From contig CAMAVI010000015.1 of NCBI GenBank assembly GCA_945861625.1, forward strand, positions 1 through 58,528: DNA of 58,528 nucleotides. Reading direction: 5' to 3'. Below the pieces are notes generated by a model that made no database searches, was not told where the DNA came from, and worked only from the letters and a program-made list of their open reading frames with translations. This DNA is from Candidatus Sulfopaludibacter sp. SbA3 (GTDB lineage: Bacteria > Acidobacteriota > Terriglobia > Bryobacterales > Bryobacteraceae). Positions 1-58,528 of this stretch are shown piece by piece; position 1 is the first letter of the stretch, and each line of letters begins with the position of its first letter. A program made the translations under genes and the position numbers.

Positions 1-72
1 TCGCGTCTCAATCTTGAGGCCGACGTCCTGGCCAAGCACGTGGAGAAATTGCTCAGGGGAAGCGCGGGGTAA
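1..72 (+). CDS. ribE: Riboflavin synthase alpha chain, C-terminal end only
   Basis: The first 23 codons of the window read in frame to a TAA at 70-72. The peptide has the pattern SRLNLEADVLAKHVEKLL, which resembles the C-terminal end of riboflavin synthase, where a conserved 'vNlE.D..akyve.l' stretch closes the second lumazine-binding barrel. The enzyme dismutates two 6,7-dimethyl-8-ribityllumazine molecules to make riboflavin in the cytoplasm. Only about a tenth of the usual 200-residue protein is present, so the assignment rests on this one motif. The last 20 bases overlap the 3' end of the convergent membrane-fusion gene. Moderately sure. Confidence 0.6.
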   Translation, partial: SRLNLEADVLAKHVEKLLRGSAG

Positions 73-1282
73 CCGCCATCCCGTCCTTCAGCGGCTTGTC
101 GGAGGGTAGCGCCACGGCATCACCTTCTTTGAGCCCGTCCACCTGCGCGCGCGTCGTGCTGCTGACGCCCAGCGTGATGGTTTTCCACGCGACCGTCCGC
201 GGCCTCTGCCCGCTCGTGTGCAAGACAAACACTCCTGCCTGTCCCTGTTCTCGCCGCACGGCTTCCTTGGGGATGGTGAGCACTCCGGATACTTGCTCCG
301 CGATGATCTCCGCGTTCACATTGGTTCCCGGCAACAGTTCTTCGCCGGGGTTTGCGATCACGCACAGCACTTCACCCACTTGCCGGGTTCCCAGCGCGAC
401 GATCTGCATGGGCCGCCGGTCCACCGTACCCGTCCATTTGCGCCCCGGCACGGCGTCCCAGGTCAATAGGACTGGCTTCCCCACCGCCACGCGCCCCAGG
501 TCCGGCTCATCGACGAATACTTTGACGCGCACCCTGCCCAGCTCTCCGATGGTGGCCACGATGTCGCCGGCATTCAAATAGGCGCCGGGTTTCAGATCGA
601 ACTGATAGGCGGTTCCCGCGATGGGCGCGCGGATCACGCTCTTACGAATGCGCTCTTCGGCCAATGCCGCGGCCGATTCCGCGTCCCGCAGGCGCGCTTC
701 CGCCGCCGTGCGGTCCTGCGGAGCGGTCAGCACGCCGCGCCGCTGCTCCAGATTCCGGATCTGCGCCTGCGCGCGGTCGATGCGTTCGCGGGCTTGGGTG
801 ACTTCGTTCGCGGTCGCCGCCTGCTTGCTTTGCAGCCGCTGCAGTGTATCGTGCTCCCTCCGCGCCGAAGCGAGCTCCAGCCTCTGCCGCTCCACTTCTC
901 CGTTGATCGTGTTGAAGTCCGCCGCCCGGCCGCCCTTATCGAGCGTCTCCAGTTCCGCCCGCACCTGGCTCACGCGTGATTGCGCCGCCACCAATTCCGC
1001 GCGGGCTTCGCTGGAATCCAATTCCGCCAAGGCCGCGCCTTTCGCCACGTGCGCGCCGCGCTCAATCAAGATACCCTGCACCGTGCCGGACCGTTCCGCC
1101 CGCGCCTCGGCCCACTCAACCGGCTCAATCTTCCCGTTGGTCGGAACCGCGCTAGAGATCTCTTCCCTCACCACGCGCGCGAAGGAAGTCTCCGGCGGTT
1201 CGTCGCGGATCGACTTTGCCAGCCACGCGCCGCCTCCCAGCAGAGCCAGCACAATCAACAAAATCAAGATGCGTACTTTCAA
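53..1282 (-). CDS. HlyD/RND-type periplasmic adaptor (membrane fusion) protein
   Basis: A 409-residue membrane fusion protein of the kind that links an inner-membrane ABC or RND transporter to an outer-membrane channel. It opens with a single hydrophobic anchor (residues about 3-20), followed by the first half of a biotinyl-lipoyl domain (about 50-85), a long helical hairpin coiled coil rich in Glu, Arg, Ala and Gln (about 85-190), the second lipoyl half with the RAPIAGTAYQF motif, a beta-barrel domain and a membrane-proximal domain. I chose the TTG at 1282 because GAGGA lies just upstream and its TTGA overlaps the stop codon of the upstream gene, implying translational coupling. No transporter partner follows in the window; the next gene is convergent. 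Confidence 0.85.
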   Translation of the reverse strand: MKVRILILLIVLALLGGGAWLAKSIRDEPPETSFARVVREEISSAVPTNGKIEPVEWAEARAERSGTVQGILIERGAHVAKGAALAELDSSEARAELVAAQSRVSQVRAELETLDKGGRAADFNTINGEVERQRLELASARREHDTLQRLQSKQAATANEVTQARERIDRAQAQIRNLEQRRGVLTAPQDRTAAEARLRDAESAAALAEERIRKSVIRAPIAGTAYQFDLKPGAYLNAGDIVATIGELGRVRVKVFVDEPDLGRVAVGKPVLLTWDAVPGRKWTGTVDRRPMQIVALGTRQVGEVLCVIANPGEELLPGTNVNAEIIAEQVSGVLTIPKEAVRREQGQAGVFVLHTSGQRPRTVAWKTITLGVSSTTRAQVDGLKEGDAVALPSDKPLKDGMAVTPRFP

Positions 1283-1830
1283 TGAGTCCTCGCGCTGTAA
1301 TCGAAGAGAAGCTGCCACTCGGCGCGCTGAATTTCCCTTGCCGCCTGCTCCTGGTCCGAGCCGGGCTGCAGCCGCGCCCGTTCGCAGAAATGCACGAACG
1401 CGAAGGGATCCCACTGCCCAACCCGGAATTCCGCGCCCGGATAGAGCTTCAGAATCTCTTTGGCTCGGTTGGCGAGGCCGGTAAATACCGGATGCTTGCC
1501 TGCGCGCCGGAACCAGTAGGCCGCGTTGCCGGGATCGGGTTCCTGACGGTGCAGGATGCCGTGCCAGTATTCGCCGTCGGACGTCTTCGGAGTCTCCACC
1601 AGTTGGTGCGCTTCCTCGAAACAGGAAAAGTACAGCCACAACCCAGCCATGGCGGCTTCAGCATCACGCCGTGCCGGAAACAAATCCACGGCCTTATGTT
1701 GCGCGAGGGTCCGCCGCGCTTCCTCGCTCACGCAAGGTCCGCACACGAGCCCGGTCAGTCTGTTGCCGTTGTCACCCATTGCGAGAATCCGCGCCACCTC
1801 GGGTCCGTATCTGCCGGGATCGAAGTCCAT
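1279..1830 (-). CDS. Conserved hypothetical protein, about 183 aa
   Basis: A soluble 183-residue protein with no signal peptide or membrane segment. It is rich in aromatic residues, with the distinctive stretch EYWHGILHRQEPDPGNAAYW near residues 87-106, and ends in a charged helix. I recall similar unassigned proteins in Acidobacteria but cannot name a family. It shares a 4-base overlap with the downstream adaptor gene, so the two are probably cotranscribed. This does not by itself indicate a transport function. The ATG at 1830 gives the longest sensible frame. The patatin gene diverges 27 bases upstream. Confidence 0.7.
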   Translation of the reverse strand: MDFDPGRYGPEVARILAMGDNGNRLTGLVCGPCVSEEARRTLAQHKAVDLFPARRDAEAAMAGLWLYFSCFEEAHQLVETPKTSDGEYWHGILHRQEPDPGNAAYWFRRAGKHPVFTGLANRAKEILKLYPGAEFRVGQWDPFAFVHFCERARLQPGSDQEQAAREIQRAEWQLLFDYSARTH

Positions 1831-1857
1831 GAAGCGGTACTTCCATTATTGTAGAGA

Positions 1858-2565
1858 TTGGCGGACAAAACAGCACTCGTGCTTTCCGGAGGCGGAATGT
1901 TTGGCGCATGGCAGGCCGGCGCGTGGCGAACCCTGGCTTCCTCGTTCCACCCCGATCTGGTCGCCGGAGCCTCCGTGGGCTCGCTCAACGGATATGCGAT
2001 CGCCGCCGGATGGAGCCCCCAGGATTTGTGCGATTGGTGGCTGAGTCCGCGCATTGGTTTCGAGCGCTTGCCGGAAACGGCGCGCGCGGTCGTCAATGCC
2101 CGGCCGCTGGAGCGTGAGTATGCCCTGGTGCTGGTGGATCCACTGCGCATGCGGCCGCGAACGGTCGTGGGCTCTCAGGTTACGCCGCGGCATCTTGTCG
2201 CATCGTGCGCCGTCCCCGGCGCGTTCCCGCCCCAAAAAATCGATGGCGCCTGGTACGTCGACGGCGGGCTGCTGAACCCCTTGCCCGTTTGGGCCGCCGT
2301 GGAACTTGGCGCGACGCGCATTGTCGCACTAAACGCTTTGCCGGACATACCTTCCGCATTGCTGCGGCCCTTCGCCAAAGCCTTTCGCGCGGTCTTTGGC
2401 CACGATCCGCCGCTGCCCTCAAACGTCGAACTCATCACGCTGCTTCCCAGCCGCCCCTTGGGCGGTCTTCGCGACGCCGTGTATTGGAATCGCGCTAACG
2501 CCGAGCGCTGGCTCGCACAAGGCGCGGCCGATGCGGCGTCGGTCAAAATAACATTTCATGCCTGA
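1858..2565 (+). CDS. Patatin-like phospholipase (RssA/YlaK-type)
   Basis: A 235-residue patatin-family serine acyl hydrolase. The oxyanion-hole loop SGGGMFG is at residues 10-16, the nucleophile elbow GASVG has Ser39, and the catalytic aspartate is Asp135 in YVDGG, so the Ser-Asp dyad is complete. Family members cleave acyl chains from membrane lipids. There is no signal peptide, so the enzyme should be cytosolic or peripheral to the inner membrane. The frame starts with TTG at 1858, 27 bases from the divergent gene; no in-frame ATG precedes the GGG motif. The short size is normal for bacterial single-domain patatins. Substrate cannot be deduced. Confidence 0.88.
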   Translation: MADKTALVLSGGGMFGAWQAGAWRTLASSFHPDLVAGASVGSLNGYAIAAGWSPQDLCDWWLSPRIGFERLPETARAVVNARPLEREYALVLVDPLRMRPRTVVGSQVTPRHLVASCAVPGAFPPQKIDGAWYVDGGLLNPLPVWAAVELGATRIVALNALPDIPSALLRPFAKAFRAVFGHDPPLPSNVELITLLPSRPLGGLRDAVYWNRANAERWLAQGAADAASVKITFHA

Positions 2566-2581
2566 TTTGTTTTGCGCGATA

Positions 2582-2944
2582 ATGGACGCTGTCATGCCGA
2601 ATTACCGCGTTCACCGCTTGAAGGATCATCTCCGCCAGCAATTCCGTTCCGCGCCCCATGTGAGTGGTGCCGCCAGCATCAAGCCGCGCGACTACGTTCC
2701 GGGATTCCTTCCCGGGGAGCCCGCCGCCGAATTCATTGGCGAGACGCTGGCCGCTTCGAGTCCCTACGCGGCTTACTTCGATCGCCAGGATTCCGACGCC
2801 CCGCTCCAGCCCGGCGACGTGCTGGAAGACGAAGCCGGGGCTCTACGCATTTTCAAGTTTGTCGGTTTTGAAGAAGCGCGCTGGGCGCTGCCGGAACCAG
2901 CCCCGCCGGAGCCCGCTCCCGCCGCGCAGCCCGCTGCGGTGTAA
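2582..2944 (+). CDS. Conserved hypothetical protein, about 120 aa
   Basis: A small soluble protein with a basic N-terminal segment (RVHRLKDHLRQQFR) and an acidic-to-neutral core, ending in a Pro/Ala/Glu-rich tail (PEPAPPEPAPAAQPAAV). ATG codons at 2582 and 2594 are both plausible starts; a longer reading from 2558 overlaps the end of the patatin gene by 8 bases. I do not recognise a domain. The gene lies directly between patatin and the lactamase-fold gene on the same strand, so all three may be transcribed together. Confidence 0.6.
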   Translation: MDAVMPNYRVHRLKDHLRQQFRSAPHVSGAASIKPRDYVPGFLPGEPAAEFIGETLAASSPYAAYFDRQDSDAPLQPGDVLEDEAGALRIFKFVGFEEARWALPEPAPPEPAPAAQPAAV

Positions 2945-2966
2945 GATCATCCCTATGAGGCAATTC

Positions 2967-4574
2967 ATGTCGCACCCCATTCGTGTCTTTCTGGTTTTGA
3001 ACGCGTCTCTCGCCGCGCTTACGTGGGCGCAGCGGGCTCCTGGTTTTGTCGATCCCCAACCCGTTCTGCGCGCCGCCGAGCGGGCCATCGGCACGCCCAA
3101 CCTCAGATGCGTGACCTTCTCGGGAACCGGTTATGCGGGCGCGGTCGGACAGCAAAGGGAAGCCGGCATTAACATTGACTGGCCGCGCATCGATCCGCTC
3201 TCCAATTACACGCGCACCATGAACTGGGACGCCAAATACATGGTGGAAGAATTCGACCGTCCGCCCGGCAAGAACCCGGCCTCGTGGAAATACGGCTCGG
3301 GATGGAAGGGCGGCACGCCTCTGCAAACGAATTCGCGGCAGAAGTTCGTCCTCAACGGCAACTACGCCTGGCATCTTGACGGCCCGAATGGCCCGGCTGT
3401 CGCTTCACCTCCCGATGACGCCGAGCGCTGGCAAGTGGACATGTGGATCAATCCGCATGGGTTTCTGAAAGCCGCGCGCATGCCCGGCGCGAACCCGAAA
3501 GCCTTCTGGCGCTGGGAACTTGGCGAAGACGGCCGCGATGGCGCCACTACCGTTCCCGAAAAAGTCACCATCGTTTCCATCACCATGTTCGGCAAGTACA
3601 AGGTCGACGCCACCATCAACAAAGAGAACATGGTGCAGCGCATTCATACCTATGTGGCCGATCCGGTGCTGGGCGACATGAACTACGAGCACGAGTTCGC
3701 CAACGAGCTCTACACCGATCTCGGCAACGGCATCAAGTTCCCCACCAAGTGGCACCATCACGCCGGATGGGATGACAATTACGGCACTCTAACCATTACC
3801 GCCGGCCACAACGCTTTCGGCGGCGATTTCAAGACCGTGCAGGTCAACGCATGTCCCGGACCGGAGGCCATCCCGCTATCGATTCGGCAGGCCACGTTCG
3901 CGCCGCGCGTCGAAGTACAGAAACTCGGTGACGGCGTGTATCTGATGGGCGGCGCATCGCACAACAGCGTCGCCGTTGAATTCAAGAACTACATCGCCGT
4001 GGTCGAAGCGCCTCTGGATGAAAAGCGGAGCCTGGCCGTGATCGAAGAGATCGTGAAGCTGATTCCCAACAAGCCCATCCGTTTCCTGGTCAACACACAT
4101 CAGCATTTCGATCACATCGGCGGCCTCCGCGCGTACGCGCACATCGGAGCCACCACCATCACGCACCAGAAAAATTACACGCTCTATCAGCACGATGTCC
4201 TGAACTACACGCCGCGCATGCTGGATCCGGATCTGTTCGCGATTTCTCCTCCCACGGAGTTGACTGAAGGTTACATGTACGAAACGGTTCGCGAGAATTA
4301 CCAGTTGACCGACGGAACGCGCGAGATGCACATCTCCTATGTGCAGCCGCTGGCGCACGCCGAAGGCATGTTGATGGCATATCTGCCCAAGGAAAAGATC
4401 GTGATCGAAGCCGATTTATTCGATCCGCCCACGCAAGGCGCAGTCACACCCGCCAATCGCAGCTTCTATAACCACGTGCAGCGCCTGGGCATCGATGTCC
4501 AGACCATCGTGCCGATTCACGGCAAGCCCACGCCGTGGAGTGACTTCTTGAAGATCGTCAACGCCGGCAAGTAG
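2967..4574 (+). CDS. Secreted metallo-beta-lactamase-fold hydrolase
   Basis: A protein of about 535 residues with an N-terminal signal peptide (VFLVLNASLAALTWAQ, cleavage near residue 22). The first two thirds form a long domain I do not recognise. The C-terminal third is a metallo-beta-lactamase fold with the zinc motif HQHFDHIGG and later metal-site candidates (QPLAHAEGM, EADLFD, PIHGKP). Such proteins hydrolyse esters, lactones or phosphodiesters, and the substrate cannot be read from sequence. An ATG at 2955 is also in frame. I prefer 2967 because a GAGG sits 6 bases before it and the signal peptide then begins normally. Confidence 0.8.
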   Translation: MSHPIRVFLVLNASLAALTWAQRAPGFVDPQPVLRAAERAIGTPNLRCVTFSGTGYAGAVGQQREAGINIDWPRIDPLSNYTRTMNWDAKYMVEEFDRPPGKNPASWKYGSGWKGGTPLQTNSRQKFVLNGNYAWHLDGPNGPAVASPPDDAERWQVDMWINPHGFLKAARMPGANPKAFWRWELGEDGRDGATTVPEKVTIVSITMFGKYKVDATINKENMVQRIHTYVADPVLGDMNYEHEFANELYTDLGNGIKFPTKWHHHAGWDDNYGTLTITAGHNAFGGDFKTVQVNACPGPEAIPLSIRQATFAPRVEVQKLGDGVYLMGGASHNSVAVEFKNYIAVVEAPLDEKRSLAVIEEIVKLIPNKPIRFLVNTHQHFDHIGGLRAYAHIGATTITHQKNYTLYQHDVLNYTPRMLDPDLFAISPPTELTEGYMYETVRENYQLTDGTREMHISYVQPLAHAEGMLMAYLPKEKIVIEADLFDPPTQGAVTPANRSFYNHVQRLGIDVQTIVPIHGKPTPWSDFLKIVNAGK

Positions 4575-4606
4575 GTGCGGGCGGGGACGCGATAGAATAG
4601 CAGCAG

Positions 4607-5182
4607 ATGGCCGGTACGAACGGACAGGGGGTCTTCGTCGACTCCTTTGCCCTGGTTTCTTATTTATCCAACCCGCTGGCGGCATTTCTGGACGAGCTTC
4701 GCCACGGCTTCGCGCCGGATTCCCGTGCCCGCGCGCACGTGACCATATTGCCGCCGCGCCCCTTGACGCCATCGCCGGACCGGGAGAAGATCGATGCGGT
4801 CTGGGCGCGGATCCAGAGCCGCTTGCGGGACGTTTCCCCGTTCCGCGTCGAACTGGGAGAGATTGAGGTTTTCGAGGAGACCGACGCGATCTACATCGCT
4901 ATTCTCGACGGTCACTCGGAACTCCGCCGGCTTCACGAACTGCTGGATACCGGGGGCATGAGGTTTTCAGAGCCTTATCCATACCATCCTCACGTCACGG
5001 TGGCTCAGGAGCTTTCCCGTGAGGATGTGCACGCGGCCGCGCAGTTCGCGCGCTGGCGTTGGAGTGAATTCGCCCACGACCGCCACTTCCAGGTGGACCG
5101 GCTGACATTTGTCCGGAACACGTTGGAAAACTGCTGGGTTGACTTGGCGGCGTTCGACCTCACCGCTCACGTTACCCGTTAG
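4607..5182 (+). CDS. 2H phosphoesterase / 2'-5' RNA ligase family protein
   Basis: A 191-residue member of the 2H phosphoesterase superfamily. Both signature tetrads are visible: HVTILPP near residues 44-50 and HPHVTVAQ near residues 127-134. Each provides an HxT motif to the bilobal active site. Family members hydrolyse 2',3'-cyclic or 2'-5' phosphodiesters in RNA or nucleotides. The gene is preceded by AGCAG and the ATG at 4607. Its stop codon overlaps by four bases the 3' end of the convergent hypothetical gene. The physiological substrate is unknown; domain assignment is firm. Confidence 0.82.
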   Translation: MAGTNGQGVFVDSFALVSYLSNPLAAFLDELRHGFAPDSRARAHVTILPPRPLTPSPDREKIDAVWARIQSRLRDVSPFRVELGEIEVFEETDAIYIAILDGHSELRRLHELLDTGGMRFSEPYPYHPHVTVAQELSREDVHAAAQFARWRWSEFAHDRHFQVDRLTFVRNTLENCWVDLAAFDLTAHVTR

Positions 5183-5700
5183 AACATTGTCAGCTGACTG
5201 GATTCATCTTCCGCCGGGCGCCGCGCGGGCCGGCGCGGGCGGTTTCCGATGACGCCCAGCACCTGGACCTCACGGAGCGCCGCGCGGGGCACGAAGATCC
5301 GCTGATTCTGGAAGGTGGGGTCGGGCGGGATCATGTAAATTCCATTGGGCTCAATCAGCAGGAGATTGCCGGCGGCAATGCCTTCGGCTGTGTCGCCATC
5401 GCGAAATACCAAACGAACCCACAGCCCGGCGGTCTTGGGGCGGCTGGCGAAGGTGCGGTGCTCCCGCCATGTGTCGCGGCCCTCGAAATCTCTAATAAAA
5501 CAAACAGCTTTCACGTCCTCATAGGGAAGCTGGAACAGGCTTCCGGCGGGCGTCAGCAGTTCCACGGCCGTGGCTGTGAACCCGCCAGGGGCTTGCAAGA
5601 ACCCCTCCACCGGTTCGCGGTCGAAGCGTATCACAAACACTTTTTTGTTAGTTGTTGGAGCCACTAAGGGGATCTTTTCTGACGCTTTTCCTTCAAACAA
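5179..5700 (-). CDS. Conserved hypothetical protein, beta-rich, about 173 aa
   Basis: A soluble protein with alternating beta-strand patterns and a positively charged Pro/Arg tail (RPRRPARRP) before an acidic end. It reads RLVFRDGDTAEGIAAGNLL, a pattern resembling unassigned acidobacterial proteins with a small beta-barrel. I cannot name the family with certainty. The start is uncertain: the frame opens with TTG at 5700, with GTG alternatives at 5664 and 5640. A possible extended -10 element (TGATACAAT on the minus strand, about 5711-5720) lies just upstream, in the 27-base divergent gap before the recombinase gene. Confidence 0.6.
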   Translation of the reverse strand: MFEGKASEKIPLVAPTTNKKVFVIRFDREPVEGFLQAPGGFTATAVELLTPAGSLFQLPYEDVKAVCFIRDFEGRDTWREHRTFASRPKTAGLWVRLVFRDGDTAEGIAAGNLLLIEPNGIYMIPPDPTFQNQRIFVPRAALREVQVLGVIGNRPRRPARRPAEDESSQLTMF

Positions 5701-5727
5701 TTTTGCAAGTATTGTATCATTGGCAGA

Positions 5728-6651
5728 ATGCAGCAGGCGACAGCCTTCTCTACCGGACCGCTAACCCCGGATGTGGAGTCCTTTCTGGGCTTCTGCCGTG
5801 TGGAAAAAGGTTTGGCCGGTAACACAATTTATTCCTATCGTTCTGATTTAGAAAGATTTATCGAATCGATTCACGTATTAGCCGGGGCCAAGTCCACCGG
5901 AGATCTAGGCCAGGAGGATCTGTCGCGGCATGTGGAATCTCTGTACAAGGCCGGACTCTCTCCCCGTTCTATTGCCCGTCATATCACCACTTTGCGCAAT
6001 TTTTTCAAGTTTGTCATGCGGGAAGGCACTGTCCAGACCGATCCAACTGAGTTTCTGGCCTCGCCCAAGCAGTGGTCGACACTTCCTAAATATTTGAACC
6101 GCGAGGAATTAGAACGTCTCCTGGCTGCTCCGCCGCTGGCTTCCGCCTCCGGAATCCGGGATCGCTCGATGCTGGAGCTATTGTATGCCACTGGGCTTCG
6201 TGTCTCCGAGCTATGCGGGCTGCCCTTGGCTGCCGTGGAACGGGAAATGGGCGTCCTGAAAGTGACGGGAAAAGGCAACAAGCAGCGGTTGGTCCCGTTC
6301 GGCGAGACCGCCGGACAGGCGCTGGACGAGTACCTGCGCGCCGGACGCCCCCAGTTTCTCAAGGGCAGGGCCAGCCGGTACCTTTTTGTGACGGCCCGCG
6401 GAGGGCCGATGGCGCGGCAGTCTTTTTGGCGGCTGCTGCGCGGCTACGGGTTGAAAGCGGGCATCCGGAGGCGGCTTACGCCGCATGTGGTCCGGCACAG
6501 TTTTGCAACCCATTTGGTGGAGGGCGGAGCCGATTTGCGCAGCGTGCAGATCATGCTGGGCCACGCCGACATTTCCACCACGCAGGTGTACACGCATGTC
6601 GCCCAAAGGCGGCTGCGGGAGACCATTGAGCAGCATCATCCGCGGGCGTGA
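5728..6651 (+). CDS. xerD: Site-specific tyrosine recombinase XerC/XerD
   Basis: A 307-residue tyrosine recombinase of the length expected for XerC or XerD, which resolve chromosome dimers at dif during division. The N-terminal SAM-like core-binding domain spans about 15-100. The catalytic domain has Arg158 (ATGLRVSEL), Lys182 (GKGNKQR), His253 and Arg256 (HVVRHSFATHL), His279 (LGHADISTT) and Tyr288 (VYTHV), so all active-site residues are present. XerC and XerD cannot be separated by eye, and the symbol is a best guess. It starts at ATG 5728 and is followed 34 bases later by the CCA-adding gene. No mobile-element context suggests a phage integrase. Confidence 0.9.
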   Translation: MQQATAFSTGPLTPDVESFLGFCRVEKGLAGNTIYSYRSDLERFIESIHVLAGAKSTGDLGQEDLSRHVESLYKAGLSPRSIARHITTLRNFFKFVMREGTVQTDPTEFLASPKQWSTLPKYLNREELERLLAAPPLASASGIRDRSMLELLYATGLRVSELCGLPLAAVEREMGVLKVTGKGNKQRLVPFGETAGQALDEYLRAGRPQFLKGRASRYLFVTARGGPMARQSFWRLLRGYGLKAGIRRRLTPHVVRHSFATHLVEGGADLRSVQIMLGHADISTTQVYTHVAQRRLRETIEQHHPRA

Positions 6652-6685
6652 AGCGCGTCCGGCGAGGAACCGAGGGTAGAGGCAA

Positions 6686-8008
6686 ATGGGCGATTACATG
6701 TTCATGTTGGAAAACCACCTGAATGCGAATCAGTTTCGCGTGGTGGAACGGATGCGCGATCTGGCGGGGGAGGCCGGCGTCAACATCTTTCTGGCCGGTG
6801 GCGCCATGCGCGACACCCTGGCTGGTTTCCCGGTTCGCGACCTGGATTTCACCGTGGAAGGCAACGCGCTCAAATTGGCGAAGGTGGCGGAGCAAAAGCT
6901 GGGCGCCAAGATTGTCTCCACCGATGAGCACCGCAAGTCCGCCGAACTCTTATTCCCCGGCGGAGCTACCGCCGAGATCGCCATGGCGCGGCAGGAACGC
7001 TACGCCAAGAGCGGGGCGCGGCCTCAGATCATCGCCGCCACGATTCATGAAGATCTCAAGTGCCGCGATTTCACGGTGAATGCCGTTGCGCTGTCGCTGA
7101 ACAAGGCATCCTTGGGACTTCCCATCGATCCCACCAACGGCATCGGTGACATCGAGCGCAAGGAATTGCGCACCATTCACAATTATTCTTTTTACGACGA
7201 GCCCGTGCGCATGCTGCGCCTGCTGCGTTTCAAGGCGCGGTTGGGCTTCGCCATCGATGACCGGACCCGCGCCCATTTCGACAATGCCCGCGATGCGGAG
7301 ATCCTCAGCCACATTTCGAGCGACGCACTGGGCGATGAATTGCGCAAGATGGCGGAGGAGTCCAATGCGGCCGACCTCATGGAGGCGCTGGAACAGGAAA
7401 AACTGATCGAACTGTATTCTCCGGCGTTGCCCGGCGCCAAATTGAATTTGCCGGCGTTCCAGAAGCTGCAAAAGGCCCGCCAGATGGTCCCGGGCGGCGT
7501 GGAGTTCCATATCCACGCCCTGCCGTTGTTCTTGAATGTGCTTCTGGAGAAGCTGAACGCCAAGGAGCGCGCGGCTTTGATCAAGACGGCGGGCATCACC
7601 AAGGCGGAGGTAAATGGATCGCAAAAACTGGATACGGTTGCCAAGAAACTGGAGCGCGACCTCAAGTCCGCGAAATTGCAGAAAGCGTCACAGCTCTATC
7701 AGCTTCTCACACAGGCGCCCGGGGAAGCGATTCTTTATCTGTTGCTGAACTCCGCGCAACGGCTGGTTCTGGACCGGATCAAGAATTATTTCCAGAAGCA
7801 TTTGCCGGCGTCACTGGAAATCACCGACGAGATGGTGGCCGCCACCGGCGCCGTTGCGGGCACGCCGAAGTTCCAAAAAGCGAAGGAGCAGATGATCCTG
7901 ACGCGGCTTGATGCCCGGCCCAAGAAGCCCGCGCCCGTGCCGGAAGCCGCTCCCGCGCCGCCGATGTCCAGCTTCGCGCGCGGACCCAGCGTGCGGCACG
8001 CGCGCTAA
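6686..8008 (+). CDS. cca: tRNA nucleotidyltransferase / poly(A) polymerase family (CCA-adding)
   Basis: A 440-residue class II nucleotidyltransferase that adds or repairs the 3' CCA of tRNA. The catalytic GG-x-D-x-D signature is LAGGAMRD...RDLDF, with metal-binding Asp52 and Asp54. The RNA-binding segment with CRDFTVNA (about 127-133) and the head/neck motif DEPVRMLRLLRFKARL (about 172-187) follow. The C-terminal 200 residues are helical and end in a Pro/Ala-rich tail. Family members may add CCA, only A, or poly(A); the subtype cannot be told by eye. GAGGTAGAGG-like purines precede the ATG; a second in-frame ATG lies 12 bases downstream. Confidence 0.88.
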   Translation: MGDYMFMLENHLNANQFRVVERMRDLAGEAGVNIFLAGGAMRDTLAGFPVRDLDFTVEGNALKLAKVAEQKLGAKIVSTDEHRKSAELLFPGGATAEIAMARQERYAKSGARPQIIAATIHEDLKCRDFTVNAVALSLNKASLGLPIDPTNGIGDIERKELRTIHNYSFYDEPVRMLRLLRFKARLGFAIDDRTRAHFDNARDAEILSHISSDALGDELRKMAEESNAADLMEALEQEKLIELYSPALPGAKLNLPAFQKLQKARQMVPGGVEFHIHALPLFLNVLLEKLNAKERAALIKTAGITKAEVNGSQKLDTVAKKLERDLKSAKLQKASQLYQLLTQAPGEAILYLLLNSAQRLVLDRIKNYFQKHLPASLEITDEMVAATGAVAGTPKFQKAKEQMILTRLDARPKKPAPVPEAAPAPPMSSFARGPSVRHAR

Positions 8009-8045
8009 GGAGATCGGTTGCGGCACGCAGGCTAAGGGATGTGCG

Positions 8046-9716
8046 CTACCAGAAGCGCCAGTTGTTCCCGGCCAGGACCCACGCGGCCAGCATTACGTTC
8101 GTGGTTGCGTGAGCAGCCACTGCTTCTCCCATGCGCCCGCGCCTGAGGAATGTAGCGGCATAGAGCAGTCCCGCGACGGTTCCCGCAATCCAGCGGTCGC
8201 CATGCATCAGGCCGAAGGTGACGGAGGAAACCAGCACCGCCAGCCACGTAAATGCCTTCGGCGGCAGACTGTCGAAATCGGCGGCGACCAGCCGGCGGAT
8301 CAGGAATCCGCGAAAGGCGAGCTCTTCGGCGACAGGGACGGTGACCACAGCCGCCAGCACGCGGAAGGATAGCCACGCTACACGCGCGGAAGCGGGCAGG
8401 GCGGCCAGGCCGGCCGCGAGGGCTTTATCGTCGCCGCCACCCGAGAAACGGTCCAGCCCGATCCACAGACCGAAGACAATCGCGCCGGCAAGCGGGCCTA
8501 GCCAGCCAAACCGCCAGTCCATGCTCCAGTAGGAGCGGCGAAAGTGCCAGAGCACCCCGGCAGCGCAGGCAAAGCGCAAAGGATATACCCACTCAAAGGT
8601 AGCCGACATGGCGCGCGAGACCATGGCCGCCGCCAGAATCGCCAGGAAAGGCATCAGATAAGCCGCCGCCGGATTGTTTGAGGAGGAGTCCTGCCGCACG
8701 GTCACGCCGGCACGGTGGAACCACGCGATCCGCCGCGTGGTAACGGAAAAGGCCAGAGCCACCAGGTTGAAAGCGATCCATCCGGCCTGGGAATGGAATC
8801 CGCCCACGGCGACGCCGGGAGCGCCGGCGTTTCCGATCAGGATTAACGACGTGATGCGGACTGAGTTTGCCAACCAAAGTACAAAGATGCCCGCGGGGAT
8901 CAAGAGGAAGGAGCGCGGGAAGCGGCATTCCTTGCGAAAAAACCACAACCATACGCTGCTGAACGCCAGCATGAGTCCGGCGCCTTCCAAGCCGGAGCAG
9001 CGCTTGTCGATAATGACGTGGAAGCGTTGTGTCCCTAAATCGCGAGTAGCGGCATCCATAAGGGGATTAGAAACAAAGAGATGCAACAGGAGCGAAACCA
9101 GCCGGAAGGTCAGGTCCGTGGTGAGACTCCACAGACTCTCCGCGGCGCGGCCAACGGCTACGGAGAGAATGCCGGCGAGCGCGGCGTAAAGCCATAGACT
9201 CCCTGTTCCGCGAATGAGTTCCACCCAAAACGCCACAGGCGCGAAGGCGAGCATCGCCAACGCCACAACGGCCGCCGCGGTGATCATCCACGCGGCGGAA
9301 ATGAAATCGGCCGCGATGCCGGGAAGATGGGCGCTGAACAAGTAGCGGGAGAGCGCCAGGAAGGCCGCCAGCAAGCCAAGGTGGCCGGCCAAGAATGCAT
9401 AGGCTATGGGCCTCTGTCCCAGTCCGCCACATATTTCTTGCAGCGCGGTTCGGTTCTTCAGGTATCCGAAGGCCAGGAACACAATCCCGAACATGACCCC
9501 CATGCGCGTAATCACGGGCCCCCAATCGCCCATCAGGGCCGTGAGGCCGACCGTGCGGGTCAGGGTCGCCCCATCCAGCCAGACCGAGAGTAGGGAGAGC
9601 TCCACGATAAGCAAAGTGCCCAGCGCAAGCAGCCGCCAAAGAAATCTTGACGAAGAGAGACCGCTTTGCGGGGCCTCTTGCCTCAGAGTTTCGATCGGTG
9701 CACTGGAGTGCCGCAC
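8046..9716 (-). CDS. xrtE: Exosortase E fused to CPBP-family intramembrane protease
   Basis: A 556-residue polytopic protein with two catalytic modules. The N-terminal exosortase module has its triad in membrane context: Cys240 (KRCSGLEG), Arg287 (NSVRI) and His308 (GFHSQAGW). The C-terminal CPBP/Abi module has Glu464-Glu465 and Arg469 (EELAFRGFL), His505 (LMHGDRW) and His536 (AHATTN). This architecture matches the exosortase E/protease of the VPEID-CTERM system, which processes proteins with a C-terminal VPEID sorting signal at the inner membrane. The matching substrate gene lies 301 bases upstream on the same strand. GTG at 9716 is the start; no clear ribosome site precedes it. Confidence 0.9.
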   Translation of the reverse strand: MRHSSAPIETLRQEAPQSGLSSSRFLWRLLALGTLLIVELSLLSVWLDGATLTRTVGLTALMGDWGPVITRMGVMFGIVFLAFGYLKNRTALQEICGGLGQRPIAYAFLAGHLGLLAAFLALSRYLFSAHLPGIAADFISAAWMITAAAVVALAMLAFAPVAFWVELIRGTGSLWLYAALAGILSVAVGRAAESLWSLTTDLTFRLVSLLLHLFVSNPLMDAATRDLGTQRFHVIIDKRCSGLEGAGLMLAFSSVWLWFFRKECRFPRSFLLIPAGIFVLWLANSVRITSLILIGNAGAPGVAVGGFHSQAGWIAFNLVALAFSVTTRRIAWFHRAGVTVRQDSSSNNPAAAYLMPFLAILAAAMVSRAMSATFEWVYPLRFACAAGVLWHFRRSYWSMDWRFGWLGPLAGAIVFGLWIGLDRFSGGGDDKALAAGLAALPASARVAWLSFRVLAAVVTVPVAEELAFRGFLIRRLVAADFDSLPPKAFTWLAVLVSSVTFGLMHGDRWIAGTVAGLLYAATFLRRGRMGEAVAAHATTNVMLAAWVLAGNNWRFW

Positions 9717-9824
9717 TGTGTTTATGGAATCCGGCGAAGAAATGAGTGGAGCCGCGGATCTCTCAAGAGTCTAAGCAATTTGGGTTCCTAACGGAGACTA
9801 ACATAAGCTCCTATGGTGTGAGTG

Positions 9825-9860
9825 ATCTGATCCCATATCTGATCCCATATCTGATCCCAG
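9825..9860. repeat. Three tandem copies of a 12-bp repeat upstream of xrtE
   Basis: The unit ATCTGATCCCAT occurs three times in tandem at 9825-9836, 9837-9848 and 9849-9860; the last copy ends in G instead of T. It lies about 110-145 bases upstream of the exosortase start, within the 300-base gap between xrtE and the VPEID-CTERM gene. A regulator binding site is one possibility, a replication-slippage microrepeat another. Confidence 0.9.
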
Positions 9861-9949
9861 GAAATCAAATCCAGATCGCGGTTTGACGGGAGATCTCCAG
9901 GACTCCAGAACCCACGGTTTCGGAGGATTTCCTATTTTCTTGGAAAACC

Positions 9950-9997
9950 AAACAAAAACGGACGGCTCCACTGCTGCAACGCCAGTGGTGCCGCCCG
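9950..9997 (-). terminator. Rho-independent terminator after the VPEID-CTERM gene
   Basis: On the minus strand, CGGGCGGCACCACTG pairs with CAGTGGAGCCGTCCG around a 9-base loop, and TTTTTGTTT follows. This is a classic intrinsic terminator placed 20 bases after the stop of the 53-residue gene. It would separate that gene's transcript from the downstream exosortase gene. There are two single-base imperfections in the stem. Confidence 0.75.
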
Positions 9998-10017
9998 GAT
10001 TCGTTTAGACTATGTGC

Positions 10018-10179
10018 TTACTGCTTACGGCGTCCGCGGAACAGCATAACCGCCCCGGACACCAGAGCCAGCGCGCTCATCCCCGAGCCGGGATCAATTT
10101 CCGGCACTGCTGCCGGTGTTGCTGCAGCCACACTAGCGATGCCTATTACCAGCATCATCAGTACGATCATTCTTTTCAC
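10018..10179 (-). CDS. 53-residue VPEID-CTERM sorting-signal peptide
   Basis: The short protein consists almost entirely of sorting information. It begins MKRMIVLMMLVIGIASVAAA, a signal peptide with likely cleavage near residue 20. A five-residue spacer leads to VPEID at 25-29, a hydrophobic segment at about 34-47 and a basic tail RGRRKQ at 48-53. This is the tripartite signal cut by exosortase E, whose gene is the next downstream. I place the start at GTG 10179 because GGAGGA sits 6 bases upstream; an in-frame TTG at 10221 would spoil the signal peptide. A terminator follows. The mature peptide would be only a few residues long. Confidence 0.85.
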   Translation of the reverse strand: MKRMIVLMMLVIGIASVAAATPAAVPEIDPGSGMSALALVSGAVMLFRGRRKQ

Positions 10180-10221
10180 TCGTAGTCCTCCGTCAAGATG
10201 TTGACCGCAGATGCACTGCAA

Positions 10222-10388
10222 TTCTAGTACCGAAGCAATCCTTGACTAGCACTTTCGTACTATCAATGCGATAGGCTGTGGGAATTGGATCCCGTCTTTT
10301 TCGGTTATGCAAGCTTTAGTCGCTTAGTGCTACGACTGAGGAGCGCGAGAAAAAGTTTTGCAATCGCGGGCGCCTTGCAGGCTGCCGT
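10222..10388. other. Intergenic spacer upstream of the VPEID-CTERM gene
   Basis: This 167-base gap separates two minus-strand genes and probably holds the promoter of the VPEID-CTERM gene. It is more AT-rich than its surroundings. I see no confident -35/-10 pair, no RNA gene and no coding potential. Confidence 0.4.
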
Positions 10389-11678
10389 TTATTCCAGCTG
10401 CTTGTGGCCCCTACCCATCACATCGGGTAGATCCATCTTCGGATTGAAGCCGACTTCGAAGTAACCAATCATCATTTCTTCCCAGCTCTGATCGCCCCAG
10501 CGCACTTGCTGGTTGGGATCCGGGTTGAACCTGTTGTTGGGTGAATTGTCGAAGCCCGCCGACACTTCCAGCTTCGTTCCTTTCGGCAGTACCTTTGGCC
10601 TGTCTAGTACGAACTCCATCTGCCAGTTGAAATCGTACTTGGGCACGCTGAGCAGGATCTCTTTTTCGCCGGTCGGATAGATGGCGCGGAACTCCATCCA
10701 TTTGCCGCGCAGATGCATATGGGGTTTCAGCGAGACCAGTTCCGTATTCTCCTGCAACGTGGTCGACGCCTCGACGTGGTGATCGGCGGCTCCCGGCGGA
10801 ATCACGAATTTGGTGTTGGCGGCGAAGATACGGGCAACGCGTTTTTCCGGTGCCTGCCGGGCAAAAACGAATCCGGCTTTCGAGCGGTCCCTACCCGACG
10901 AGCCGTTGGAGGTGTAATGCATCTGAAAAACAATATCGGAGCCTTTGGGAATCAGTTTGGCCTGCCCGGGCCGCAAAATCACGGTCTGCTTGCCAGGCGT
11001 GAAGCCAGCGACGTTTTCGTCGAGCAGCGGCGCGCCCGCCGAAGAACTTTCTTTCTGCTCGTCGGGAACGAATGCCACTCCCACCGGATACTTGCGCAGC
11101 CACGGCGAACCGGGCCGCCGGATGTACACGTTGGCATGATGCACCACCGCCGGATTGCCGGGCCGCACTTCGATTTCCCGCACCCACTTGTCTTCCGTGA
11201 AGCCGGTGGGCACGATCATGTAGGTGTACTCGACGGTCCCTTTGGCTGGTACTTCGATCTCCACCGGCATCTCCACGACCAGATCCGGCTGGGGAATGTT
11301 CCAACCTTCCGTCCATTGCACCGGCGCGGGCCTGTCTTTCACGTCGCCTTCGGGGGCGCCCGCATCCGCCCAAGTGGCGAGCGTGTCGATCTCGGATTGG
11401 CTGAGGCTGCGATCGTTGGCGAAATGGCCGTACTTGGGATCGGCGAACCAGGGCGGCATTTTCTTGCTGACCACGGCGGCCTTGATGGCCCTGGCCCAGG
11501 GCCGTGTGCCTGCATAAGTCAGGAACGGCATGGGGGCGATCTCGCCCGGGCGGTGGCAAGTCTGACAATTCTTTTGCAGGACCGGCAGAACGTCTTTGTT
11601 GAAAGTCACCGGGGGTGTGGATACGTCAGCGGCGAATGCCGCCGTCACCAATGCAAAAAACGCCGCGAAATATCGCAT
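10389..11678 (-). CDS. Secreted c-type cytochrome / copper type II monooxygenase-like protein
   Basis: A 429-residue exported protein with signal peptide (RYFAAFFALVTAAFA, cleavage near 17). The N-terminal 110 residues resemble a cytochrome c, with the haem motif CQTCH near residues 38-42 and a methionine-rich KKMPPWFAD region that could supply the distal ligand. The rest resembles the copper type II ascorbate-dependent monooxygenase fold, with VVHHANVYI near 159 and PHMHLRGKWMEF near 320 as copper-ligand candidates. Such fusions are common in Acidobacteria and planctomycete-type genomes, and their reaction is undefined. The gene is transcribed alone, 55 bases from the next minus-strand gene. 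Confidence 0.8.
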   Translation of the reverse strand: MRYFAAFFALVTAAFAADVSTPPVTFNKDVLPVLQKNCQTCHRPGEIAPMPFLTYAGTRPWARAIKAAVVSKKMPPWFADPKYGHFANDRSLSQSEIDTLATWADAGAPEGDVKDRPAPVQWTEGWNIPQPDLVVEMPVEIEVPAKGTVEYTYMIVPTGFTEDKWVREIEVRPGNPAVVHHANVYIRRPGSPWLRKYPVGVAFVPDEQKESSSAGAPLLDENVAGFTPGKQTVILRPGQAKLIPKGSDIVFQMHYTSNGSSGRDRSKAGFVFARQAPEKRVARIFAANTKFVIPPGAADHHVEASTTLQENTELVSLKPHMHLRGKWMEFRAIYPTGEKEILLSVPKYDFNWQMEFVLDRPKVLPKGTKLEVSAGFDNSPNNRFNPDPNQQVRWGDQSWEEMMIGYFEVGFNPKMDLPDVMGRGHKQLE

Positions 11679-11733
11679 GATGGCCTCCCAAACAACCTTG
11701 AGCGTATCATGTCTGATTGGCGGCGGAAAGCGG

Positions 11734-12003
11734 CTAGAGTGCCGTCTTATTGCGGCGGGCGCGAACGGCGATGGCGAGCAGCACGGCCGTGGCCGCGGCG
11801 CAGGGCAGGGCCACGCCGATGGCCACGCCGGGGTGATCCGGCAGCAGCGCCCACAGGCCCAGCAAAGCCAGTAGTCCCCCCAAGGCGCCAGGGATCACCT
11901 TCGTGGGGAACAGAAACTCGCCGACGATTCCGGCCCATCCCACAGCCAGGATCGCCGCGGCTACCGATGGTTGCGAGATTGCCCCCAATATCCAGTCGCG
12001 CAC
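11734..12003 (-). CDS. Small membrane protein, NfeD-like transmembrane unit
   Basis: An 89-residue hydrophobic protein with about three predicted transmembrane segments (roughly 13-30, 38-55 and 60-80) and a basic cytoplasmic end RARRNKTAL. The sequence GEFLFPTKVIPGALGGLLALLG, split between the first two helices, resembles the membrane part of NfeD proteins ('E...PG..GvlG'). The soluble OB-fold domain of NfeD is absent. Function unknown. It diverges from waaF with a 44-base gap. Confidence 0.6.
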   Translation of the reverse strand: MRDWILGAISQPSVAAAILAVGWAGIVGEFLFPTKVIPGALGGLLALLGLWALLPDHPGVAIGVALPCAAATAVLLAIAVRARRNKTAL

Positions 12004-12047
12004 GTCTTCAGGTTACCGCTACTCTAAATCTTGGTGGGCTTTTGTTC

Positions 12048-13064
12048 GTGAACTGCCGCAAGATTCTGGTCCGCGCAACCAATTGGGTGGGCGATGCCGT
12101 GATGTCCCTGCCCGCGCTGCGCGCGCTGCGCCAACGTTTCCCGGACGCGGAGATTGTGATCCTGGCGAAACCCTGGGTGGCGGACCTGTATGGCCGCGAG
12201 CCCTTTTGTGACCGTGTGATTCCGTACACGCCGAAGACCCTGCGCGAGAAGTGGGCGGCGGGGCGCGCGCTCGCCAGAGAAAAGTTCGACTGCGCGATCC
12301 TGCTGCAGAATGCCTTCGAGGCCGCCGCGATCGCTTGGCTGGCCCGTATTCCGGTGCGTATCGGCTATGCGCGTGATGGGCGCAGCGCATTGTTGACAAC
12401 GGCTATCGCCGTGCCGTGCAGAGGTGAAATCGCCCGCCACGAGCGTTTCTACTATCTCGAATTGCTCCGTCGGGCAGGCATTTTGGAAGCGCTGCCGGAA
12501 TGCGAGGCCATCCGGTTGGAAGGAGCGCCGGCCGCGCGCGTCGCGGGTATCGCCCGCTTTCACGAACTGGGCCTGGGAGAGACCGTCATCGGGATGAGTC
12601 CGGGCGCGGCCTACGGTACAGCCAAACGCTGGCTGCCGGAGCGCTTCGCGGAGTCGGCGACGACCGTGGCACGGCAAATCGGAGCTTCCGTGGCGATCTT
12701 CGGCTCGCGTGACGAGCGCGATCTCTGCGCCGAAATTGCCGCCGCCATTCCGGTTCCCGTGCGCAATTTCGCCGGTGAAACCACGCTTGCGCAATACATC
12801 GACTTGGCCGCCGCGTGCCGCGTCTACTTGACCAACGACTCGGGCGGCATGCACATTGCTTCGGCGCTCGGCGTTCCCACGGTCGCTATTTTCGGGGCCA
12901 CGGACGACGTTGGGACCGGTCCCACCGGTCCCTTGGTCCGCGTAGTGCGTGAACCTGTGGAGTGCAGCCCGTGCCTGAAACGCGAGTGCCCGATCGACCA
13001 CCGCTGCATGACCCGCGTGTCTTCGTCACGGGTGGCGGAAACGGCTCTGGACCTGTTGAAATAG
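12048..13064 (+). CDS. waaF: ADP-heptose:LPS heptosyltransferase II (glycosyltransferase family 9)
   Basis: A 338-residue GT9 glycosyltransferase that adds heptose to the lipopolysaccharide inner core on the cytoplasmic face of the inner membrane. The start of the fold is KILVRATNWVGDAVMSLPALRALR, followed by a sugar-nucleotide half with GMSPGAAYGTAKRW (about 184-197), LTNDSGGMHIASALG (about 259-273) and VAIFGATD. A Cys-rich C-terminal segment (CSPCLKRECPIDHRC) is typical of WaaF. I place the start at GTG 12048; the open frame extends far upstream but without family similarity. GGTGGG lies about ten bases before it. The next gene starts 4 bases after its stop, so the LPS genes form an operon. 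Confidence 0.9.
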   Translation: MNCRKILVRATNWVGDAVMSLPALRALRQRFPDAEIVILAKPWVADLYGREPFCDRVIPYTPKTLREKWAAGRALAREKFDCAILLQNAFEAAAIAWLARIPVRIGYARDGRSALLTTAIAVPCRGEIARHERFYYLELLRRAGILEALPECEAIRLEGAPAARVAGIARFHELGLGETVIGMSPGAAYGTAKRWLPERFAESATTVARQIGASVAIFGSRDERDLCAEIAAAIPVPVRNFAGETTLAQYIDLAAACRVYLTNDSGGMHIASALGVPTVAIFGATDDVGTGPTGPLVRVVREPVECSPCLKRECPIDHRCMTRVSSSRVAETALDLLK

Positions 13065-13068
13065 AGAG

Positions 13069-13416
13069 TTGGACACGCGAACCAAGATTATCGACGCGGC
13101 CCACGCCGCCCGCGTCGCCCGCGAGGGAGCCACGGTGGTGAGCGGTTATTTCGACCCCATGGTTGCCGGCTATGCCGAAGAGCTGGCCAAGTTGAAGCAT
13201 GACGGTAAGCCGCTTCTGGTGCTGATTGCCAATCCTCCGGAGCCCATCCTGCCGGCGCGCGCGCGTGCCCAGTTGGTGGCGGGATTGGCGGCTGTCGATT
13301 ACGTCTGCGACTCCCGGGGTGAATTGACGCCGGAGGTGACCCTGGAAGAACAACATGCGGCGGGGCGTGAAAATCTGATCCGTCATGTACACTCCCGTCA
13401 GCGAGCAGCGTCCTGA
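13069..13416 (+). CDS. Degenerate HldE-like nucleotidyltransferase-fold protein
   Basis: A 115-residue protein resembling the cytidylyltransferase-like domain of HldE/RfaE. The GYFDPMVAGY stretch (26-35) lines up with the GxFDxxHxGH motif, and later segments fit the family: LLVLIANPP as the second strand, then ARAQLVAGLAAVDYV as the 'R..vlaaL..VDyV' helix. Both motif histidines are replaced, by Val32 and Tyr35, so adenylyl transfer is unlikely by the usual mechanism. It starts with TTG four bases after waaF and ends six bases before waaC, so it is embedded in the LPS operon. It may be a regulatory or structural relic, or bind a nucleotide without catalysis. Confidence 0.7.
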   Translation: MDTRTKIIDAAHAARVAREGATVVSGYFDPMVAGYAEELAKLKHDGKPLLVLIANPPEPILPARARAQLVAGLAAVDYVCDSRGELTPEVTLEEQHAAGRENLIRHVHSRQRAAS

Positions 13417-13421
13417 AACAG

Positions 13422-14381
13422 ATGGCCGAGCCGCGCATTCTGGTGATCCGCCTCAGCTCCATGGGCGACGTGATCCACACGCTCCCGGCGGTTGCCAGCC
13501 TGAAACACAGTTTTCCGCATAGCCGAGTCACGTGGCTGGTCCGGCCGCGTTGGGCTCCGCTGCTGGCGGGCAATCCTTACGTGGATGAAACGATTCCCGT
13601 GGAGCGCAGTATTGGTGCGTCATGGGCCGAGGCCCGCCGCCTGCGGAGCCGTCACTTCGACTTGGCCGTGGATTTTCAGGGACTGATCCAGACGGCTCTG
13701 CTGGCGAGGGCCGCGCGGCCCACCAAGCTTGTTGGATTCGACCGCACGCAGGTGCGCGAACGTCTGGCGGCTCTGTGTTACTCCAGCGAAATTCCGGTGC
13801 AAGCGGCTCACGTGGTCGAGCGAAATTTGGAGTTGGCCGCGGGAGCAGGCGCGGCAAACCTTCTGCGCACGTTTCCCCTGCCTCCCGGCGAGCCCGAGGG
13901 AATTTTGCCCGCGGGCCGGTTTCTGTTGGCGAGTCCATTTGCAGGTTGGGGCTCGAAGCAATGGCCTTTGGAATATTGGTCCCAACTGAGCGGCATCCTG
14001 GAACTGCCTCTGGTGGTGAATGGCCCTCCGGGCAGCGAAGGCGAGCTGCGAAAGATTCAAGGAGCGCACGTGCATGTGTCCGGGATTCCCGGTTTGATTG
14101 ACGCCACTCGCCGCGCGCATGCCGTGCTGGGAGTCGACAGCGGCCCACTGCATCTGGCCGCCGCGTTGGGCAAGCCGGGCGTGGCGATTTTCGGACCCAC
14201 TGACCCTGCCCGTAACGGCCCGTACGGCGGGACCATCCGCGTGCTGCGCAGTCCGGATGCCGTTACCGATTACAGCAGGGGCGCGGAGCCTCATGCGAGT
14301 ATGCTGGCGATCCCACCGGCGCGCGTGGCGCGGACGCTGGCCGCCGTTCTGGAAGCCGCTTCGACCGGGTGCACCGCGTGA
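13422..14381 (+). CDS. waaC: Lipopolysaccharide heptosyltransferase I-type (GT9)
   Basis: A 319-residue GT9 glycosyltransferase beginning RILVIRLSSMGDVIHTLPAV, the N-terminal signature of heptosyltransferase I, which transfers the first heptose to Kdo. The C-terminal donor-binding half has SPFAGWGSKQWPLEYW (about 169-184), HAVLGVDSGPLHLAAALGKP (about 227-246) and VAIFGPTDPARNGPYG (about 248-263). It follows waaF and the nucleotidyltransferase-like gene within six bases, supporting a role in the same inner-core pathway. Its TGA overlaps the GTG of the next gene. WaaC versus another GT9 enzyme is judged on motif and context only. Confidence 0.85.
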   Translation: MAEPRILVIRLSSMGDVIHTLPAVASLKHSFPHSRVTWLVRPRWAPLLAGNPYVDETIPVERSIGASWAEARRLRSRHFDLAVDFQGLIQTALLARAARPTKLVGFDRTQVRERLAALCYSSEIPVQAAHVVERNLELAAGAGAANLLRTFPLPPGEPEGILPAGRFLLASPFAGWGSKQWPLEYWSQLSGILELPLVVNGPPGSEGELRKIQGAHVHVSGIPGLIDATRRAHAVLGVDSGPLHLAAALGKPGVAIFGPTDPARNGPYGGTIRVLRSPDAVTDYSRGAEPHASMLAIPPARVARTLAAVLEAASTGCTA

Positions 14382-14920
14382 GTTTTCCGAAGCCTTACGC
14401 CGACGCCGTGGCGAAGCTGCGTGTTCCCTGCGGATTCGTTCTGATCGCGGCATTCCTGTGGTTCTCTGATCCCACGCGTAGTTCGTTGGCGGTAGGCCTT
14501 CCGATCTCCTTGCTGGGGCTCGTGCTGCGCGCCTGGGCCGCGGGGCACCTGGAGAAGAACGCAACTTTGACGGAGAGCGGCCCCTACGCCTGGGTGCGCA
14601 ATCCGTTGTACCTGGGAACACTGACCGCGGCTACGGGATTCGTGGCCGCGTCCTGCCGCTGGGAGCTGGCAGTCTTGTGCGCGGCGGTGTTCCTGCTGAT
14701 CTACCTTCCCGTCGTGGAGCTGGAGGAAGAGCATCTGGCGAAATTGTTTCCGGGGTTTTCCGATTATGCGCGCCGCGTGAATAAGCTGCTGCCGCGCCCG
14801 CCACGGAAACCCGGAGCGAAGCCGTTCCGCTTCAGCTTGTACCGTTACAATCGCGAGTACGAAGCGGCACTCGCGTTTCTGATCGGCGCCGCGCTGTTGC
14901 TGTGGAAAGCTCTGACTTAG
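14378..14920 (+). CDS. Isoprenylcysteine carboxyl methyltransferase-like membrane protein
   Basis: A 180-residue membrane protein with about four hydrophobic segments. The motif GPYAWVRNPLYLGTL (about 69-83), followed by ELEEEHLAKLFPGFSDYARRV (about 120-140), is typical of the ICMT/PEMT superfamily, which use S-adenosylmethionine to methylate prenyl-cysteines or phospholipids. The first motif binds the cofactor and the acidic 'EE..L...fg..Y..Y' motif follows. I prefer GTG 14378, whose GTGA overlaps the waaC stop; a GTG nine bases upstream is also in frame. A lipid or LPS substrate is likely from context but not shown. Confidence 0.8.
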   Translation: MSFPKPYADAVAKLRVPCGFVLIAAFLWFSDPTRSSLAVGLPISLLGLVLRAWAAGHLEKNATLTESGPYAWVRNPLYLGTLTAATGFVAASCRWELAVLCAAVFLLIYLPVVELEEEHLAKLFPGFSDYARRVNKLLPRPPRKPGAKPFRFSLYRYNREYEAALAFLIGAALLLWKALT

Positions 14921-14971
14921 CGCCGGAGTTCCACGGGCTTGCCGTGAGGCGTGTGGCGGTAGGCTCCGCGG

Positions 14972-15961
14972 CTACTTCCCCGCCGTCAGTTTCAACTTTG
15001 CCGCTTGCGCGCACTCATCGGTTACTTTGAAATAGCGCGCGACCGCTTCCGCGCCCAGTTCGTACGGATGCGGCTCACCGGGCTTGCGCGCGGCCAGCAT
15101 TTTGAGGCGGGCCGTGGAGTTGTCGAATTCCGAGTGGTTGGACATCAGAATGGTCGCTCCCGTGCGCGCCGCCGCCGCCGCCATCTTGCGCTGCGACTGA
15201 CTGTAGATGTCGAAGTTCGGCCCGGTGCTGGGGAAATTGAACGCCGTGCCGCCCGAATAAGCCACGTGGACGGGCTTGCCTTTATCTTTCACGTCGAACA
15301 GCATCGACAGCGTCCCCGGTGTATGGCCCGGCGTGGTGACGATAGTCACCGTGGTGTCGCCCAGCGTGATATTCTGCCCGTCGTCGGCGACGATATCGCG
15401 CTTGGGCTTTCCCTCCGGGTAGCTGTTCGCCGACTTTTCGATGGCATCCCAGTCCGGCGCGCCCATCACGATGCGCGAGTGGAAACGATCCTGCATCAGC
15501 TTCGCGCCGCCCACGTGATCGCCATGCGCGTGTGTGATGATCACGTACTTGACGGCCGCCGGGTCCAGCCCCAACTTCTTCAAGCCGCCGACGATTTCTT
15601 CCTCGGAGTTGTAGGTGTAAAGCGTGTCGAGCAGGATGATGCCCTGGCTGGTCTTCAACGCCCAGGAATTGTGGAACTTGGAGCCGACGAAATACAGGTT
15701 GTCGAACATCTTGCCGGGCTCCGTATACCAGGTGGCACGGGCGGGCGCGGCCCCCGGCGCGACATCGCGGATCCCGCTGGGAACCAACGTGGGGGCGACG
15801 CACAGGCGCGCCAGCGTGCCGGTGAAATCGAAGCCCGCGGCGTTCCTGGCCGCCGTCAGATGCGCGTCCACCGCATTCGTGGAGTCCTGCGCGCGCAGGA
15901 CGGAACCGTGGAAGCCGGCGGCCGCGGCGAGCGCAATCAGAACGCAAACGGAAAGTTTCAT
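14972..15961 (-). CDS. Subclass B3-type metallo-beta-lactamase-fold protein, secreted
   Basis: A 329-residue exported zinc hydrolase with signal peptide (LSVCVLIALAAAAGFHGSVLRAQ, cleavage near 24). The zinc ligands are His144, His146, Asp148 and His149 in HAHGDHVGG, His213 in GHTPG and His276 in SNHSEFD. This set matches subclass B3 beta-lactamases and their relatives. B3 enzymes hydrolyse penicillins, cephalosporins and carbapenems, but many acidobacterial homologues are uncharacterised, and a resistance role is inference. It is a single-gene unit, convergent with the methyltransferase-like gene. Confidence 0.85.
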   Translation of the reverse strand: MKLSVCVLIALAAAAGFHGSVLRAQDSTNAVDAHLTAARNAAGFDFTGTLARLCVAPTLVPSGIRDVAPGAAPARATWYTEPGKMFDNLYFVGSKFHNSWALKTSQGIILLDTLYTYNSEEEIVGGLKKLGLDPAAVKYVIITHAHGDHVGGAKLMQDRFHSRIVMGAPDWDAIEKSANSYPEGKPKRDIVADDGQNITLGDTTVTIVTTPGHTPGTLSMLFDVKDKGKPVHVAYSGGTAFNFPSTGPNFDIYSQSQRKMAAAAARTGATILMSNHSEFDNSTARLKMLAARKPGEPHPYELGAEAVARYFKVTDECAQAAKLKLTAGK

Positions 15962-16001
15962 GTAAGGTATCGTAGCGAATTACAGATTGGATTGCCCGGT
16001 G

Positions 16002-17111
16002 TCACCGTCCGATTTCGACATCGGCGCGCAGTTCCTGCCAGTCCGGCGGGGCGATGGGACGGGCGACGCGCTCAATGGCGCTCGCCATTTCCTTGGACTG
16101 GTATGCGGCTAGATTCGGCGCCGCGAACTGAAACTTGGCGATCGGCGCTTGTCCAGCGGGCGCGCTCGCGGCACGGAGCGTCACGTAGACGGTCACGCCG
16201 GAGATGGCATTCGCGGTGTGATTCACAACCAGATACTGGATCTGGGCCTTTTGCTCGGGATCCATTTGAATGCGAAAACCGGTGACCTCAATTGCCTTCG
16301 ACAAGGGGCTCGCGGCGTTCACGGCGGGCGCAGCGGCCACCGGCGCGGCAGCGGCCACAGTGGGCATGGTTTCACCGGACGGGCGCGCCAGGAACAAAGA
16401 AACGCTATTGACTCCCGCGGCCATCATGGTGCCGATCATCATGGCGGTGGTCAGCCACCGTGGCATTCGCAGGCGCTGCTTGATCTGACCCGCGGCGGCG
16501 GGAATCGGATTGAGCGCCTGGTCCTGAAACTGGATGAGCGGCTGAATGAGCGCCGGCGCGGCCAGGCTCATCCGCGGACCACATTCGCTTTTGCGCAGGC
16601 CGGGCGCCGGCGGGGCGGGACGCAGAGGGCGCCCCTCCAGTGGATTGTAACGGGTGAGCGGGGCGAGCGCGGGTGCGGGACCCCGCTGAGGCGTGCCCGG
16701 AGGGGCCGGCCGGGAAGACTCCCATGGCGCCGGCAGCAACAGGGCTCCGAGCGGCCTTGCCATCCCGTTGGCGGGGCGGGGAATGGCCATCACCACTTTT
16801 CCGGCGGATCGCGGGCTTTCGGCGGACGGCCTTAGCTGGAGCTGCTCATGGACGGGAAGACGGAGTTGGTCCGCCAGCGGCCCTAGTTCGGCGATCAGCG
16901 CCCGCAGGGCCAAAGGAACCGCGTGCGCGCCGGCGGGAAAGCTCTGTTGCAGGGGCACGGCTTGCGCCGGAGGCTCCAGGAAGGCAGCCAGCACTCCAAG
17001 CGGATCGGGTGGTTTTCCCTCGCCGAATTGCGGCAGAAGCTCATCGTTTGTGTCTGGCGCGGCTTCCGCCGGGACTTCCGGCGGCGTTTCGCGGGGTAAT
17101 CTGCTCGCCAT
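16002..17111 (-). CDS. Proline-rich single-pass membrane protein
   Basis: A protein of 369 residues reading from ATG 17111. The first 230 residues are Pro/Ala/Leu-rich and probably disordered. A single hydrophobic segment (WLTTAMMIGTMMAAGVNSVSLF) is followed by an Ala-rich linker and a C-terminal beta domain of about 100 residues (VTGFRIQMDPEQKAQIQYLV...), resembling the DUF3426/DUF2393-type domains found after zinc ribbons. A 45-codon zinc-ribbon frame lies 14 bases upstream in another frame. In relatives these parts are often one protein, so this may be the larger half of a gene split by a frameshift. The function is unknown. Confidence 0.65.
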   Translation of the reverse strand: MASRLPRETPPEVPAEAAPDTNDELLPQFGEGKPPDPLGVLAAFLEPPAQAVPLQQSFPAGAHAVPLALRALIAELGPLADQLRLPVHEQLQLRPSAESPRSAGKVVMAIPRPANGMARPLGALLLPAPWESSRPAPPGTPQRGPAPALAPLTRYNPLEGRPLRPAPPAPGLRKSECGPRMSLAAPALIQPLIQFQDQALNPIPAAAGQIKQRLRMPRWLTTAMMIGTMMAAGVNSVSLFLARPSGETMPTVAAAAPVAAAPAVNAASPLSKAIEVTGFRIQMDPEQKAQIQYLVVNHTANAISGVTVYVTLRAASAPAGQAPIAKFQFAAPNLAAYQSKEMASAIERVARPIAPPDWQELRADVEIGR

Positions 17112-17125
17112 GGGCGCTTCGTTGT

Positions 17126-17263
17126 TCAAGAGTCGCGCTGAGGGCGCTTCCACCACCCCTCCAGCGCTGGTTCCGCTGCACCTGCGGCCGGATCGCAGAC
17201 CGGGCACTCCCGTGCAGTGGGAGCGATCTCGTGACCGCACTCCGGGCAGATCCAGTGGAACAT
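17126..17263 (-). CDS. Short zinc-ribbon peptide, possibly the split N-terminus of the downstream gene
   Basis: Forty-five codons from ATG 17263 encode MFHWICPECGHEIAPTAREC followed by PVC, giving two CxxC pairs (Cys6/Cys9 and Cys20/Cys23), a zinc-ribbon. It then ends with an acidic and aromatic stretch before TGA at 17126-17128. AAGGA is present directly before the ATG. The next ATG of the following gene is 14 bases on, in another frame, and that frame is open throughout this region. Either this is a separate tiny gene, or a base was gained or lost near 17130-17200 and the ribbon once continued into the membrane protein. Confidence 0.55.
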   Translation of the reverse strand: MFHWICPECGHEIAPTARECPVCDPAAGAAEPALEGWWKRPQRDS

Positions 17264-17382
17264 GTCCTTAATTTACACGGATGTGGCCTCGATTCCCTTC
17301 GGTGACTTACCCTAGCCGGGCAAACTCAGGAACCCTATGTACTAAAGGATTCCATCTCAGCAAAACCTTACTTTGCTAACGT

Positions 17383-17973
17383 TTAACGCCTCTGCCACCA
17401 CCAGCGGAAAGCGAAGACGAGAGCGGCCAAGCCAACCAGCATGTAGGCAATAGAGTGCATGTAGGAGTGGATCAACTCGGCCACCTGCCGCCATTCTTCG
17501 CCGATAAAGTAACCCAGAGTCAGAAATACCGCGACCCAACACAGAGCGCCGGTCCAGGCGTAGAGCACGAAGGTACGGATTTCCAGCTTGGAGGCGCCGG
17601 CGACGACGGCCGTGAAGTGGCGGACTCCCGCGATGTAATAGCCGAAAAACAGAGCCCAGTGCCCGCTGCGGTCAAACCATTTGTGGACCAGTTCGAGCTG
17701 GCGGTCGCCGATGTGAAAATAGCGCCCAAAGCGGTGGACAACTTCGATGCCGGCAGTCCGGCCGATGAGATAGCTTCCTGTAATACCGCACCAGCTTCCG
17801 CCCACGGCAGCAAGCAGAGTCCCGGCGACTCCCAATTTCCCTTGTGAAATCAAATAGCCGCAGAAAACCAGCAAGGTTTCATCTGGAACGGGCAGGCCGA
17901 TGATTCCGAGGACGAGAAGCCCGAACAGCGCCCCGTAACCATACGTCGCAACCCACGTGAAGACCGCCTCCAT
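17383..17973 (-). CDS. DedA-family inner-membrane protein
   Basis: A 196-residue member of the DedA/SNARE-associated family with about five hydrophobic segments. The N-terminal GIIGLPVPDETLLVFCGYLISQG corresponds to the reentrant loop with the conserved acidic residue. HFTAVVAGASKLEIRTF is the conserved 'R.f.p.vaG...m....F' motif, where an arginine is preserved in GVRHF. The family supports flipping of lipid carriers such as undecaprenyl phosphate and phosphatidylethanolamine. ATG 17973 is the start. It is 120 bases from the zinc-ribbon gene and 48 bases from the end of the first CpaE-like gene, all on the minus strand. Confidence 0.85.
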   Translation of the reverse strand: MEAVFTWVATYGYGALFGLLVLGIIGLPVPDETLLVFCGYLISQGKLGVAGTLLAAVGGSWCGITGSYLIGRTAGIEVVHRFGRYFHIGDRQLELVHKWFDRSGHWALFFGYYIAGVRHFTAVVAGASKLEIRTFVLYAWTGALCWVAVFLTLGYFIGEEWRQVAELIHSYMHSIAYMLVGLAALVFAFRWWWQRR

Positions 17974-18021
17974 CTTGTTCCACCTTAGCGCAATGGAGCG
18001 GGAGGCCCGATTTACGAAGCG

Positions 18022-19218
18022 TTAGTTCCGACCGCGCAGCGCGAGGGAAGGCGGAGTTGCCGCGAAGTCCAAGAATTTGCGCTCGTAGGGTTGGAGTTTG
18101 ACAGGCGCTTTCAGCGCTACCAGTTCATTCGCGAAACCTTGGAACGCCTTGCCGAACTCTGAAGTTTCCGGCAACAGGGCTCCAGTGGCAAGCGAGCGGG
18201 TGACTGCCGGATAGTCGTTGGGGAAAGTCCGGATGACGGAAACGCCCACCAGGTCTTCCACCTGCTGCTTGGAAAACATCACTTTCTTCTCCATCCGCGT
18301 CAATACCACGGAAACCCTGCTATCCAAATCCATTCGTTTCAGAAATGCTATCTTTTCGCGCGCCATATGCAGCGATGGAATCTCCGGCGTACAAACCATT
18401 AGAATTCGTTTGGATTCCTGCATTAGTTCCATCGAATATTTTTCCAAGTTGCCGGAAAGATCGAAGCACAGAGCCCCGTACTGCCGCCTCATGAACGTCA
18501 CCAGGCTGCGGATCTGTTTTGCATCGATGCGCAAATTGGGATTGAGTGGACCCGCATGTAATACGTCCATGCCTCCCTGTTTTGTGACCAACTGCGGCCA
18601 CAACATATCGTCCATGTTATGGGCGTGTTTTACTGCGTCGTACACGGAGAATTCGTTGTTCAGCTTCAGCATGAAGCGCAACATACCCGAACTCAGATCG
18701 AAGTCAGCTAATAGCACCCGCATATCTGGCATGCGCGCCAGAGCCGAGCCGGTATTGGCCGCGATGGTGGAGGTGCCCACTCCAGCCTTCGACGGTAGAA
18801 AGGCAAAAATGTGGCTGCTATCAGCGTAATCCACCGGTCGCCGGTCGAGGAGGGATTTCACATGTGACAGCGATTGAAATAGGGCTTGTTCGTCAAACGG
18901 GTCGACCAGGAACTCGCGAACACCCGCGCGCATCGATTCGTATAGGATTTGGGTATTCAACGCACTATGGAAACCGACGATCTGCGCCTGATTGGTGTCG
19001 GAATCAAACATGCGAACAATCTCTAAAGCGCTTTCGAGCGACTCAAAGCTGAGGAAGACGATTTCGGCCCCGTATGACCGCATCACCCGCGATAATTCAA
19101 CCGACGTCGGGTAGGAGTTCAGAATCTTGGGAGTGGCCACCGATTCCGTCGCTTGAAGGGCTGATACAAGGCGGCCACCTACGGCCTGATCAGGCGAAAT
19201 GACGATACTTTGGAACAC
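18022..19218 (-). CDS. cpaE: CpaE/TadZ-like pilus-assembly ATPase, copy 1
   Basis: A 398-residue protein with an N-terminal receiver-like domain (about 1-125) and a C-terminal MinD/ParA-fold domain. CpaE/TadZ proteins localise Flp/tight-adherence pilus machinery at the pole. The deviant P-loop reads LPSKAGVGTSTIAAN near 143-157: the signature lysine of SKAG remains, but the usual GK[T/S] lysine is Thr, as in TadZ-type proteins that bind nucleotide weakly. LLADFDLSSGMLRFML (about 171-186) is the switch region. It is closely similar to the protein at 19692-20879, and both start with MFQSIVI. No other flp/tad genes are in the window. Confidence 0.85.
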   Translation of the reverse strand: MFQSIVISPDQAVGGRLVSALQATESVATPKILNSYPTSVELSRVMRSYGAEIVFLSFESLESALEIVRMFDSDTNQAQIVGFHSALNTQILYESMRAGVREFLVDPFDEQALFQSLSHVKSLLDRRPVDYADSSHIFAFLPSKAGVGTSTIAANTGSALARMPDMRVLLADFDLSSGMLRFMLKLNNEFSVYDAVKHAHNMDDMLWPQLVTKQGGMDVLHAGPLNPNLRIDAKQIRSLVTFMRRQYGALCFDLSGNLEKYSMELMQESKRILMVCTPEIPSLHMAREKIAFLKRMDLDSRVSVVLTRMEKKVMFSKQQVEDLVGVSVIRTFPNDYPAVTRSLATGALLPETSEFGKAFQGFANELVALKAPVKLQPYERKFLDFAATPPSLALRGRN

Positions 19219-19276
19219 TTTATGCCTCCTGGCTCAGTTCTAGTAGTAGTACCATCGGCTGGCTGACTGTAATCCT

Positions 19277-19295
19277 CCATACCCCTAGGCTATGG
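19277..19295. promoter_or_regulatory. Inverted repeat in the divergent cpaE-1/PilZ promoter region
   Basis: CCATA and TATGG flank the centre CCCCTAGGC. The element lies in the 102-base divergent gap, 26 bases before the PilZ start. It could be an operator or a chance dyad; no known site matches. Confidence 0.35.
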
Positions 19296-19320
19296 GGCCC
19301 GATCTGCCGATGTCCTGGCC

Positions 19321-19659
19321 ATGGCCAACCAGGTTCGCAAGTCTGAACAGCGGAGACAGGCCAGGCAACCTTTGACGGGGAAGTTGCGAATCCCCTGGGA
19401 AGACGCTGAAGGAAAACAACAGGTTCGCACGGTGGAGCTGGAAGATATTTCCCGCAGTGGCATCAAGATCCGGGTTGACGTCCAGATGGCCCCACGAACC
19501 TACGTAACCGTTAACGATCGTGAAATCGGCATCATGGGGCGTGGGTCGGTCCGCTACTGCCGGTACGAACGAGGGAAGTATTCGGTGGGTCTGGAGTTTA
19601 CGGGTGGAACGGGCTGGGACCCGAATGCGCCTACCCGGCCGCAGCCGCGCTGGCAATGA
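19321..19659 (+). CDS. PilZ-domain protein (c-di-GMP receptor candidate)
   Basis: A 112-residue single-domain PilZ protein. The c-di-GMP motif is intact: QRRQARQP contains RxxxR near residues 11-15, and DISRSG near 43-48 gives the D/NxSxxG motif. GLEF follows in the final strand. Such proteins bind cyclic di-GMP and modulate motility, pili or exopolysaccharide. It sits on the opposite strand between two paralogous CpaE-like genes, so a link to pilus control is plausible. It starts at ATG 19321. Its end is 33 bases from the 3' end of the second CpaE-like gene. Confidence 0.82.
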   Translation: MANQVRKSEQRRQARQPLTGKLRIPWEDAEGKQQVRTVELEDISRSGIKIRVDVQMAPRTYVTVNDREIGIMGRGSVRYCRYERGKYSVGLEFTGGTGWDPNAPTRPQPRWQ

Positions 19660-19691
19660 CGCGCTGCCGCCAAGCGTTATCGCGACATTCC

Positions 19692-20879
19692 TTATCGCGA
19701 GATCAAAGAAGGCGCGGAACTTACAAATTCCAAAAACTTCCGGCGGGGCGAACTCTGGCGAGTGGGCACTTTCTGCTCCGCCAGCAACCCGGCAAAATCC
19801 GTAAATGCGGCGCCTAGCCCGGATGCGGCAGGCAACAGCGTGCCGTTGGTAAGGGAGCGTTGGACCGCCGGATAGTCATTGGGGAAAGTCTGGATAACGG
19901 GCGTTCCCACCATTTCCGCCACCTCCTGCTCTTGAAGGAAACTTCTCTTGTGTGTCCGGTTCAATACCACGGCGACACGGTGATCCAGGTCCAATTTCCG
20001 GAGAAAAGCCATTTTTTCGCGGGCCAGGTGCAGGGAGGGCATCTCCGGCGTGCAAACCAGCAAAATGCGCTTGGATTCCTGCATCAGTTCCAGGGAGTAC
20101 TTTTCCAGATTGCCGGAGAGATCGAAGCACAAAGCCCCGTAGTTCCGGCGCATGAACGCCACCAGGTTGCGGATCTGCGATGGTTCGATGCGCAGGTTGG
20201 GGTTGAGTGGTCCGGCATGCAGGATGTCCATGCCCTCTCGCGTTGTTACGAGCTGGGGCCACAAGTTTTCGTCCATGTTAGCGGCGTGCTCCATGGCGTC
20301 GGTCACCGAGAATTCGTTGGTGAGTTTCAGCATGAACCGCAGCATGCCGGAGCTCAAATCGAAATCCGCCAGTAGTACCCGCAGATCGGGCAATCGCGCC
20401 AGTGCCGCCGCGGCGTTGGCTGCGATGGTGGACGTACCGGCTCCCGCCTTCGAGGGCAGAAAGGAAAAGATCTGATTGGTGGCGGCGTACTCCACAGGAT
20501 GCTTCTCCAGAAGCATCCTGACATGCACCAGCGACTGCATCACGGACTTCCGGTCGAATGGTTCCGTCAAGAATTCACGTACCCCGGCGCGCATCGACTC
20601 ACGCAAGACAACCGGATCCACATCCTTTTGAAACCCGACGACTTGTACGCGAGCGGCTTCGCCATCGAGCACGCGCAGGACTTCCAGCGCGTCATCCAGC
20701 GACGTAAAACCAAGGAAAACAATTTGCGTCGCGTGCGCCCGCAGCGTGCGCGTCAAATCCACTTCATTCGGATAGGAGCGAAACGCCTTCGAGACAGCGA
20801 CATGCTCAGTGGCGTGCAGAGACTCCACCAAACGGCCGCCCATTTCCTGATCCGGGGCTATGACAATGCTCTGAAACAC
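19692..20879 (-). CDS. cpaE: CpaE/TadZ-like pilus-assembly ATPase, copy 2
   Basis: A 395-residue paralogue of the protein at 18022-19218, with the same receiver-like then MinD-like architecture and the same altered P-loop (LPSKAGAGTSTIAAN), switch aspartates (LLADFDLSSGMLRFML) and polar C-terminal. The two copies diverge most in the N-terminal receiver domain. The gene follows the MmgE/PrpD gene by 21 bases on the same strand and may be read from that operon. It could serve a second Flp pilus or another polar complex. The start is ATG 20879. Confidence 0.85.
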   Translation of the reverse strand: MFQSIVIAPDQEMGGRLVESLHATEHVAVSKAFRSYPNEVDLTRTLRAHATQIVFLGFTSLDDALEVLRVLDGEAARVQVVGFQKDVDPVVLRESMRAGVREFLTEPFDRKSVMQSLVHVRMLLEKHPVEYAATNQIFSFLPSKAGAGTSTIAANAAAALARLPDLRVLLADFDLSSGMLRFMLKLTNEFSVTDAMEHAANMDENLWPQLVTTREGMDILHAGPLNPNLRIEPSQIRNLVAFMRRNYGALCFDLSGNLEKYSLELMQESKRILLVCTPEMPSLHLAREKMAFLRKLDLDHRVAVVLNRTHKRSFLQEQEVAEMVGTPVIQTFPNDYPAVQRSLTNGTLLPAASGLGAAFTDFAGLLAEQKVPTRQSSPRRKFLEFVSSAPSLISR

Positions 20880-20900
20880 ACCGGGCCTCCTGTGAGTCCC

Positions 20901-22310
20901 TTATCGGCCGGTGCTTTGATCGTAGGAGGCGCAGAGCCGGGGCAGTATCGCGAAGTCTTCTCCGTGAACTCCGGCGAGGATCTCTTCGCAGCGCGCGGGA
21001 GCAAGCACGGGGCCTGCCAAGGCGCGGAACTTAACCACCATCTCGTCCCAGGTGAGGGGATTCGCGGGATCGCCTTTGGGGTGACGGATGAACTTTTCCA
21101 GGCGCTGCCCATTGGTGAGTTGAATATCTTTAAGCTGAATGACGACGTGGGCCGGCCATTCGCGGGGAAAGGTCTTCTCGATTTCCGCGTCGCGCGTGAG
21201 AACCACTTTACGCATGACGTCCTGGACTTCGGGGTTGTGAATCTGCTCCATCGTGAACTGATCGAGTCCCGCAGCGCCGCAAACGGCCGCCACAGCCGCG
21301 CCGAAGGGCATGGAGAACTGGGCGTCGACGACGCATTCCGGCTGATACTTCTTCTCCCGCGGATCGCACACGATGTTCCAGCCGGCTTCGAGTACGGCGG
21401 TTTCAATCCGCTCGATCTGGTTGGGCGTGATCTGGTGCTCGCGTACCAGCGCCAGGATGGCGTCAATGGGCCCTTGCATGTAACGGCAGCAGGCGTGAGG
21501 TTTGACGGCCGTGCGCAGGATTTCAAACGACTCACCCAGCCCGGCGGTGAGCCTTTCGGGTAACGGTTGGCGCGAGTAGCCATGCAGGAACCCGTCGCGG
21601 CCTTCGAGCGGGCGGCGTGGCCCAAGAAATCCCTCGGCTGCCAGCATCGCCGCTTGTATCCCATTCTGTGCAGCGAGTCCGGGATGGATTCTCTTGGTCC
21701 AGGCGCCTTCGGCCAGGAACTCCATGCTTCCGGCGGCCATGCTGCCCGAGATCCCCACGGCGTGTCTGGTTTGCTCGGCCGTCAAGCCTAGAAGTTTGGA
21801 AGCTGTGATGGCCGCACCGAAGACGCCGCAAGTCTGCGTGGGATGGAAGCCGAGGGAGTAGTGTTCGCGCGGTTGCACCGCCATGGCGATGCGCGCGCTG
21901 GCTTCGAATCCGGCGACGACGGCTGCCAGGAAATCGCCCGCGCGGATTGCAGGGTTGGCTTCCACCAGCGCGAACGCCACTGAGTACATGGTCGTGCCCA
22001 AATGAACGGACCCGCCGCTGTGCGTGTCGTCCTGTTCGACTCCATGCGAGGAAGTTCCGTTGGCGAGCGCAGCTAGAGCCGGGATGACGCGGATGGCCGT
22101 GCCTAGAATTGTGGAGTTGCCCGCCGCGCCGGTCTTCACCACCATGCGCTGAACGGCTCTCGCGGATCCCTCTGTTGATCCGCGGATCGCCACGGCCAAA
22201 TAATCCAGCAGAAAGTAACGCGCGCGATCGAGCACATCGGCCGGAAGAGCTTCCGCGCGCAAGGCGTGGAGAAAATCGACCAGCTCCTGCGTGTAAAGCC
22301 GGTCGCTCAT
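20901..22310 (-). CDS. MmgE/PrpD family dehydratase-like protein
   Basis: A 469-residue member of the MmgE/PrpD family, whose characterised members are 2-methylcitrate dehydratase and aconitate decarboxylase. The N-terminal helical domain holds GTSSHGVEQDDTHSGGSVHLGT (about 95-116), the family active-site region with Asp and His. GFHPTQTCGVFGAAITASKLLGL and the C-terminal domain containing KPHACCRYMQGPIDAIL follow. Its ATGA start overlaps the stop of the acyl-CoA dehydrogenase gene, and a CoA transferase is next upstream. The operon looks like an organic-acid or branched-chain acid degradation route through CoA thioesters; the substrate is unknown. Confidence 0.85.
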   Translation of the reverse strand: MSDRLYTQELVDFLHALRAEALPADVLDRARYFLLDYLAVAIRGSTEGSARAVQRMVVKTGAAGNSTILGTAIRVIPALAALANGTSSHGVEQDDTHSGGSVHLGTTMYSVAFALVEANPAIRAGDFLAAVVAGFEASARIAMAVQPREHYSLGFHPTQTCGVFGAAITASKLLGLTAEQTRHAVGISGSMAAGSMEFLAEGAWTKRIHPGLAAQNGIQAAMLAAEGFLGPRRPLEGRDGFLHGYSRQPLPERLTAGLGESFEILRTAVKPHACCRYMQGPIDAILALVREHQITPNQIERIETAVLEAGWNIVCDPREKKYQPECVVDAQFSMPFGAAVAAVCGAAGLDQFTMEQIHNPEVQDVMRKVVLTRDAEIEKTFPREWPAHVVIQLKDIQLTNGQRLEKFIRHPKGDPANPLTWDEMVVKFRALAGPVLAPARCEEILAGVHGEDFAILPRLCASYDQSTGR

Positions 22311-23470
22311 GATCCGTTGTCCTTGTATTTCTTTAAGAGATTGCGTGCGATGATCAGCCGCTGCAACTCATTGGTGCCGCCGCCGATCACCACCAGCGGC
22401 GCGTCGCGATAGTAGCGCTCGACGGGGAAGTCCTTGGAATAGCCGTTGCCGCCCAGGATGCGCATGGCTTCGAACGACACTTCCGCGGCGGTTTCGGTGG
22501 CGAACAGCTTGGCCATGCCGGCTTCCAGGTCGCAGCGTTCGCCACGGTCGCGCTTCTCGCAGGCGGAGTAAATCAACAGCCGCGAGGCCTCGATCTTGGT
22601 CGCCATGTCCGCCAGCTTGTTCTGGATGGTCTGGTATTCCGCGATGGGCTTGCCGAAGGTCTTTCGTCTCTGCGCGTAGCGGATGGCTTCCTCAAACGCC
22701 GCGCGTGCGATGCCCAGGCCGCGCGCCGCCACGTTGAGCCGCTCGGCTTCGAGGCCCGTCATCACTTGTTTGAATCCTTCGCCTTCGCTACCGCCAATCA
22801 GGTTCTCGGCCGGCACGGGGAAATTATCGAAATGGAGCTCGCACGTTTCCACACTCTTGTAGCCGAGCTTGTCGATGTCGCGGCTGACGGTCATGCCGGG
22901 CGCGCCCTTCTCAATGATGAAGGCACTCATACCGCGGTGCGCGGGCTTAGCCGCCGGGTCGGTCTTGGCCAGCAGGAGAAACGTATTGCCGTGGCGCGCG
23001 TTGGTGATCCACATCTTGGAGCCGTTGACGCGGTAGACATCGCCGTCGCGTAAGGCCGTGGTGCTGATGTTTTGGAGGTCCGTGCCCGCGTTCGATTCCG
23101 TCAGGCAGATTCCACCGCGCTTTTCGCCGGTCGCCAGAGTGGGAAGGAAACGCTTCTTCTGGTCTTCGGTGCCGAAACGGTCCAGTACGTCGCACATGAC
23201 CGAGTGGGTTCCCAGCACGCCGGCCAACCCCAGCCAGCCCCGGGAAAGTTCCTCGAAGATCATGGCGAAGGTAGTCGTATCCACGCCCACGCCGCCGTGC
23301 TCTTCCGGAATATTCAAGCCGAACAGGCCCATCTCTTTCATCTGCCCGACCAGCGCGTGCGGGTATTCGTTGCGGTGTTCCAGTTCGGAGGCAACGGGCA
23401 TCACTTCCTTATCCACGAATTTGCGGACGGTGCTGATGATCAGTTCCTGCTCGGCGTTCAATTTATGCAA
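22307..23470 (-). CDS. Acyl-CoA dehydrogenase
   Basis: A flavoprotein of about 387 residues that oxidises acyl-CoA to the enoyl-CoA and passes electrons to ETF. The N-terminal helix domain, the FAD-binding CLTESNAGTDLQNISTTA strand and the C-terminal RRKTFGKPIAEYQTIQNKLADM helix are present. The usual catalytic glutamate at the 'YEGT' position is Gly here (IGGGTNELQR). Instead, a Glu lies in GLEAERLNVAARG, the isovaleryl-CoA/long-chain dehydrogenase position. I place the start at TTG 23470, six bases after GGGAGA and overlapping the upstream stop; an ATG at 23509 would overlap the preceding gene by 47 bases. It lies within a CoA transferase / MmgE operon. Confidence 0.87.
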   Translation of the reverse strand: MHKLNAEQELIISTVRKFVDKEVMPVASELEHRNEYPHALVGQMKEMGLFGLNIPEEHGGVGVDTTTFAMIFEELSRGWLGLAGVLGTHSVMCDVLDRFGTEDQKKRFLPTLATGEKRGGICLTESNAGTDLQNISTTALRDGDVYRVNGSKMWITNARHGNTFLLLAKTDPAAKPAHRGMSAFIIEKGAPGMTVSRDIDKLGYKSVETCELHFDNFPVPAENLIGGSEGEGFKQVMTGLEAERLNVAARGLGIARAAFEEAIRYAQRRKTFGKPIAEYQTIQNKLADMATKIEASRLLIYSACEKRDRGERCDLEAGMAKLFATETAAEVSFEAMRILGGNGYSKDFPVERYYRDAPLVVIGGGTNELQRLIIARNLLKKYKDNGS

Positions 23471-24704
23471 CTTCGTTCTCCCTTGGACCGGCACTTGGGC
23501 TTGCGCCACAAATCTGGCTGCTCAGCAGACTGTCAATCTCGGCATCCGTAAATCCAGATTCACGCAACACATCCAGGGTGTGCTGTCCTACTTCTGGCGG
23601 CGGACCCTGAATGGCGGGTGGCGTTTCGGAAAGCGAGATGGGTAAACGCGGAAGAAGCGCGGGTTCCGCGCCAGCCAAGCCGACTTGCTCCAGTTGGTGC
23701 AAAGCCAGAACCTGGCGATCCTGCATGATCTGTTCGGGATTCTGCAGGGGGTCACAGGCCACGTCCCGCTTGTCAAACGCGTCGATCCAATATTCCGCTG
23801 GTCTCGTTCCCAGGACACCGTTGATCAGTGTGTCCAACTCTGGCGTGTTGCGCACGCGCTCGGGATTGGTTCGGAAGCGGACATCTTCGGCCCACTGCGG
23901 ATTCCCCAGCGCCTGGCACAGCCTCCGGAACGCCGCGTCGCCGGATATCCCAATCATGATGGTGCCGTCGCCGGCCCGGTAGGCGCCATAAGGAGCGAAC
24001 GCCGTGTGCTTGGAACCCTGCGGGACCGGGTTGACTCCCGCGAACTGCCGGAACAACAGGTGATACGCCATCAACATGACGCCAGTCTGGAATAAAGATG
24101 CATCCACGCGCTGGCCCTTGCCGGAGCGCTGTTTCTCCAGGAGCGCGGCCAATACGCCGAGCGCCATCCAGACTCCGGTGCCCAGATCCAGAATCGAAAC
24201 CCCGGAGCGGATGGGAGCGCCATCACCCGTTCCGGTGACGCTCATGATGCCCGTGCGCGCCTGCAGAACGGCATCGTAGCCGGGGCGCGTGTAATCGGGG
24301 CCGCCCGGCCCATAGGCCGAAAGCGACGCGTAAATGATATCCGGCTTGCGCGCGCGGACGGCCGCTTCATCGAGCCCCAACGCCGCAGCCTTGCCGCCGC
24401 GAAAGTTTTCCAGGAAGACGTGGCAGGTCGCGGCGATGCGCAGCACCGTTTCGCGTCCCTCGGCCTTTGTAATATCGACGCAGACCGAGCGCTTCCCCCG
24501 GTTCAATACCGCGAAGTAAGAGCCCCAGGAGCCGCGATGCGGACCCATGGCGCGGCCATCCTCACCGGTACCGATACGCTCGATCTTAATGATGTCAGCG
24601 CCCAGGTCGGCCAGAATCATGCTCGCCGAAGGTCCGGCGACGATGGTGCTCAGATCCAGCACGCGGACACCGGCAAGTAGTGAAGACACCCCAGACATTC
24701 CCAT
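23463..24704 (-). CDS. CaiB/BaiF (family III) CoA transferase
   Basis: A 413-residue family III CoA transferase, which moves CoA between acyl-CoA thioesters and free acids. The N-terminal half contains LLAGVRVLDLSTIVAGPSA and GADIIKIERIGTGEDGR. The catalytic aspartate is expected in GRPFDRPGY-like context, here LGTGVWMALGVLAALLEKQRSG with SILDLGTG upstream. The C-terminal segment FAPYGAYRAGDGTIMIGI is also family-typical. It heads the operon that continues, with overlapping stops and starts, into the acyl-CoA dehydrogenase and MmgE/PrpD genes. It starts at ATG 24704. Confidence 0.85.
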   Translation of the reverse strand: MGMSGVSSLLAGVRVLDLSTIVAGPSASMILADLGADIIKIERIGTGEDGRAMGPHRGSWGSYFAVLNRGKRSVCVDITKAEGRETVLRIAATCHVFLENFRGGKAAALGLDEAAVRARKPDIIYASLSAYGPGGPDYTRPGYDAVLQARTGIMSVTGTGDGAPIRSGVSILDLGTGVWMALGVLAALLEKQRSGKGQRVDASLFQTGVMLMAYHLLFRQFAGVNPVPQGSKHTAFAPYGAYRAGDGTIMIGISGDAAFRRLCQALGNPQWAEDVRFRTNPERVRNTPELDTLINGVLGTRPAEYWIDAFDKRDVACDPLQNPEQIMQDRQVLALHQLEQVGLAGAEPALLPRLPISLSETPPAIQGPPPEVGQHTLDVLRESGFTDAEIDSLLSSQICGASPSAGPRENEVA

Positions 24705-24740
24705 CAGAATGTATAGGATAACGTTTCTGGCCTGCGGAGT

Positions 24741-25364
24741 TCAGGCGGGAATGGCTGTGGCGCGAGCGGGACTCCGCGCCACGCCGAGGTGGCCGAGGAG
24801 AACTTTCCGGCTCAGTTGGGCGAAACGGGCTTTGGAGCGCCACTTCAAGAGCCGGAATTGCGTATCCGTCAGGCCCATCTCCGCGCAGATCTGCGCCTGA
24901 TCCTGTTCCTGAAGATAGAAACGCGTCAGGATATCCCGCTCCCGGCCGGACAACCGGACCAGCGTCTTGCCAACCACTTCGTTGTGCTGCCTGGCGATGA
25001 GTTCGCCTTCGGGAGTACGTAGCGCGCTCGGCAGATGGAAGACGGATTCGAAGCCGGCTTCGTCCCGGCGCCCGCGCGCCGCCGTATCGATGTAAACCGC
25101 CACTTTGCGCCGAGCTACGGTACGGGCAAATGCGATCAGCCTCTGGGGGTCCCGCAACTGGTCCTTCTGGATGGCTCGCACCACTTCCAGGTATACGTCG
25201 TGAAGTTTATCCTGCATATCCTGCGGGGCCAACTGGCGCGCCAAGTACGAACGGAGACCCCGGGAAAGGAAGTCATACAGAGCCGCCATGCCAGCGGAAT
25301 CGCCTGCCTGGACCAGCCGAACCGCCTCCGAAAACAGGGCCTCTTCGTTTTCGGGAACACTCAT
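24741..25364 (-). CDS. Sigma-70 family (ECF-like) RNA polymerase sigma factor
   Basis: A 207-residue sigma factor. Region 2 spans about 25-80, with a DKLHDVYLEVVRAIQ segment in the core-binding and -10 recognition area. Region 4 spans about 133-190, with SGRERDILTRFYLQEQDQAQIC and then MGLTDTQFRLLKWRSKARF as the -35 recognising helix-turn-helix. No anti-sigma gene is adjacent, so regulation may be transcriptional. A near-consensus promoter ends 7 bases before ATG 25364, so its transcript may be leaderless. The gene follows a PP2C phosphatase and a TPR protein on the same strand, with a 69-base gap. Confidence 0.85.
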   Translation of the reverse strand: MSVPENEEALFSEAVRLVQAGDSAGMAALYDFLSRGLRSYLARQLAPQDMQDKLHDVYLEVVRAIQKDQLRDPQRLIAFARTVARRKVAVYIDTAARGRRDEAGFESVFHLPSALRTPEGELIARQHNEVVGKTLVRLSGRERDILTRFYLQEQDQAQICAEMGLTDTQFRLLKWRSKARFAQLSRKVLLGHLGVARSPARATAIPA

Positions 25365-25371
25365 TAATGTT

Positions 25372-25400
25372 TTATTACATACTTAATACTCTTATGTCAA
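25372..25400 (-). promoter_or_regulatory. Near-consensus sigma-70 promoter for the sigma-factor gene
   Basis: On the minus strand TTGACA (25395-25400) is followed by exactly 17 bases and TAATAA (25372-25377). The surrounding sequence is strikingly AT-rich. The -10 box ends 7 bases before the ATG at 25364, so transcription would begin at or next to the start codon. No ribosome binding site is visible between them. Confidence 0.7.
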
Positions 25401-25433
25401 TGGACTTATGATGGATTTGCCAAAAAAACAAGA

Positions 25434-26150
25434 TTAATTATGTATTTTTAGCAGCACGGCCGTGATGTTATCCGGGCCGCCGTGGGCGCGGGCCTGCTCG
25501 ATCAGCTTCCGGCAAATGGCTTCCGGGGTGCCGCCGGCGGCGAGAATCGCGCGGATCTCTTCATCCGGCGTCACGCCGTGCAGTCCATCGCTGCAGAGCA
25601 GAACCATCGCGCCGGGACTCGTCGGCACGTGGTAGTGGTGCACGCGCAGTTGTCCACTGATGCCGATGGCCATGGTCAGCACATGGCGCATGGGATGAAT
25701 GCGCAAGGTGTCGTCGTCGAGGCCCAGGCGGCGGCCCACTTCGTTGACCCAGGTCTGATCTTCGGTGATTGCATTGAGCTTGCTGCCGTTAAAAAAATAG
25801 GCCCGGCTGTCACCGACGCTGGCAATAAAGAGATCCTTGCCAGATTCCAAAGCGGCGACCAGCGTGGTGCCCATTCCCTCGCGGCTGGGATCGGCCGCGG
25901 CGTCCTTGGCGACGCGCTGATTGGCTTCGGCGAAAGCGTCCAGGAGATCATCGGGTGAAGCAGGCTGGGGCGCCTTTTGAATGACGTCGCGAACCGTTTC
26001 CACGGCCAGGCGGGAGGCGTGTTCGCCCGCTTGGGCACCACCCATGCCGTCGGCGACTACATACAAGCCCGCGGATGGCAGCAGGAGGAAGTAGTCCTCG
26101 TTGTTACCACGGATGCAGCCCGGGTCGGAAACTCCGAAGGACTCAATCAT
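25434..26150 (-). CDS. PP2C-type Ser/Thr protein phosphatase (Stp-like)
   Basis: A 238-residue PP2C phosphatase that dephosphorylates Ser/Thr-phosphoproteins, usually opposing Pkn-type kinases. Metal-binding motifs are present: GNNEDYF (about 16-22), VVADGMGG (about 32-39) with the catalytic Asp, SVGDSRAY (about 117-124) and CSDGLHG (about 186-192), followed by GGPDNITAVL near the end. It is a minimal single-domain enzyme. It lies 20 bases after the TPR gene on the same strand, so the two may be cotranscribed. No kinase gene is in the window. Confidence 0.88.
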   Translation of the reverse strand: MIESFGVSDPGCIRGNNEDYFLLLPSAGLYVVADGMGGAQAGEHASRLAVETVRDVIQKAPQPASPDDLLDAFAEANQRVAKDAAADPSREGMGTTLVAALESGKDLFIASVGDSRAYFFNGSKLNAITEDQTWVNEVGRRLGLDDDTLRIHPMRHVLTMAIGISGQLRVHHYHVPTSPGAMVLLCSDGLHGVTPDEEIRAILAAGGTPEAICRKLIEQARAHGGPDNITAVLLKIHN

Positions 26151-26169
26151 TTGGCTTCCCGAATTATAC

Positions 26170-27375
26170 CTAGGGCTTGGCCGGATTCACCAGCGCCTTC
26201 AACTGCTGGTACGCGCGCTCCTCGAAGTTGGTCTTCAGGCGCTCCAGCGTTTCCAGGCGCGGATCGCCCGGGCGTGTGTTCTGTTTTTTTAGGCACATGC
26301 CCAGCATCAGCGTGGCCATCTCATCATCGGACTGCCGGTCGAGCACGGCGCGAAAGCGGTCGACGGCGGCGGTGAAATCGCCTTTTTTCCATAGCGCGTA
26401 GCCGAGGTTGAAGTGGTAGACGGGGTCGTTCGGGTCGCCTTCCAGCGCCTTGCGGAAGGAGTCGATCGCCTGGGGCAGGCCGCGCCGGCTCTGCGCCGCG
26501 CCGACGTTGTTGAAGACCGGGCTGAGGGGCACGGCGTCGGCGACCGTCTGAAACGCGGTCTGCGATCCGGCGAAGTCTCCGAAGCGGAACAGCGCGAGCC
26601 CGAGCAGGAAGCTGGCTTCGCGGTAGTGGACGTCTTCCGGCGCCACCTTTTGTAACCAGTCGGCGGCCTGCCGGTATTCCTTGCGGTCATAGTGCATCTT
26701 GCCCAGTTCGAAGTTGGGATGGCCGAAGCGGGCGTCGAGCCGCGCGGCCTGTAGGAAAAAGCGTTCCTGTTGGTCCGGCATGCGGGTGAGGATTCCGCGG
26801 ACGTAGTTCTCTTCGGCGTCCAGTCGAACGGGCGGCCGCAAAGCGCGAAACTCGGATTCCGGAGGCGCGAGTTTGGGCGCCAGCAGTTCCAGCGCGCGCC
26901 ACGCGAGATGCGCTTGTAGCGTGAGCAGGTCTTCCAGGTTGCCGGTTTCCTGGAACTCGGCGCTCTGTTTCATGCGGCGGCGGTCCAGGATGCGCGCGGA
27001 AATTTTTAGCGAACCTTCCTTTACACCGCTGGGCGCGGCGGGGTCGGGGGCAAACTCGAATCCACCGTAGACCACCTGCTCGGCGTCGAGAGTCTCGCCA
27101 ATCTTTAGCATCGAGGCCTGGGTCAGCGGCCCCAGCGTGCGCAAGTTCAGTTGGCGGTACGCTTCGACCGTTTCGGCGCGGGAAAACGTAATGACGCCTT
27201 TGCCCGCGACCGCATCGCGCACGGTTTCGGCGATGCTTTCACCGATCCAATCGAGCGATGCCTGCACCGGATCGGTCACGGCGGTCCGGTTGACGAAGGG
27301 GAGAACCGCGGCGTTGTCGGCATGAACGAGTGTTCCGGCGGCGAGCGTGACGAGAATGAGCGGGAACATCCGCAT
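26170..27375 (-). CDS. Secreted TPR-repeat protein with FlgO/TolB-N-like N-terminus
   Basis: A 401-residue protein with a signal peptide (MFPLILVTLAAGTLVHA, cleavage near 19). The N-terminal 110 residues read AVLPFVNRT...GESIAETVRDA...GETLDAEQVVYGGFEF, the pattern of FlgO/CsgG-like domains. Several TPR repeats follow from about 190 to 370, with paired helices such as PNFELGKMHYDRKEYRQAADWL. It probably acts in the periplasm as a protein-interaction platform; the partner is unknown. It is 20 bases upstream of the PP2C gene. The ATG at 27375 gives a typical signal peptide. Confidence 0.78.
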   Translation of the reverse strand: MRMFPLILVTLAAGTLVHADNAAVLPFVNRTAVTDPVQASLDWIGESIAETVRDAVAGKGVITFSRAETVEAYRQLNLRTLGPLTQASMLKIGETLDAEQVVYGGFEFAPDPAAPSGVKEGSLKISARILDRRRMKQSAEFQETGNLEDLLTLQAHLAWRALELLAPKLAPPESEFRALRPPVRLDAEENYVRGILTRMPDQQERFFLQAARLDARFGHPNFELGKMHYDRKEYRQAADWLQKVAPEDVHYREASFLLGLALFRFGDFAGSQTAFQTVADAVPLSPVFNNVGAAQSRRGLPQAIDSFRKALEGDPNDPVYHFNLGYALWKKGDFTAAVDRFRAVLDRQSDDEMATLMLGMCLKKQNTRPGDPRLETLERLKTNFEERAYQQLKALVNPAKP

Positions 27376-27450
27376 TCGACTTGAGTTTAGCAGCCACTAG
27401 CGGGGTGCCGAGGCTCCTTATCAACCTCGATGATTGGACTTCGGGAGGCT

Positions 27451-28455
27451 TTAAGGTTTCCCGATATAGCCGTGGAAGTCGATGGTCCCCGCCACGACAC
27501 CCGCGCTATTGATATACATCTCAAACGACGGAGAGCTGCCGGGTAAGTCAAACCTAGTCACACTGCCGTCCTTAGCCCGTAGATAGCCGTGGGCCGATGT
27601 GTCGTAGGAATACCCGACGACGTCACCTTTTTCGTTAATCCCTCCCACACGCTCCTCAAGTGAGCCAGGAATGCTAATCGTAACTAAAGTGCCGTCGTTG
27701 TAACGAACGAAGGTATGGGTAGTGGCGCCGTCGTAATAATTTCCTGTTAAATCGCCTTTATTGTTAACGTCTAATGCCGCTGTGAAGAGGGCACCCGGTA
27801 CGCTGAACGCACTAATCGCGCCGGCCGCGTCGCGTATGTAACCTTGCGATGGACCGTCGGAGACATATTGGGTATAACCCACCACAACGCCTTTGTTATT
27901 GATGCTAGTGACACGAGTATGTAGGGCGCCCGAAACCTGGAACGTAGTGATGGCGCCATTAGGTTCTCGCACGAATCCACCGGATGTATAACCAACGAAT
28001 GTAGGAGCAACAAAATAGTATCCGGCCACTTGGCCCTGATCATTGATGCTGGTGGTGCATGTGGAACTGGCATCCGGGACATCGAAGCTGGTGATCGCAC
28101 CATTGGTATCCCTTATGAAACCATGACCGCACAACTGGCCTTCCGACACGCCCGCGATCACGCCAAAGTTATTGATACTTCGCGGAACCGTAGTTAAATG
28201 GCCAGTGACGTCGAATGTAGTGATCGTACCGGCACCGTCCCTAACAAAGCCATGTAGTTGGCCTGCGGAATCGTAATATCTTCCCGCAACGGCCCCCACA
28301 TTGTTGATCGCCGATGGGATTGTATACAAAGCACCCGCGACGTCGAACATAACGAATTTTGGTGGCGGCGCAGCGTGTGCGGCCTGCAACCCGATAATCA
28401 AGGCCCCTGCCGAGAACAAGAGCCTGGCGTGAAGGAGAGTCGAGATCTTGAGCAT
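27451..28455 (-). CDS. Secreted HAF-repeat-like beta-propeller protein
   Basis: A 334-residue exported protein with signal peptide (LLFSAGALIIGLQAAHA, cleavage near 29). About six imperfect repeats of 45-50 residues follow, each with INN/INDxGxVAGxYxD, then HGFVRDxxGxITxFDVxG. This is the pattern of the HAF repeat family of secreted proteins. The codon use is less GC-biased than in its neighbours, so it may be newer to the genome. No PEP-CTERM, VPEID or anchor segment is seen at the C-terminus (DFHGYIGKP). Function unknown. Confidence 0.8.
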   Translation of the reverse strand: MLKISTLLHARLLFSAGALIIGLQAAHAAPPPKFVMFDVAGALYTIPSAINNVGAVAGRYYDSAGQLHGFVRDGAGTITTFDVTGHLTTVPRSINNFGVIAGVSEGQLCGHGFIRDTNGAITSFDVPDASSTCTTSINDQGQVAGYYFVAPTFVGYTSGGFVREPNGAITTFQVSGALHTRVTSINNKGVVVGYTQYVSDGPSQGYIRDAAGAISAFSVPGALFTAALDVNNKGDLTGNYYDGATTHTFVRYNDGTLVTISIPGSLEERVGGINEKGDVVGYSYDTSAHGYLRAKDGSVTRFDLPGSSPSFEMYINSAGVVAGTIDFHGYIGKP

Positions 28456-28484
28456 AGTTTATGTAGTATGCCCCTGTACCCTTG

Positions 28485-28495
28485 CCCCCCCCCCC
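28485..28495. repeat. Run of eleven cytosines
   Basis: A C11 homopolymer lies 30 bases upstream of the HAF-repeat start. Such a tract is prone to slippage and can also be a sequencing-error site. It is outside any coding frame. Confidence 0.9.
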
Positions 28496-28500
28496 GTCGG

Positions 28501-28525
28501 AAAGGCAAGAACAATTCTTCCCTTT
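28501..28525. other. 25-base imperfect hairpin between HAF and vapBC genes
   Basis: AAAGG-C-AAGAA pairs with TTCTT-C-CCTTT across a CAA loop, with one C-C mismatch, and two more T follow. It resembles a weak terminator on the plus strand, but no plus-strand gene ends upstream. Confidence 0.4.
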
Positions 28526-28551
28526 TTGCCAGTATTCACGCTATGAAGTCT

Positions 28552-28575
28552 CAGTACTGCTTGCAAGCAATACTG
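28552..28575. promoter_or_regulatory. 24-base near-perfect palindrome (operator candidate)
   Basis: CAGTACTGCTTG is followed directly by CAAGCAATACTG; eleven of twelve positions pair. It lies about 100 bases upstream of the HAF gene and 135 bases upstream of vapB, on opposite strands. It is a plausible dimeric regulator site, with no known match. Confidence 0.45.
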
Positions 28576-28687
28576 GGAGTAACGGGGCAAAACGCGATGC
28601 TCTCTCCGATCCCAGTCCAGGGAGGCTTGCGCGGTTGGCAAACGACAGTTCCCAATAATCTGTCGCCGCTCCCCTTGCGCTAGTATA

Positions 28688-28708
28688 TATGAATCGTACA
28701 TACTCATA
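28688..28708 (+). promoter_or_regulatory. Possible VapB operator over the vapBC promoter
   Basis: TATGA and TCATA are separated by 11 bases, just upstream of the vapB ATG at 28712. They overlap the AT-rich TATATAT that may be the -10 element. VapB proteins usually repress their own operon at such short dyads. No Shine-Dalgarno sequence is visible before vapB. Confidence 0.45.
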
Positions 28709-28711
28709 CAT

Positions 28712-28912
28712 ATGAAGACGACGATGAACCTGGATGACGAGTTGCTTGAAGAAGCCCGACGGCTCACCGGGATTCGCGAAAAGACCGCTTTGGTGCATCG
28801 CGGGCTTGAGGAACTCATCGCGCGCGAGAGCGCCAGGGCGTTGGTCGCGCTGGGAGGGTCCATGCCCAAACTACGCCCGATCCCTCGCCGGCGCGAAAAG
28901 CTATCCGCGTGA
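28712..28912 (+). CDS. vapB: VapB-type antitoxin (ribbon-helix-helix)
   Basis: A 66-residue antitoxin. The N-terminal MKTTMNLDDELLEEARRLTG followed by TALVHRGLEELI is the VapB pattern: a short DNA-binding beta-strand and two helices. The C-terminal tail (LRPIPRRREKL) would wrap the toxin. The gene overlaps vapC by four bases (GTGA), typical of toxin-antitoxin pairs. The complex should bind its own promoter region, where a short dyad is visible. Family assignment rests on N-terminal pattern and toxin pairing. Confidence 0.85.
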   Translation: MKTTMNLDDELLEEARRLTGIREKTALVHRGLEELIARESARALVALGGSMPKLRPIPRRREKLSA

Positions 28913-29244
28913 TTCTGGCCGACACATCTGTTTGGGTGGAGCACTTCCGGCATGGCAGCCCACGACTCCGTGAGTTATTGGAAGCAGGGGAAGTCGTCAT
29001 GCACCCGATGATACTCGGCGAACTCGCCTGCGGTAATCTGGCGCACCGCGCGGAGACGCTGCACCGGTTAGCGCATCTTCCCGCCGTTGCACAACTCCCC
29101 GATTCTGTCGTGCTGGAAGCCATTGAGGTCCGCCGGCTGTGGGCCAAAGGAATCGGCTGGATCGACGCTCACCTGCTTGCCGCATCTCTCGTGTCCGGCA
29201 CACACCTCTGGACTTTGGATCAACGCCTCGCCAAGTTGAAGTGA
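28909..29244 (+). CDS. vapC: VapC-type PIN-domain ribonuclease toxin
   Basis: A 111-residue PIN-domain toxin. All four acidic metal ligands expected for VapC are present: Asp5 (ILADTSVW), Glu38 (GELACG), Asp86 (GWIDAHLLAA) and Asp104 (WTLDQRL). VapC toxins cut tRNA or rRNA when antitoxin is degraded. The start is GTG 28909 overlapping vapB. The last 25 bases overlap the 3' end of convergent miaA, so the stop codons share DNA. There is no sign of damage. Confidence 0.88.
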   Translation: MILADTSVWVEHFRHGSPRLRELLEAGEVVMHPMILGELACGNLAHRAETLHRLAHLPAVAQLPDSVVLEAIEVRRLWAKGIGWIDAHLLAASLVSGTHLWTLDQRLAKLK

Positions 29245-30182
29245 GCCTCGACCAGCGCCTCCGCCTGCTCCTGCACCTCCGACTCATCCCCAAACCCTTT
29301 TAGCCAGTGGATCTCGGGGTCGCGGCGGAACCAGGTCCACTGGCGCTTGGCATACTGGCGAGTTTCGATCAGGGTGGATTCGATGGCCTGCTCGCGGGTG
29401 AGCGAGCCGCGCAGATGGGCCAGCGCCTGTTTGCAGCCCAGCGACTCGAAGGGTTTCTCTTCGCCCGTACAGCCGCTGCGCAGCAGTCCTTCGACTTCTT
29501 CGATGAGTCCGTGCGCGAACATCTCCCGCGTGCGCGCTTCCAATTTCTTGTGCAGCGCCGCGCGGTCCGGGTCGAGACCGAGCTTGAACACCGAGTAGCC
29601 CTGGAGCGCTTGCGCCGACTCCACCGGCGGCAGCGACTTCCGCGTGAGCAGCCGCAGTTCGAGAGCGCGCAGCGTCTTCCGCACGTCGTGAATATGAATG
29701 CGCGCGGCAGCGGTGGGATCGAGCCGGGAGAGAATCCGGTGCAGACTGCCGGGGCGCGCTTCCTCGCGAGCCATCAACCGGTCGCGTAGTTGGGGGTCGC
29801 GCGCGGGCAGGGGGGGCAGCCCTTCGAGTAACGCCCGCAGGTAGAAGCCGGTGCCTCCCACGACCACCGGCAACTGGCCCCGCGCGGCTATTTCCGCAAT
29901 CACCGTACGCGCCAAGCGCGCATATTCGCCAGCCGAGTAACTTTCCAGCGGGGTAAGCACGTCGAACAAATGGTGGGGGATTCCGCCGCGCTGAGCGGGC
30001 GGTGTTTTCGCGGTCCCAATGTCGAAGCCCCGGTACAGTTGAAGGGAATCGCAGTTCACGATCTCGCCGCCGAATTGTCTGGCCAGATGGATGGCTAGGG
30101 CGCTCTTGCCGGAACCGGTGGGGCCCACCACTACCAGGAGGGGTTGTTGGGGCTGCGTGACTTGGGGTCTCCTGACGTTCAC
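29220..30182 (-). CDS. miaA: tRNA dimethylallyltransferase
   Basis: A 320-residue enzyme that adds a dimethylallyl group to A37 of tRNAs that read UNN codons. The P-loop GPTGSGKS (about 20-27) is followed by NCDSLQLYRGFDIGTAKT (about 43-60), PVVVGGTGFYLRALLEGLPP (about 104-123) and a C-terminal region with ETRQYAKRQWTWFRRD (about 273-288). All match MiaA. It begins with GTG 30182 in the frame. The gene is not accompanied by mutL or hfq. Its 3' end overlaps vapC. Confidence 0.92.
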   Translation of the reverse strand: MNVRRPQVTQPQQPLLVVVGPTGSGKSALAIHLARQFGGEIVNCDSLQLYRGFDIGTAKTPPAQRGGIPHHLFDVLTPLESYSAGEYARLARTVIAEIAARGQLPVVVGGTGFYLRALLEGLPPLPARDPQLRDRLMAREEARPGSLHRILSRLDPTAAARIHIHDVRKTLRALELRLLTRKSLPPVESAQALQGYSVFKLGLDPDRAALHKKLEARTREMFAHGLIEEVEGLLRSGCTGEEKPFESLGCKQALAHLRGSLTREQAIESTLIETRQYAKRQWTWFRRDPEIHWLKGFGDESEVQEQAEALVEAHFNLARR

Positions 30183-30269
30183 GGGATTGTTTTATTATCG
30201 TAATGCGGGCAAGCCAGTATACTTGTTACCGCGGACCGGTTTAGGCCGGGGAAGGCGAGACGAGGCTCA

Positions 30270-32288
30270 ATGCGTAAAGCTCTGCTCATCACCATACTTG
30301 GAGTCATTGGTGTCCCATTCTCCTGGGCCCAACAGGCGGCTCCCAAAGTAGATAAAGCCTCCGCCTACTATCACTACGCGCTGGGCCACATGTACGCCGA
30401 GCAGGCCAGCATGTATGGCAACCGGGGAGATTTCGTCAACAAGGCCATCGAGAACTACAAGGAAGCCATTAAGGCGGACCCCACCACGGCCATGCTGAGC
30501 GAGGAGCTTTCGGACCTCTATATCCAGGCCGGGCGTTTGCGCGATGCCCAGAACGACGCGGAAGAGATACTCAAACAGAATCCCAACGATCTGAACGCGC
30601 ACCGCCTGCTGGCGCGGATTTTCACGCGCATGGTGGGCGACGGGCGCTCGGGTAAAGTCGACGAAAACATGCTGCGGAAGGCGATTGAGCAGTATCAGAA
30701 GATCACCTCACTGGCGCCGCGCGATTTGTCGGCTTGGCTGATGCTGGCGCGGCTGTATAAGGCTTCCGACAATTCCGTCGACGCCGAAAAGGCCTATAAG
30801 AAGGTCTTGGACGCCGAGCCCGACAACGAAGACGCGCTGACCGGACTGGCTCTGGTCTATAGCGACCTGGGCGACACGCCCAGAGCAACCGAGTTATTGA
30901 AGAAGCTGGCGGACAAGAGCCCGTCGGCCCGCAGTCTGGGCGCGCTGGCGGCCGCTTACGAGCAGATGCGCGATTTCAAGAGCGCCGCCGGAGTGCTGGC
31001 GAAGCTGCTGGCCACCAATCCTCCCAATGAGCGCGAAGTAAAGCGCACCATGGCGCAGGATCTGCTGCTGGCGCAAGATTACGCGGGTGCGCTGGCGGTT
31101 TATGAGCAATTGGTGAAGGATGATCCGGCCGATGCCCAGTCCTATTTGCGCATTTCGCAAATCCACCGGCAGGAACGCGATTTCACGAAGGCGCGCGAGG
31201 CCAGCGACAAAGCCAAGGTATTGCAGCCGAATTCGGTCGAGGTGCGCTACAACGAGGTGAATATTCTCGAAGCCGAGGATAAGCTCGACGAAGCCACGGG
31301 AGTGCTCAAGGACATTCTGTCCACCACGGCCAAGCGGAACTATAATCCGTCGGAGCGGGCCAATCGCGTGGCGTTGCTGGAAAGATTGGCCGCGCTCTAC
31401 CGCGGCCATGACCAGACCGAACTGGCGGTGGAGACATACCGGCAGCTGGCGGATTTGGATCCGGCGCTGGGCCCGCGCTCGGCCGCGGAAGTGATTGAAA
31501 CTTACCGCAACGCCAAGGAATTCGGCAAAGCCCAGCAGGAAGCGGAAGCGGCTTCGAAGAAGTACGCCGATGACCGCGTGCTGCGCGTCACCCGCAACAC
31601 ACTGCTGGCGGACATGGGCAAGACTGAGGATGCGGCCTCCGACCTGAAGAAGATGCTGGGTGGTAAAGAGGACCGTGAAGTTTACACTTCTCTCGCCAGC
31701 GTCTATGAAAAAGGCCAGCGCTGGGACGACATGGCCAAGGCGCTGGATGCAGCGGAGAAGCTTTCCGAATCCAATGAGGAAAAAGAAGGCGTGTGGTTCA
31801 TGCGCGGGGCGATGTTTGAGCGCCGCAAGCGCCTGGACCAGGCCGAAGTCGAGTTCCGTAAGGTTCTTAAATTCAGCCCGGAGAGCGCGGGGGCGATGAA
31901 CTACATCGGCTACATGCTGGCCGACGCCAATATCCGTCTGGAAGAGTCGCTGGGATTGATTAATAAGGCGTTGGAACACGATCCCGGCAATGGCGCTTAC
32001 CTCGATAGCCTCGGCTGGGTGCAATACCGCCTGGGGCGCTTGGATGACGCGGCGAAGAATCTGCAGAAGGCGCTGGAGAAGACGCCGCGCGACCCCACCG
32101 TGCACGACCACATGGCCGAAGTGCTGGTCAAGCAGTCTAAGGTCAAGGAAGCCGTGGCGCAATGGGAAGTTTCGCTCAAAGAATGGGCGACGAGTTCTCC
32201 CGCCGAAATGCGGCCCGATGAAATCGCGCAGGTGAAGAAGAAGCTGGAGGCGGCGAAAACCCGTTTGGCGCGGGAAGCGCGGCAGTAG
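30270..32288 (+). CDS. Secreted large TPR-repeat protein
   Basis: A 672-residue exported protein with a signal peptide (LLITILGVIGVPFSWAQ). Nearly the whole mature chain consists of TPR repeats, with motifs such as AIENYKEAIKADPTTAMLSE and FRKVLKFSPESAGAMNYIGY; at least ten repeats fit. Such proteins assemble periplasmic or outer-membrane complexes. It precedes two secreted phosphatase genes on the same strand, with a 19-base gap to the next, so cotranscription is likely. GAGGCTCA precedes the ATG at 30270. Confidence 0.8.
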   Translation: MRKALLITILGVIGVPFSWAQQAAPKVDKASAYYHYALGHMYAEQASMYGNRGDFVNKAIENYKEAIKADPTTAMLSEELSDLYIQAGRLRDAQNDAEEILKQNPNDLNAHRLLARIFTRMVGDGRSGKVDENMLRKAIEQYQKITSLAPRDLSAWLMLARLYKASDNSVDAEKAYKKVLDAEPDNEDALTGLALVYSDLGDTPRATELLKKLADKSPSARSLGALAAAYEQMRDFKSAAGVLAKLLATNPPNEREVKRTMAQDLLLAQDYAGALAVYEQLVKDDPADAQSYLRISQIHRQERDFTKAREASDKAKVLQPNSVEVRYNEVNILEAEDKLDEATGVLKDILSTTAKRNYNPSERANRVALLERLAALYRGHDQTELAVETYRQLADLDPALGPRSAAEVIETYRNAKEFGKAQQEAEAASKKYADDRVLRVTRNTLLADMGKTEDAASDLKKMLGGKEDREVYTSLASVYEKGQRWDDMAKALDAAEKLSESNEEKEGVWFMRGAMFERRKRLDQAEVEFRKVLKFSPESAGAMNYIGYMLADANIRLEESLGLINKALEHDPGNGAYLDSLGWVQYRLGRLDDAAKNLQKALEKTPRDPTVHDHMAEVLVKQSKVKEAVAQWEVSLKEWATSSPAEMRPDEIAQVKKKLEAAKTRLAREARQ

Positions 32289-32307
32289 GCTCCCTCTTGG
32301 AACAATA

Positions 32308-33837
32308 ATGCGCGCCCGAACCGGTTTGAGCGGCGTCTTGTGGATCTGCTTGGCGTTGGTGTCTCCCGCGCTGGCTCAGCAACGCGGCGCTGCGCCGGCT
32401 TCGCCCAAGCTGGTAGTCGCGATTGTCATCGACCAGTTCCGCTATGACTACCTGACTCGCTTCCGCTCCGAATACACGGGCGGACTCAAGCGCATGCTCG
32501 ACGAAGGCGCGAATTTCACCAACGCACGCTACCGTCACTATCAGACGGTCACGGCCACGGGCCATTCCACGTTTCTGTCGGGCGCGACGCCGGCGATGTC
32601 AGGAATCGTGGGCAACGAATGGTGGGACCGCACGACGAGCAGGGCTGTCACTAGCGTGTTCGATAGCACGACTCGGCTGCTGGGGGCGGAAGGGACCGGA
32701 GCTTCGCCGCGGCGCCTTCTGCAGTCTACCCTGGGCGACGAACTGAAGATTTCAGGCAAGGGCGGAAAGGTCATCGGGGTTTCGGCAAAAGATCGTGCCG
32801 CGATTCTCCCGGCGGGCCATTCGGCGGATGCCGCCTACTGGTTTGACGGCAACAGCGGAAATTTTGTCAGCAGCACCTATTACTTCGCTGCTCTGCCGGG
32901 GTGGGTGACGGACGTGAATCAAGGCCGTCCCGGCGACAAGTATGCAGGCCAGAAATGGCTGGACCATAAACTCCCCGCTGGCGGGAAGCCGCTCTATAAC
33001 GAATTGGAAGCATCACCGTACGGTAATGATCTGATCCAACAGTTCGCTCTGCGCGCATTGCGCGCCGAAAAGCTGGGGACGGGCCCTAAGATCGATGTGC
33101 TGACAGTGAGCTATTCCGCCAACGACTACGTCGGACATCGTTACGGGCCGGATTCGCCGGAGGCACATGAACTGTCGGTGACCGTGGATAAACTGGTGGG
33201 CGACCTTCTGAAAGCCGCCGAAGCGCAGGCGGGAGCGGGGAACGTGATTGCCGTGCTCACGGCCGATCACGGGGTCGCTCCGCTTCCCGAAGAAAACCAG
33301 AAGCGCAGGATGCCGGGCGGGCGATTCGACGCCAAGGCCGTGCAGGCGGCAGTGGAAAGCGCCCTACAGGCGAAATTCGGCGGCGCGCATTGGGTTGCGT
33401 ATGCCAGTGAAGCCGGGATCTATCTGAATCCGCAGACGGCGGCGGATCCCGCGGAAGCGGAGCTGGTGGCAGCCAATGTAGTCCGTGGTTTCCCTCACGT
33501 TTCGCGCGTGTACACGCACACGCAACTCGCAGGCGGCCAGGTTGCCGCCGACGAGCTCGGCGCGAGTCTGCGCGACGGATTCAATCCGGCTCGTTCCGGC
33601 AGCGTATTGTTCCTCCTGGAACCCTATTGGATCTTTGGCGCCACCGGCACTTCTCACGGAACGCCGTATGGCTACGATACGCACGTACCCGTTTTGTTTT
33701 GGGGCGCGAGGGTCAAGCCGGGCGGTTATCACGCCAACGTCGCTCCCAACGATATCGCTCCGACTTTGGCCACGATTCTCGGCGTCGAGACGCCCAGCGG
33801 CAGCGTCGGGCGGGTTCTCTCGGAAATGCTAAAGTAG
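32308..33837 (+). CDS. Secreted PafA-like alkaline phosphatase / phosphodiesterase
   Basis: A 509-residue exported enzyme of the alkaline phosphatase superfamily, with signal peptide ending near ALAQQ. Metal ligands fit: Asp42 (IVIDQFRYDYL), the likely nucleophile Thr82 in TVTATGHST, SYSANDYVGHRYG (about 267-279) and LTADHGVAPLPE (about 314-325), and a C-terminal THVPVLFWG segment. Thr as nucleophile and this motif set point to PafA-type phosphomonoesterases, active in the periplasm. It lies 28 bases before the metallophosphoesterase gene, so the two phosphatases may act together on organic phosphate. Confidence 0.87.
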   Translation: MRARTGLSGVLWICLALVSPALAQQRGAAPASPKLVVAIVIDQFRYDYLTRFRSEYTGGLKRMLDEGANFTNARYRHYQTVTATGHSTFLSGATPAMSGIVGNEWWDRTTSRAVTSVFDSTTRLLGAEGTGASPRRLLQSTLGDELKISGKGGKVIGVSAKDRAAILPAGHSADAAYWFDGNSGNFVSSTYYFAALPGWVTDVNQGRPGDKYAGQKWLDHKLPAGGKPLYNELEASPYGNDLIQQFALRALRAEKLGTGPKIDVLTVSYSANDYVGHRYGPDSPEAHELSVTVDKLVGDLLKAAEAQAGAGNVIAVLTADHGVAPLPEENQKRRMPGGRFDAKAVQAAVESALQAKFGGAHWVAYASEAGIYLNPQTAADPAEAELVAANVVRGFPHVSRVYTHTQLAGGQVAADELGASLRDGFNPARSGSVLFLLEPYWIFGATGTSHGTPYGYDTHVPVLFWGARVKPGGYHANVAPNDIAPTLATILGVETPSGSVGRVLSEMLK

Positions 33838-33865
33838 GGCGCAAGTTTAGACGAGTTAGAACTGA

Positions 33866-34966
33866 ATGAAGAAGACCGCCATGTGGTGCTGCTTGCCCGT
33901 GTTCGGCATTGCGCTGCTTATGGGCGCTTCCGCCGCGCGGTCCGCTTGGGCCCAACCAACGAACGGAGGAAAGATCGTTGGCGGCCCCTATGTAGTGAAT
34001 GCCACTCCAACCTCGGCCACGTTAATGTGGATGGTGCAAACTGGTGAAGCCTCGCACGGTTTCCAATGGGAACACAAGGCCCCAGCGCTGCACGCGGAAA
34101 GAATTCATATGACGGGGTTGCAGCCGGGGACCGTCCAAAATTACCAGGCGTTTCCGGGGGAGGCCGGAAAGGGCTCGTTCAAGACGCCTCCGGTGAGAAC
34201 AGCGCCGTTTGAGTTTGTCGTCTATGGCGACACCCGAACCCGGCACGATGTGCACCGCGCCGTGATTGCAGGGATTCTGAAGTACTCTCAACCGGATTTC
34301 GTGGTCCAGACCGGCGATCTGGTAGAAGATGCCCGCGATCACGCGCAGTGGCCGATCTTTTTCGATGCCGAGCGTGAATTGCTGCGTAAGGCCGCATACT
34401 ATCCGGCCCTGGGCAACCACGAGTTCAACGCCAGAAACTATTACGATTTCATGGAGGCGCGCTCCTACTATTCCTTTGACTGGGGGAGCGCGCATCTGAT
34501 CGTACTGAACAGCAATATCGGCAGCATCGGTCCGGATAAAATCGCGCGGGACGCCGAATGGGAGGAGCAGACCCGGTGGCTGGAAGCCGATCTCAAGAAT
34601 TCACAGGGAGCGCGATTCCGCTTCATTTTCGCGCACCATCCTCCCATGACCGCCGTGAAGAGCCGCCAAGGGCAAAATCAGCACATGGCCGCCTTGGAAC
34701 CTCTCTTTCGCAAGTATCGTGTTGCGGGGGCCTTTTTTGGGCACGACCACAACTATCAACACTATTGGAAGGAAGGCATCCATTACTTCGTGAGCGGAGG
34801 GGGAGGCGCTCCTCTGTATGACGTGGACGCGCCGCCGGCGGGGATCACGGTGAAGACCGCGAAAACCGAGAACTTCATGGTGGTTAAGGTGAACGGGGCC
34901 AAGGCGCGCGTGGAAGTATTCAAGCCGAATGGCGAAAAACTGGATTCGGCTGAGTTGGGAAATTAG
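33866..34966 (+). CDS. Secreted calcineurin-like metallophosphoesterase (purple-acid-phosphatase-like)
   Basis: A 366-residue exported enzyme with signal peptide (VFGIALLMGASAARSAWAQ). A fibronectin-like N-terminal domain (about 30-115) precedes the phosphoesterase domain. Its five metal motifs are seen in order: YGDTRTRHD (Asp), TGDLVEDA (Asp), GNHEF (Asn, His), FAHHPP (His) and GHDHNYQHYW (His). It may hydrolyse phosphomonoesters or diesters in the periplasm. It follows the PafA-like gene and is followed by OmpH, all on the plus strand. Confidence 0.87.
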   Translation: MKKTAMWCCLPVFGIALLMGASAARSAWAQPTNGGKIVGGPYVVNATPTSATLMWMVQTGEASHGFQWEHKAPALHAERIHMTGLQPGTVQNYQAFPGEAGKGSFKTPPVRTAPFEFVVYGDTRTRHDVHRAVIAGILKYSQPDFVVQTGDLVEDARDHAQWPIFFDAERELLRKAAYYPALGNHEFNARNYYDFMEARSYYSFDWGSAHLIVLNSNIGSIGPDKIARDAEWEEQTRWLEADLKNSQGARFRFIFAHHPPMTAVKSRQGQNQHMAALEPLFRKYRVAGAFFGHDHNYQHYWKEGIHYFVSGGGGAPLYDVDAPPAGITVKTAKTENFMVVKVNGAKARVEVFKPNGEKLDSAELGN

Positions 34967-35043
34967 GGAAGGGAGCGGCGGGAGTGGGGGGCGGCCCACT
35001 TTTTCCGCACCCTGATAGAATAACTGCCATGGGAGTTCTTATC

Positions 35044-35571
35044 ATGTCTTGTTCCGCATTTCGATCCGCGCTGTTGCCTGTGGTTTTCGCTGGGGTGGCC
35101 GTCCTTCTTTCTCCGCAAGTTGCTTCGGCGCAATTGAAGGTAGGCGTAATTAATTTTCAGCGGGCCCTGCTGGGAACCGCGGAGATGAAAAGGGCTTCTG
35201 GCGACTTGCTGGCCAAGTACAAGCCCAAACAAGATCAATTGGAAAAGTTGCAGAAAGACCTGACCGAAATCCAGGCCAAGCTGCAGGATCCGAAGCTTGC
35301 CGCGCAGGCCGCGGATCTGCAGGTGGAAGGCCAGCGCAAACAGCGCGATGCGCAGCGTATCACGGAAGATGTGCAAGGTGAGGCCGAAAAGGACCGTCAG
35401 GACATCTTGCAGCGAGGCTCGGAGAGGATGACCGACGTCGTCAAGAAACTGGCGGATGAAAAAGGTCTCGATGTGGTTGTGGACACCGCCAATACAGTTT
35501 TCTTCAAGCCGGCGCTGGAGGTCACCGAGGAAGCGATCGCCGCCTACGATAAGACCTATCCGGCGAAGTAA
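35044..35571 (+). CDS. OmpH/Skp-family periplasmic chaperone
   Basis: A 175-residue protein with a signal peptide (LPVVFAGVAVLLSPQVASAQ) and the OmpH/Skp fold: VGVINFQRALLGTAEMK in the first body segment, a long coiled-coil tentacle rich in Lys, Gln and Glu (about 55-125), and VVVDTANTVFFKPALEVTEE at the end. Skp binds outer-membrane proteins in the periplasm. GGGAG sits eight bases before ATG 35044; a GTG at 34984 and an ATG at 35029 are also in frame. Its usual neighbours (bamA, lpxD) are not here. GC use is ordinary. Confidence 0.82.
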   Translation: MSCSAFRSALLPVVFAGVAVLLSPQVASAQLKVGVINFQRALLGTAEMKRASGDLLAKYKPKQDQLEKLQKDLTEIQAKLQDPKLAAQAADLQVEGQRKQRDAQRITEDVQGEAEKDRQDILQRGSERMTDVVKKLADEKGLDVVVDTANTVFFKPALEVTEEAIAAYDKTYPAK

Positions 35572-35595
35572 ACGGTGGAATAGGCGGGCAGCAAT

Positions 35596-36069
35596 ATGGC
35601 GGGATACCTGGATGAGTACGGCGTAACCGACGTAAAGCGGGAACGCCGCACCAAGCAGATTGTCGTCTGGGGTTTGGTTGCCCTGATCGTGGGCACTTCC
35701 GCTTTTTTCTACTTCCGGAATTGGAGCGAAGAGCGCACGATCAACCATTTCCTCACGCTCCTGCGGGAACAGAAGTACGCGGAAGCCTATAAAATGTGGG
35801 AGACGGCAGACAGCCCCAAGTATTATCCTCCACAGAAATTTGCAGAGGATTGGGGCCCGAGCGGTATCTATAAGAACTCCGCGGCCCTGAAGATCCAGAA
35901 TGTGGACGCCTGCGACGCGGGGGTGGTGTTCTGGGTGACCTACACCGGCGGCGACGACTTCGGCCTATGGGTGGACCGCAAGATGAGCATCGTCAGCTTC
36001 GCGCCCTGGACCCGCTGTCCCGGCCGCCATTTGCGGATCTGGGAATTCCTGAAAGAGCGCTTCGGGTAG
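35596..36069 (+). CDS. Single-pass membrane protein of unknown function
   Basis: A 157-residue protein with one hydrophobic segment (about 25-42, VVWGLVALIVGTSAFFYF) and a soluble C-terminal domain of about 110 residues. The first part of that domain (NHFLTLLREQKYAEAYKMWE) resembles small DUF4878-like domains. It lies 24 bases downstream of the OmpH-like gene and is probably cotranscribed with it. It contains the peptide TGGDDFGLW, which is not a cyclase motif: there is no palm-domain context. A strong inverted repeat separates it from csm1. Confidence 0.65.
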   Translation: MAGYLDEYGVTDVKRERRTKQIVVWGLVALIVGTSAFFYFRNWSEERTINHFLTLLREQKYAEAYKMWETADSPKYYPPQKFAEDWGPSGIYKNSAALKIQNVDACDAGVVFWVTYTGGDDFGLWVDRKMSIVSFAPWTRCPGRHLRIWEFLKERFG

Positions 36070-36092
36070 GCCGTTAAAGCCCGAAAAACGGA

Positions 36093-36135
36093 GCGCGCGG
36101 GCTGCTTACTTCTGGAACTGAGGGTGCCCGCGCGC
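36093..36135. promoter_or_regulatory. Ten-base perfect inverted repeat upstream of csm1
   Basis: GCGCGCGGGC (36093-36102) is repeated inverted as GCCCGCGCGC (36126-36135), with a 23-base spacer. It sits in the 153-base gap before csm1. A U-rich tail is lacking, so it is not a standard intrinsic terminator; it may be an attenuator or a protein site. Confidence 0.5.
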
Positions 36136-36222
36136 CCTTTGCGGACTAGCGGGCCAACGCGCCAGACCACCCGTCCAAAAGTGCCGTGCTAAAGTGGTGA
36201 TTTCGCTTTTAGGATAAGCCGC

Positions 36223-37662
36223 GTGCAGATTTTTCTCCAAGGAAAGCTTCTCGGGATCGACGAATTCCTGCTTGCCCCCGCGGGTGCCGGTCACGACCAG
36301 GCGTTCACGGGGCGCTCCCACTGGGCCAGCCTTTTGAGCGAAATCCTGCCCAGAGCGCTGCTGGGAGAATTGGGGCTGGCCAAGATCCTGCTGGGGTCGA
36401 GCGGCGGCGGCCAGTTCCTGGTGGTTCTGCCTGAGGAGTCCCGCGCCGGCGCGGATGCGTTTCTAAGATCGGCGGCCCAGGAGATCGGCTCGTTGAGCGG
36501 CAACATGGTGAAGCTCGTATGGAGCTCCACCGAGAACCTGGGCGATTGGAGCGATGTCCGCCGCCGCCTGCATGAGCAGATGAGTTTGCTGCGTGGCACG
36601 CCAGCGGCCGGATTTGCGGATGAAGCGCCGCTTGCCGGCGCCGGGGAATATTTTGCGCACCAGTTAGGCTGGAAATTGCGCGATGCCCAGGAAGTGGGTT
36701 GGTCGCCGGAAACGCCGGGACGAATTTTGATGGGAGCCGGGAAGCATCGCTGGAGTCTGGCTGGGACGACTGAGTCCATTCCTTTCGCTCGCCATGCCGC
36801 CCCCAACGAAGATGGTTCCGAGCCCGCTTCCACGGGCGAGTTGGCAGCGCGCGCCGCGGGACTGAATACCTGGGGCGTGTTGCGTGGCGACGTCGACAAC
36901 TTCGGTATCCGTATCCGCCGCGCGCAAACCATTGAGGAGCACATCCGGTTATCTGTGATGTACAAGCAGTTCTTCGCCGGTGAACTGGAAGTGCTGTGCT
37001 CCATGCCGGAGTTCTGGCGCAAGGTGACGGTGATTTATTCCGGCGGCGACGATTTCGCCGTGTACGGCGCTTGGGACGCTCTCCTCGGGCTGGCTCGCGA
37101 GATGGAACGCCTGTTCCGCCGCTTCGTCGAGACGAATTTGACTGAGTTCGCCGGACCCGAAGCGAAGACGATCACCATGGCGCTTTCGCTGGCTCCCGCC
37201 GAGGACGCCTCCGTCGCCGCTGTTTTTGAGGAAGCCGGGCGCCGTCTGGAAGCCGCCAAGTCCTCCGACAAAGACTGTGTCTGGCTGTTGGGGCGGACCC
37301 TGGAATGGAAGCAATTCGCCGAAGCGGCCGGACTCAGGGACCAGCTTCTGCGCATGGTGGCCGATTTCGGATGCTCTCCGCAGTATTTGCGGGACCTGTG
37401 CGGAATTTACCGGGAATCGCAGTCGCGGATGTCCAAGCGGCAAGCGCGCAAGTCGGGGGGCGAACGGCCGTGGCGCTACCACCGGCGCATCCGGCGGATT
37501 CTTTCGGCGTCGCGGGAAGGTTCCCGCAGGGGCGGTGGAGACTATCAGAAGGCGCGCACCGCGCTGATCGCGGAGTTGATCGGCAGGAGCGCGATCACGG
37601 TAAAGTTGCGGCCCGCGGGCCGCGTGGCGCTAGAATGGGCCAGACTATCGGCCGAAGCGTAA
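36223..37662 (+). CDS. csm1: Type III-A CRISPR Cas10/Csm1, HD-less
   Basis: A 479-residue Cas10-family protein, far shorter than the usual 750-850. The large subunit of the Csm complex normally senses target RNA, cuts DNA through an HD domain and makes cyclic oligoadenylate through its palm domain. Here the protein begins near palm 1 (GSSGGGQFLVVLP, about 58-70), and the HD domain and zinc-binding cysteines are missing. The second palm is intact: RGDVDNFG (221-228) and YSGGDDFAVYG with GGDD at 274-277. A helical D4-like C-terminal region follows, ending in a basic segment. GTG 36223 is the start; a stop lies just upstream. Cyclase activity may be retained, DNase activity is unlikely. Confidence 0.9.
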   Translation: MQIFLQGKLLGIDEFLLAPAGAGHDQAFTGRSHWASLLSEILPRALLGELGLAKILLGSSGGGQFLVVLPEESRAGADAFLRSAAQEIGSLSGNMVKLVWSSTENLGDWSDVRRRLHEQMSLLRGTPAAGFADEAPLAGAGEYFAHQLGWKLRDAQEVGWSPETPGRILMGAGKHRWSLAGTTESIPFARHAAPNEDGSEPASTGELAARAAGLNTWGVLRGDVDNFGIRIRRAQTIEEHIRLSVMYKQFFAGELEVLCSMPEFWRKVTVIYSGGDDFAVYGAWDALLGLAREMERLFRRFVETNLTEFAGPEAKTITMALSLAPAEDASVAAVFEEAGRRLEAAKSSDKDCVWLLGRTLEWKQFAEAAGLRDQLLRMVADFGCSPQYLRDLCGIYRESQSRMSKRQARKSGGERPWRYHRRIRRILSASREGSRRGGGDYQKARTALIAELIGRSAITVKLRPAGRVALEWARLSAEA

Positions 37663-37674
37663 AGGATTACTGGT

Positions 37675-38424
37675 ATGGATGACGTTCAACCCGAAGTGAC
37701 ACCTGAATCAAAAACCGAAGCGACACCCCAAGTGACGCCTGAAGCGCCTGCGCCAGAGGCTCCAGCAGAAGGCTCGCTGATGGCGGCGGCCGCCGTGCCC
37801 GAGATCGTAAAGATCGAGGCGCCCAAGCGCGAGCCCCGTCCGCAAGGGCAAAAGCCGCAGGGCCAGAAGCCGGAAGGCCAGAAGCGCGAAGACCGTCCAC
37901 CGCGTCCAGACAATCGGGGCGGCGAGAAGCGTGAAGGCCGCGGCGGTGGGCCTCCAGGGGATCGTCCTCATGGTGATCGCCCGCAAGGAGACCGCAGGCC
38001 CGGCGGCGGCGATAGAGGAGAACGCGGAGAACGTGGCGACCGCCGTGAAGGGCGTCCCGGCGGCGGCCGTCCGTTTGAAATGTTCACGGAGATCGATATC
38101 GAAAAACTCATCTCCGACAGCCTGTACCTGGATAACCAGGCGCACGCCGTCGTGGCGCGCATGCGCGATATGGATTTGGGCACCAAGAGCCAGTTGCGGC
38201 GCTTGTATAACGCGGTGCGGCGCGCGGTGCGCGCTCCCGAAACCGAAAAGCAGCATCAGTTTGTGATGTTGCGCGCGCGGCTGGCTTACACCATCGCGCG
38301 GCATTCGCTGCGCAGCCTGGATGCGCTGGAGCGGCTTCTGTTGCAGGTGACCCGCCGCAACGATGCGCACGGATACGAGCGGTTCAAAGATCTGTTTGAA
38401 GCCATCGTTGCTTATAACGAATAG
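37675..38424 (+). CDS. csm2: Csm2 with a long disordered N-terminal extension
   Basis: The last 116 residues (about 134-249, FEMFTEIDIEKLI... to IVAYNE) form an all-alpha domain of the size and pattern of Csm2, the small subunit that lines the belly of the type III-A complex. Residues 1-133 are low-complexity: Glu/Pro/Ala/Thr first, then Lys/Gln/Gly and Arg/Gly/Asp/Pro-rich repeats (GDRPHGDRPQGDRRPGGG and similar). Canonical Csm2 lacks this. AAGGA sits eight bases before ATG 37675, so the extension is supported as coding. It follows csm1 by 12 bases. The family call relies on domain pattern plus order. Confidence 0.8.
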   Translation: MDDVQPEVTPESKTEATPQVTPEAPAPEAPAEGSLMAAAAVPEIVKIEAPKREPRPQGQKPQGQKPEGQKREDRPPRPDNRGGEKREGRGGGPPGDRPHGDRPQGDRRPGGGDRGERGERGDRREGRPGGGRPFEMFTEIDIEKLISDSLYLDNQAHAVVARMRDMDLGTKSQLRRLYNAVRRAVRAPETEKQHQFVMLRARLAYTIARHSLRSLDALERLLLQVTRRNDAHGYERFKDLFEAIVAYNE

Positions 38425-38453
38425 GGCTTACAACGAGTAAAGGCGGAAATTGC

Positions 38454-39287
38454 ATGAGCACACACACGGCTCAAACCCAGCTACAACTGGTCGGCAAGTT
38501 GATCTTGTCGGGCGACCTGCACTGCGAAACCGGTCTGCATATCGGCGCAGGCAAGGGGTCGCTGGAAATTGGCGGCGCCGATAACCCGGTGGTCAAAGAC
38601 GCTTTCGGATTACCTTACGTTCCGGGCAGTTCGCTGCGCGGGCGCATCCGCTCGCTGCTGGAGCACGCGCTCGGATTGACGGCGCCGGGCGAACTGGTCT
38701 ATCTCTCCAAGCGCAAGGGGCAGGAAGTGCGCATTCACCAGAGTGACCGTCCGGATGACGAAATCTGTCTGCTGTTCGGCCGCAATCCGGGGCGCATGGA
38801 TCGCGTGCAAGGTGAGGCTCTCGACACCCGCCAGGCGACGCCCGCGCGGCTCACGGTGTATGATGCGCCGCTGGATGCGTCCAGCATTACGGCGCAGATG
38901 CGGGAGAACCTGGACGATGAAATCACCGAGGTGAAGAGCGAGAACGCCATCGATCGCATTACCTCGCAGGCCAATCCTCGTACGCTCGAACGCGTACCGG
39001 CGGGCGCGCGCTTCCGCGTACGCATGGTGCTCGACGTCCTTTGCGAAGAGGATAAGGCGTTGGCGGCACGGCTGATCGAAGGCTTACGGCTGCTGGAAGA
39101 CGACGCCCTCGGTGGTGGCGGCTCGCGCGGCAGCGGGCGCGTGCGGCTCGGTAATCTGACGCTCGCGTGGCGTAACCGTGCGTTTTACTCTGCGGGAAGT
39201 GCGGAAGCTGAACTGGCCTCCGGCGCCGATCTGGCGGCCGTGCAAAGCCTGGTGAACGATTCCGCATTCGGCGAGAAGCTTAGCTAG
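38454..39287 (+). CDS. csm3: Type III-A RAMP protein Csm3 (target-RNA cleaving backbone)
   Basis: A 277-residue RAMP protein of the Csm3/Cas7 group, which polymerises along crRNA and cuts target RNA every six bases. The N-terminal GLHIGAGKGSLEIGG and ADNPVVKDAFGLPYVPGSSLRGRIRSLLE are hallmark. The aspartate equivalent to the cleavage residue (Asp33 of the Streptococcus enzyme) is Asp43, within GGADNPV. A glycine-rich loop near residue 221 (LGGGGSRGSGRV) is the RAMP signature. AAGGCGG precedes ATG 38454. It is slightly longer than the usual 220 residues. Cleavage activity is predicted as intact. Confidence 0.92.
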   Translation: MSTHTAQTQLQLVGKLILSGDLHCETGLHIGAGKGSLEIGGADNPVVKDAFGLPYVPGSSLRGRIRSLLEHALGLTAPGELVYLSKRKGQEVRIHQSDRPDDEICLLFGRNPGRMDRVQGEALDTRQATPARLTVYDAPLDASSITAQMRENLDDEITEVKSENAIDRITSQANPRTLERVPAGARFRVRMVLDVLCEEDKALAARLIEGLRLLEDDALGGGGSRGSGRVRLGNLTLAWRNRAFYSAGSAEAELASGADLAAVQSLVNDSAFGEKLS

Positions 39288-39290
39288 ATC

Positions 39291-40304
39291 ATGCCGGCAG
39301 TTCTCATACGCCTAAGGCCCACGGGTCCGTGGCGCGTTGGCCCGGATTCGGGCGACCGCGACCGCGTGGACCGCGTTTATCATAGCGACGCGCTGTACTC
39401 AGCCGTGTGCGCCGCGATGGCGCGCCTAGGCGCACTCGAAGAGTGGCTCGACGCGACCGCGAGGAGCCCTCAACCGGCGGTCCGCTTCAGTTCGTGCTTC
39501 CCGTTCCACCAGGACACGGTGTATGTCGTGCCGCCTCGTCATATCTGGCCTCCCGTTGCTTCCTCGAAAGTTCGCTGGAAGGGCGCGCGTTTCGTTCCGC
39601 TAAAAGTGGTTGAGACGTTGCTCGCGGGAAAGCCGCTGAGCGAAGACGCCTGGGTGGTGGATGGCGAGAGCGAATGCCTGATGCCGTCGTCAGCGCCTCC
39701 CGGTTCCACGTTATTCCGCGCCTCCGTGCGCTCCAGCGCGGCGATGGATCGCGCCGGTGAAGGCGTGGCTCCGCACTCGGTGGCTTGCGTTGAATTTGCC
39801 GCGGGCTGCGGCGTCTGGTTCGTGGCTGCTTTTGCCGATGACGCCGCGCAAGAAGTATGGGGGGAACGGGTAAGGGCGGCGATCCGGCTGCTCGCCGATT
39901 CCGGATTTGGCGGAGAGCGTTCACGCGGCTGGGGACGCGCGGAGATGCCCGCCTTTACCGATGGCGCGCTGCCCGATTTGCTGATGCGTGGCAGCGGCGA
40001 GCCGCAGGGCGAGACCGCCTACTGGATGCTGTCGCTGTTTCATGCCTCTGAAGCGGATGGCGTCGACTGGGAGCGCGGCAATTACGCATTGGCCACGCGG
40101 AGCGGCCGCATCGAGAGTGCGGCGGGCTGGGGCGAACAGAAAAAGAGTACGCGCATGGTGGCCGAGGGTTCCGTGGTCGTCGCCACGGCGGAACCGCAAG
40201 GCTCGGCAAGCGATGTCGCTCCGGAAGGTTTTCCGCATCCCGTGTATCGCGCGGGCTTTGCGCTCTCCTTGCGCGTTCCATTGAAGGTGCCAGTCGCATC
40301 ATGA
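39291..40304 (+). CDS. csm4: Type III-A RAMP protein Csm4
   Basis: A 337-residue RAMP protein. Csm4 caps the 5' handle end of crRNA and contacts Cas10. It begins AVLIRLRPTGPWRVGPDSGDRDRVDRVYHSDALYSAVCAAM, the first RAMP strand and helix of the Csm4 group. The glycine-rich loop GFGGERSRGWGRAEM (about 206-220) is the usual G-rich motif, and a C-terminal half of about 120 residues completes the second RAMP. It starts with ATG 39291, three bases after csm3, with no clear ribosome site, so coupling is likely. Its last four bases overlap csm5 (ATGA). Confidence 0.86.
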   Translation: MPAVLIRLRPTGPWRVGPDSGDRDRVDRVYHSDALYSAVCAAMARLGALEEWLDATARSPQPAVRFSSCFPFHQDTVYVVPPRHIWPPVASSKVRWKGARFVPLKVVETLLAGKPLSEDAWVVDGESECLMPSSAPPGSTLFRASVRSSAAMDRAGEGVAPHSVACVEFAAGCGVWFVAAFADDAAQEVWGERVRAAIRLLADSGFGGERSRGWGRAEMPAFTDGALPDLLMRGSGEPQGETAYWMLSLFHASEADGVDWERGNYALATRSGRIESAAGWGEQKKSTRMVAEGSVVVATAEPQGSASDVAPEGFPHPVYRAGFALSLRVPLKVPVAS

Positions 40305-41401
40305 AGTACCGTGTCACGTGTCTGACTCCGACGCTGGTGGGCGATGGCCAGAAGCTGTCGCCGATCGACTACATGGTCTGGAAAGATCACGTCAACGTGC
40401 TGGATCAGCGCCGCATCTTCCGGTTGCTCGCCAAAGGTCCGCGCCTGGAAGGGTATCTCGCGCAACTCAAGAAGGCCGAGAAGCTGGACTTCGCGTCGTG
40501 GGGTGGCTTTGCGCAGAACTTCGCCGGGCGGCGGCTACCTTTTGAGCACGCGAGTTCCGTGGCTTTCTTTGAACGGGCCCAGGCGGCGGATCTGTTCATT
40601 CCCACGTTCGCGACCAATGCCAGCGGGCCGTATTTGCCGGCTACGGCGCTCAAGGGAGCGCTGCGCACTGGGTCCGTGTTCGACCGCTGGAACGAGAAAA
40701 CGGTTCACGATCTGGCCGAGCGCGTGGAAGACCGCGTGCCGCGCTACTTCGCGAGCAAAGCCGAGGACGCCGCACTCGGCGGTTCCGGCGCGAGCCGCAT
40801 GCGCCGCGTCTCGGTAGCGGATTCGGGCGTGGTCACCTATTCCGGCATGAAAGTGTACCTGGTGCGCACGTCGACGCTGGTCGCGCGCGGAGGCGACAAG
40901 CTTGAACTCGGCTGGAAATCGCAGCGTGGTTCGGTGGACGCCAAACGCGTGGACGACAGCGCGCTTCTGTTTGCCGAGATGGCTTCCCCCGGCACGGCAT
41001 TCGACGGCGGGTGGCATGAGCGCTCCGAGGGTGATCGAGTCAAATTATTCCAGGCTTCCAATCGTTACGCCGAAGGCCAACTCACGCGGCACAAGGACTA
41101 CGCTCAGCGGACTGGGATGACCAGGCTCCTAACCAAGATTGAACAACTGGAAGCGCGCCTGTCTGAAGTGCGGGCGAGCCGCCACGCCTGCCTGCTGTCG
41201 ATTGGCTGGGGCGGGGGATTGCTGGGCAAATCGGCCTATCTGAATACCGAAGACGACGCCTACCGCAAGATTCTGCGCAGCATGCCGCTCTACCAGCGCG
41301 CCATCCAGACCGGCATGCCGTTCCCGAAAACCCGCCGCGTGATTTTTGAGGGCAACCAACCCGCGAGCCTTCCCGGATGGGTGATGCTCGAAGTGGGGTG
41401 A
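40301..41401 (+). CDS. csm5: Type III-A RAMP protein Csm5
   Basis: A 366-residue RAMP protein that caps the 3' end of the crRNA in type III-A complexes. It opens MKYRVTCLTPTLVGDGQKLSPIDYMVWKD, the Csm5 opening pattern 'cltPv.iG.g..l.p..yi'. PYLPATALKGALRTG (about 109-123) is the shared 'iPgssl.gaiR' motif. GWGGGLLGKSAYL (about 302-314) is the glycine-rich loop. It ends with PKTRRVIFEGNQPASLPGWVMLE, close to Csm5's C-terminal 'PkTr.l....p.GW'. It starts by overlapping csm4, and closes the operon. Confidence 0.88.
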   Translation: MKYRVTCLTPTLVGDGQKLSPIDYMVWKDHVNVLDQRRIFRLLAKGPRLEGYLAQLKKAEKLDFASWGGFAQNFAGRRLPFEHASSVAFFERAQAADLFIPTFATNASGPYLPATALKGALRTGSVFDRWNEKTVHDLAERVEDRVPRYFASKAEDAALGGSGASRMRRVSVADSGVVTYSGMKVYLVRTSTLVARGGDKLELGWKSQRGSVDAKRVDDSALLFAEMASPGTAFDGGWHERSEGDRVKLFQASNRYAEGQLTRHKDYAQRTGMTRLLTKIEQLEARLSEVRASRHACLLSIGWGGGLLGKSAYLNTEDDAYRKILRSMPLYQRAIQTGMPFPKTRRVIFEGNQPASLPGWVMLEVG

Positions 41402-41451
41402 TGCTCGCGGTCGGGTAGGGCAAACGCTAGAGTCGAGTATGAGCCCAGCCT

Positions 41452-42171
41452 ATGACCTCAACCCAGGGCCCACCCCTCATCGGATCCCGTTGGTTAACTG
41501 GCTCGTCGCTCATCGTGGGCGTATTTCTGATCTTCGGTCCCGCGATCGCGCAGCCGGAAAGCTACCACGCCTTCGCGGACGCGCGCGGGTTGTTCGGCAT
41601 CCCCAATTTCTGGAACGTGGCTTCCAATCTTCCTTTCGCCATTCTCGGCGTGGTGGGATTGGGGAGCGTCCGCGGCATCATGAATCGCGTACTCTTCACT
41701 GGACTGGTCCTGACCGCGTTCGGATCGGCCTATTACCACGTCGCGCCCGATGACGCGCGCCTGGTGTGGGACCGCTTGCCCATAACGCTCGTGTTCATGT
41801 CTCTTCTCGCGGGACTGATTGCTCAAGGCAGAGACCAACGCTGGGAATTGTGGATTCTGCTGTCCTTGCTGGGTTGCGGCATGGCCAGCGTCTTGTGGTG
41901 GAACGTGACCGGCGATCTTCGACCTTACGCGGTAGCTCAGTTTGGTCCTGGACTGGTGATGTTGCCCGCGTTTTGGCGCTCGACTGGTAGGCGGTATCTC
42001 GGAGGAGCCTTTGGTTGTTATGTTCTGGCGAAATTCGCCGAGTTTTCCGATGCCGCGATTTACTCAGTAATGCCGCTGAGCGGTCACACCTTAAAACACG
42101 GCCTTGCCGCGCTGGCGGCGTACTGCATCTGGAAATTCGCTGATGGCACGCGGCTCAGGGCTAGCCTGTAA
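41452..42171 (+). CDS. Ceramidase-family (CREST) seven-helix membrane hydrolase-like protein
   Basis: A 239-residue polytopic protein with about seven hydrophobic segments. The alkaline ceramidase/CREST metal motifs are visible: FGSAYYHVAPDDARLVWDRLPI (His and Asp, about 82-103) and SGHTLKHGLAALAAY (two His, about 216-230). This superfamily cleaves amide bonds in sphingolipids or related lipids. It starts at ATG 41452, 50 bases after csm5 on the same strand. No Shine-Dalgarno sequence is obvious. The gap could be simply an operon end; a link to the csm complex is unproven. Confidence 0.78.
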   Translation: MTSTQGPPLIGSRWLTGSSLIVGVFLIFGPAIAQPESYHAFADARGLFGIPNFWNVASNLPFAILGVVGLGSVRGIMNRVLFTGLVLTAFGSAYYHVAPDDARLVWDRLPITLVFMSLLAGLIAQGRDQRWELWILLSLLGCGMASVLWWNVTGDLRPYAVAQFGPGLVMLPAFWRSTGRRYLGGAFGCYVLAKFAEFSDAAIYSVMPLSGHTLKHGLAALAAYCIWKFADGTRLRASL

Positions 42172-42268
42172 TTGGTCCTTGAGGCTTGTCAGCGTTGTGG
42201 CCTTTCCGACGGGTGTGTTAGGATTTCGGAAGTCGGTCTAGAGGCCGAATTACTACTGGAGGCTTACC

Positions 42269-42751
42269 ATGCGTACCATCGCAATCGCTATTTCTATGAC
42301 CCTGTTCGCCGCGGCAGCGGTGGCACAGCAGGCACCCGCGCAGAAACTGTATACGTCCGCGTCCGACGTGCAAGGCATGATCGCCAAGTCCAAGGCCGAT
42401 CGCAAAGACCAGCCCACCATCGCGTCGCCGCTCATTCGTAACGCTCCCTACAATGTGAACCTGGAATACCGCGCTTCGATCGGCCCCGCCGCCCTTCATG
42501 AGAAGGAAGTGGAGATGTTCTATGTCGTCGAAGGGTCCGGTACCTTGGTCACGGGCGGCAAACTCACCAACGAAAAGCGGAACAACGCGGATAATCTTGG
42601 CGGCACCGGCATTGAAGGCGGTAATGTCCGCGAAGTTGCGAAGGGCGACTTCTTCTTCGTACCCGCCAACACACCGCACTGGTTCAGCAAGATTAACGGC
42701 ACGCTGGTGCTGATGTCTCTGCACGGCCCGTCCGGAACCATGATGCACTAA
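42269..42751 (+). CDS. Secreted cupin-domain protein
   Basis: A 160-residue exported protein with signal peptide (TIAIAISMTLFAAAAVAQQ). One cupin barrel follows: GPAALHEKEVEMFYVVEGSGTLVTGG gives the first motif with His, Glu and a second Glu, and GDFFFVPANTPHWFSK gives the second motif with His. These could bind a single metal ion. Small secreted cupins of this kind are common in Acidobacteria and are not assigned. ACTGGAGG sits seven bases before ATG 42269. It is alone on this strand before a convergent gene. Confidence 0.82.
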   Translation: MRTIAIAISMTLFAAAAVAQQAPAQKLYTSASDVQGMIAKSKADRKDQPTIASPLIRNAPYNVNLEYRASIGPAALHEKEVEMFYVVEGSGTLVTGGKLTNEKRNNADNLGGTGIEGGNVREVAKGDFFFVPANTPHWFSKINGTLVLMSLHGPSGTMMH

Positions 42752-42814
42752 GTGGCGATTGCGGCGCCGCACTTGAGCGGCCACCCGCTAAGCTCTTAAC
42801 GCCGCTGGCGGCGG

Positions 42815-44509
42815 CTAGGGCAGCTTGTCAATTTCGGCCTGGATCGCATCCCGGCCAACCAACTTGGTATCCGCGGTGGCGTGGGTGGACTCTTGCACTT
42901 CCACCTTCGCCGCCGTGCTTTCAAAGCGCGCGCGGAAGTCCGGATTCTGCGCCAGTCCCGCTTCCACATCCTCCCACGCAGCCACTCGATACTCCCCAGG
43001 AGCCAGATTGAAAATCTGGAAGGCGCCGCTTCCATCGGTACTTGCCGTTCGCGGAACTTCGTAGACGCCGTTCGGCGGCCGCCCGGGAGTCCACAGTGTG
43101 ACGGGCACGTTGGGCACGGGGTCGCCTTTTTCATTGCGTACCACGCCGGAAACGCCGGCGGCCTTGGGTGACAGCAAAATGTCCAGCGCGCCGCCGGAGC
43201 CGGACGTCAAATCCAGGTAATCGTGCGTGACGTCCACATTTTCAAAACGAACGGACTTCACATAGACGCCCTGCGGCAGTCCGCTGACGCTGACGCGGTA
43301 TTTCTCCGGCCCCAGTCCACGCATGCCAAAGCTTCCGTCCGGACGGGCCACGGCGTTCTGAAAGCCAAAACTATCGTAGGCTCCACCCACCATTTGCAGC
43401 GCCACACGGACGTTTGCGATGCCCGCGGCCTGTTCGCTTTCGAGCCGGACGGTTCCCGCCAGTTCGCGCCCGACGCCCAGCGGAATATCCAGGCCCTCCA
43501 CATCCTGGTCGCGGACGTTCACGCGCGCGTAGACGAAGGAGAGAGGCGGCTGTCCCGGATTGCGCGGGCCGCCGCGATTGGAGCGGATGGTGTATTCGCC
43601 CGGCGAAACACTCTGAAACAGGAATGTTCCATCGCTCTGCACCGGAGCGGGCTGTGGCAGACCCTGCGTGCTCGGCGCCAGCACCACGCTGCCGGGCAAC
43701 GGCAGGGACCCGGTAAGCCGGCCCCGTATCCGCAGGAGACGGCCGCGGATCAGGCGGATCTCGACTCCGCTCATGCTGGTTCCCGCGCCGATGTCGATGG
43801 GCACCGCCGTCGCCGGATCGAGAACGTTTGGATAGTAGGTAGTGAGGTAACCGCTTTGCTCCGCCTTGTTGCCGGGGCGCTCCGCGACGCCGCCGTTGAT
43901 CGTCGCGCGGTTGTCGGAGGCGCTCACATAGTACCTTCCGGGCGCCAGAAAGCCAGCCAGGAAACTACCGTCCGCGGCGGAGACGGCCGAACCCGCGCGC
44001 ACCAACTGCTTCTGGCCGCCTTGATACCCCATGCGGTAGACGGAAACTCCGGCAAACGCCAGTGGTTCGCCGTCTTCGTCCGCGACCTTACCGGAAATAA
44101 TCCCTTGCGGCGTGAGCGTGATGACCAGATCCTTGAGCGGCGCGTCCGCGCCCGCCGTGAGCGACAATCCAGGACGATTGGGGCCTCTAGCGCCGAACCA
44201 CTGCTGCAGGTAACCGGTACGCTCCGCCGAGAGCACGTAGCGCCCGGGATCGATACTGTCGAACAGGAAACTGCCGCTGGAATCGCTGGTGACCACGTAG
44301 CCGGTAGGCGCCGATGCCGTGAAGGGTCCGGAGGGAGCCGCCGTCACTGAGCGCAAGTGCACGGTCGTTTTGGGGAGCGGCTCACCGGAGAGCCGGAGTA
44401 CCTTGCCTTCGATGACGGCTTTCCTGCCGGGGTCGGGGGCCGCCACCTGCGCGCACAGGAGCGCGCCTGCTGTGAAAAGGACGAGTATCAGCCGCGGAGT
44501 CATGGCCAC
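42815..44509 (-). CDS. Secreted carboxypeptidase-regulatory-like (Ig-like beta) domain protein
   Basis: A 564-residue exported protein with a signal peptide (LILVLFTAGALLCAQ). It is composed of carboxypeptidase regulatory-like/MSCRAMM-type beta-sandwich domains; three patterns of the type IEGKVLRLSGEPLPKTTVHL...SDSSGSFLFDSIDPGRYVLSAERTGY recur across residues 30-500. Similar strings (GIISGKVADEDGEPLAFAGV, GVSGVVRNEKGDPVPNVPV) mark each domain. Such proteins are common on Acidobacterial surfaces. No TonB-dependent barrel is attached. It starts with ATG 44509 and is convergent with the cupin gene. Confidence 0.82.
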   Translation of the reverse strand: MAMTPRLILVLFTAGALLCAQVAAPDPGRKAVIEGKVLRLSGEPLPKTTVHLRSVTAAPSGPFTASAPTGYVVTSDSSGSFLFDSIDPGRYVLSAERTGYLQQWFGARGPNRPGLSLTAGADAPLKDLVITLTPQGIISGKVADEDGEPLAFAGVSVYRMGYQGGQKQLVRAGSAVSAADGSFLAGFLAPGRYYVSASDNRATINGGVAERPGNKAEQSGYLTTYYPNVLDPATAVPIDIGAGTSMSGVEIRLIRGRLLRIRGRLTGSLPLPGSVVLAPSTQGLPQPAPVQSDGTFLFQSVSPGEYTIRSNRGGPRNPGQPPLSFVYARVNVRDQDVEGLDIPLGVGRELAGTVRLESEQAAGIANVRVALQMVGGAYDSFGFQNAVARPDGSFGMRGLGPEKYRVSVSGLPQGVYVKSVRFENVDVTHDYLDLTSGSGGALDILLSPKAAGVSGVVRNEKGDPVPNVPVTLWTPGRPPNGVYEVPRTASTDGSGAFQIFNLAPGEYRVAAWEDVEAGLAQNPDFRARFESTAAKVEVQESTHATADTKLVGRDAIQAEIDKLP

Positions 44510-44541
44510 AACGGTTCTAGTTTACTTGAGGTCCGGTCGTT

Positions 44542-45426
44542 TTACTTAAGGCCAAGCAGCGTTGCCGGGTTGGTCTTGGCCATGCGGTCGATGTCGGCGT
44601 TGCTGAGTCCGGCTTTGCGGAACATATCCAGATACAACTTCCACCCCTCCATGGGATGCGGATTTTCAGGCTGCCCCAGGTCGCTGGACAAGATGGCGTG
44701 CTCGGGTCCGATGGCCCGGATGGCATCCACGTAAGGCTTGACGTTATTGCGCCAGGCCGGCGCGGCGCCCGGCATGACTTGTCCGGCGCAGAACTCGATG
44801 AACGCTCCCATCTTTACGGCTTCCTGCATCTGCGGGATGGTCATGTGAATGGTCGGCGACATTGGATGCGTCACTACGATCTGCTTGACGCCCAGCGCGC
44901 GCGCTTCTTTCACCAGCAGGAGGTCTTCTTCCGCGGTGGAGTGTCCGGTCGCCAGCACCAGGTTGTTCTTCGCCAGATACTTGAGAACTTCGATCACTTC
45001 TGGCAGCAGGCGGCCGTTTTTCGATACGGAAACAAACGGTCCGTTCGATTTGGCGAACTTCACGTTGTTTTCGGAATCGAAGGTCGGCATCCACACAATC
45101 CGCAGCGTGTTGCCCGTGAAAATGTTGGCTTGTTCCACGGCTGCGACGTTCACGCCGCCTACGGGACGATCCAGCGAAAAGCCCGCGTAGACCTCGATGC
45201 CAGGCACGATTTGCCGCACCAGGTACGCCGCCTGCGCCGTCGGCGCGAAATGGTTCTTGAGGACAATCGCGCGCATGCCGGATGCCTTGGCGGAGCGCGC
45301 CCATTCGATCACGTCGAGCTTGCGCGGGCGGTTATCCGGAGCGCCGTGCGTGTGAATATCGACCACGCCCTGCAATTGAGCAAGGCAGGTGGCCGCGGAA
45401 AGTGCCGCCAACAGTGCGCAACGCAT
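44542..45426 (-). CDS. Amidohydrolase-like exported protein (DUF6282 type), copy 2
   Basis: A 294-residue protein with signal peptide (CALLAALSAATCLAQ). It contains VVDIHTHGAPD near residue 25, the HxH of an amidohydrolase/PHP metal site, VLKNHFAP, VLATGHSTAEEDLL, QIVVTHPMSP and ILSSDLGQPENP, matching the further His and Asp ligands of a metal-dependent TIM barrel. This set fits the DUF6282 group of amidohydrolase-like proteins. The neighbouring gene is a paralogue; the two are in tandem with one base between. The substrate is unknown. Its start at ATG 45426 lies one base after the upstream stop. Confidence 0.78.
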   Translation of the reverse strand: MRCALLAALSAATCLAQLQGVVDIHTHGAPDNRPRKLDVIEWARSAKASGMRAIVLKNHFAPTAQAAYLVRQIVPGIEVYAGFSLDRPVGGVNVAAVEQANIFTGNTLRIVWMPTFDSENNVKFAKSNGPFVSVSKNGRLLPEVIEVLKYLAKNNLVLATGHSTAEEDLLLVKEARALGVKQIVVTHPMSPTIHMTIPQMQEAVKMGAFIEFCAGQVMPGAAPAWRNNVKPYVDAIRAIGPEHAILSSDLGQPENPHPMEGWKLYLDMFRKAGLSNADIDRMAKTNPATLLGLK

Positions 45427-45427
45427 A

Positions 45428-46312
45428 CTACTGCAATCCCAGAAGTTTCGCCGGATTGGTCTTGCTGATCATGTCGAGTTCCGCCTTGCTGAGGCCGGCC
45501 TTGGTCATAATTTGCAGGATTTGTTTCCAGCCTTCGGTGTGCACCGGGTTGATCTTCTGGCCGAGGTCGCTCGAAAGGATGGCGTGCTCGGCGCCGATGG
45601 CGCGAATGGCTTTTACGTACTCGGCCACCGGAATCTGGCCGTCTTTAGGCTGCGTCGGCAGGATGGAGTTGCCGCAGAACTCCAGATACGCGCCCATTTT
45701 CGCGGCTTCCTGCATTTCCGCAATGGTCATGTGGATCGGCGCGTAGAGGGGATGTGTTACCACCATGTGCGTGATGCCCAGCTTCTTGGCTTCGCGCACC
45801 AGCAGCAGGTCTTCACTCGCGGAGGAGTGGCCCGTCGCCATCACGATATTTTCTTTGGCGATGATCTTCAGAATCTCCATGGTCTCCGGCAACAGTTGGC
45901 CGTTCTTGGCCACCGGCGCGAACTTGCGCGTCTGCTTCAAGAACTTCACGTTGTTCTCGGAATCGAAGGTCGGCATCCACACGATGCGCAGCTTCTTGCC
46001 CGCGAAAGCGGCCGCCTGGCTCACCGCTTCCGGATTCACGCCGCCGACGGCGAGATCCAAAGCGATGCCGCCAAAAACATCGATGCCGGGCACCAGTTTC
46101 GCAACCAGATAAGCCGCCTGCACCGTGGGCGCATAGTGGTTCTTCAGCACGACGGCGCGCATGCCCTCTGCCTTCATCATCTTCGTGGAATCCAACACGT
46201 CGATGCTGCGAGCCGAACTGTCCGGATCGCCGTGGGAATGGATATCGACAACGCCTTGCAATTGGCCGAAGGCCAGAGACGCGAAAGCGACGGGGAGGAT
46301 CAGGAGCTTCAT
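45428..46312 (-). CDS. Amidohydrolase-like exported protein (DUF6282 type), copy 1
   Basis: A 294-residue paralogue of the gene directly downstream, of the same length and motif order: signal peptide (LLILPVAFASLAFGQ), VVDIHSHGDPD, VLKNHYAP, VMATGHSSASEDLL, HMVVTHPLYAP and ILSSDLGQKINP. Both end in the related peptide (T/S)NPA(T/K)LLGL. It is the first gene of a two-gene unit produced by tandem duplication. It is exported, probably to the periplasm. It starts with ATG 46312. Confidence 0.78.
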   Translation of the reverse strand: MKLLILPVAFASLAFGQLQGVVDIHSHGDPDSSARSIDVLDSTKMMKAEGMRAVVLKNHYAPTVQAAYLVAKLVPGIDVFGGIALDLAVGGVNPEAVSQAAAFAGKKLRIVWMPTFDSENNVKFLKQTRKFAPVAKNGQLLPETMEILKIIAKENIVMATGHSSASEDLLLVREAKKLGITHMVVTHPLYAPIHMTIAEMQEAAKMGAYLEFCGNSILPTQPKDGQIPVAEYVKAIRAIGAEHAILSSDLGQKINPVHTEGWKQILQIMTKAGLSKAELDMISKTNPAKLLGLQ

Positions 46313-46372
46313 GGCCTAAAAGTATACCCGTTTTGCGAAGGCTACGATCTCGTCTGGCGTAGTCCCACTCCA

Positions 46373-46495
46373 ATGCCGGTTGCGGTCTGTGGCTTCGTTT
46401 ATGACACTATGAAGAAACCAATCGCATTGTTCGACGAGCCCTTGCGAAGACCGCTTCCTAAACCTGCATTCGAGGATGTCGAACACATCTTCTGA
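46373..46495 (+). CDS. Tiny hypothetical ORF, 40 codons
   Basis: ATG 46373 opens a 40-residue frame (MPVAVCGFVYDTMKKPIALF onward) ending at TGA 46493-46495. That TGA overlaps the ATG of the next small frame as TGATG. Codon use is less GC-rich than in neighbours. There is no clear ribosome site and no recognisable domain. It may be a real accessory gene or non-coding. Confidence 0.3.
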   Translation: MPVAVCGFVYDTMKKPIALFDEPLRRPLPKPAFEDVEHIF

Positions 46496-46698
46496 TGCTG
46501 AGGCAGTTTCAACTGCAAAAAAACGTCCCAATTGTTGCCGCGTCGGACTGGCTTAAGTCCAACGTAGCTTCTCAAATTGCCGCAGACCTCCTTGGCCGAG
46601 GCCTTATTGGCGCGAGAAACAACGCCCTTGTTCCCGATCGTCGTCAGCTAATCATCGGAAGAGATGGTGTATATAGTTTCAACGCGTCGTTATCCTGA
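46495..46698 (+). CDS. Small hypothetical ORF, 67 codons
   Basis: A 67-residue frame starting at the TGATG overlap, beginning MLRQFQLQKNVPIVAASDWL. It is basic and AT-richer than the genome average, next to a decayed toxin-antitoxin locus. I see no family. The overlap with the preceding small frame suggests coupled translation if both are real. Confidence 0.35.
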   Translation: MLRQFQLQKNVPIVAASDWLKSNVASQIAADLLGRGLIGARNNALVPDRRQLIIGRDGVYSFNASLS

Positions 46699-46772
46699 GA
46701 TAGGTGGCGAATTCTTGAAAGTCATTACAGCACCAACGGTCGGGCAATGACAGCGCGATCGTTTTACCGGTA

Positions 46773-47012
46773 CTAACGAAGTTTATTCAGAATGTTTTCG
46801 GTCCCTGTTTCGATCTGGGCGGCAGCATCCTTGATCAGAGCAGCCAAAGTTCCCGGAGGGAGTGCCTTTGTCAGGGGAACCGTAAGATGTCCTTGCCGGG
46901 GGCCGGGTACCGTCATCCGGACGTGGCTACCTGTCTGGCGCGTTTGTATGTAGCCCATCTTCTTCTAAGCAGCGACGAGGTCTGCGCCACTCAGATTCCG
47001 AGGAAGTTTCAC
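46773..47012 (-). pseudogene. hicA: HicA-type toxin with in-frame amber codon
   Basis: Reading from GTG 47012, codons 1-15 encode VKLPRNLSGADLVAA, then codon 16 is TAG (46965-46967), then the same frame continues KKMGYIQTRQTGSHVRMTVP and on to a TAA at 46773-46775. The whole 79-codon sequence matches HicA mRNA interferases: 'sg.ell..L.k.Gf...rq.GSH...', including the conserved Gly-Ser-His (His30), then the usual 'vP.h..l..GTL..il'. The usual residue at the stop is Leu, one base away from TAG. Translation restart at ATG 46958 would lack the first helix. Its GTG overlaps the upstream antitoxin stop. Confidence 0.8.
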
Positions 47013-47200
47013 GCCTGAATCACTTCTTCCCGGACGTAGTGCAAGCGAATGATCTTGGGAGCTTCACCTTCGTCGAAATGACACGCAACGTCTTAGCCAG
47101 ACGCACAAGCAGGGAAGTGGGGGGCCGCCCGCGAAGATCCGGCAAACGCGAAAAAACGTGGCCTTCTTCTGCCTCATCCAAGAATTCTTCCCTGTGGATT
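47009..47200 (-). pseudogene. hicB: HicB-type antitoxin remnant
   Basis: The 3' part, ending with TGA 47009-47011, encodes DVACHFDEGEAPKIIRLHYV then REEVIQA, matching the C-terminal end of a HicB-like antitoxin family ('...aV.CHFdeg..P.iIRLh.vrdEv.'). Immediately before GAC (47090-47092), the frame hits TAA (47093-47095). The preceding coding signal, LLVRLAK at 47092-47112, lies in the next frame, which fits a one-base deletion near 47092. A degenerate EEFLDEAEEGHVFSRLPD can be read further upstream. The left boundary is uncertain. Confidence 0.65.
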
Positions 47201-47250
47201 GAAAGAATTGATTGGACCCGTCAGGGCGATCCCGTTACACTTCTTGCAAG

Positions 47251-48261
47251 ATGCAGGTGGTTTCCCCGGACCCGGCTAATCCCGCCAAGGCAGCTCCCGC
47301 TGAAGCAGCCCATATTCAGGAGATTCTCGATGAAATCTACGAGAAGTACCGGAACTTAGACGAAGGTGCCGTCGCCACCTACATCCCGGAACTGAGCAAA
47401 GCCGACCCCAAAGACTTTGGGATTTGCATGGTCACCGTCGACGGGCACGTCTTCCGCGCCGGCGACTGCGACAAAGAGTTCACGATTCAGTCGATGTGCA
47501 AGCCGTTCGCGTTCCAGATGGCGCTGGAGCAGGACGGCGTTGCCGAAACCCTCAAGTACGTCGGCGTCGAGCCCAGCGGTGACGCGTTCAACTCCATTGA
47601 GCTGGATGCCCGGACCGGGCGGCCGTTCAACCCGATGATCAACGCGGGCGCCATCGTAGTGGCTTCGCGGATCAAGAAGCTTCCCGTGGAAACCGGCGTG
47701 CGGGCCTTTGTCGAAAAGATGAGCAACGCCGCGGGCCGCGAGTTGCGCATCGACGAAGCCGTACTGGAATCGGAGACGCTGACCGGCAACCGCAATCGCG
47801 CGATTGCATATTTGATGCGGAATTTTGCCACGATTGACGAACACGTGAATGAATCGCTGCACCAGTATTTCGCGCAGTGCTCCCTGCTGGTCACCTGCCA
47901 GGACGTAGCCATGATGGCGGCGACGCTAGCCAATATAGGGACCAATCCCATCACCGGTAAGCGCGTGTTCGATTTTCAGTTCATCAAGTACGTGCTAACC
48001 GTCATGCTGACCTGCGGGCTCTACGACTACGCCGGCGGGTGGGCCTATGAGGTGGGCCTTCCCGCCAAGAGCGGAGTGGCGGGCGGAATCTTCGGCGTGG
48101 TCAACCGGCAACTGGGGATCAGCGTGTATTCGCCGAAACTGGACGCCCAGGGCAACAGCGTGCGCGGGATTCTGGTGTGCAAAGAACTTGCCAGTCACTT
48201 TGGTCTGCATGCCTTTGAATTCACCAACGTGGGCTCCAGCTTCATGCAATGGCTGCTGTAA
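47251..48261 (+). CDS. glsA: Glutaminase (GlsA/YbaS family)
   Basis: A 336-residue glutaminase A converting glutamine to glutamate and ammonia in the cytoplasm. The serine-dependent fold is recognised by FTIQSMCKPFAFQMAL with Ser81 and Lys84, NPMINAGAIVVAS (about 131-143), NRNRAIAYLM near 184-193, and the C-terminal AKSGVAGGIFGVVNRQLGISVYSP. It is slightly longer than the usual 310 residues because of an N-terminal Ala/Pro tail. I place the start at ATG 47251; an upstream in-frame start gives no family similarity. It is alone on the plus strand after the decayed hicBA region. Confidence 0.93.
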   Translation: MQVVSPDPANPAKAAPAEAAHIQEILDEIYEKYRNLDEGAVATYIPELSKADPKDFGICMVTVDGHVFRAGDCDKEFTIQSMCKPFAFQMALEQDGVAETLKYVGVEPSGDAFNSIELDARTGRPFNPMINAGAIVVASRIKKLPVETGVRAFVEKMSNAAGRELRIDEAVLESETLTGNRNRAIAYLMRNFATIDEHVNESLHQYFAQCSLLVTCQDVAMMAATLANIGTNPITGKRVFDFQFIKYVLTVMLTCGLYDYAGGWAYEVGLPAKSGVAGGIFGVVNRQLGISVYSPKLDAQGNSVRGILVCKELASHFGLHAFEFTNVGSSFMQWLL

Positions 48262-48330
48262 CGCGGCCGCGTATCGCGCAATAACCTCTATAAACTAAAG
48301 CAATTGCATGCTACTATCGATAACATAAGT

Positions 48331-48345
48331 AGGGGGCTTTGCCCC
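48331..48345 (+). promoter_or_regulatory. Hairpin over the ribosome-binding region of the ExeA-like gene
   Basis: GGGGC, a TTT loop and GCCCC form a five-base GC stem 10 bases before ATG 48356. The only strong purine run (AGGGGG) lies in its 5' arm. It may reduce translation or be incidental. Confidence 0.3.
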
Positions 48346-48355
48346 GTAGCCGAAC

Positions 48356-49228
48356 ATGTACAATGCGTTCTTTGGTTTTACCGAGAGCCCGTTCAATCTA
48401 AGCCCCGATCCCACGTTCTTTTTCCGCAGCGATCAGCACGAGGAGGCGCTGGCCAATCTCATTTATGGAGTGCAGGCCCGTAAGGGTTTCATAGTCCTGG
48501 CCGGCGAAGTGGGCACCGGCAAGACCACCATGCTCGAATGTCTGCGCGATCACCTGGAAGCACAGTATATCGAGTTTGCCTTTATTTTCAATTCACGAAT
48601 CAGCACAGAGCAGTTCTTCGAGATGATCGCCTATGATCTGAACCTGCCCTGTGAGCGGACGTCCAAGACCGAAGTACTGTTCGCGCTGAATCAGCTATTG
48701 GTGGAACAAGCCCAGCAGGGGCGCACCGTGGTGCTGATTGTGGATGAAGCGCATAACCTGGAATGGGAAGTGCTCGAAGAGATCCGGTTGCTGGGGAACC
48801 TGGAGAACCGGAATGGCAAGCTGTTGCAGATCATCCTGGCCGGGCAGCCGGAACTGGACCGCAAACTGGACGCGCCCAACCTGCGCCAGCTGAAGCAGCG
48901 AATTGTCCTGCGCTGCAATTTAAGGCCGTTCACGCTGCGGGATTCGGTGGATTATATTGAGTCGCGGCTGGAAAAGGCCGGCATGCTGGAGCAGACCGTC
49001 TTTCCGGAGGAGCTTCTGGCGGAAATCCATCTGCGCTCCAGTGGGACGCCGCGCCTGATCAATGCCGTTTGCGACAACCTGCTGCTCACCGCGTTCGCCT
49101 GCGAGCAGAAAGTTTGCACCATGGAAATGTTGGACGAGGTCTGCACTGACCTGCGCCTGGAGTGGCCCGGCAGCCGCCGTTCGCGCGGGCGCCTTGCCGA
49201 CGAATCCTTTGAGCGGGCCCCCTACTAA
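48356..49228 (+). CDS. ExeA/GspA-type AAA ATPase
   Basis: A 290-residue AAA ATPase. It begins MYNAFFGFTESPFNLSPDPTFFF, the opening of ExeA-like general-secretion ATPases. The Walker A motif is GEVGTGKTTM (about 50-59), the Walker B motif VLIVDEAH (about 125-132), and the sensor region LLQIILAGQPEL and arginine-containing RQLKQRIVLRC follow. The C-terminal lid ends in a basic tail. These ATPases support outer-membrane secretin assembly or exopolysaccharide export. It is 35 bases before the first signal peptidase gene on the same strand. Confidence 0.87.
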   Translation: MYNAFFGFTESPFNLSPDPTFFFRSDQHEEALANLIYGVQARKGFIVLAGEVGTGKTTMLECLRDHLEAQYIEFAFIFNSRISTEQFFEMIAYDLNLPCERTSKTEVLFALNQLLVEQAQQGRTVVLIVDEAHNLEWEVLEEIRLLGNLENRNGKLLQIILAGQPELDRKLDAPNLRQLKQRIVLRCNLRPFTLRDSVDYIESRLEKAGMLEQTVFPEELLAEIHLRSSGTPRLINAVCDNLLLTAFACEQKVCTMEMLDEVCTDLRLEWPGSRRSRGRLADESFERAPY

Positions 49229-49263
49229 CCCTCCCCGTCCCTGGGAGACGGTAGAATAAAGCA

Positions 49264-50103
49264 GTGAGCGTAGAGAATACGACGGATCCAGTGATCCCTA
49301 CCCCCGAGGTGATCGCCGAGGCGCCAGCCCCGACCCCGGTGGAAGCCGAGCAAGTCCCCGAGCTGGGCTCTGAGTATGACCCTCCCCGCGGAGCGATTGC
49401 CGAATGGGCGCTGACCATCCTCCTGTTGCTGTTCCTGACCACCACGCTGGTGCAGGCCTACGTGATTCCCAGCGGCTCCATGGAAGACACGCTGCTGATT
49501 GGCGACCACCTGCTGGTGGACAAGTTGGCCTTTGCGCCCTCCGGACCCATCAGCAAGTACATCCTGCCCTATAGCGATGTGAAGCGCGGCGATATTATCG
49601 TGTTCCGCTATCCGGAAGATATCCGCATGACGTTTGTGAAGCGCGCGATTGGCGTCGCTGGCGACCGCATCCGGCTTGTCAACAAGGAAGTGTACCGGAA
49701 TGGCGTGAAACTGGACGAGCCCTACAAGGTTCACAAATCGGATTACATCGACCCGTACCGCGACAACTTCCCGAGCCTGCCGGATCATATGTCGTATTCG
49801 GGCCAGGAAGAGATGCTCAAGAATCACATGGTCAATGGAGAAGTGGTGGTTCCGCCGGACTTCGTGTTCGCCATGGGCGACAATCGCGACAATTCCAGTG
49901 ACAGCCGCTTTTGGGGCTTTGTGCCGCGCCGTAATATCATCGGCAAGCCGCTGATCATATATTGGTCCTACGACGGCACGACGGATCAGCTGCAGGATTC
50001 CGGTATCAGTCCGACCCATCTGGTGGATTTGGTCAAGAATTTTTTCCCCAAGACGCGCTGGACGCGTACGTTCAAGTTGATTCACGGCTTCGCGAGCAAG
50101 TAG
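49264..50103 (+). CDS. lepB: Signal peptidase I, copy 1
   Basis: A 279-residue type I signal peptidase, which removes signal peptides on the periplasmic face of the inner membrane. After an acidic Pro/Glu/Ala-rich N-terminal tail (about 1-45), one hydrophobic segment (about 48-66) leads to the catalytic VIPSGSMEDTL with Ser72 and RMTFVKRAIGVAGD with Lys126. The FVFAMGDNRDNSSDSRFWGFVP box completes the family signature. It starts with GTG 49264. A second lepB follows after seven bases. Two copies may differ in substrate set or dosage. Confidence 0.93.
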   Translation: MSVENTTDPVIPTPEVIAEAPAPTPVEAEQVPELGSEYDPPRGAIAEWALTILLLLFLTTTLVQAYVIPSGSMEDTLLIGDHLLVDKLAFAPSGPISKYILPYSDVKRGDIIVFRYPEDIRMTFVKRAIGVAGDRIRLVNKEVYRNGVKLDEPYKVHKSDYIDPYRDNFPSLPDHMSYSGQEEMLKNHMVNGEVVVPPDFVFAMGDNRDNSSDSRFWGFVPRRNIIGKPLIIYWSYDGTTDQLQDSGISPTHLVDLVKNFFPKTRWTRTFKLIHGFASK

Positions 50104-50110
50104 CGGGCGC

Positions 50111-50845
50111 ATGAAAAACTGGGCTGAGTCAACGCGGCAATTCGTTCACGAGTGGTCCTTGAACATCCTGATCCTGCTGTTCGGCACCACCACGCTGGTG
50201 CAGGCGTTCATCGTGCCCACGCCTTCGATGGATACGACTGTTATGGTGGGCGATCACCTCTTGGTCGATAAGCTCGCCTACGCGCCGTCGGGGGCTATCA
50301 GCAGGTTTTTGCTGCCTTACACCGAGCCTAAGCGTGGCGACGTTATCGTGTTCCGCTATCCCATGGACATCAGCCAGAACTATGTGAAGCGCGTGATGGG
50401 CGTGCCCGGCGATCACATCCGGATTCGCGACAAAGTCGTATTCCTGAACGGGAAGCAACTCAACGAGCCGTATGCGCAGCACGTTTTCCCAAACATCGAG
50501 CCGTACCGCGATAATTTCCCGGCGCAGCCCCTGGGCCCCGTGTCGGATCGCGCGGCGCGGATGATCGCGTCCAATGTGGTGGACGGCGAACTCGTGGTTC
50601 CTCCAGGGAACTATTTTGCGATGGGCGATAACCGCGACAATTCGCTCGACAGCCGCTACTGGGGCTTTGTGCCGCGCGAAAACATCATCGGTAAGCCGCT
50701 GGTGATCTTCTGGTCCTACGACGCGCCCACCGAGGAATGGGTGGGCAACGCGGGTAACCACTACGTGGACCTCGCGAAAAACTTTTTCTTCAAGACGCGC
50801 TGGATGCGGACGTTAAAGCTGGTGCGCGGAATCCCGATTTCCTAG
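50111..50845 (+). CDS. lepB: Signal peptidase I, copy 2
   Basis: A 244-residue signal peptidase I paralogous to the preceding one but lacking its acidic tail. One hydrophobic segment (about 16-34) is followed by IVPTPSMDTTV with Ser39, NYVKRVMGVPGD with Lys93 and YFAMGDNRDNSLDSRYWGFVP. The catalytic dyad is complete. Its ATG at 50111 lies 7 bases after the first copy's stop. The short insertions between the motifs differ from copy 1, so an old tandem duplication is probable. Confidence 0.93.
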   Translation: MKNWAESTRQFVHEWSLNILILLFGTTTLVQAFIVPTPSMDTTVMVGDHLLVDKLAYAPSGAISRFLLPYTEPKRGDVIVFRYPMDISQNYVKRVMGVPGDHIRIRDKVVFLNGKQLNEPYAQHVFPNIEPYRDNFPAQPLGPVSDRAARMIASNVVDGELVVPPGNYFAMGDNRDNSLDSRYWGFVPRENIIGKPLVIFWSYDAPTEEWVGNAGNHYVDLAKNFFFKTRWMRTLKLVRGIPIS

Positions 50846-50854
50846 CAGGGCATC

Positions 50855-51928
50855 ATGTCACATCAATACGGTTTGATTCTGGCGGGCGGCAGAGGCACGC
50901 GCTTTTGGCCGCTAAGCCGCCGCGGCCGCGCCAAGCAGGTACTTCGGTTGTTCGGGGAGCGGTCTTTAATCCAGCAGACGGTGGATCGCCTCCGTCCAGT
51001 GCTGCCGCCGGAGCGCATCTGGATTCTGACGAACCACCACCTGCGCGAGGAAATCGTCAAGCAACTTCCGGAGGTCCCCAAGCGCCAGATTTTAGCCGAG
51101 CCCGCGCAGCGTAATACGGCGCCCGCGATTGCTTTGGCCGCGCATATTCTGCAGTCGCAAGATCCGGACGCTGTCATGGGCGTCTTCCCGGCAGATCACG
51201 TGATCGCCAGGCCCGGCGAATACACCAAGCTGCTGCGCGCGGCGTTCAAGGCCGCCGGCGAAGGCAATATGGTGGTCCTCGGCGTCAAACCGAGGTGGGC
51301 GGAGACGGGCTACGGCTATATTGAATTTCCCGAGGGTGTGTCCGCCGCGGAACGCAAAGCCCGCCGGGTGGTGAGCTTTCGCGAAAAGCCGGATGCACCC
51401 ACCGCGGAACGATTTCTAGAAGCCGGCAACTTCTATTGGAACGCCGGAATGTTCTTTTGGAAGACCTCCGTTTTGCTGGACTCGCTGCGGCGCTTTTTGC
51501 CCAAGACCGAACATCTGCTGGCGGCGCTGCCTCCGTTTGGCAGCCGCAAGTTCGCGGAGAAACTGGCCGTCGTTTTTCCCGAGTGCGACAACATCTCGAT
51601 TGACTACGCGGTGCTGGAGCGCGCCTCGAACGTGGTGGGTATTCCGGCGGGCGATATCGGCTGGAACGACGTGGGTAGTTGGAATGCCGTCTATGAACTG
51701 CACAAGCGCGACGCGCAGGGCAATGCGTTGCGCACTTCGTCTATTGTCGAAGCCAGTACCGGCAATTACGTGGACGCCGAAGGCAAGCTCATCGCGCTGC
51801 TTGGCGTGAAAGATCTGATCATCGTCGATACGCCTGACGCGCTTCTGGTCGCCGATCGCAGCCGCGCGCAGGAAGTGGGCGAGCTGGTGCGGCGGCTGGA
51901 AAAATCCGGGCGTACTGACTTATTGTGA
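50855..51928 (+). CDS. manC: Mannose-1-phosphate guanylyltransferase
   Basis: A 357-residue GDP-mannose pyrophosphorylase that turns mannose-1-phosphate and GTP into GDP-mannose. The nucleotide-binding LAGGRGTRFWPLSRR (about 9-23) is followed by FPADHVI (about 109-115) and VSFREKPDAPTAERFLEAGNFYWNAGMFFWK (about 174-204). The length and single-domain form indicate no fused phosphomannose isomerase. GDP-mannose feeds exopolysaccharide, LPS or glycoprotein synthesis. It is 9 bases after the second lepB on the same strand and ends 3 bases from the convergent aminotransferase. Confidence 0.9.
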   Translation: MSHQYGLILAGGRGTRFWPLSRRGRAKQVLRLFGERSLIQQTVDRLRPVLPPERIWILTNHHLREEIVKQLPEVPKRQILAEPAQRNTAPAIALAAHILQSQDPDAVMGVFPADHVIARPGEYTKLLRAAFKAAGEGNMVVLGVKPRWAETGYGYIEFPEGVSAAERKARRVVSFREKPDAPTAERFLEAGNFYWNAGMFFWKTSVLLDSLRRFLPKTEHLLAALPPFGSRKFAEKLAVVFPECDNISIDYAVLERASNVVGIPAGDIGWNDVGSWNAVYELHKRDAQGNALRTSSIVEASTGNYVDAEGKLIALLGVKDLIIVDTPDALLVADRSRAQEVGELVRRLEKSGRTDLL

Positions 51929-51931
51929 CGC

Positions 51932-53146
51932 TTACGCCGCCTGGGGCGGTTTCGTCTTCTTAAATACACGTTTCAGGATCGTGATGGCGCGGTCCACTTC
52001 CTGCTCCGTGACGATGTAGGGCGGTAGTGCCCGCAGTGTGTAGTCGTGCGTGCAATTGATCAGCATTCCGTTCTCCAGACAATCGAGAACCACGGGCTTG
52101 CAGGAAAATTCCAGCTCCACGCCGATCATCAGTCCCACGCCGCGAATCTCCTTGATGAAGGAGAACTGCCGCTGCATCTCCGTCAGCCGCATGCGGAAAT
52201 AACTGCCGACTTCCGTAATCCGCGGCAATAGCTCATCGAGAATGTTGAAGAATTCGAGTCCGGCGCGGCACACCAGCGGCCCACCGCCGAATGTTGTTCC
52301 ATGCTTGCCAGGAGTGAGGACACCGGCGGCGCGCTCATTACAGGCAACCAGTCCCAGCGCAAGTCCGGACGCGATGGGCTTGGCCACCGTGATAATGTCG
52401 GGCAGAATCGCGGGATCGAATAATTGATACGCGAAGTAGGTTCCCGTGCGGCCCACGCCGCATTGAATCTCATCGAAGATGAGAAGCGCATTGTGGCGGT
52501 CGGCGAGTTCGCGGGCCTTGCGGACGTATTCTTCCGTCATCGCATGGATGCCGCCTTCGCCTTGTACCAGTTCCATGATGATGGCGCAGGTGCGCTCGTT
52601 GACCACCTGTTCCAGCGCGGTGATGTCATTGCGTGGAACAAAACGCACGCCCGGCATCAGCGGCTCAAAATCGCGCCGGTAGCTCTCCTGGCCCGTGACC
52701 GAAAGTGCGCCGATGGTGCGTCCGTGAAAGGAGTTGTCGAGCGCGACAATCTCGTATTTGCCGGATGAAATCGCGTGGCCGTAGCCCTTTGCCATTTTTA
52801 GGGCGGTCTCATTGGCCTCGGTTCCGGAGTTGCAATAGAAGACGCGCGCGAGACCGCTGGCGCGGGCAATCCGTTCCGCCAGCGGGCCCGCGTACTCGTG
52901 ATAGTAGAGATTGGAACAGTGAATCATCCGCCCGGCTTGTTCGCGAATGACTTTGGTGAGGCGCGGGTGCGCGTATCCCAGCGAGTTCACGCCGATGCCG
53001 GCGAGCAGATCCAGGTAACGCTTCCCGGAAGTGTCATACACATAGCAGCCTTTGCCGCGCTGCAAGACCACCGGAAGCCGGGCATAGTTCTGGAGCAGGT
53101 ACTGCTTTTCGAGATCGATGACGGAGGGCGGCGTGACAGCTTCCAT
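51932..53146 (-). CDS. argD: Class III aminotransferase (acetylornithine/ornithine aminotransferase-like)
   Basis: A 404-residue PLP enzyme of fold type I class III. The PLP-binding CNSGTEANETALKMAKGY (about 105-122), LDNSFHGRTIGALSVTG (about 136-152), FDEIQCGVGRTGTYFAYQ (about 224-241) and Lys256 in IITVAKPIASG are clear. This set matches acetylornithine and 4-aminobutyrate aminotransferases, and ArgD is most likely, but the substrate cannot be read by eye. I place the start at ATG 53146; the frame extends a long way upstream without similarity. It is convergent with manC and divergent from deoC. Confidence 0.82.
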   Translation of the reverse strand: MEAVTPPSVIDLEKQYLLQNYARLPVVLQRGKGCYVYDTSGKRYLDLLAGIGVNSLGYAHPRLTKVIREQAGRMIHCSNLYYHEYAGPLAERIARASGLARVFYCNSGTEANETALKMAKGYGHAISSGKYEIVALDNSFHGRTIGALSVTGQESYRRDFEPLMPGVRFVPRNDITALEQVVNERTCAIIMELVQGEGGIHAMTEEYVRKARELADRHNALLIFDEIQCGVGRTGTYFAYQLFDPAILPDIITVAKPIASGLALGLVACNERAAGVLTPGKHGTTFGGGPLVCRAGLEFFNILDELLPRITEVGSYFRMRLTEMQRQFSFIKEIRGVGLMIGVELEFSCKPVVLDCLENGMLINCTHDYTLRALPPYIVTEQEVDRAITILKRVFKKTKPPQAA

Positions 53147-53237
53147 CCACTTAGTATAGAAAAAAATGGAGAATCCAATCCAAATTGCGCCCGGATGGCC
53201 AAAAATACACCCGGCCCGGAATGTTACGATCAGGGCT

Positions 53238-53909
53238 GTGCCGGGATTCGATTCCTCCATTGCTCTCCTGATTGACCACACCCTCTTGAAGCCCGACGCC
53301 ATGGATGCCGACATCCGGAAGCTGTGCGCCGAGGCGCGGCAGTACGGCTTCGCCAGCGTCTGCGTGAATCCATGTTGGGTGCCGGTGGCGACTGAGGAAC
53401 TGGCGGGCTCCGCGGTCAAGGTGTGTACTGTGGTGGGGTTTCCGTTCGGTGCGAACGCGACGGAAGTGAAATCCTTTGAGACCGGCGTGGCAATGGCGGA
53501 AGGCGCGCTGGAGATTGACATGGTCTTGAACGTCGGCGCGCTGCGCAGCGGCAGGGCGGACGCGGTGCGCGAGGATATCATCGCCGTGGTGGACACCGCC
53601 CACCTGGGCGGCGCCATCGTGAAGGTGATTCTAGAAACCGCGCTGCTGACCCGGGAGCAAAAGGTGGAAGCGTGCCGGCTCGCGGTGGCCGCCGGAGCCG
53701 ATTTCGTGAAGACCTCCACGGGATTCGCCGCGTCAGGTGCGACGGCGGAAGACGTGGCGCTCATGCGGCAGGCGGTCGGACCAGCCATGGGAGTGAAGGC
53801 ATCGGGCGGCGTGCGGACTCTCGAAGATACCAAGAAGATGGTGGCGGCGGGTGCGACGCGTATCGGCACTAGCTCCGGCGTCAAAATCGTTGAGGCCACG
53901 GTGGCGTAA
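53238..53909 (+). CDS. deoC: Deoxyribose-phosphate aldolase
   Basis: A 223-residue DERA that splits 2-deoxyribose-5-phosphate to glyceraldehyde-3-phosphate and acetaldehyde. [20 protein letters not shown] (about 11-30), [28 protein letters not shown] with Asp94 and the Schiff-base Lys158 in DFVKTSTGF are all present, with [10 protein letters not shown] at the next strand. The start is GTG 53238; an upstream in-frame ATG (53166) lacks a homologous extension. It is three bases from the next gene's ATG and is probably cotranscribed with the GAF-PP2C gene. Confidence 0.93.
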
Positions 53910-53912
53910 AGC

Positions 53913-55703
53913 GTGTCCCGCATGAGCACTCCGCACAAATCCACTCCTCACAAGTCCACTCCTGATAGACCCACGGAAGCCTTCCGCGAGCGCGTCGAGT
54001 TGCTCGACTTCCTGCTCGACGTCTCGCGCGTGACGTCGGAGACTCTGGATCTCGACAAGATCCTGGCCAACGTCGCGGGCATCGTCAAAGGAGTAGTTCC
54101 CTATGATTTGTTCGCGATACTGCTCTACAGCGAGAAGAATCAGGGATTGCGGATCCGGTACTCGATCGGCCATCGCGAAGAGATTGTCCGCAGCCTGGTG
54201 GTTCCTGTAGGGGAAGGTGTCGTCGGTGCGGCGGCCCAAACGCGCGAACCCATCGTGGTGGACGATGTTCGAACCGATCCGCGCTATTTGCCCGCACTCG
54301 ATGCCGTTCGTAGCGAGCTGGCGGTGCCCATGATCGCGCGCGGCCATTTGGTCGGCGTGATCGACCTGCAGTCCACGCAGTTGAGCGCCTATTCCGATCA
54401 GGACCGCCGGGTGATGCGGCTCATTGGGTCGCGCGTCGCGGGCTCCATTGAGAATGCCAGGCTGTACCGGAAGGTCGACCGCCAGAACCGCACGCTGCGC
54501 ACGCTTGCGCAAGTCTCGCAGGAATTCAGCGCAATCCTGGATCTGGATGAACTGCTGGGCAAAATCGCCGCTACCGTGCGCACGCTGATCAACTATGACG
54601 CCTTTAGTGTCCTGTTGGTGGATGCCGATAGACAAGTGCTGCGCCATCGCTTCAGTGTTCGCTATGACCAGCGCGTGGACTTGGACAACATTCCCATGGG
54701 GAAGGGAATCACGGGCGCGGCGGCGGTTTCGCGGCAGGCCGTGCGCGTCGTCGACACCCTGCAGGATCCGCGTTACGTGGCCTGGCATCCGGAAATCCGT
54801 TCCGAGCTTGCCGTGCCTCTGATTGTGCAGGATCGCGTGGTCGGTGTGCTCAATCTGGAAAGTGAACGCATCGGCAATTTCACCGAGGAGCATCAACGCA
54901 CGCTGTCTCTGCTGGCCCCCCAGGTGGCGAGCTCGGTGGAAAATGCCCGCTTGCATTCCGAGCTGGCGCAGCGCGAACAGCGCATGGATCAAGACCTCAA
55001 GGCGGCCCGTAAACTCCAGAAAGTCTTGCTGCCGCGCGAGGCCGACATTCGAGGTTTGGAAATCGCCATCCGGTCGCGGGCCGCTCGCGATATTTCCGGC
55101 GACGTGTACGAATTCTTTGAACACGGCGATGAGTACGCGGTGATTGCGTTCGGCGATGTAAGCGGCAAGGGTCCGGCGGCGGCGCTTTACGGCGCTTTGA
55201 TCAGCGGGCTGTTGCGGATTCTGGCGCCGCGCAGGCGCAGCCCCGCGATGCTGATGCAATCGCTGAATGAGGCGCTGCTCGAACGCAGAGTGGACGCCGT
55301 CTACGCAACCCTGATGGTTCTGTTGTGGGAGCCGCGCGCGCATCGCATGACCATCAGCAATGCGGGGGCCGAGCCGCTGCTCATTTCGCGCGACGGGAAG
55401 ATATTGACCGCCAAAGCGGAAGGCGTGCCCATCGGATTGCTGGAGCATCAGCAGTACGAAGAAACTGTTTATCAGGCGAAAGCAGGCGACACGCTGCTCT
55501 TGTTTTCCGATGGAGTGGAAGACCAACTGAATGCGAAAGACGAACACTTCGGCCGTACTCGAATTCAACGGCTTCTCACCGCACACGATGGCGAGCGGCC
55601 GCTGGCAGTGGTGAATCACATCTTTGCGCGGTTGGATGAATTCCGCGGCGAGACGGCCCTGACCGACGATCAAACCACGGTAGCGATGAAGGTCGTAGGG
55701 TAA
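53913..55703 (+). CDS. GAF-GAF-PP2C (SpoIIE-type) phosphatase regulator
   Basis: A 596-residue signalling protein. Two GAF domains (about 38-180 and about 205-345, each with SEL(A/A)VPxI...VGVxxLxS) precede a coiled coil (LAQREQRMDQDLKAARKLQKVLLP) and a SpoIIE/RsbU-type PP2C domain (about 390-595). Metal ligands are seen in DISGDVYEFF, FGDVSGKGPAAAL and LFSDGVEDQ. Such proteins usually dephosphorylate anti-sigma-factor antagonists. The N-terminus contains a threefold STPHK/STPD repeat encoded by near-identical 15-base repeats. It is coupled to deoC. Ligand is unknown. Confidence 0.88.
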   Translation: MSRMSTPHKSTPHKSTPDRPTEAFRERVELLDFLLDVSRVTSETLDLDKILANVAGIVKGVVPYDLFAILLYSEKNQGLRIRYSIGHREEIVRSLVVPVGEGVVGAAAQTREPIVVDDVRTDPRYLPALDAVRSELAVPMIARGHLVGVIDLQSTQLSAYSDQDRRVMRLIGSRVAGSIENARLYRKVDRQNRTLRTLAQVSQEFSAILDLDELLGKIAATVRTLINYDAFSVLLVDADRQVLRHRFSVRYDQRVDLDNIPMGKGITGAAAVSRQAVRVVDTLQDPRYVAWHPEIRSELAVPLIVQDRVVGVLNLESERIGNFTEEHQRTLSLLAPQVASSVENARLHSELAQREQRMDQDLKAARKLQKVLLPREADIRGLEIAIRSRAARDISGDVYEFFEHGDEYAVIAFGDVSGKGPAAALYGALISGLLRILAPRRRSPAMLMQSLNEALLERRVDAVYATLMVLLWEPRAHRMTISNAGAEPLLISRDGKILTAKAEGVPIGLLEHQQYEETVYQAKAGDTLLLFSDGVEDQLNAKDEHFGRTRIQRLLTAHDGERPLAVVNHIFARLDEFRGETALTDDQTTVAMKVVG

Positions 55704-55722
55704 TGAGGAAGGTGACAGGTTG

Positions 55723-56970
55723 ATGGAGTTGCGAGCGTTTCAGTACCGGGACCGGGCACTTTACTGCGAAGACGTGGCGCTGGCGGACATCGCCGAGCGC
55801 GCGGGCACGCCTTGTTATGTGTATTCCAGCGCGACAATTCTGGAACATTATCGCGCCTACGATGAAACGTTCGGCGCAACGCCGCACACCATCTGCTATG
55901 CGGTGAAAGCCAACGGCAACCTGGCGCTGCTGCGCTTGCTGGCACAGGCGGGCGCCGGGTTCGATATCGTATCCGGCGGCGAATTGTTCCGCGTGCTCAA
56001 GGCCGGCGGCGACCCCGCGAGGATCGTTTTCTCAGGTGTTGGAAAGACTGCCGCGGAGATCAACGACGCCCTTACCGCGGGCATCTTCAACTTCAACTGC
56101 GAGTCCGAGCCGGAGCTGGCTCTGATTGACGCTCTGGCGCACCGGCGAGGAATCCAGGCCCGCGTGGCCTTGCGTGTGAACCCGGACGTGGAAGCCGATA
56201 CGCATCACTACATTTCCACTGGCCGCCTGGCCCACAAGTTTGGCGTCGATATCGGCGAAGCGGAAGCGATTTACGATCGGGCGCGCAAACTCGAGAACCT
56301 GTTGATCGAGGGTGTGAGCTGCCACATTGGATCACAGATACTGGACCCCGCTCCCGTCATGGAAGCCGTGGACCGCGTGCTGGCGCTGATCGATCGGCTG
56401 CGTGCCAAAGGTTTTGATATCCGGCACGCGGACTTGGGTGGGGGCCTCGGGGTCGCCTACAAACCGGAAGAATCCACGCCGTCGATTGCTGACTTTGTCA
56501 CGAAGCTGAAGGCTAAGGCGGAAGGCCGCGGTCTGCGTGTCGTGCTGGAGCCGGGCCGCTCGATTGTGGCCGCCGCCGGAGCTTTGCTGACCAAGGCGCT
56601 CTATCGCAAGAAGACCGGCGAGAAAGAATTCGTCATTGTCGACGCTGCGATGAATGACTTGATCCGGCCAGCGCTGTATGACGCCTATCACGAGATCCTG
56701 CCTTTGCGGCTGAGCGGGAGTCCGCAAATCCGCGCCGATATCGTGGGTCCGGTTTGCGAAACCGGTGATTTCCTGGCGCGCGATCGCGAGATGGCCGAGG
56801 TGATGCCCGGTGACGCGCTGGCCGTTTGCACCGCTGGTGCTTACGGATTCGTGCAGGCGACTACTTATAATGCCCGCCGGCTTTCCGTTGAAGTGCTGGT
56901 GGAAGGCGACAAATGGCGCGTGGTCCGCCAACGCCAGACTTACGAGGACCTGATTCGCGGGGAAGAGTAG
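55723..56970 (+). CDS. lysA: Diaminopimelate decarboxylase
   Basis: A 415-residue PLP enzyme that makes L-lysine from meso-diaminopimelate. The PLP-lysine motif is YAVKANGN with Lys62, then FDIVSGGELFRVLKAG, GVSCHIGSQI (about 197-206), HADLGGGLGVAYKPEE (about 235-250), EPGRSIVAAAGALLTKALYRK and, near the C-terminus, GPVCETGDFLARDRE with the catalytic Cys, then GAYGFVQATTYNARRL. I use ATG 55723; TTG 55720 precedes it in frame. A GAGGAAGG lies about 13 bases upstream. It follows the GAF-PP2C gene on the same strand. Confidence 0.93.
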   Translation: MELRAFQYRDRALYCEDVALADIAERAGTPCYVYSSATILEHYRAYDETFGATPHTICYAVKANGNLALLRLLAQAGAGFDIVSGGELFRVLKAGGDPARIVFSGVGKTAAEINDALTAGIFNFNCESEPELALIDALAHRRGIQARVALRVNPDVEADTHHYISTGRLAHKFGVDIGEAEAIYDRARKLENLLIEGVSCHIGSQILDPAPVMEAVDRVLALIDRLRAKGFDIRHADLGGGLGVAYKPEESTPSIADFVTKLKAKAEGRGLRVVLEPGRSIVAAAGALLTKALYRKKTGEKEFVIVDAAMNDLIRPALYDAYHEILPLRLSGSPQIRADIVGPVCETGDFLARDREMAEVMPGDALAVCTAGAYGFVQATTYNARRLSVEVLVEGDKWRVVRQRQTYEDLIRGEE

Positions 56971-56972
56971 AG

Positions 56973-58004
56973 CTACTTTACCGCGATCAATTCCACCGCG
57001 GCCGTCGCATCGGTGGAAGGTAATCCTTCGACCTGCACGCCTATCCCGCCGTGCGGCTGGCTCAGCAGTTCCCGTTCGATGGCGTCAAGTTTGGCTGCGT
57101 TGGGCTTTGTGAGCGCGAAAGATTCGGCCCACGCCACATCCTTTAAGGACACTCCTTGCGAACCCAGCGCCTTGCTTAATCGCTGATATGCCAAACGAAA
57201 ATCCGCGTCCTGATCGCGGAAGACCAGTTGCGCGGCGGTCAAAATCAGTTTCGGAGCATTCACCAGAGCCGCGCCGTTCTGGATGGCGACCGGCATTGCC
57301 GGCGCCGCTCCCAGGCGGCCGACCGCCTCACATTGGATCCGCGGCTCCAGTCCGAGCCTCTGCATCTGCACAAAATTTGTGGCGGCAGCAGGAAAGGCCG
57401 TTGCCGCGGCCGTTCGCATGGCTGCAACCTCTTCTAGAGAGCTTAGATAGCAGGTCAGGCGAAGTACATCCGGCGGCTTCACACCAGCACTGGTCAGGGA
57501 ACTCTGCAATTTTGCGATAGGCTCTTTCGCATCGCTGCTGGAGGTGAACGCCAGACCATGTGGGTTTACCATTTTCTTTTCGGCCATCATCGCCTCGACC
57601 ACCACCTGCGCTCCCACCATCGGCAGCGCGCCCACCTGCACCGTGCTTACCGCCGGTAGCGCAAATTTGTGGTCCGTGAATTCATCGGCCACGATTTCCT
57701 TGATGCGGCGCAAGTCGCCGGAACCGGCTACGAACGCGCGGATCTTGACGATGCTCGCACCGTGGCCGTTGCGGACCAAAGCCTTAAGGGCGTCGCGAAT
57801 CTGGCGGGAGAGCAGCCCGTCGCTGGAAAGCGGTGAAACCAGGAATGCCAGCCGTCCGGTCTCGACAGTCACTGCCTCGGGAGGCTCGGGCAGAACTTCC
57901 AGCGCTTGCGGCTTCGGCTCAATATCTTTCTTGGGCTTGCGTTTCTGGGCGTGCAGGCCCATTGCCAACAGCAGGCACAGGAGCGGGATCAGAAGGCGGC
58001 GCAT
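56973..58004 (-). CDS. Secreted RidA/YjgF-like protein with two domains
   Basis: A 343-residue exported protein with signal peptide (RLLIPLLCLLLAMGLHAQ). After a Lys/Pro linker (KRKPKKDIEPKP), two RidA-like segments can be read: residues about 50-140, with VKIRAFVAGSGDLRRIKEIV and ALPAVSTVQVGALPMVGAQVVVEA; and about 160-250, with VLRLTCYLSSLEEVAAMRTAAATAFPAAATNFVQMQ. A third segment follows. RidA proteins deaminate reactive enamines in the cytoplasm, so a secreted form is unusual. Family assignment rests on pattern only. Confidence 0.65.
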   Translation of the reverse strand: MRRLLIPLLCLLLAMGLHAQKRKPKKDIEPKPQALEVLPEPPEAVTVETGRLAFLVSPLSSDGLLSRQIRDALKALVRNGHGASIVKIRAFVAGSGDLRRIKEIVADEFTDHKFALPAVSTVQVGALPMVGAQVVVEAMMAEKKMVNPHGLAFTSSSDAKEPIAKLQSSLTSAGVKPPDVLRLTCYLSSLEEVAAMRTAAATAFPAAATNFVQMQRLGLEPRIQCEAVGRLGAAPAMPVAIQNGAALVNAPKLILTAAQLVFRDQDADFRLAYQRLSKALGSQGVSLKDVAWAESFALTKPNAAKLDAIERELLSQPHGGIGVQVEGLPSTDATAAVELIAVK

Positions 58005-58137
58005 GGGCGTGCAACCAGAATTCTAACACTGGCGTTGAGACGCAATGCCCACCCAGTACCGTAAAGGGTTCAGTCTGACTAGCCGATCCTTTGCGTTGGA
58101 TGGAAATCCGGATGACGGCCAAGAAAGAAGGAAACTC

Positions 58138-58528
58138 ATGGAAACGCGAGCACTTGTAGTTTTTACGGTTCTGGCGGCGGCCCTGCCAATGCGGGCGGAA
58201 CCGGTTTGTCCCGCTCCGCAAGTTCCGCTGGATGTCAATTGCACACTCACATTGACGCTCGGTTGGGGCATTGCCGGCCTGGGGACCTCGACCATTATTA
58301 CGGCTTACCTGCCTCCCACCGCGAGCGCTCCAGTGTTTCTCAATTTCAAGGCGTTGCGTGCGAATCTTGGAAATACCTACACCGGATACATTGGCGTCAG
58401 GGCTAGCACTCCGGGCCAGCCGGGAGTCACCGTTTTGACGCCGGAAAACTCACCGCACACTGTTCTGGCGCCTGGGAAAACGTTCCAAATGCAGATAACC
58501 CAAGTCTGTTGGGATCCCAGTTGCCAGG
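58138..58528 (+). CDS. Secreted protein of unknown function, 3'-truncated by the window edge
   Basis: ATG 58138 follows AAAGAAGGAAAC. The frame is open to the edge, 130 codons. A signal peptide (ALVVFTVLAAALPMRA, cleavage near 20) precedes VCPAPQVPLDVNC, then a Thr/Pro-rich beta pattern. Four cysteines are spaced as Cys..Cys early and CWDPSC late. I do not recognise a family. The real length is unknown. Confidence 0.55.
   Translation, partial: METRALVVFTVLAAALPMRAEPVCPAPQVPLDVNCTLTLTLGWGIAGLGTSTIITAYLPPTASAPVFLNFKALRANLGNTYTGYIGVRASTPGQPGVTVLTPENSPHTVLAPGKTFQMQITQVCWDPSCQ

Follow-up and report, generated by a model that had tools for sequence, protein, structure and literature searches.

An HD-less csm operon conserved across Bryobacteraceae and apparently uncoupled from CRISPR adaptation

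Organization of the csm Locus

The window analyzed (58,528 nucleotides from Candidatus Sulfopaludibacter sp. SbA3) is an entire contig, C15 of the 174 in the assembly, such that anything outside it lies on other contigs. Between positions 36,223 and 41,401, five adjacent forward-strand genes match Cas10/Csm1, Csm2, Csm3, Csm4, and Csm5 in profile searches and PADLOC (Table 1), and the Csm2 to Csm5 subunits that mark type III-A systems are all encoded in one operon with Csm1. The tight spacing described in an earlier sequence-only reading was re-derived from the gene coordinates, with gaps of 12, 29, and 3 bases followed by a 4-base overlap. The same reading found no CRISPR array, cas1, cas2, cas6, csm6, or CARF gene in the window. 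Among the 47 window proteins scanned with PADLOC (7 + 40; 6 of 50 predicted ORFs were left out), CRISPR-type matches were confined to the five csm genes; weak non-CRISPR matches occurred in four proteins. An Rfam scan of the window returned no family at the gathering score.

Table 1. Positions of the csm genes and associated features in the window.
Feature	Position	Strand	Remark
Promoter-like motif GTGnTAmAGTG..TTTCGC	36186..36206	+	Just 5' of csm1
csm1 (cas10)	36223..37662	+	479 aa, HD-less
GGDD motif, Csm1 palm 2	37042..37053	+	Residues 274-277
csm2 (cas11)	37675..38424	+	249 aa
R/G/P-rich N-terminal tail of Csm2	37675..38088	+	Residues 1-138
csm3 (cas7)	38454..39287	+	277 aa
Codon of Csm3 Asp43	38580..38582	+	Expected RNA-cleaving residue
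csm4 (cas5)	39291..40304	+	337 aa
csm5 (cas7)	40301..41401	+	366 aa
ExeA-like AAA ATPase gene	48356..49228	+	About 7 kb 3' of csm5

A conserved RNA 5' of csm1 was considered and rejected, as an alignment of 20 rows from the same genus or close relatives gave only the promoter-like motif, which is common to most of them. The ExeA-like gene lies immediately 3' of csm5 in 30 of the 63 non-redundant loci having enough flanking sequence. This adjacency amounts to shared synteny only, and the gene was not retained as a functional partner of the Csm complex.

Features of the Csm Subunits

Csm1 has PF22335 and TIGR02578 matches and the two palm domains of Cas10/Csm1, and it scores 164 bits against the NCBIfam Csm1 model, below the cut-off of 170. 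In structural alignment, residues 1–479 of its AF2 model correspond to residues 249–753 of the E. italicus Csm1 (only Cas10 rows of the Foldseek and VIA results were used). As modeled, the protein is a canonical Csm1 minus approximately 248 N-terminal residues, including the HD nuclease domain that is common in type III-A. The earlier description of an HD-less Cas10 is thereby supported, as is the loss of zinc-binding cysteines, given that Csm1 contains no CxxC motif. A sequencing error or local frameshift hiding an HD frame is refuted because the same truncation recurs across the family, and the room upstream is small: the open frame 5' of the csm1 start has a median of 8 aa and a maximum of 135 in the 75 of 80 related loci in which its length was measurable. 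The sets of 20 and 80 loci share nine identical Csm1 proteins, so counts on the combined loci (upstream frames, dN/dS, and Csm2 tails) contain duplicates. Passages of a published survey give an HD domain in 65% of III-A loci (PMC11229360), and HD loss by itself is ordinary, not unusual, for this subtype.

Two other motifs named in the sequence-only reading were likewise found in place, namely GGDD, the predicted cyclase motif in palm 2 of Csm1, and Asp43 of Csm3. We take the latter to be the RNA-cleaving position, from Csm3 biochemistry, and it is conserved in 90/90 non-redundant rows. Csm2 has a long N-terminal tail, the length of which was measured across 94 motif-matching rows (rows without the motif were dropped).

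Distribution and Selection in Bryobacteraceae

HD-less Csm1 is found in 186 of 200 Bryobacteraceae genomes. It is this distribution, rather than the HD loss, that is surprising: nearly all sampled genomes of one bacterial family carry the operon. All five csm genes occur in 74 of 92 non-redundant loci, and contig ends lie nearby in the other 18. Low dN/dS in all five genes indicates purifying selection, and no Csm1 among the matches listed has an internal stop. The suggestion that the operon is long resident fits this family-wide conservation and a GC content of 63.8%, compared with 60.8% for the window. In a literature search limited to open-licence PMC papers, no account of a fixed Csm in Bryobacteraceae was found; one paper gives CRISPR counts for Acidobacteriota and, in the portions consulted, does not name a family-wide Csm (PMC11245096).

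Most of the family genomes are split over several contigs and differ in completeness, so arrays are easily lost and co-occurrence counts are confounded by incompleteness. Six csm-positive genomes are assembled in no more than four contigs (G403, G492, G493, G497, G537, and G538). Cas1 is present in five of these; G538 alone has none, and it has a single match to the first of two array repeat patterns, for which the backwards control matched 4/200 genomes, once each.

Cas6, Cas1, and CRISPR Arrays

The sequence-only reading saw no cas6 in the window and argued that the guides and effector must come from elsewhere in the genome, unless the complex has a non-CRISPR RNA job. The same genome does encode a Cas6, on contig C60, unlinked to the operon and identified by PF10040 (E 2.4e-13) and PADLOC (Cas6, E 3.8e-41), with no NCBIfam match. 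PF10040 matches occur in 170/200 family genomes, a count that includes Cas6 copies belonging to other CRISPR systems, and are missing in 22 of the 187 csm-positive genomes. Among 15 genomes, Cas6 identity is 48% within and 46% between genera, compared with 76% and 54% for Csm1, and Cas6 tracks Csm1 weakly (Mantel r = 0.35, 62 of 5000 permutations). These values do not support a strictly vertical descent of Cas6 together with Csm, and because Cas6 evolves fast, one fixed RNA substrate is an unlikely fit.

The description of the operon as array-less and adaptation-less was supported at the locus. Across the genome, PF01867 (Cas1) has no match (assembly 94% complete). No array was found in the window, in the 33% of the genome that was read directly, letter by letter, or by the two genome-wide repeat patterns, these proxies covering TTGARAC-type repeats only. 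Across the family, Cas1 occurs in 109/200 genomes and the AAGGGGnTTGARAC repeat core (at most one mismatch) in 49/200. Backwards control of the latter pattern matched 9/200 genomes, once each; single pattern matches are thus near chance, and the proxies over-count if anything.

In the search for arrays beside csm or cas6, a detector run over 223 loci (2.42 Mb) gave 18 hits. Arrays judged real adjoin Cas1 in L096 and L101 (from the detector line only) and cas6 of the csm-less genome G402 (L122 and L142, the same place; L142 read in part). On reading, the hits in L075, L086, L087, and L052 and one of four in L088 proved to be tandem repeats, which, except in L052, lie in apparent genes for small peptides. 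The hits in L073, L164, L170, L177, and L216 and the remaining three in L088 are detector calls only.

These data bear on the strongest alternative, which we regard as a serious though less probable contender: conventional type III-A immunity whose components are scattered, in which arrays at other sites, frequently of a different CRISPR type, supply crRNAs that the unlinked Cas6 processes, the assembly having missed the array and cas1. The presence of Cas1 and repeat cores in many family genomes favors it, as does the association of Cas6 with array proxies (65/170 Cas6-positive versus 4/30 Cas6-negative genomes, p = 0.007), and fast Cas6 diversification would be expected if Cas6 follows repeats. 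Furthermore, 13 of the 28 repeat-core genomes examined for Cas10 have a single palm-2 match, apparently the core Csm1 in 11 (nine by listed place; for G444 and G556, frame length is the sole criterion); the remaining two lack csm. In G422, an RT-Cas1/array locus shares its contig with CARF genes and a second Cas10, and the only PF10040 match in the genome lies about 294 kb from that locus. However, whether a genome carries csm is unrelated to whether it has Cas1 (p = 0.26) or an array proxy (p = 0.23), and of the 187 csm-positive genomes, 68 have neither. The 100%-complete genome G289, of the same genus, has csm and Cas6 and shows no Cas1 or pattern match. In addition, the sole Cas4-Cas1 locus scanned (G403) is part of a type I-G system, which encodes a Cas5-Cas6 fusion of its own, and nine further loci share the repeat form of this locus; its Cas1 frame was one of those of about 590 aa considered as possible RT-Cas1, a candidacy rejected on this single scan.

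RT-Cas1/array modules were also considered as the missing part of the Csm system and set aside, as those of G422 and G431 adjoin CARF or Cmr genes and the 13-kb contig with the G452 module holds another Cas10. The RT-Cas1 contig of G580 has a CorA-like gene; this module may be shared with the core Csm, because the core Cas10 is the sole PF22335 match in that genome.

Proposed Function of the Csm Complex

With a probability of roughly 0.55, we favor the reading that the product of the operon is a Csm ribonucleoprotein that is fixed and seems to be inherited vertically, is uncoupled from CRISPR adaptation, is loaded in trans, and cuts RNA. This reading draws on genomic evidence: the effector genes and Cas6 occupy two separate loci, the HD domain is gone, Asp43, all five subunits, and in most members the cyclase motif are kept, the genes evolve under purifying selection, and the operon occurs in genomes with and without Cas1 or an array match. 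The unlinked Cas6 would trim short RNAs that are loaded in trans onto the complex, which would base-pair with transcripts and cut them via Csm3, with no DNA cutting; cyclic oligoadenylate may be an optional output at most. No guide RNA was found for the complex. The guides would most likely be Cas6-processed RNAs, from arrays of other systems where present and otherwise from host transcripts, and the retained role would have no need for spacer acquisition. Because nearly all sampled members keep the complex though many show no CRISPR memory, it may have a job independent of recording infections. More tentatively, and at less than even odds, the complex could be a housekeeping ribonucleoprotein in which Csm, with its R/G-rich Csm2 tail, and the unlinked Cas6 are guided by host RNA to cleave or regulate transcripts, with CRISPR memory no longer the main input.

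It is improbable that the complex is mainly a sensor, in which target RNA binding would lead Cas10 to make cyclic oligoadenylate and activate an unlinked effector. GGDD is present in 82 of 92 non-redundant Csm1 proteins, and near variants (GGDE, GGND, AGDD, GEDD, and GSDD) in nine more; however, L089 Csm1 has EGGS in its place and the operon is still kept. PADLOC found no CARF match among the 47 window proteins, and the Csx1_CARF model matched 0/200 family genomes, which does not amount to genome-wide CARF absence because this model gave no match in G422, where PADLOC detects CARF proteins. Finally, a decaying CRISPR remnant kept by chance would fit the missing HD domain, linked array, and cas1, but is contradicted by the purifying selection, uninterrupted Csm1 among the matches listed, intact operons, and invariant Asp43, and is very improbable.

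Comparison With Known Systems

Compared with the type III-A Csm systems of S. epidermidis, L. lactis, E. italicus, and T. onnurineus, among others, Csm1 here lacks the equivalents of residues 1–248, the locus has no array, cas1, or csm6, cas6 is unlinked, Csm2 carries a long R/G-rich tail, and the operon is fixed family-wide. Type IV-B Csf is an array-less Cas7/Cas11 filament without Cas10. The present operon differs in having Cas10/Csm1, Csm4, and Csm5, with a Cas6 encoded in the same genome. In the sections consulted, the type IV-B Csf filament is described as Csm-like and said to assemble on heterogeneous RNA rather than crRNA (PMC7937560), which would make it a precedent for a Csm-like ribonucleoprotein without crRNA. 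Most type III-B, C, E, and F loci are likewise reported to be without arrays (PMC12669027), these being other subtypes than the III-A operon described here; the main text of that paper contains neither "acidobact" nor "solibacter," and the parts consulted mention no III-A lineage that has become fixed across a bacterial family.

Implications

CRISPR systems usually have a patchy distribution and move horizontally, and within Bryobacteraceae Cas1 and the array proxies are indeed patchy. A five-subunit class 1 effector that is fixed family-wide and independent of adaptation genes would offer a natural setting in which to ask whether RNA-guided effectors can be co-opted for roles other than memory. 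Suitable organisms for sequencing the bound RNA exist, as six csm-positive genomes sit in four or fewer contigs. Should the guides turn out to be crRNAs supplied by other systems, the family would clearly illustrate how a permanent effector can work with exchangeable memories.

The csm operon and its surroundings

The five csm genes (coordinates in the table below) have the gene spacing given by the sequence-only reading, which agrees with their coordinates. The window makes up the whole of contig C15, one of 174 in a genome of 3.82 Mb (94% complete), and the GC content of the operon is 63.8%, compared with 60.8% for the window. Among the 47 window proteins scanned, PADLOC gave no CRISPR-type matches besides these five genes, and no Rfam family reached threshold in the window. 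For one other gene of the window, PADLOC weakly matches a model of phospholipase effectors (E 1.9e-8), with no individual stretch passing; its product is perhaps a general patatin-like protein. At the sequence level, Csm1 lacks the HD domain and the other parts of the complex are present. The complex works like a type III-A effector and, by its subunits, is one.

In 30 of the 63 non-redundant loci whose flank is long enough, an ExeA-like ATPase gene immediately follows csm5 on the 3' side; in the window it is about 7 kb downstream of csm5. This adjacency is an old shared position, for which no functional link is claimed. Downstream of the ExeA-like gene, three genera have small tandem-repeat genes that encode peptides like PPDPWGDG and may include a signal peptide.

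Coordinates of the csm operon, the unlinked cas6 and further loci
Feature	Location	Strand	Evidence
csm1-csm2-csm3-csm4-csm5	window, 36223-41401	+	Pfam, NCBIfam and PADLOC matches to Csm1-Csm5
cas6 (PF10040 gene), 259 aa	contig C60, window's genome		PADLOC Cas6, E 3.8e-41
Patatin-like gene (perhaps)	window, 1858-2562		Weak PADLOC match
15-bp unit run	L123:12457-12590 (G000:C60)		
Locus with cas6 and two arrays	L142 (G402:C13:64500-84400)		PADLOC matches III-D and gRAMP-like
RT-Cas1 locus with array	L232 (G422:C40:302000-318000)		
Tandem-repeat small genes	L086:14560-15020; L087:3713-4230; L088:3876-4290; L075:3827-4260		

Distribution

A search with the window Csm1 found this protein in 186 of 200 Bryobacteraceae genomes and 70 of 76 genera, including 135 of the 140 genomes with at least 90% completeness and at most 5% contamination. 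The 14 genomes lacking a Csm1 match and 12 whose match was weak were checked for Csm3, which one of the 14 and all 12 proved to have. Both proteins are therefore missing in 13 of 200 genomes, including every sampled member of genera g217 (five) and g273 (two). Phylum-wide, only 23 of 396 genomes have Csm1 matches: the window's genome, two of the same genus, and 20 at 35% identity or less, the last being mostly normal-sized Cas10 frames. The window's genus has 11 other sampled genomes, and these supply precisely the 11 best non-self Csm1 matches, as expected of vertical inheritance.

The best 80 of 176 relatives from a scan of named genomes belong to Bryobacterales or other Acidobacteria assemblies, bar two odd labels, and nine of these 80 share an identical Csm1 with a genome of the 200-genome set. 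The family is called Bryobacteraceae on these grounds. The csm-bearing contigs of L155 and L163 are filed as Bordetella parapertussis and Acidimicrobiia; by csm identity both look like Bryobacteraceae, and the L155 Csm1 is identical to that of a family genome (G187, locus L070).

Arrays and adaptation genes

Cas1 occurs in 109 of the 200 genomes of the family. In the window's genome, Cas1, which a complete CRISPR-Cas system would have, was not found. Two repeat patterns served as array proxies for TTGARAC-type repeats, namely three spaced copies of TTGARAC, and CCCCN6AAGGGGNTTGARAC allowing one mismatch. They match 45 and 49 of 200 family genomes, respectively, and the reversed patterns match 4 and 9, once each. 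The sequence-only reading had called for a genome-wide search for arrays and cas6. A cas6 was located on contig C60. Neither proxy matched anywhere in the window's genome, and when 1.25 Mb (33% of it) was scanned directly for exact 14-mers occurring three times at intervals of 45-100 nt, the only hits were two short tandem repeats, neither of them an array.

The array owners examined are mostly systems other than the core csm. G403 has a type I-G system that includes Cas4-Cas1 and a Cas5-Cas6 fusion of its own, and its repeat form is common to nine more loci. RT-Cas1 array loci adjoin CARF genes in G422 and Cmr genes in G431, and the csm-less G402 has an array beside a type III-D/E-like locus. 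In the G402 locus (genus g217), two arrays of 37-nt repeats and two large RAMP proteins (701 and 1221 aa) adjoin a cas6 that resembles the unlinked ones. One of the two CARF proteins in the G422 locus has a SIR2-like part, and that genome has just one PF10040 match, on the same contig at a distance of about 294 kb.

Ordinary immunity whose parts are dispersed and whose arrays were missed is a possible explanation of the operon, albeit a somewhat doubtful one. In its favor, 13 of the 28 array-positive genomes tested have a single Cas10 palm-2 match (two of the 13 are csm-less), and in 11 of the 28 the sole Cas10 appears to be the core Csm1 (nine by place, two by frame length), so the core complex could be their sole type III user of arrays. 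Moreover, Cas1 is present in five of the six csm-positive genomes in four or fewer contigs, and the missing arrays and Cas1 in other csm-positive assemblies may thus be partly artefacts. On the other side, csm presence shows no association with Cas1 (p = 0.26) or with the array proxies (p = 0.23), and 68 csm-positive genomes show neither a Cas1 nor a proxy match, 57 of which have Cas6.

Unlinked Cas6

The lack of cas6 noted from the window does not extend to the genome, in which a single PF10040 gene is unlinked to csm. Its protein has no NCBIfam match. The neighbors, named by eye from sequence, are a divergent uvrB, then an alpha/beta hydrolase gene and a yggS-like gene; a run of 15-bp units lies within the yggS-like frame. 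PF10040 is matched in 170 of the 200 family genomes, and some of the matches are from other CRISPR systems. Cas6 co-occurs with csm (165 of 187 csm-positive vs. 5 of 13 csm-negative genomes, p = 8e-5), and array proxies match 65 of 170 Cas6-positive vs. 4 of 30 Cas6-negative genomes (p = 0.007).

A tree was built from 27 Cas6 proteins, of which 19 come from 20-kb regions free of arrays and one is that of G402. The other seven cluster with a support of 1.000, apart from the 19 and the G402 protein. Three of the seven genes are within 11 kb of Cas1 (G431, G468, and G492). The cluster sits inside a weakly resolved region, so the tree does not show the unlinked Cas6 to form a single clade. Within the window's genus, Cas6 identity is just 48%, compared with 76% for Csm1, and the distance matrices of the two proteins are weakly correlated (r = 0.35, 62 of 5000 permutations, 15 genomes). 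Both results weigh against one fixed RNA substrate and for repeat-following or exchange.

Conservation and proposed role

All five csm genes are present in 74 of 92 non-redundant loci, and the other 18 loci end at most 2978 nt beyond csm1. Relative to the window proteins, median identity is 77% for Csm3, 84% for Csm2 (aligned part only), and 55-57% for Csm1, Csm4, and Csm5. In 94 Csm2 sequences (duplicates included), the conserved core follows a tail with a median length of 67 residues (range 35-165); the arginine plus glycine content of the tail has a median of 41.5% and is at least 30% in 77 of them. Eleven Csm2 frames from distant operons of the phylum are 135-159 aa in total, with short N-termini only. 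Arginine/glycine-rich tails often bind RNA, and by analogy the Csm2 tail may do so.

Asp43 of Csm3 is kept in 90 of 90 non-redundant loci. The GGDD motif of Csm1 is kept in 82 of 92, has near variants in nine, and is lost in one. The exception, L089 (G490:C51), has EGGS in an intact operon and is possibly a natural cyclase-dead member. A role mainly in signalling, to which GGDD retention would be relevant, is improbable. For each csm gene, dN/dS is 0-0.18 in its four closest sequence pairs; when every pair with dS < 1.2 is included, the medians rise to 0.10-0.38 but are less reliable due to saturation and reuse of sequences. Decay is very improbable at such values.

Type IV-B Csf (PMC7937560) is the closest precedent for a Csm-like ribonucleoprotein without crRNA. 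No description of a family-wide array-less Csm in Bryobacteraceae was found in the open-licence literature. The parts of the complex, their conservation, the absence of HD, and the unlinked Cas6 are established from sequence. Guides would be loaded onto the Csm complex in trans, Csm3 would cleave target RNA in an RNA-guided manner with DNA left uncut, and cyclic oligoadenylate would be an optional output. With a probability of roughly 55%, we favor the reading that Bryobacteraceae have a fixed Csm complex with a retained role independent of adaptation.
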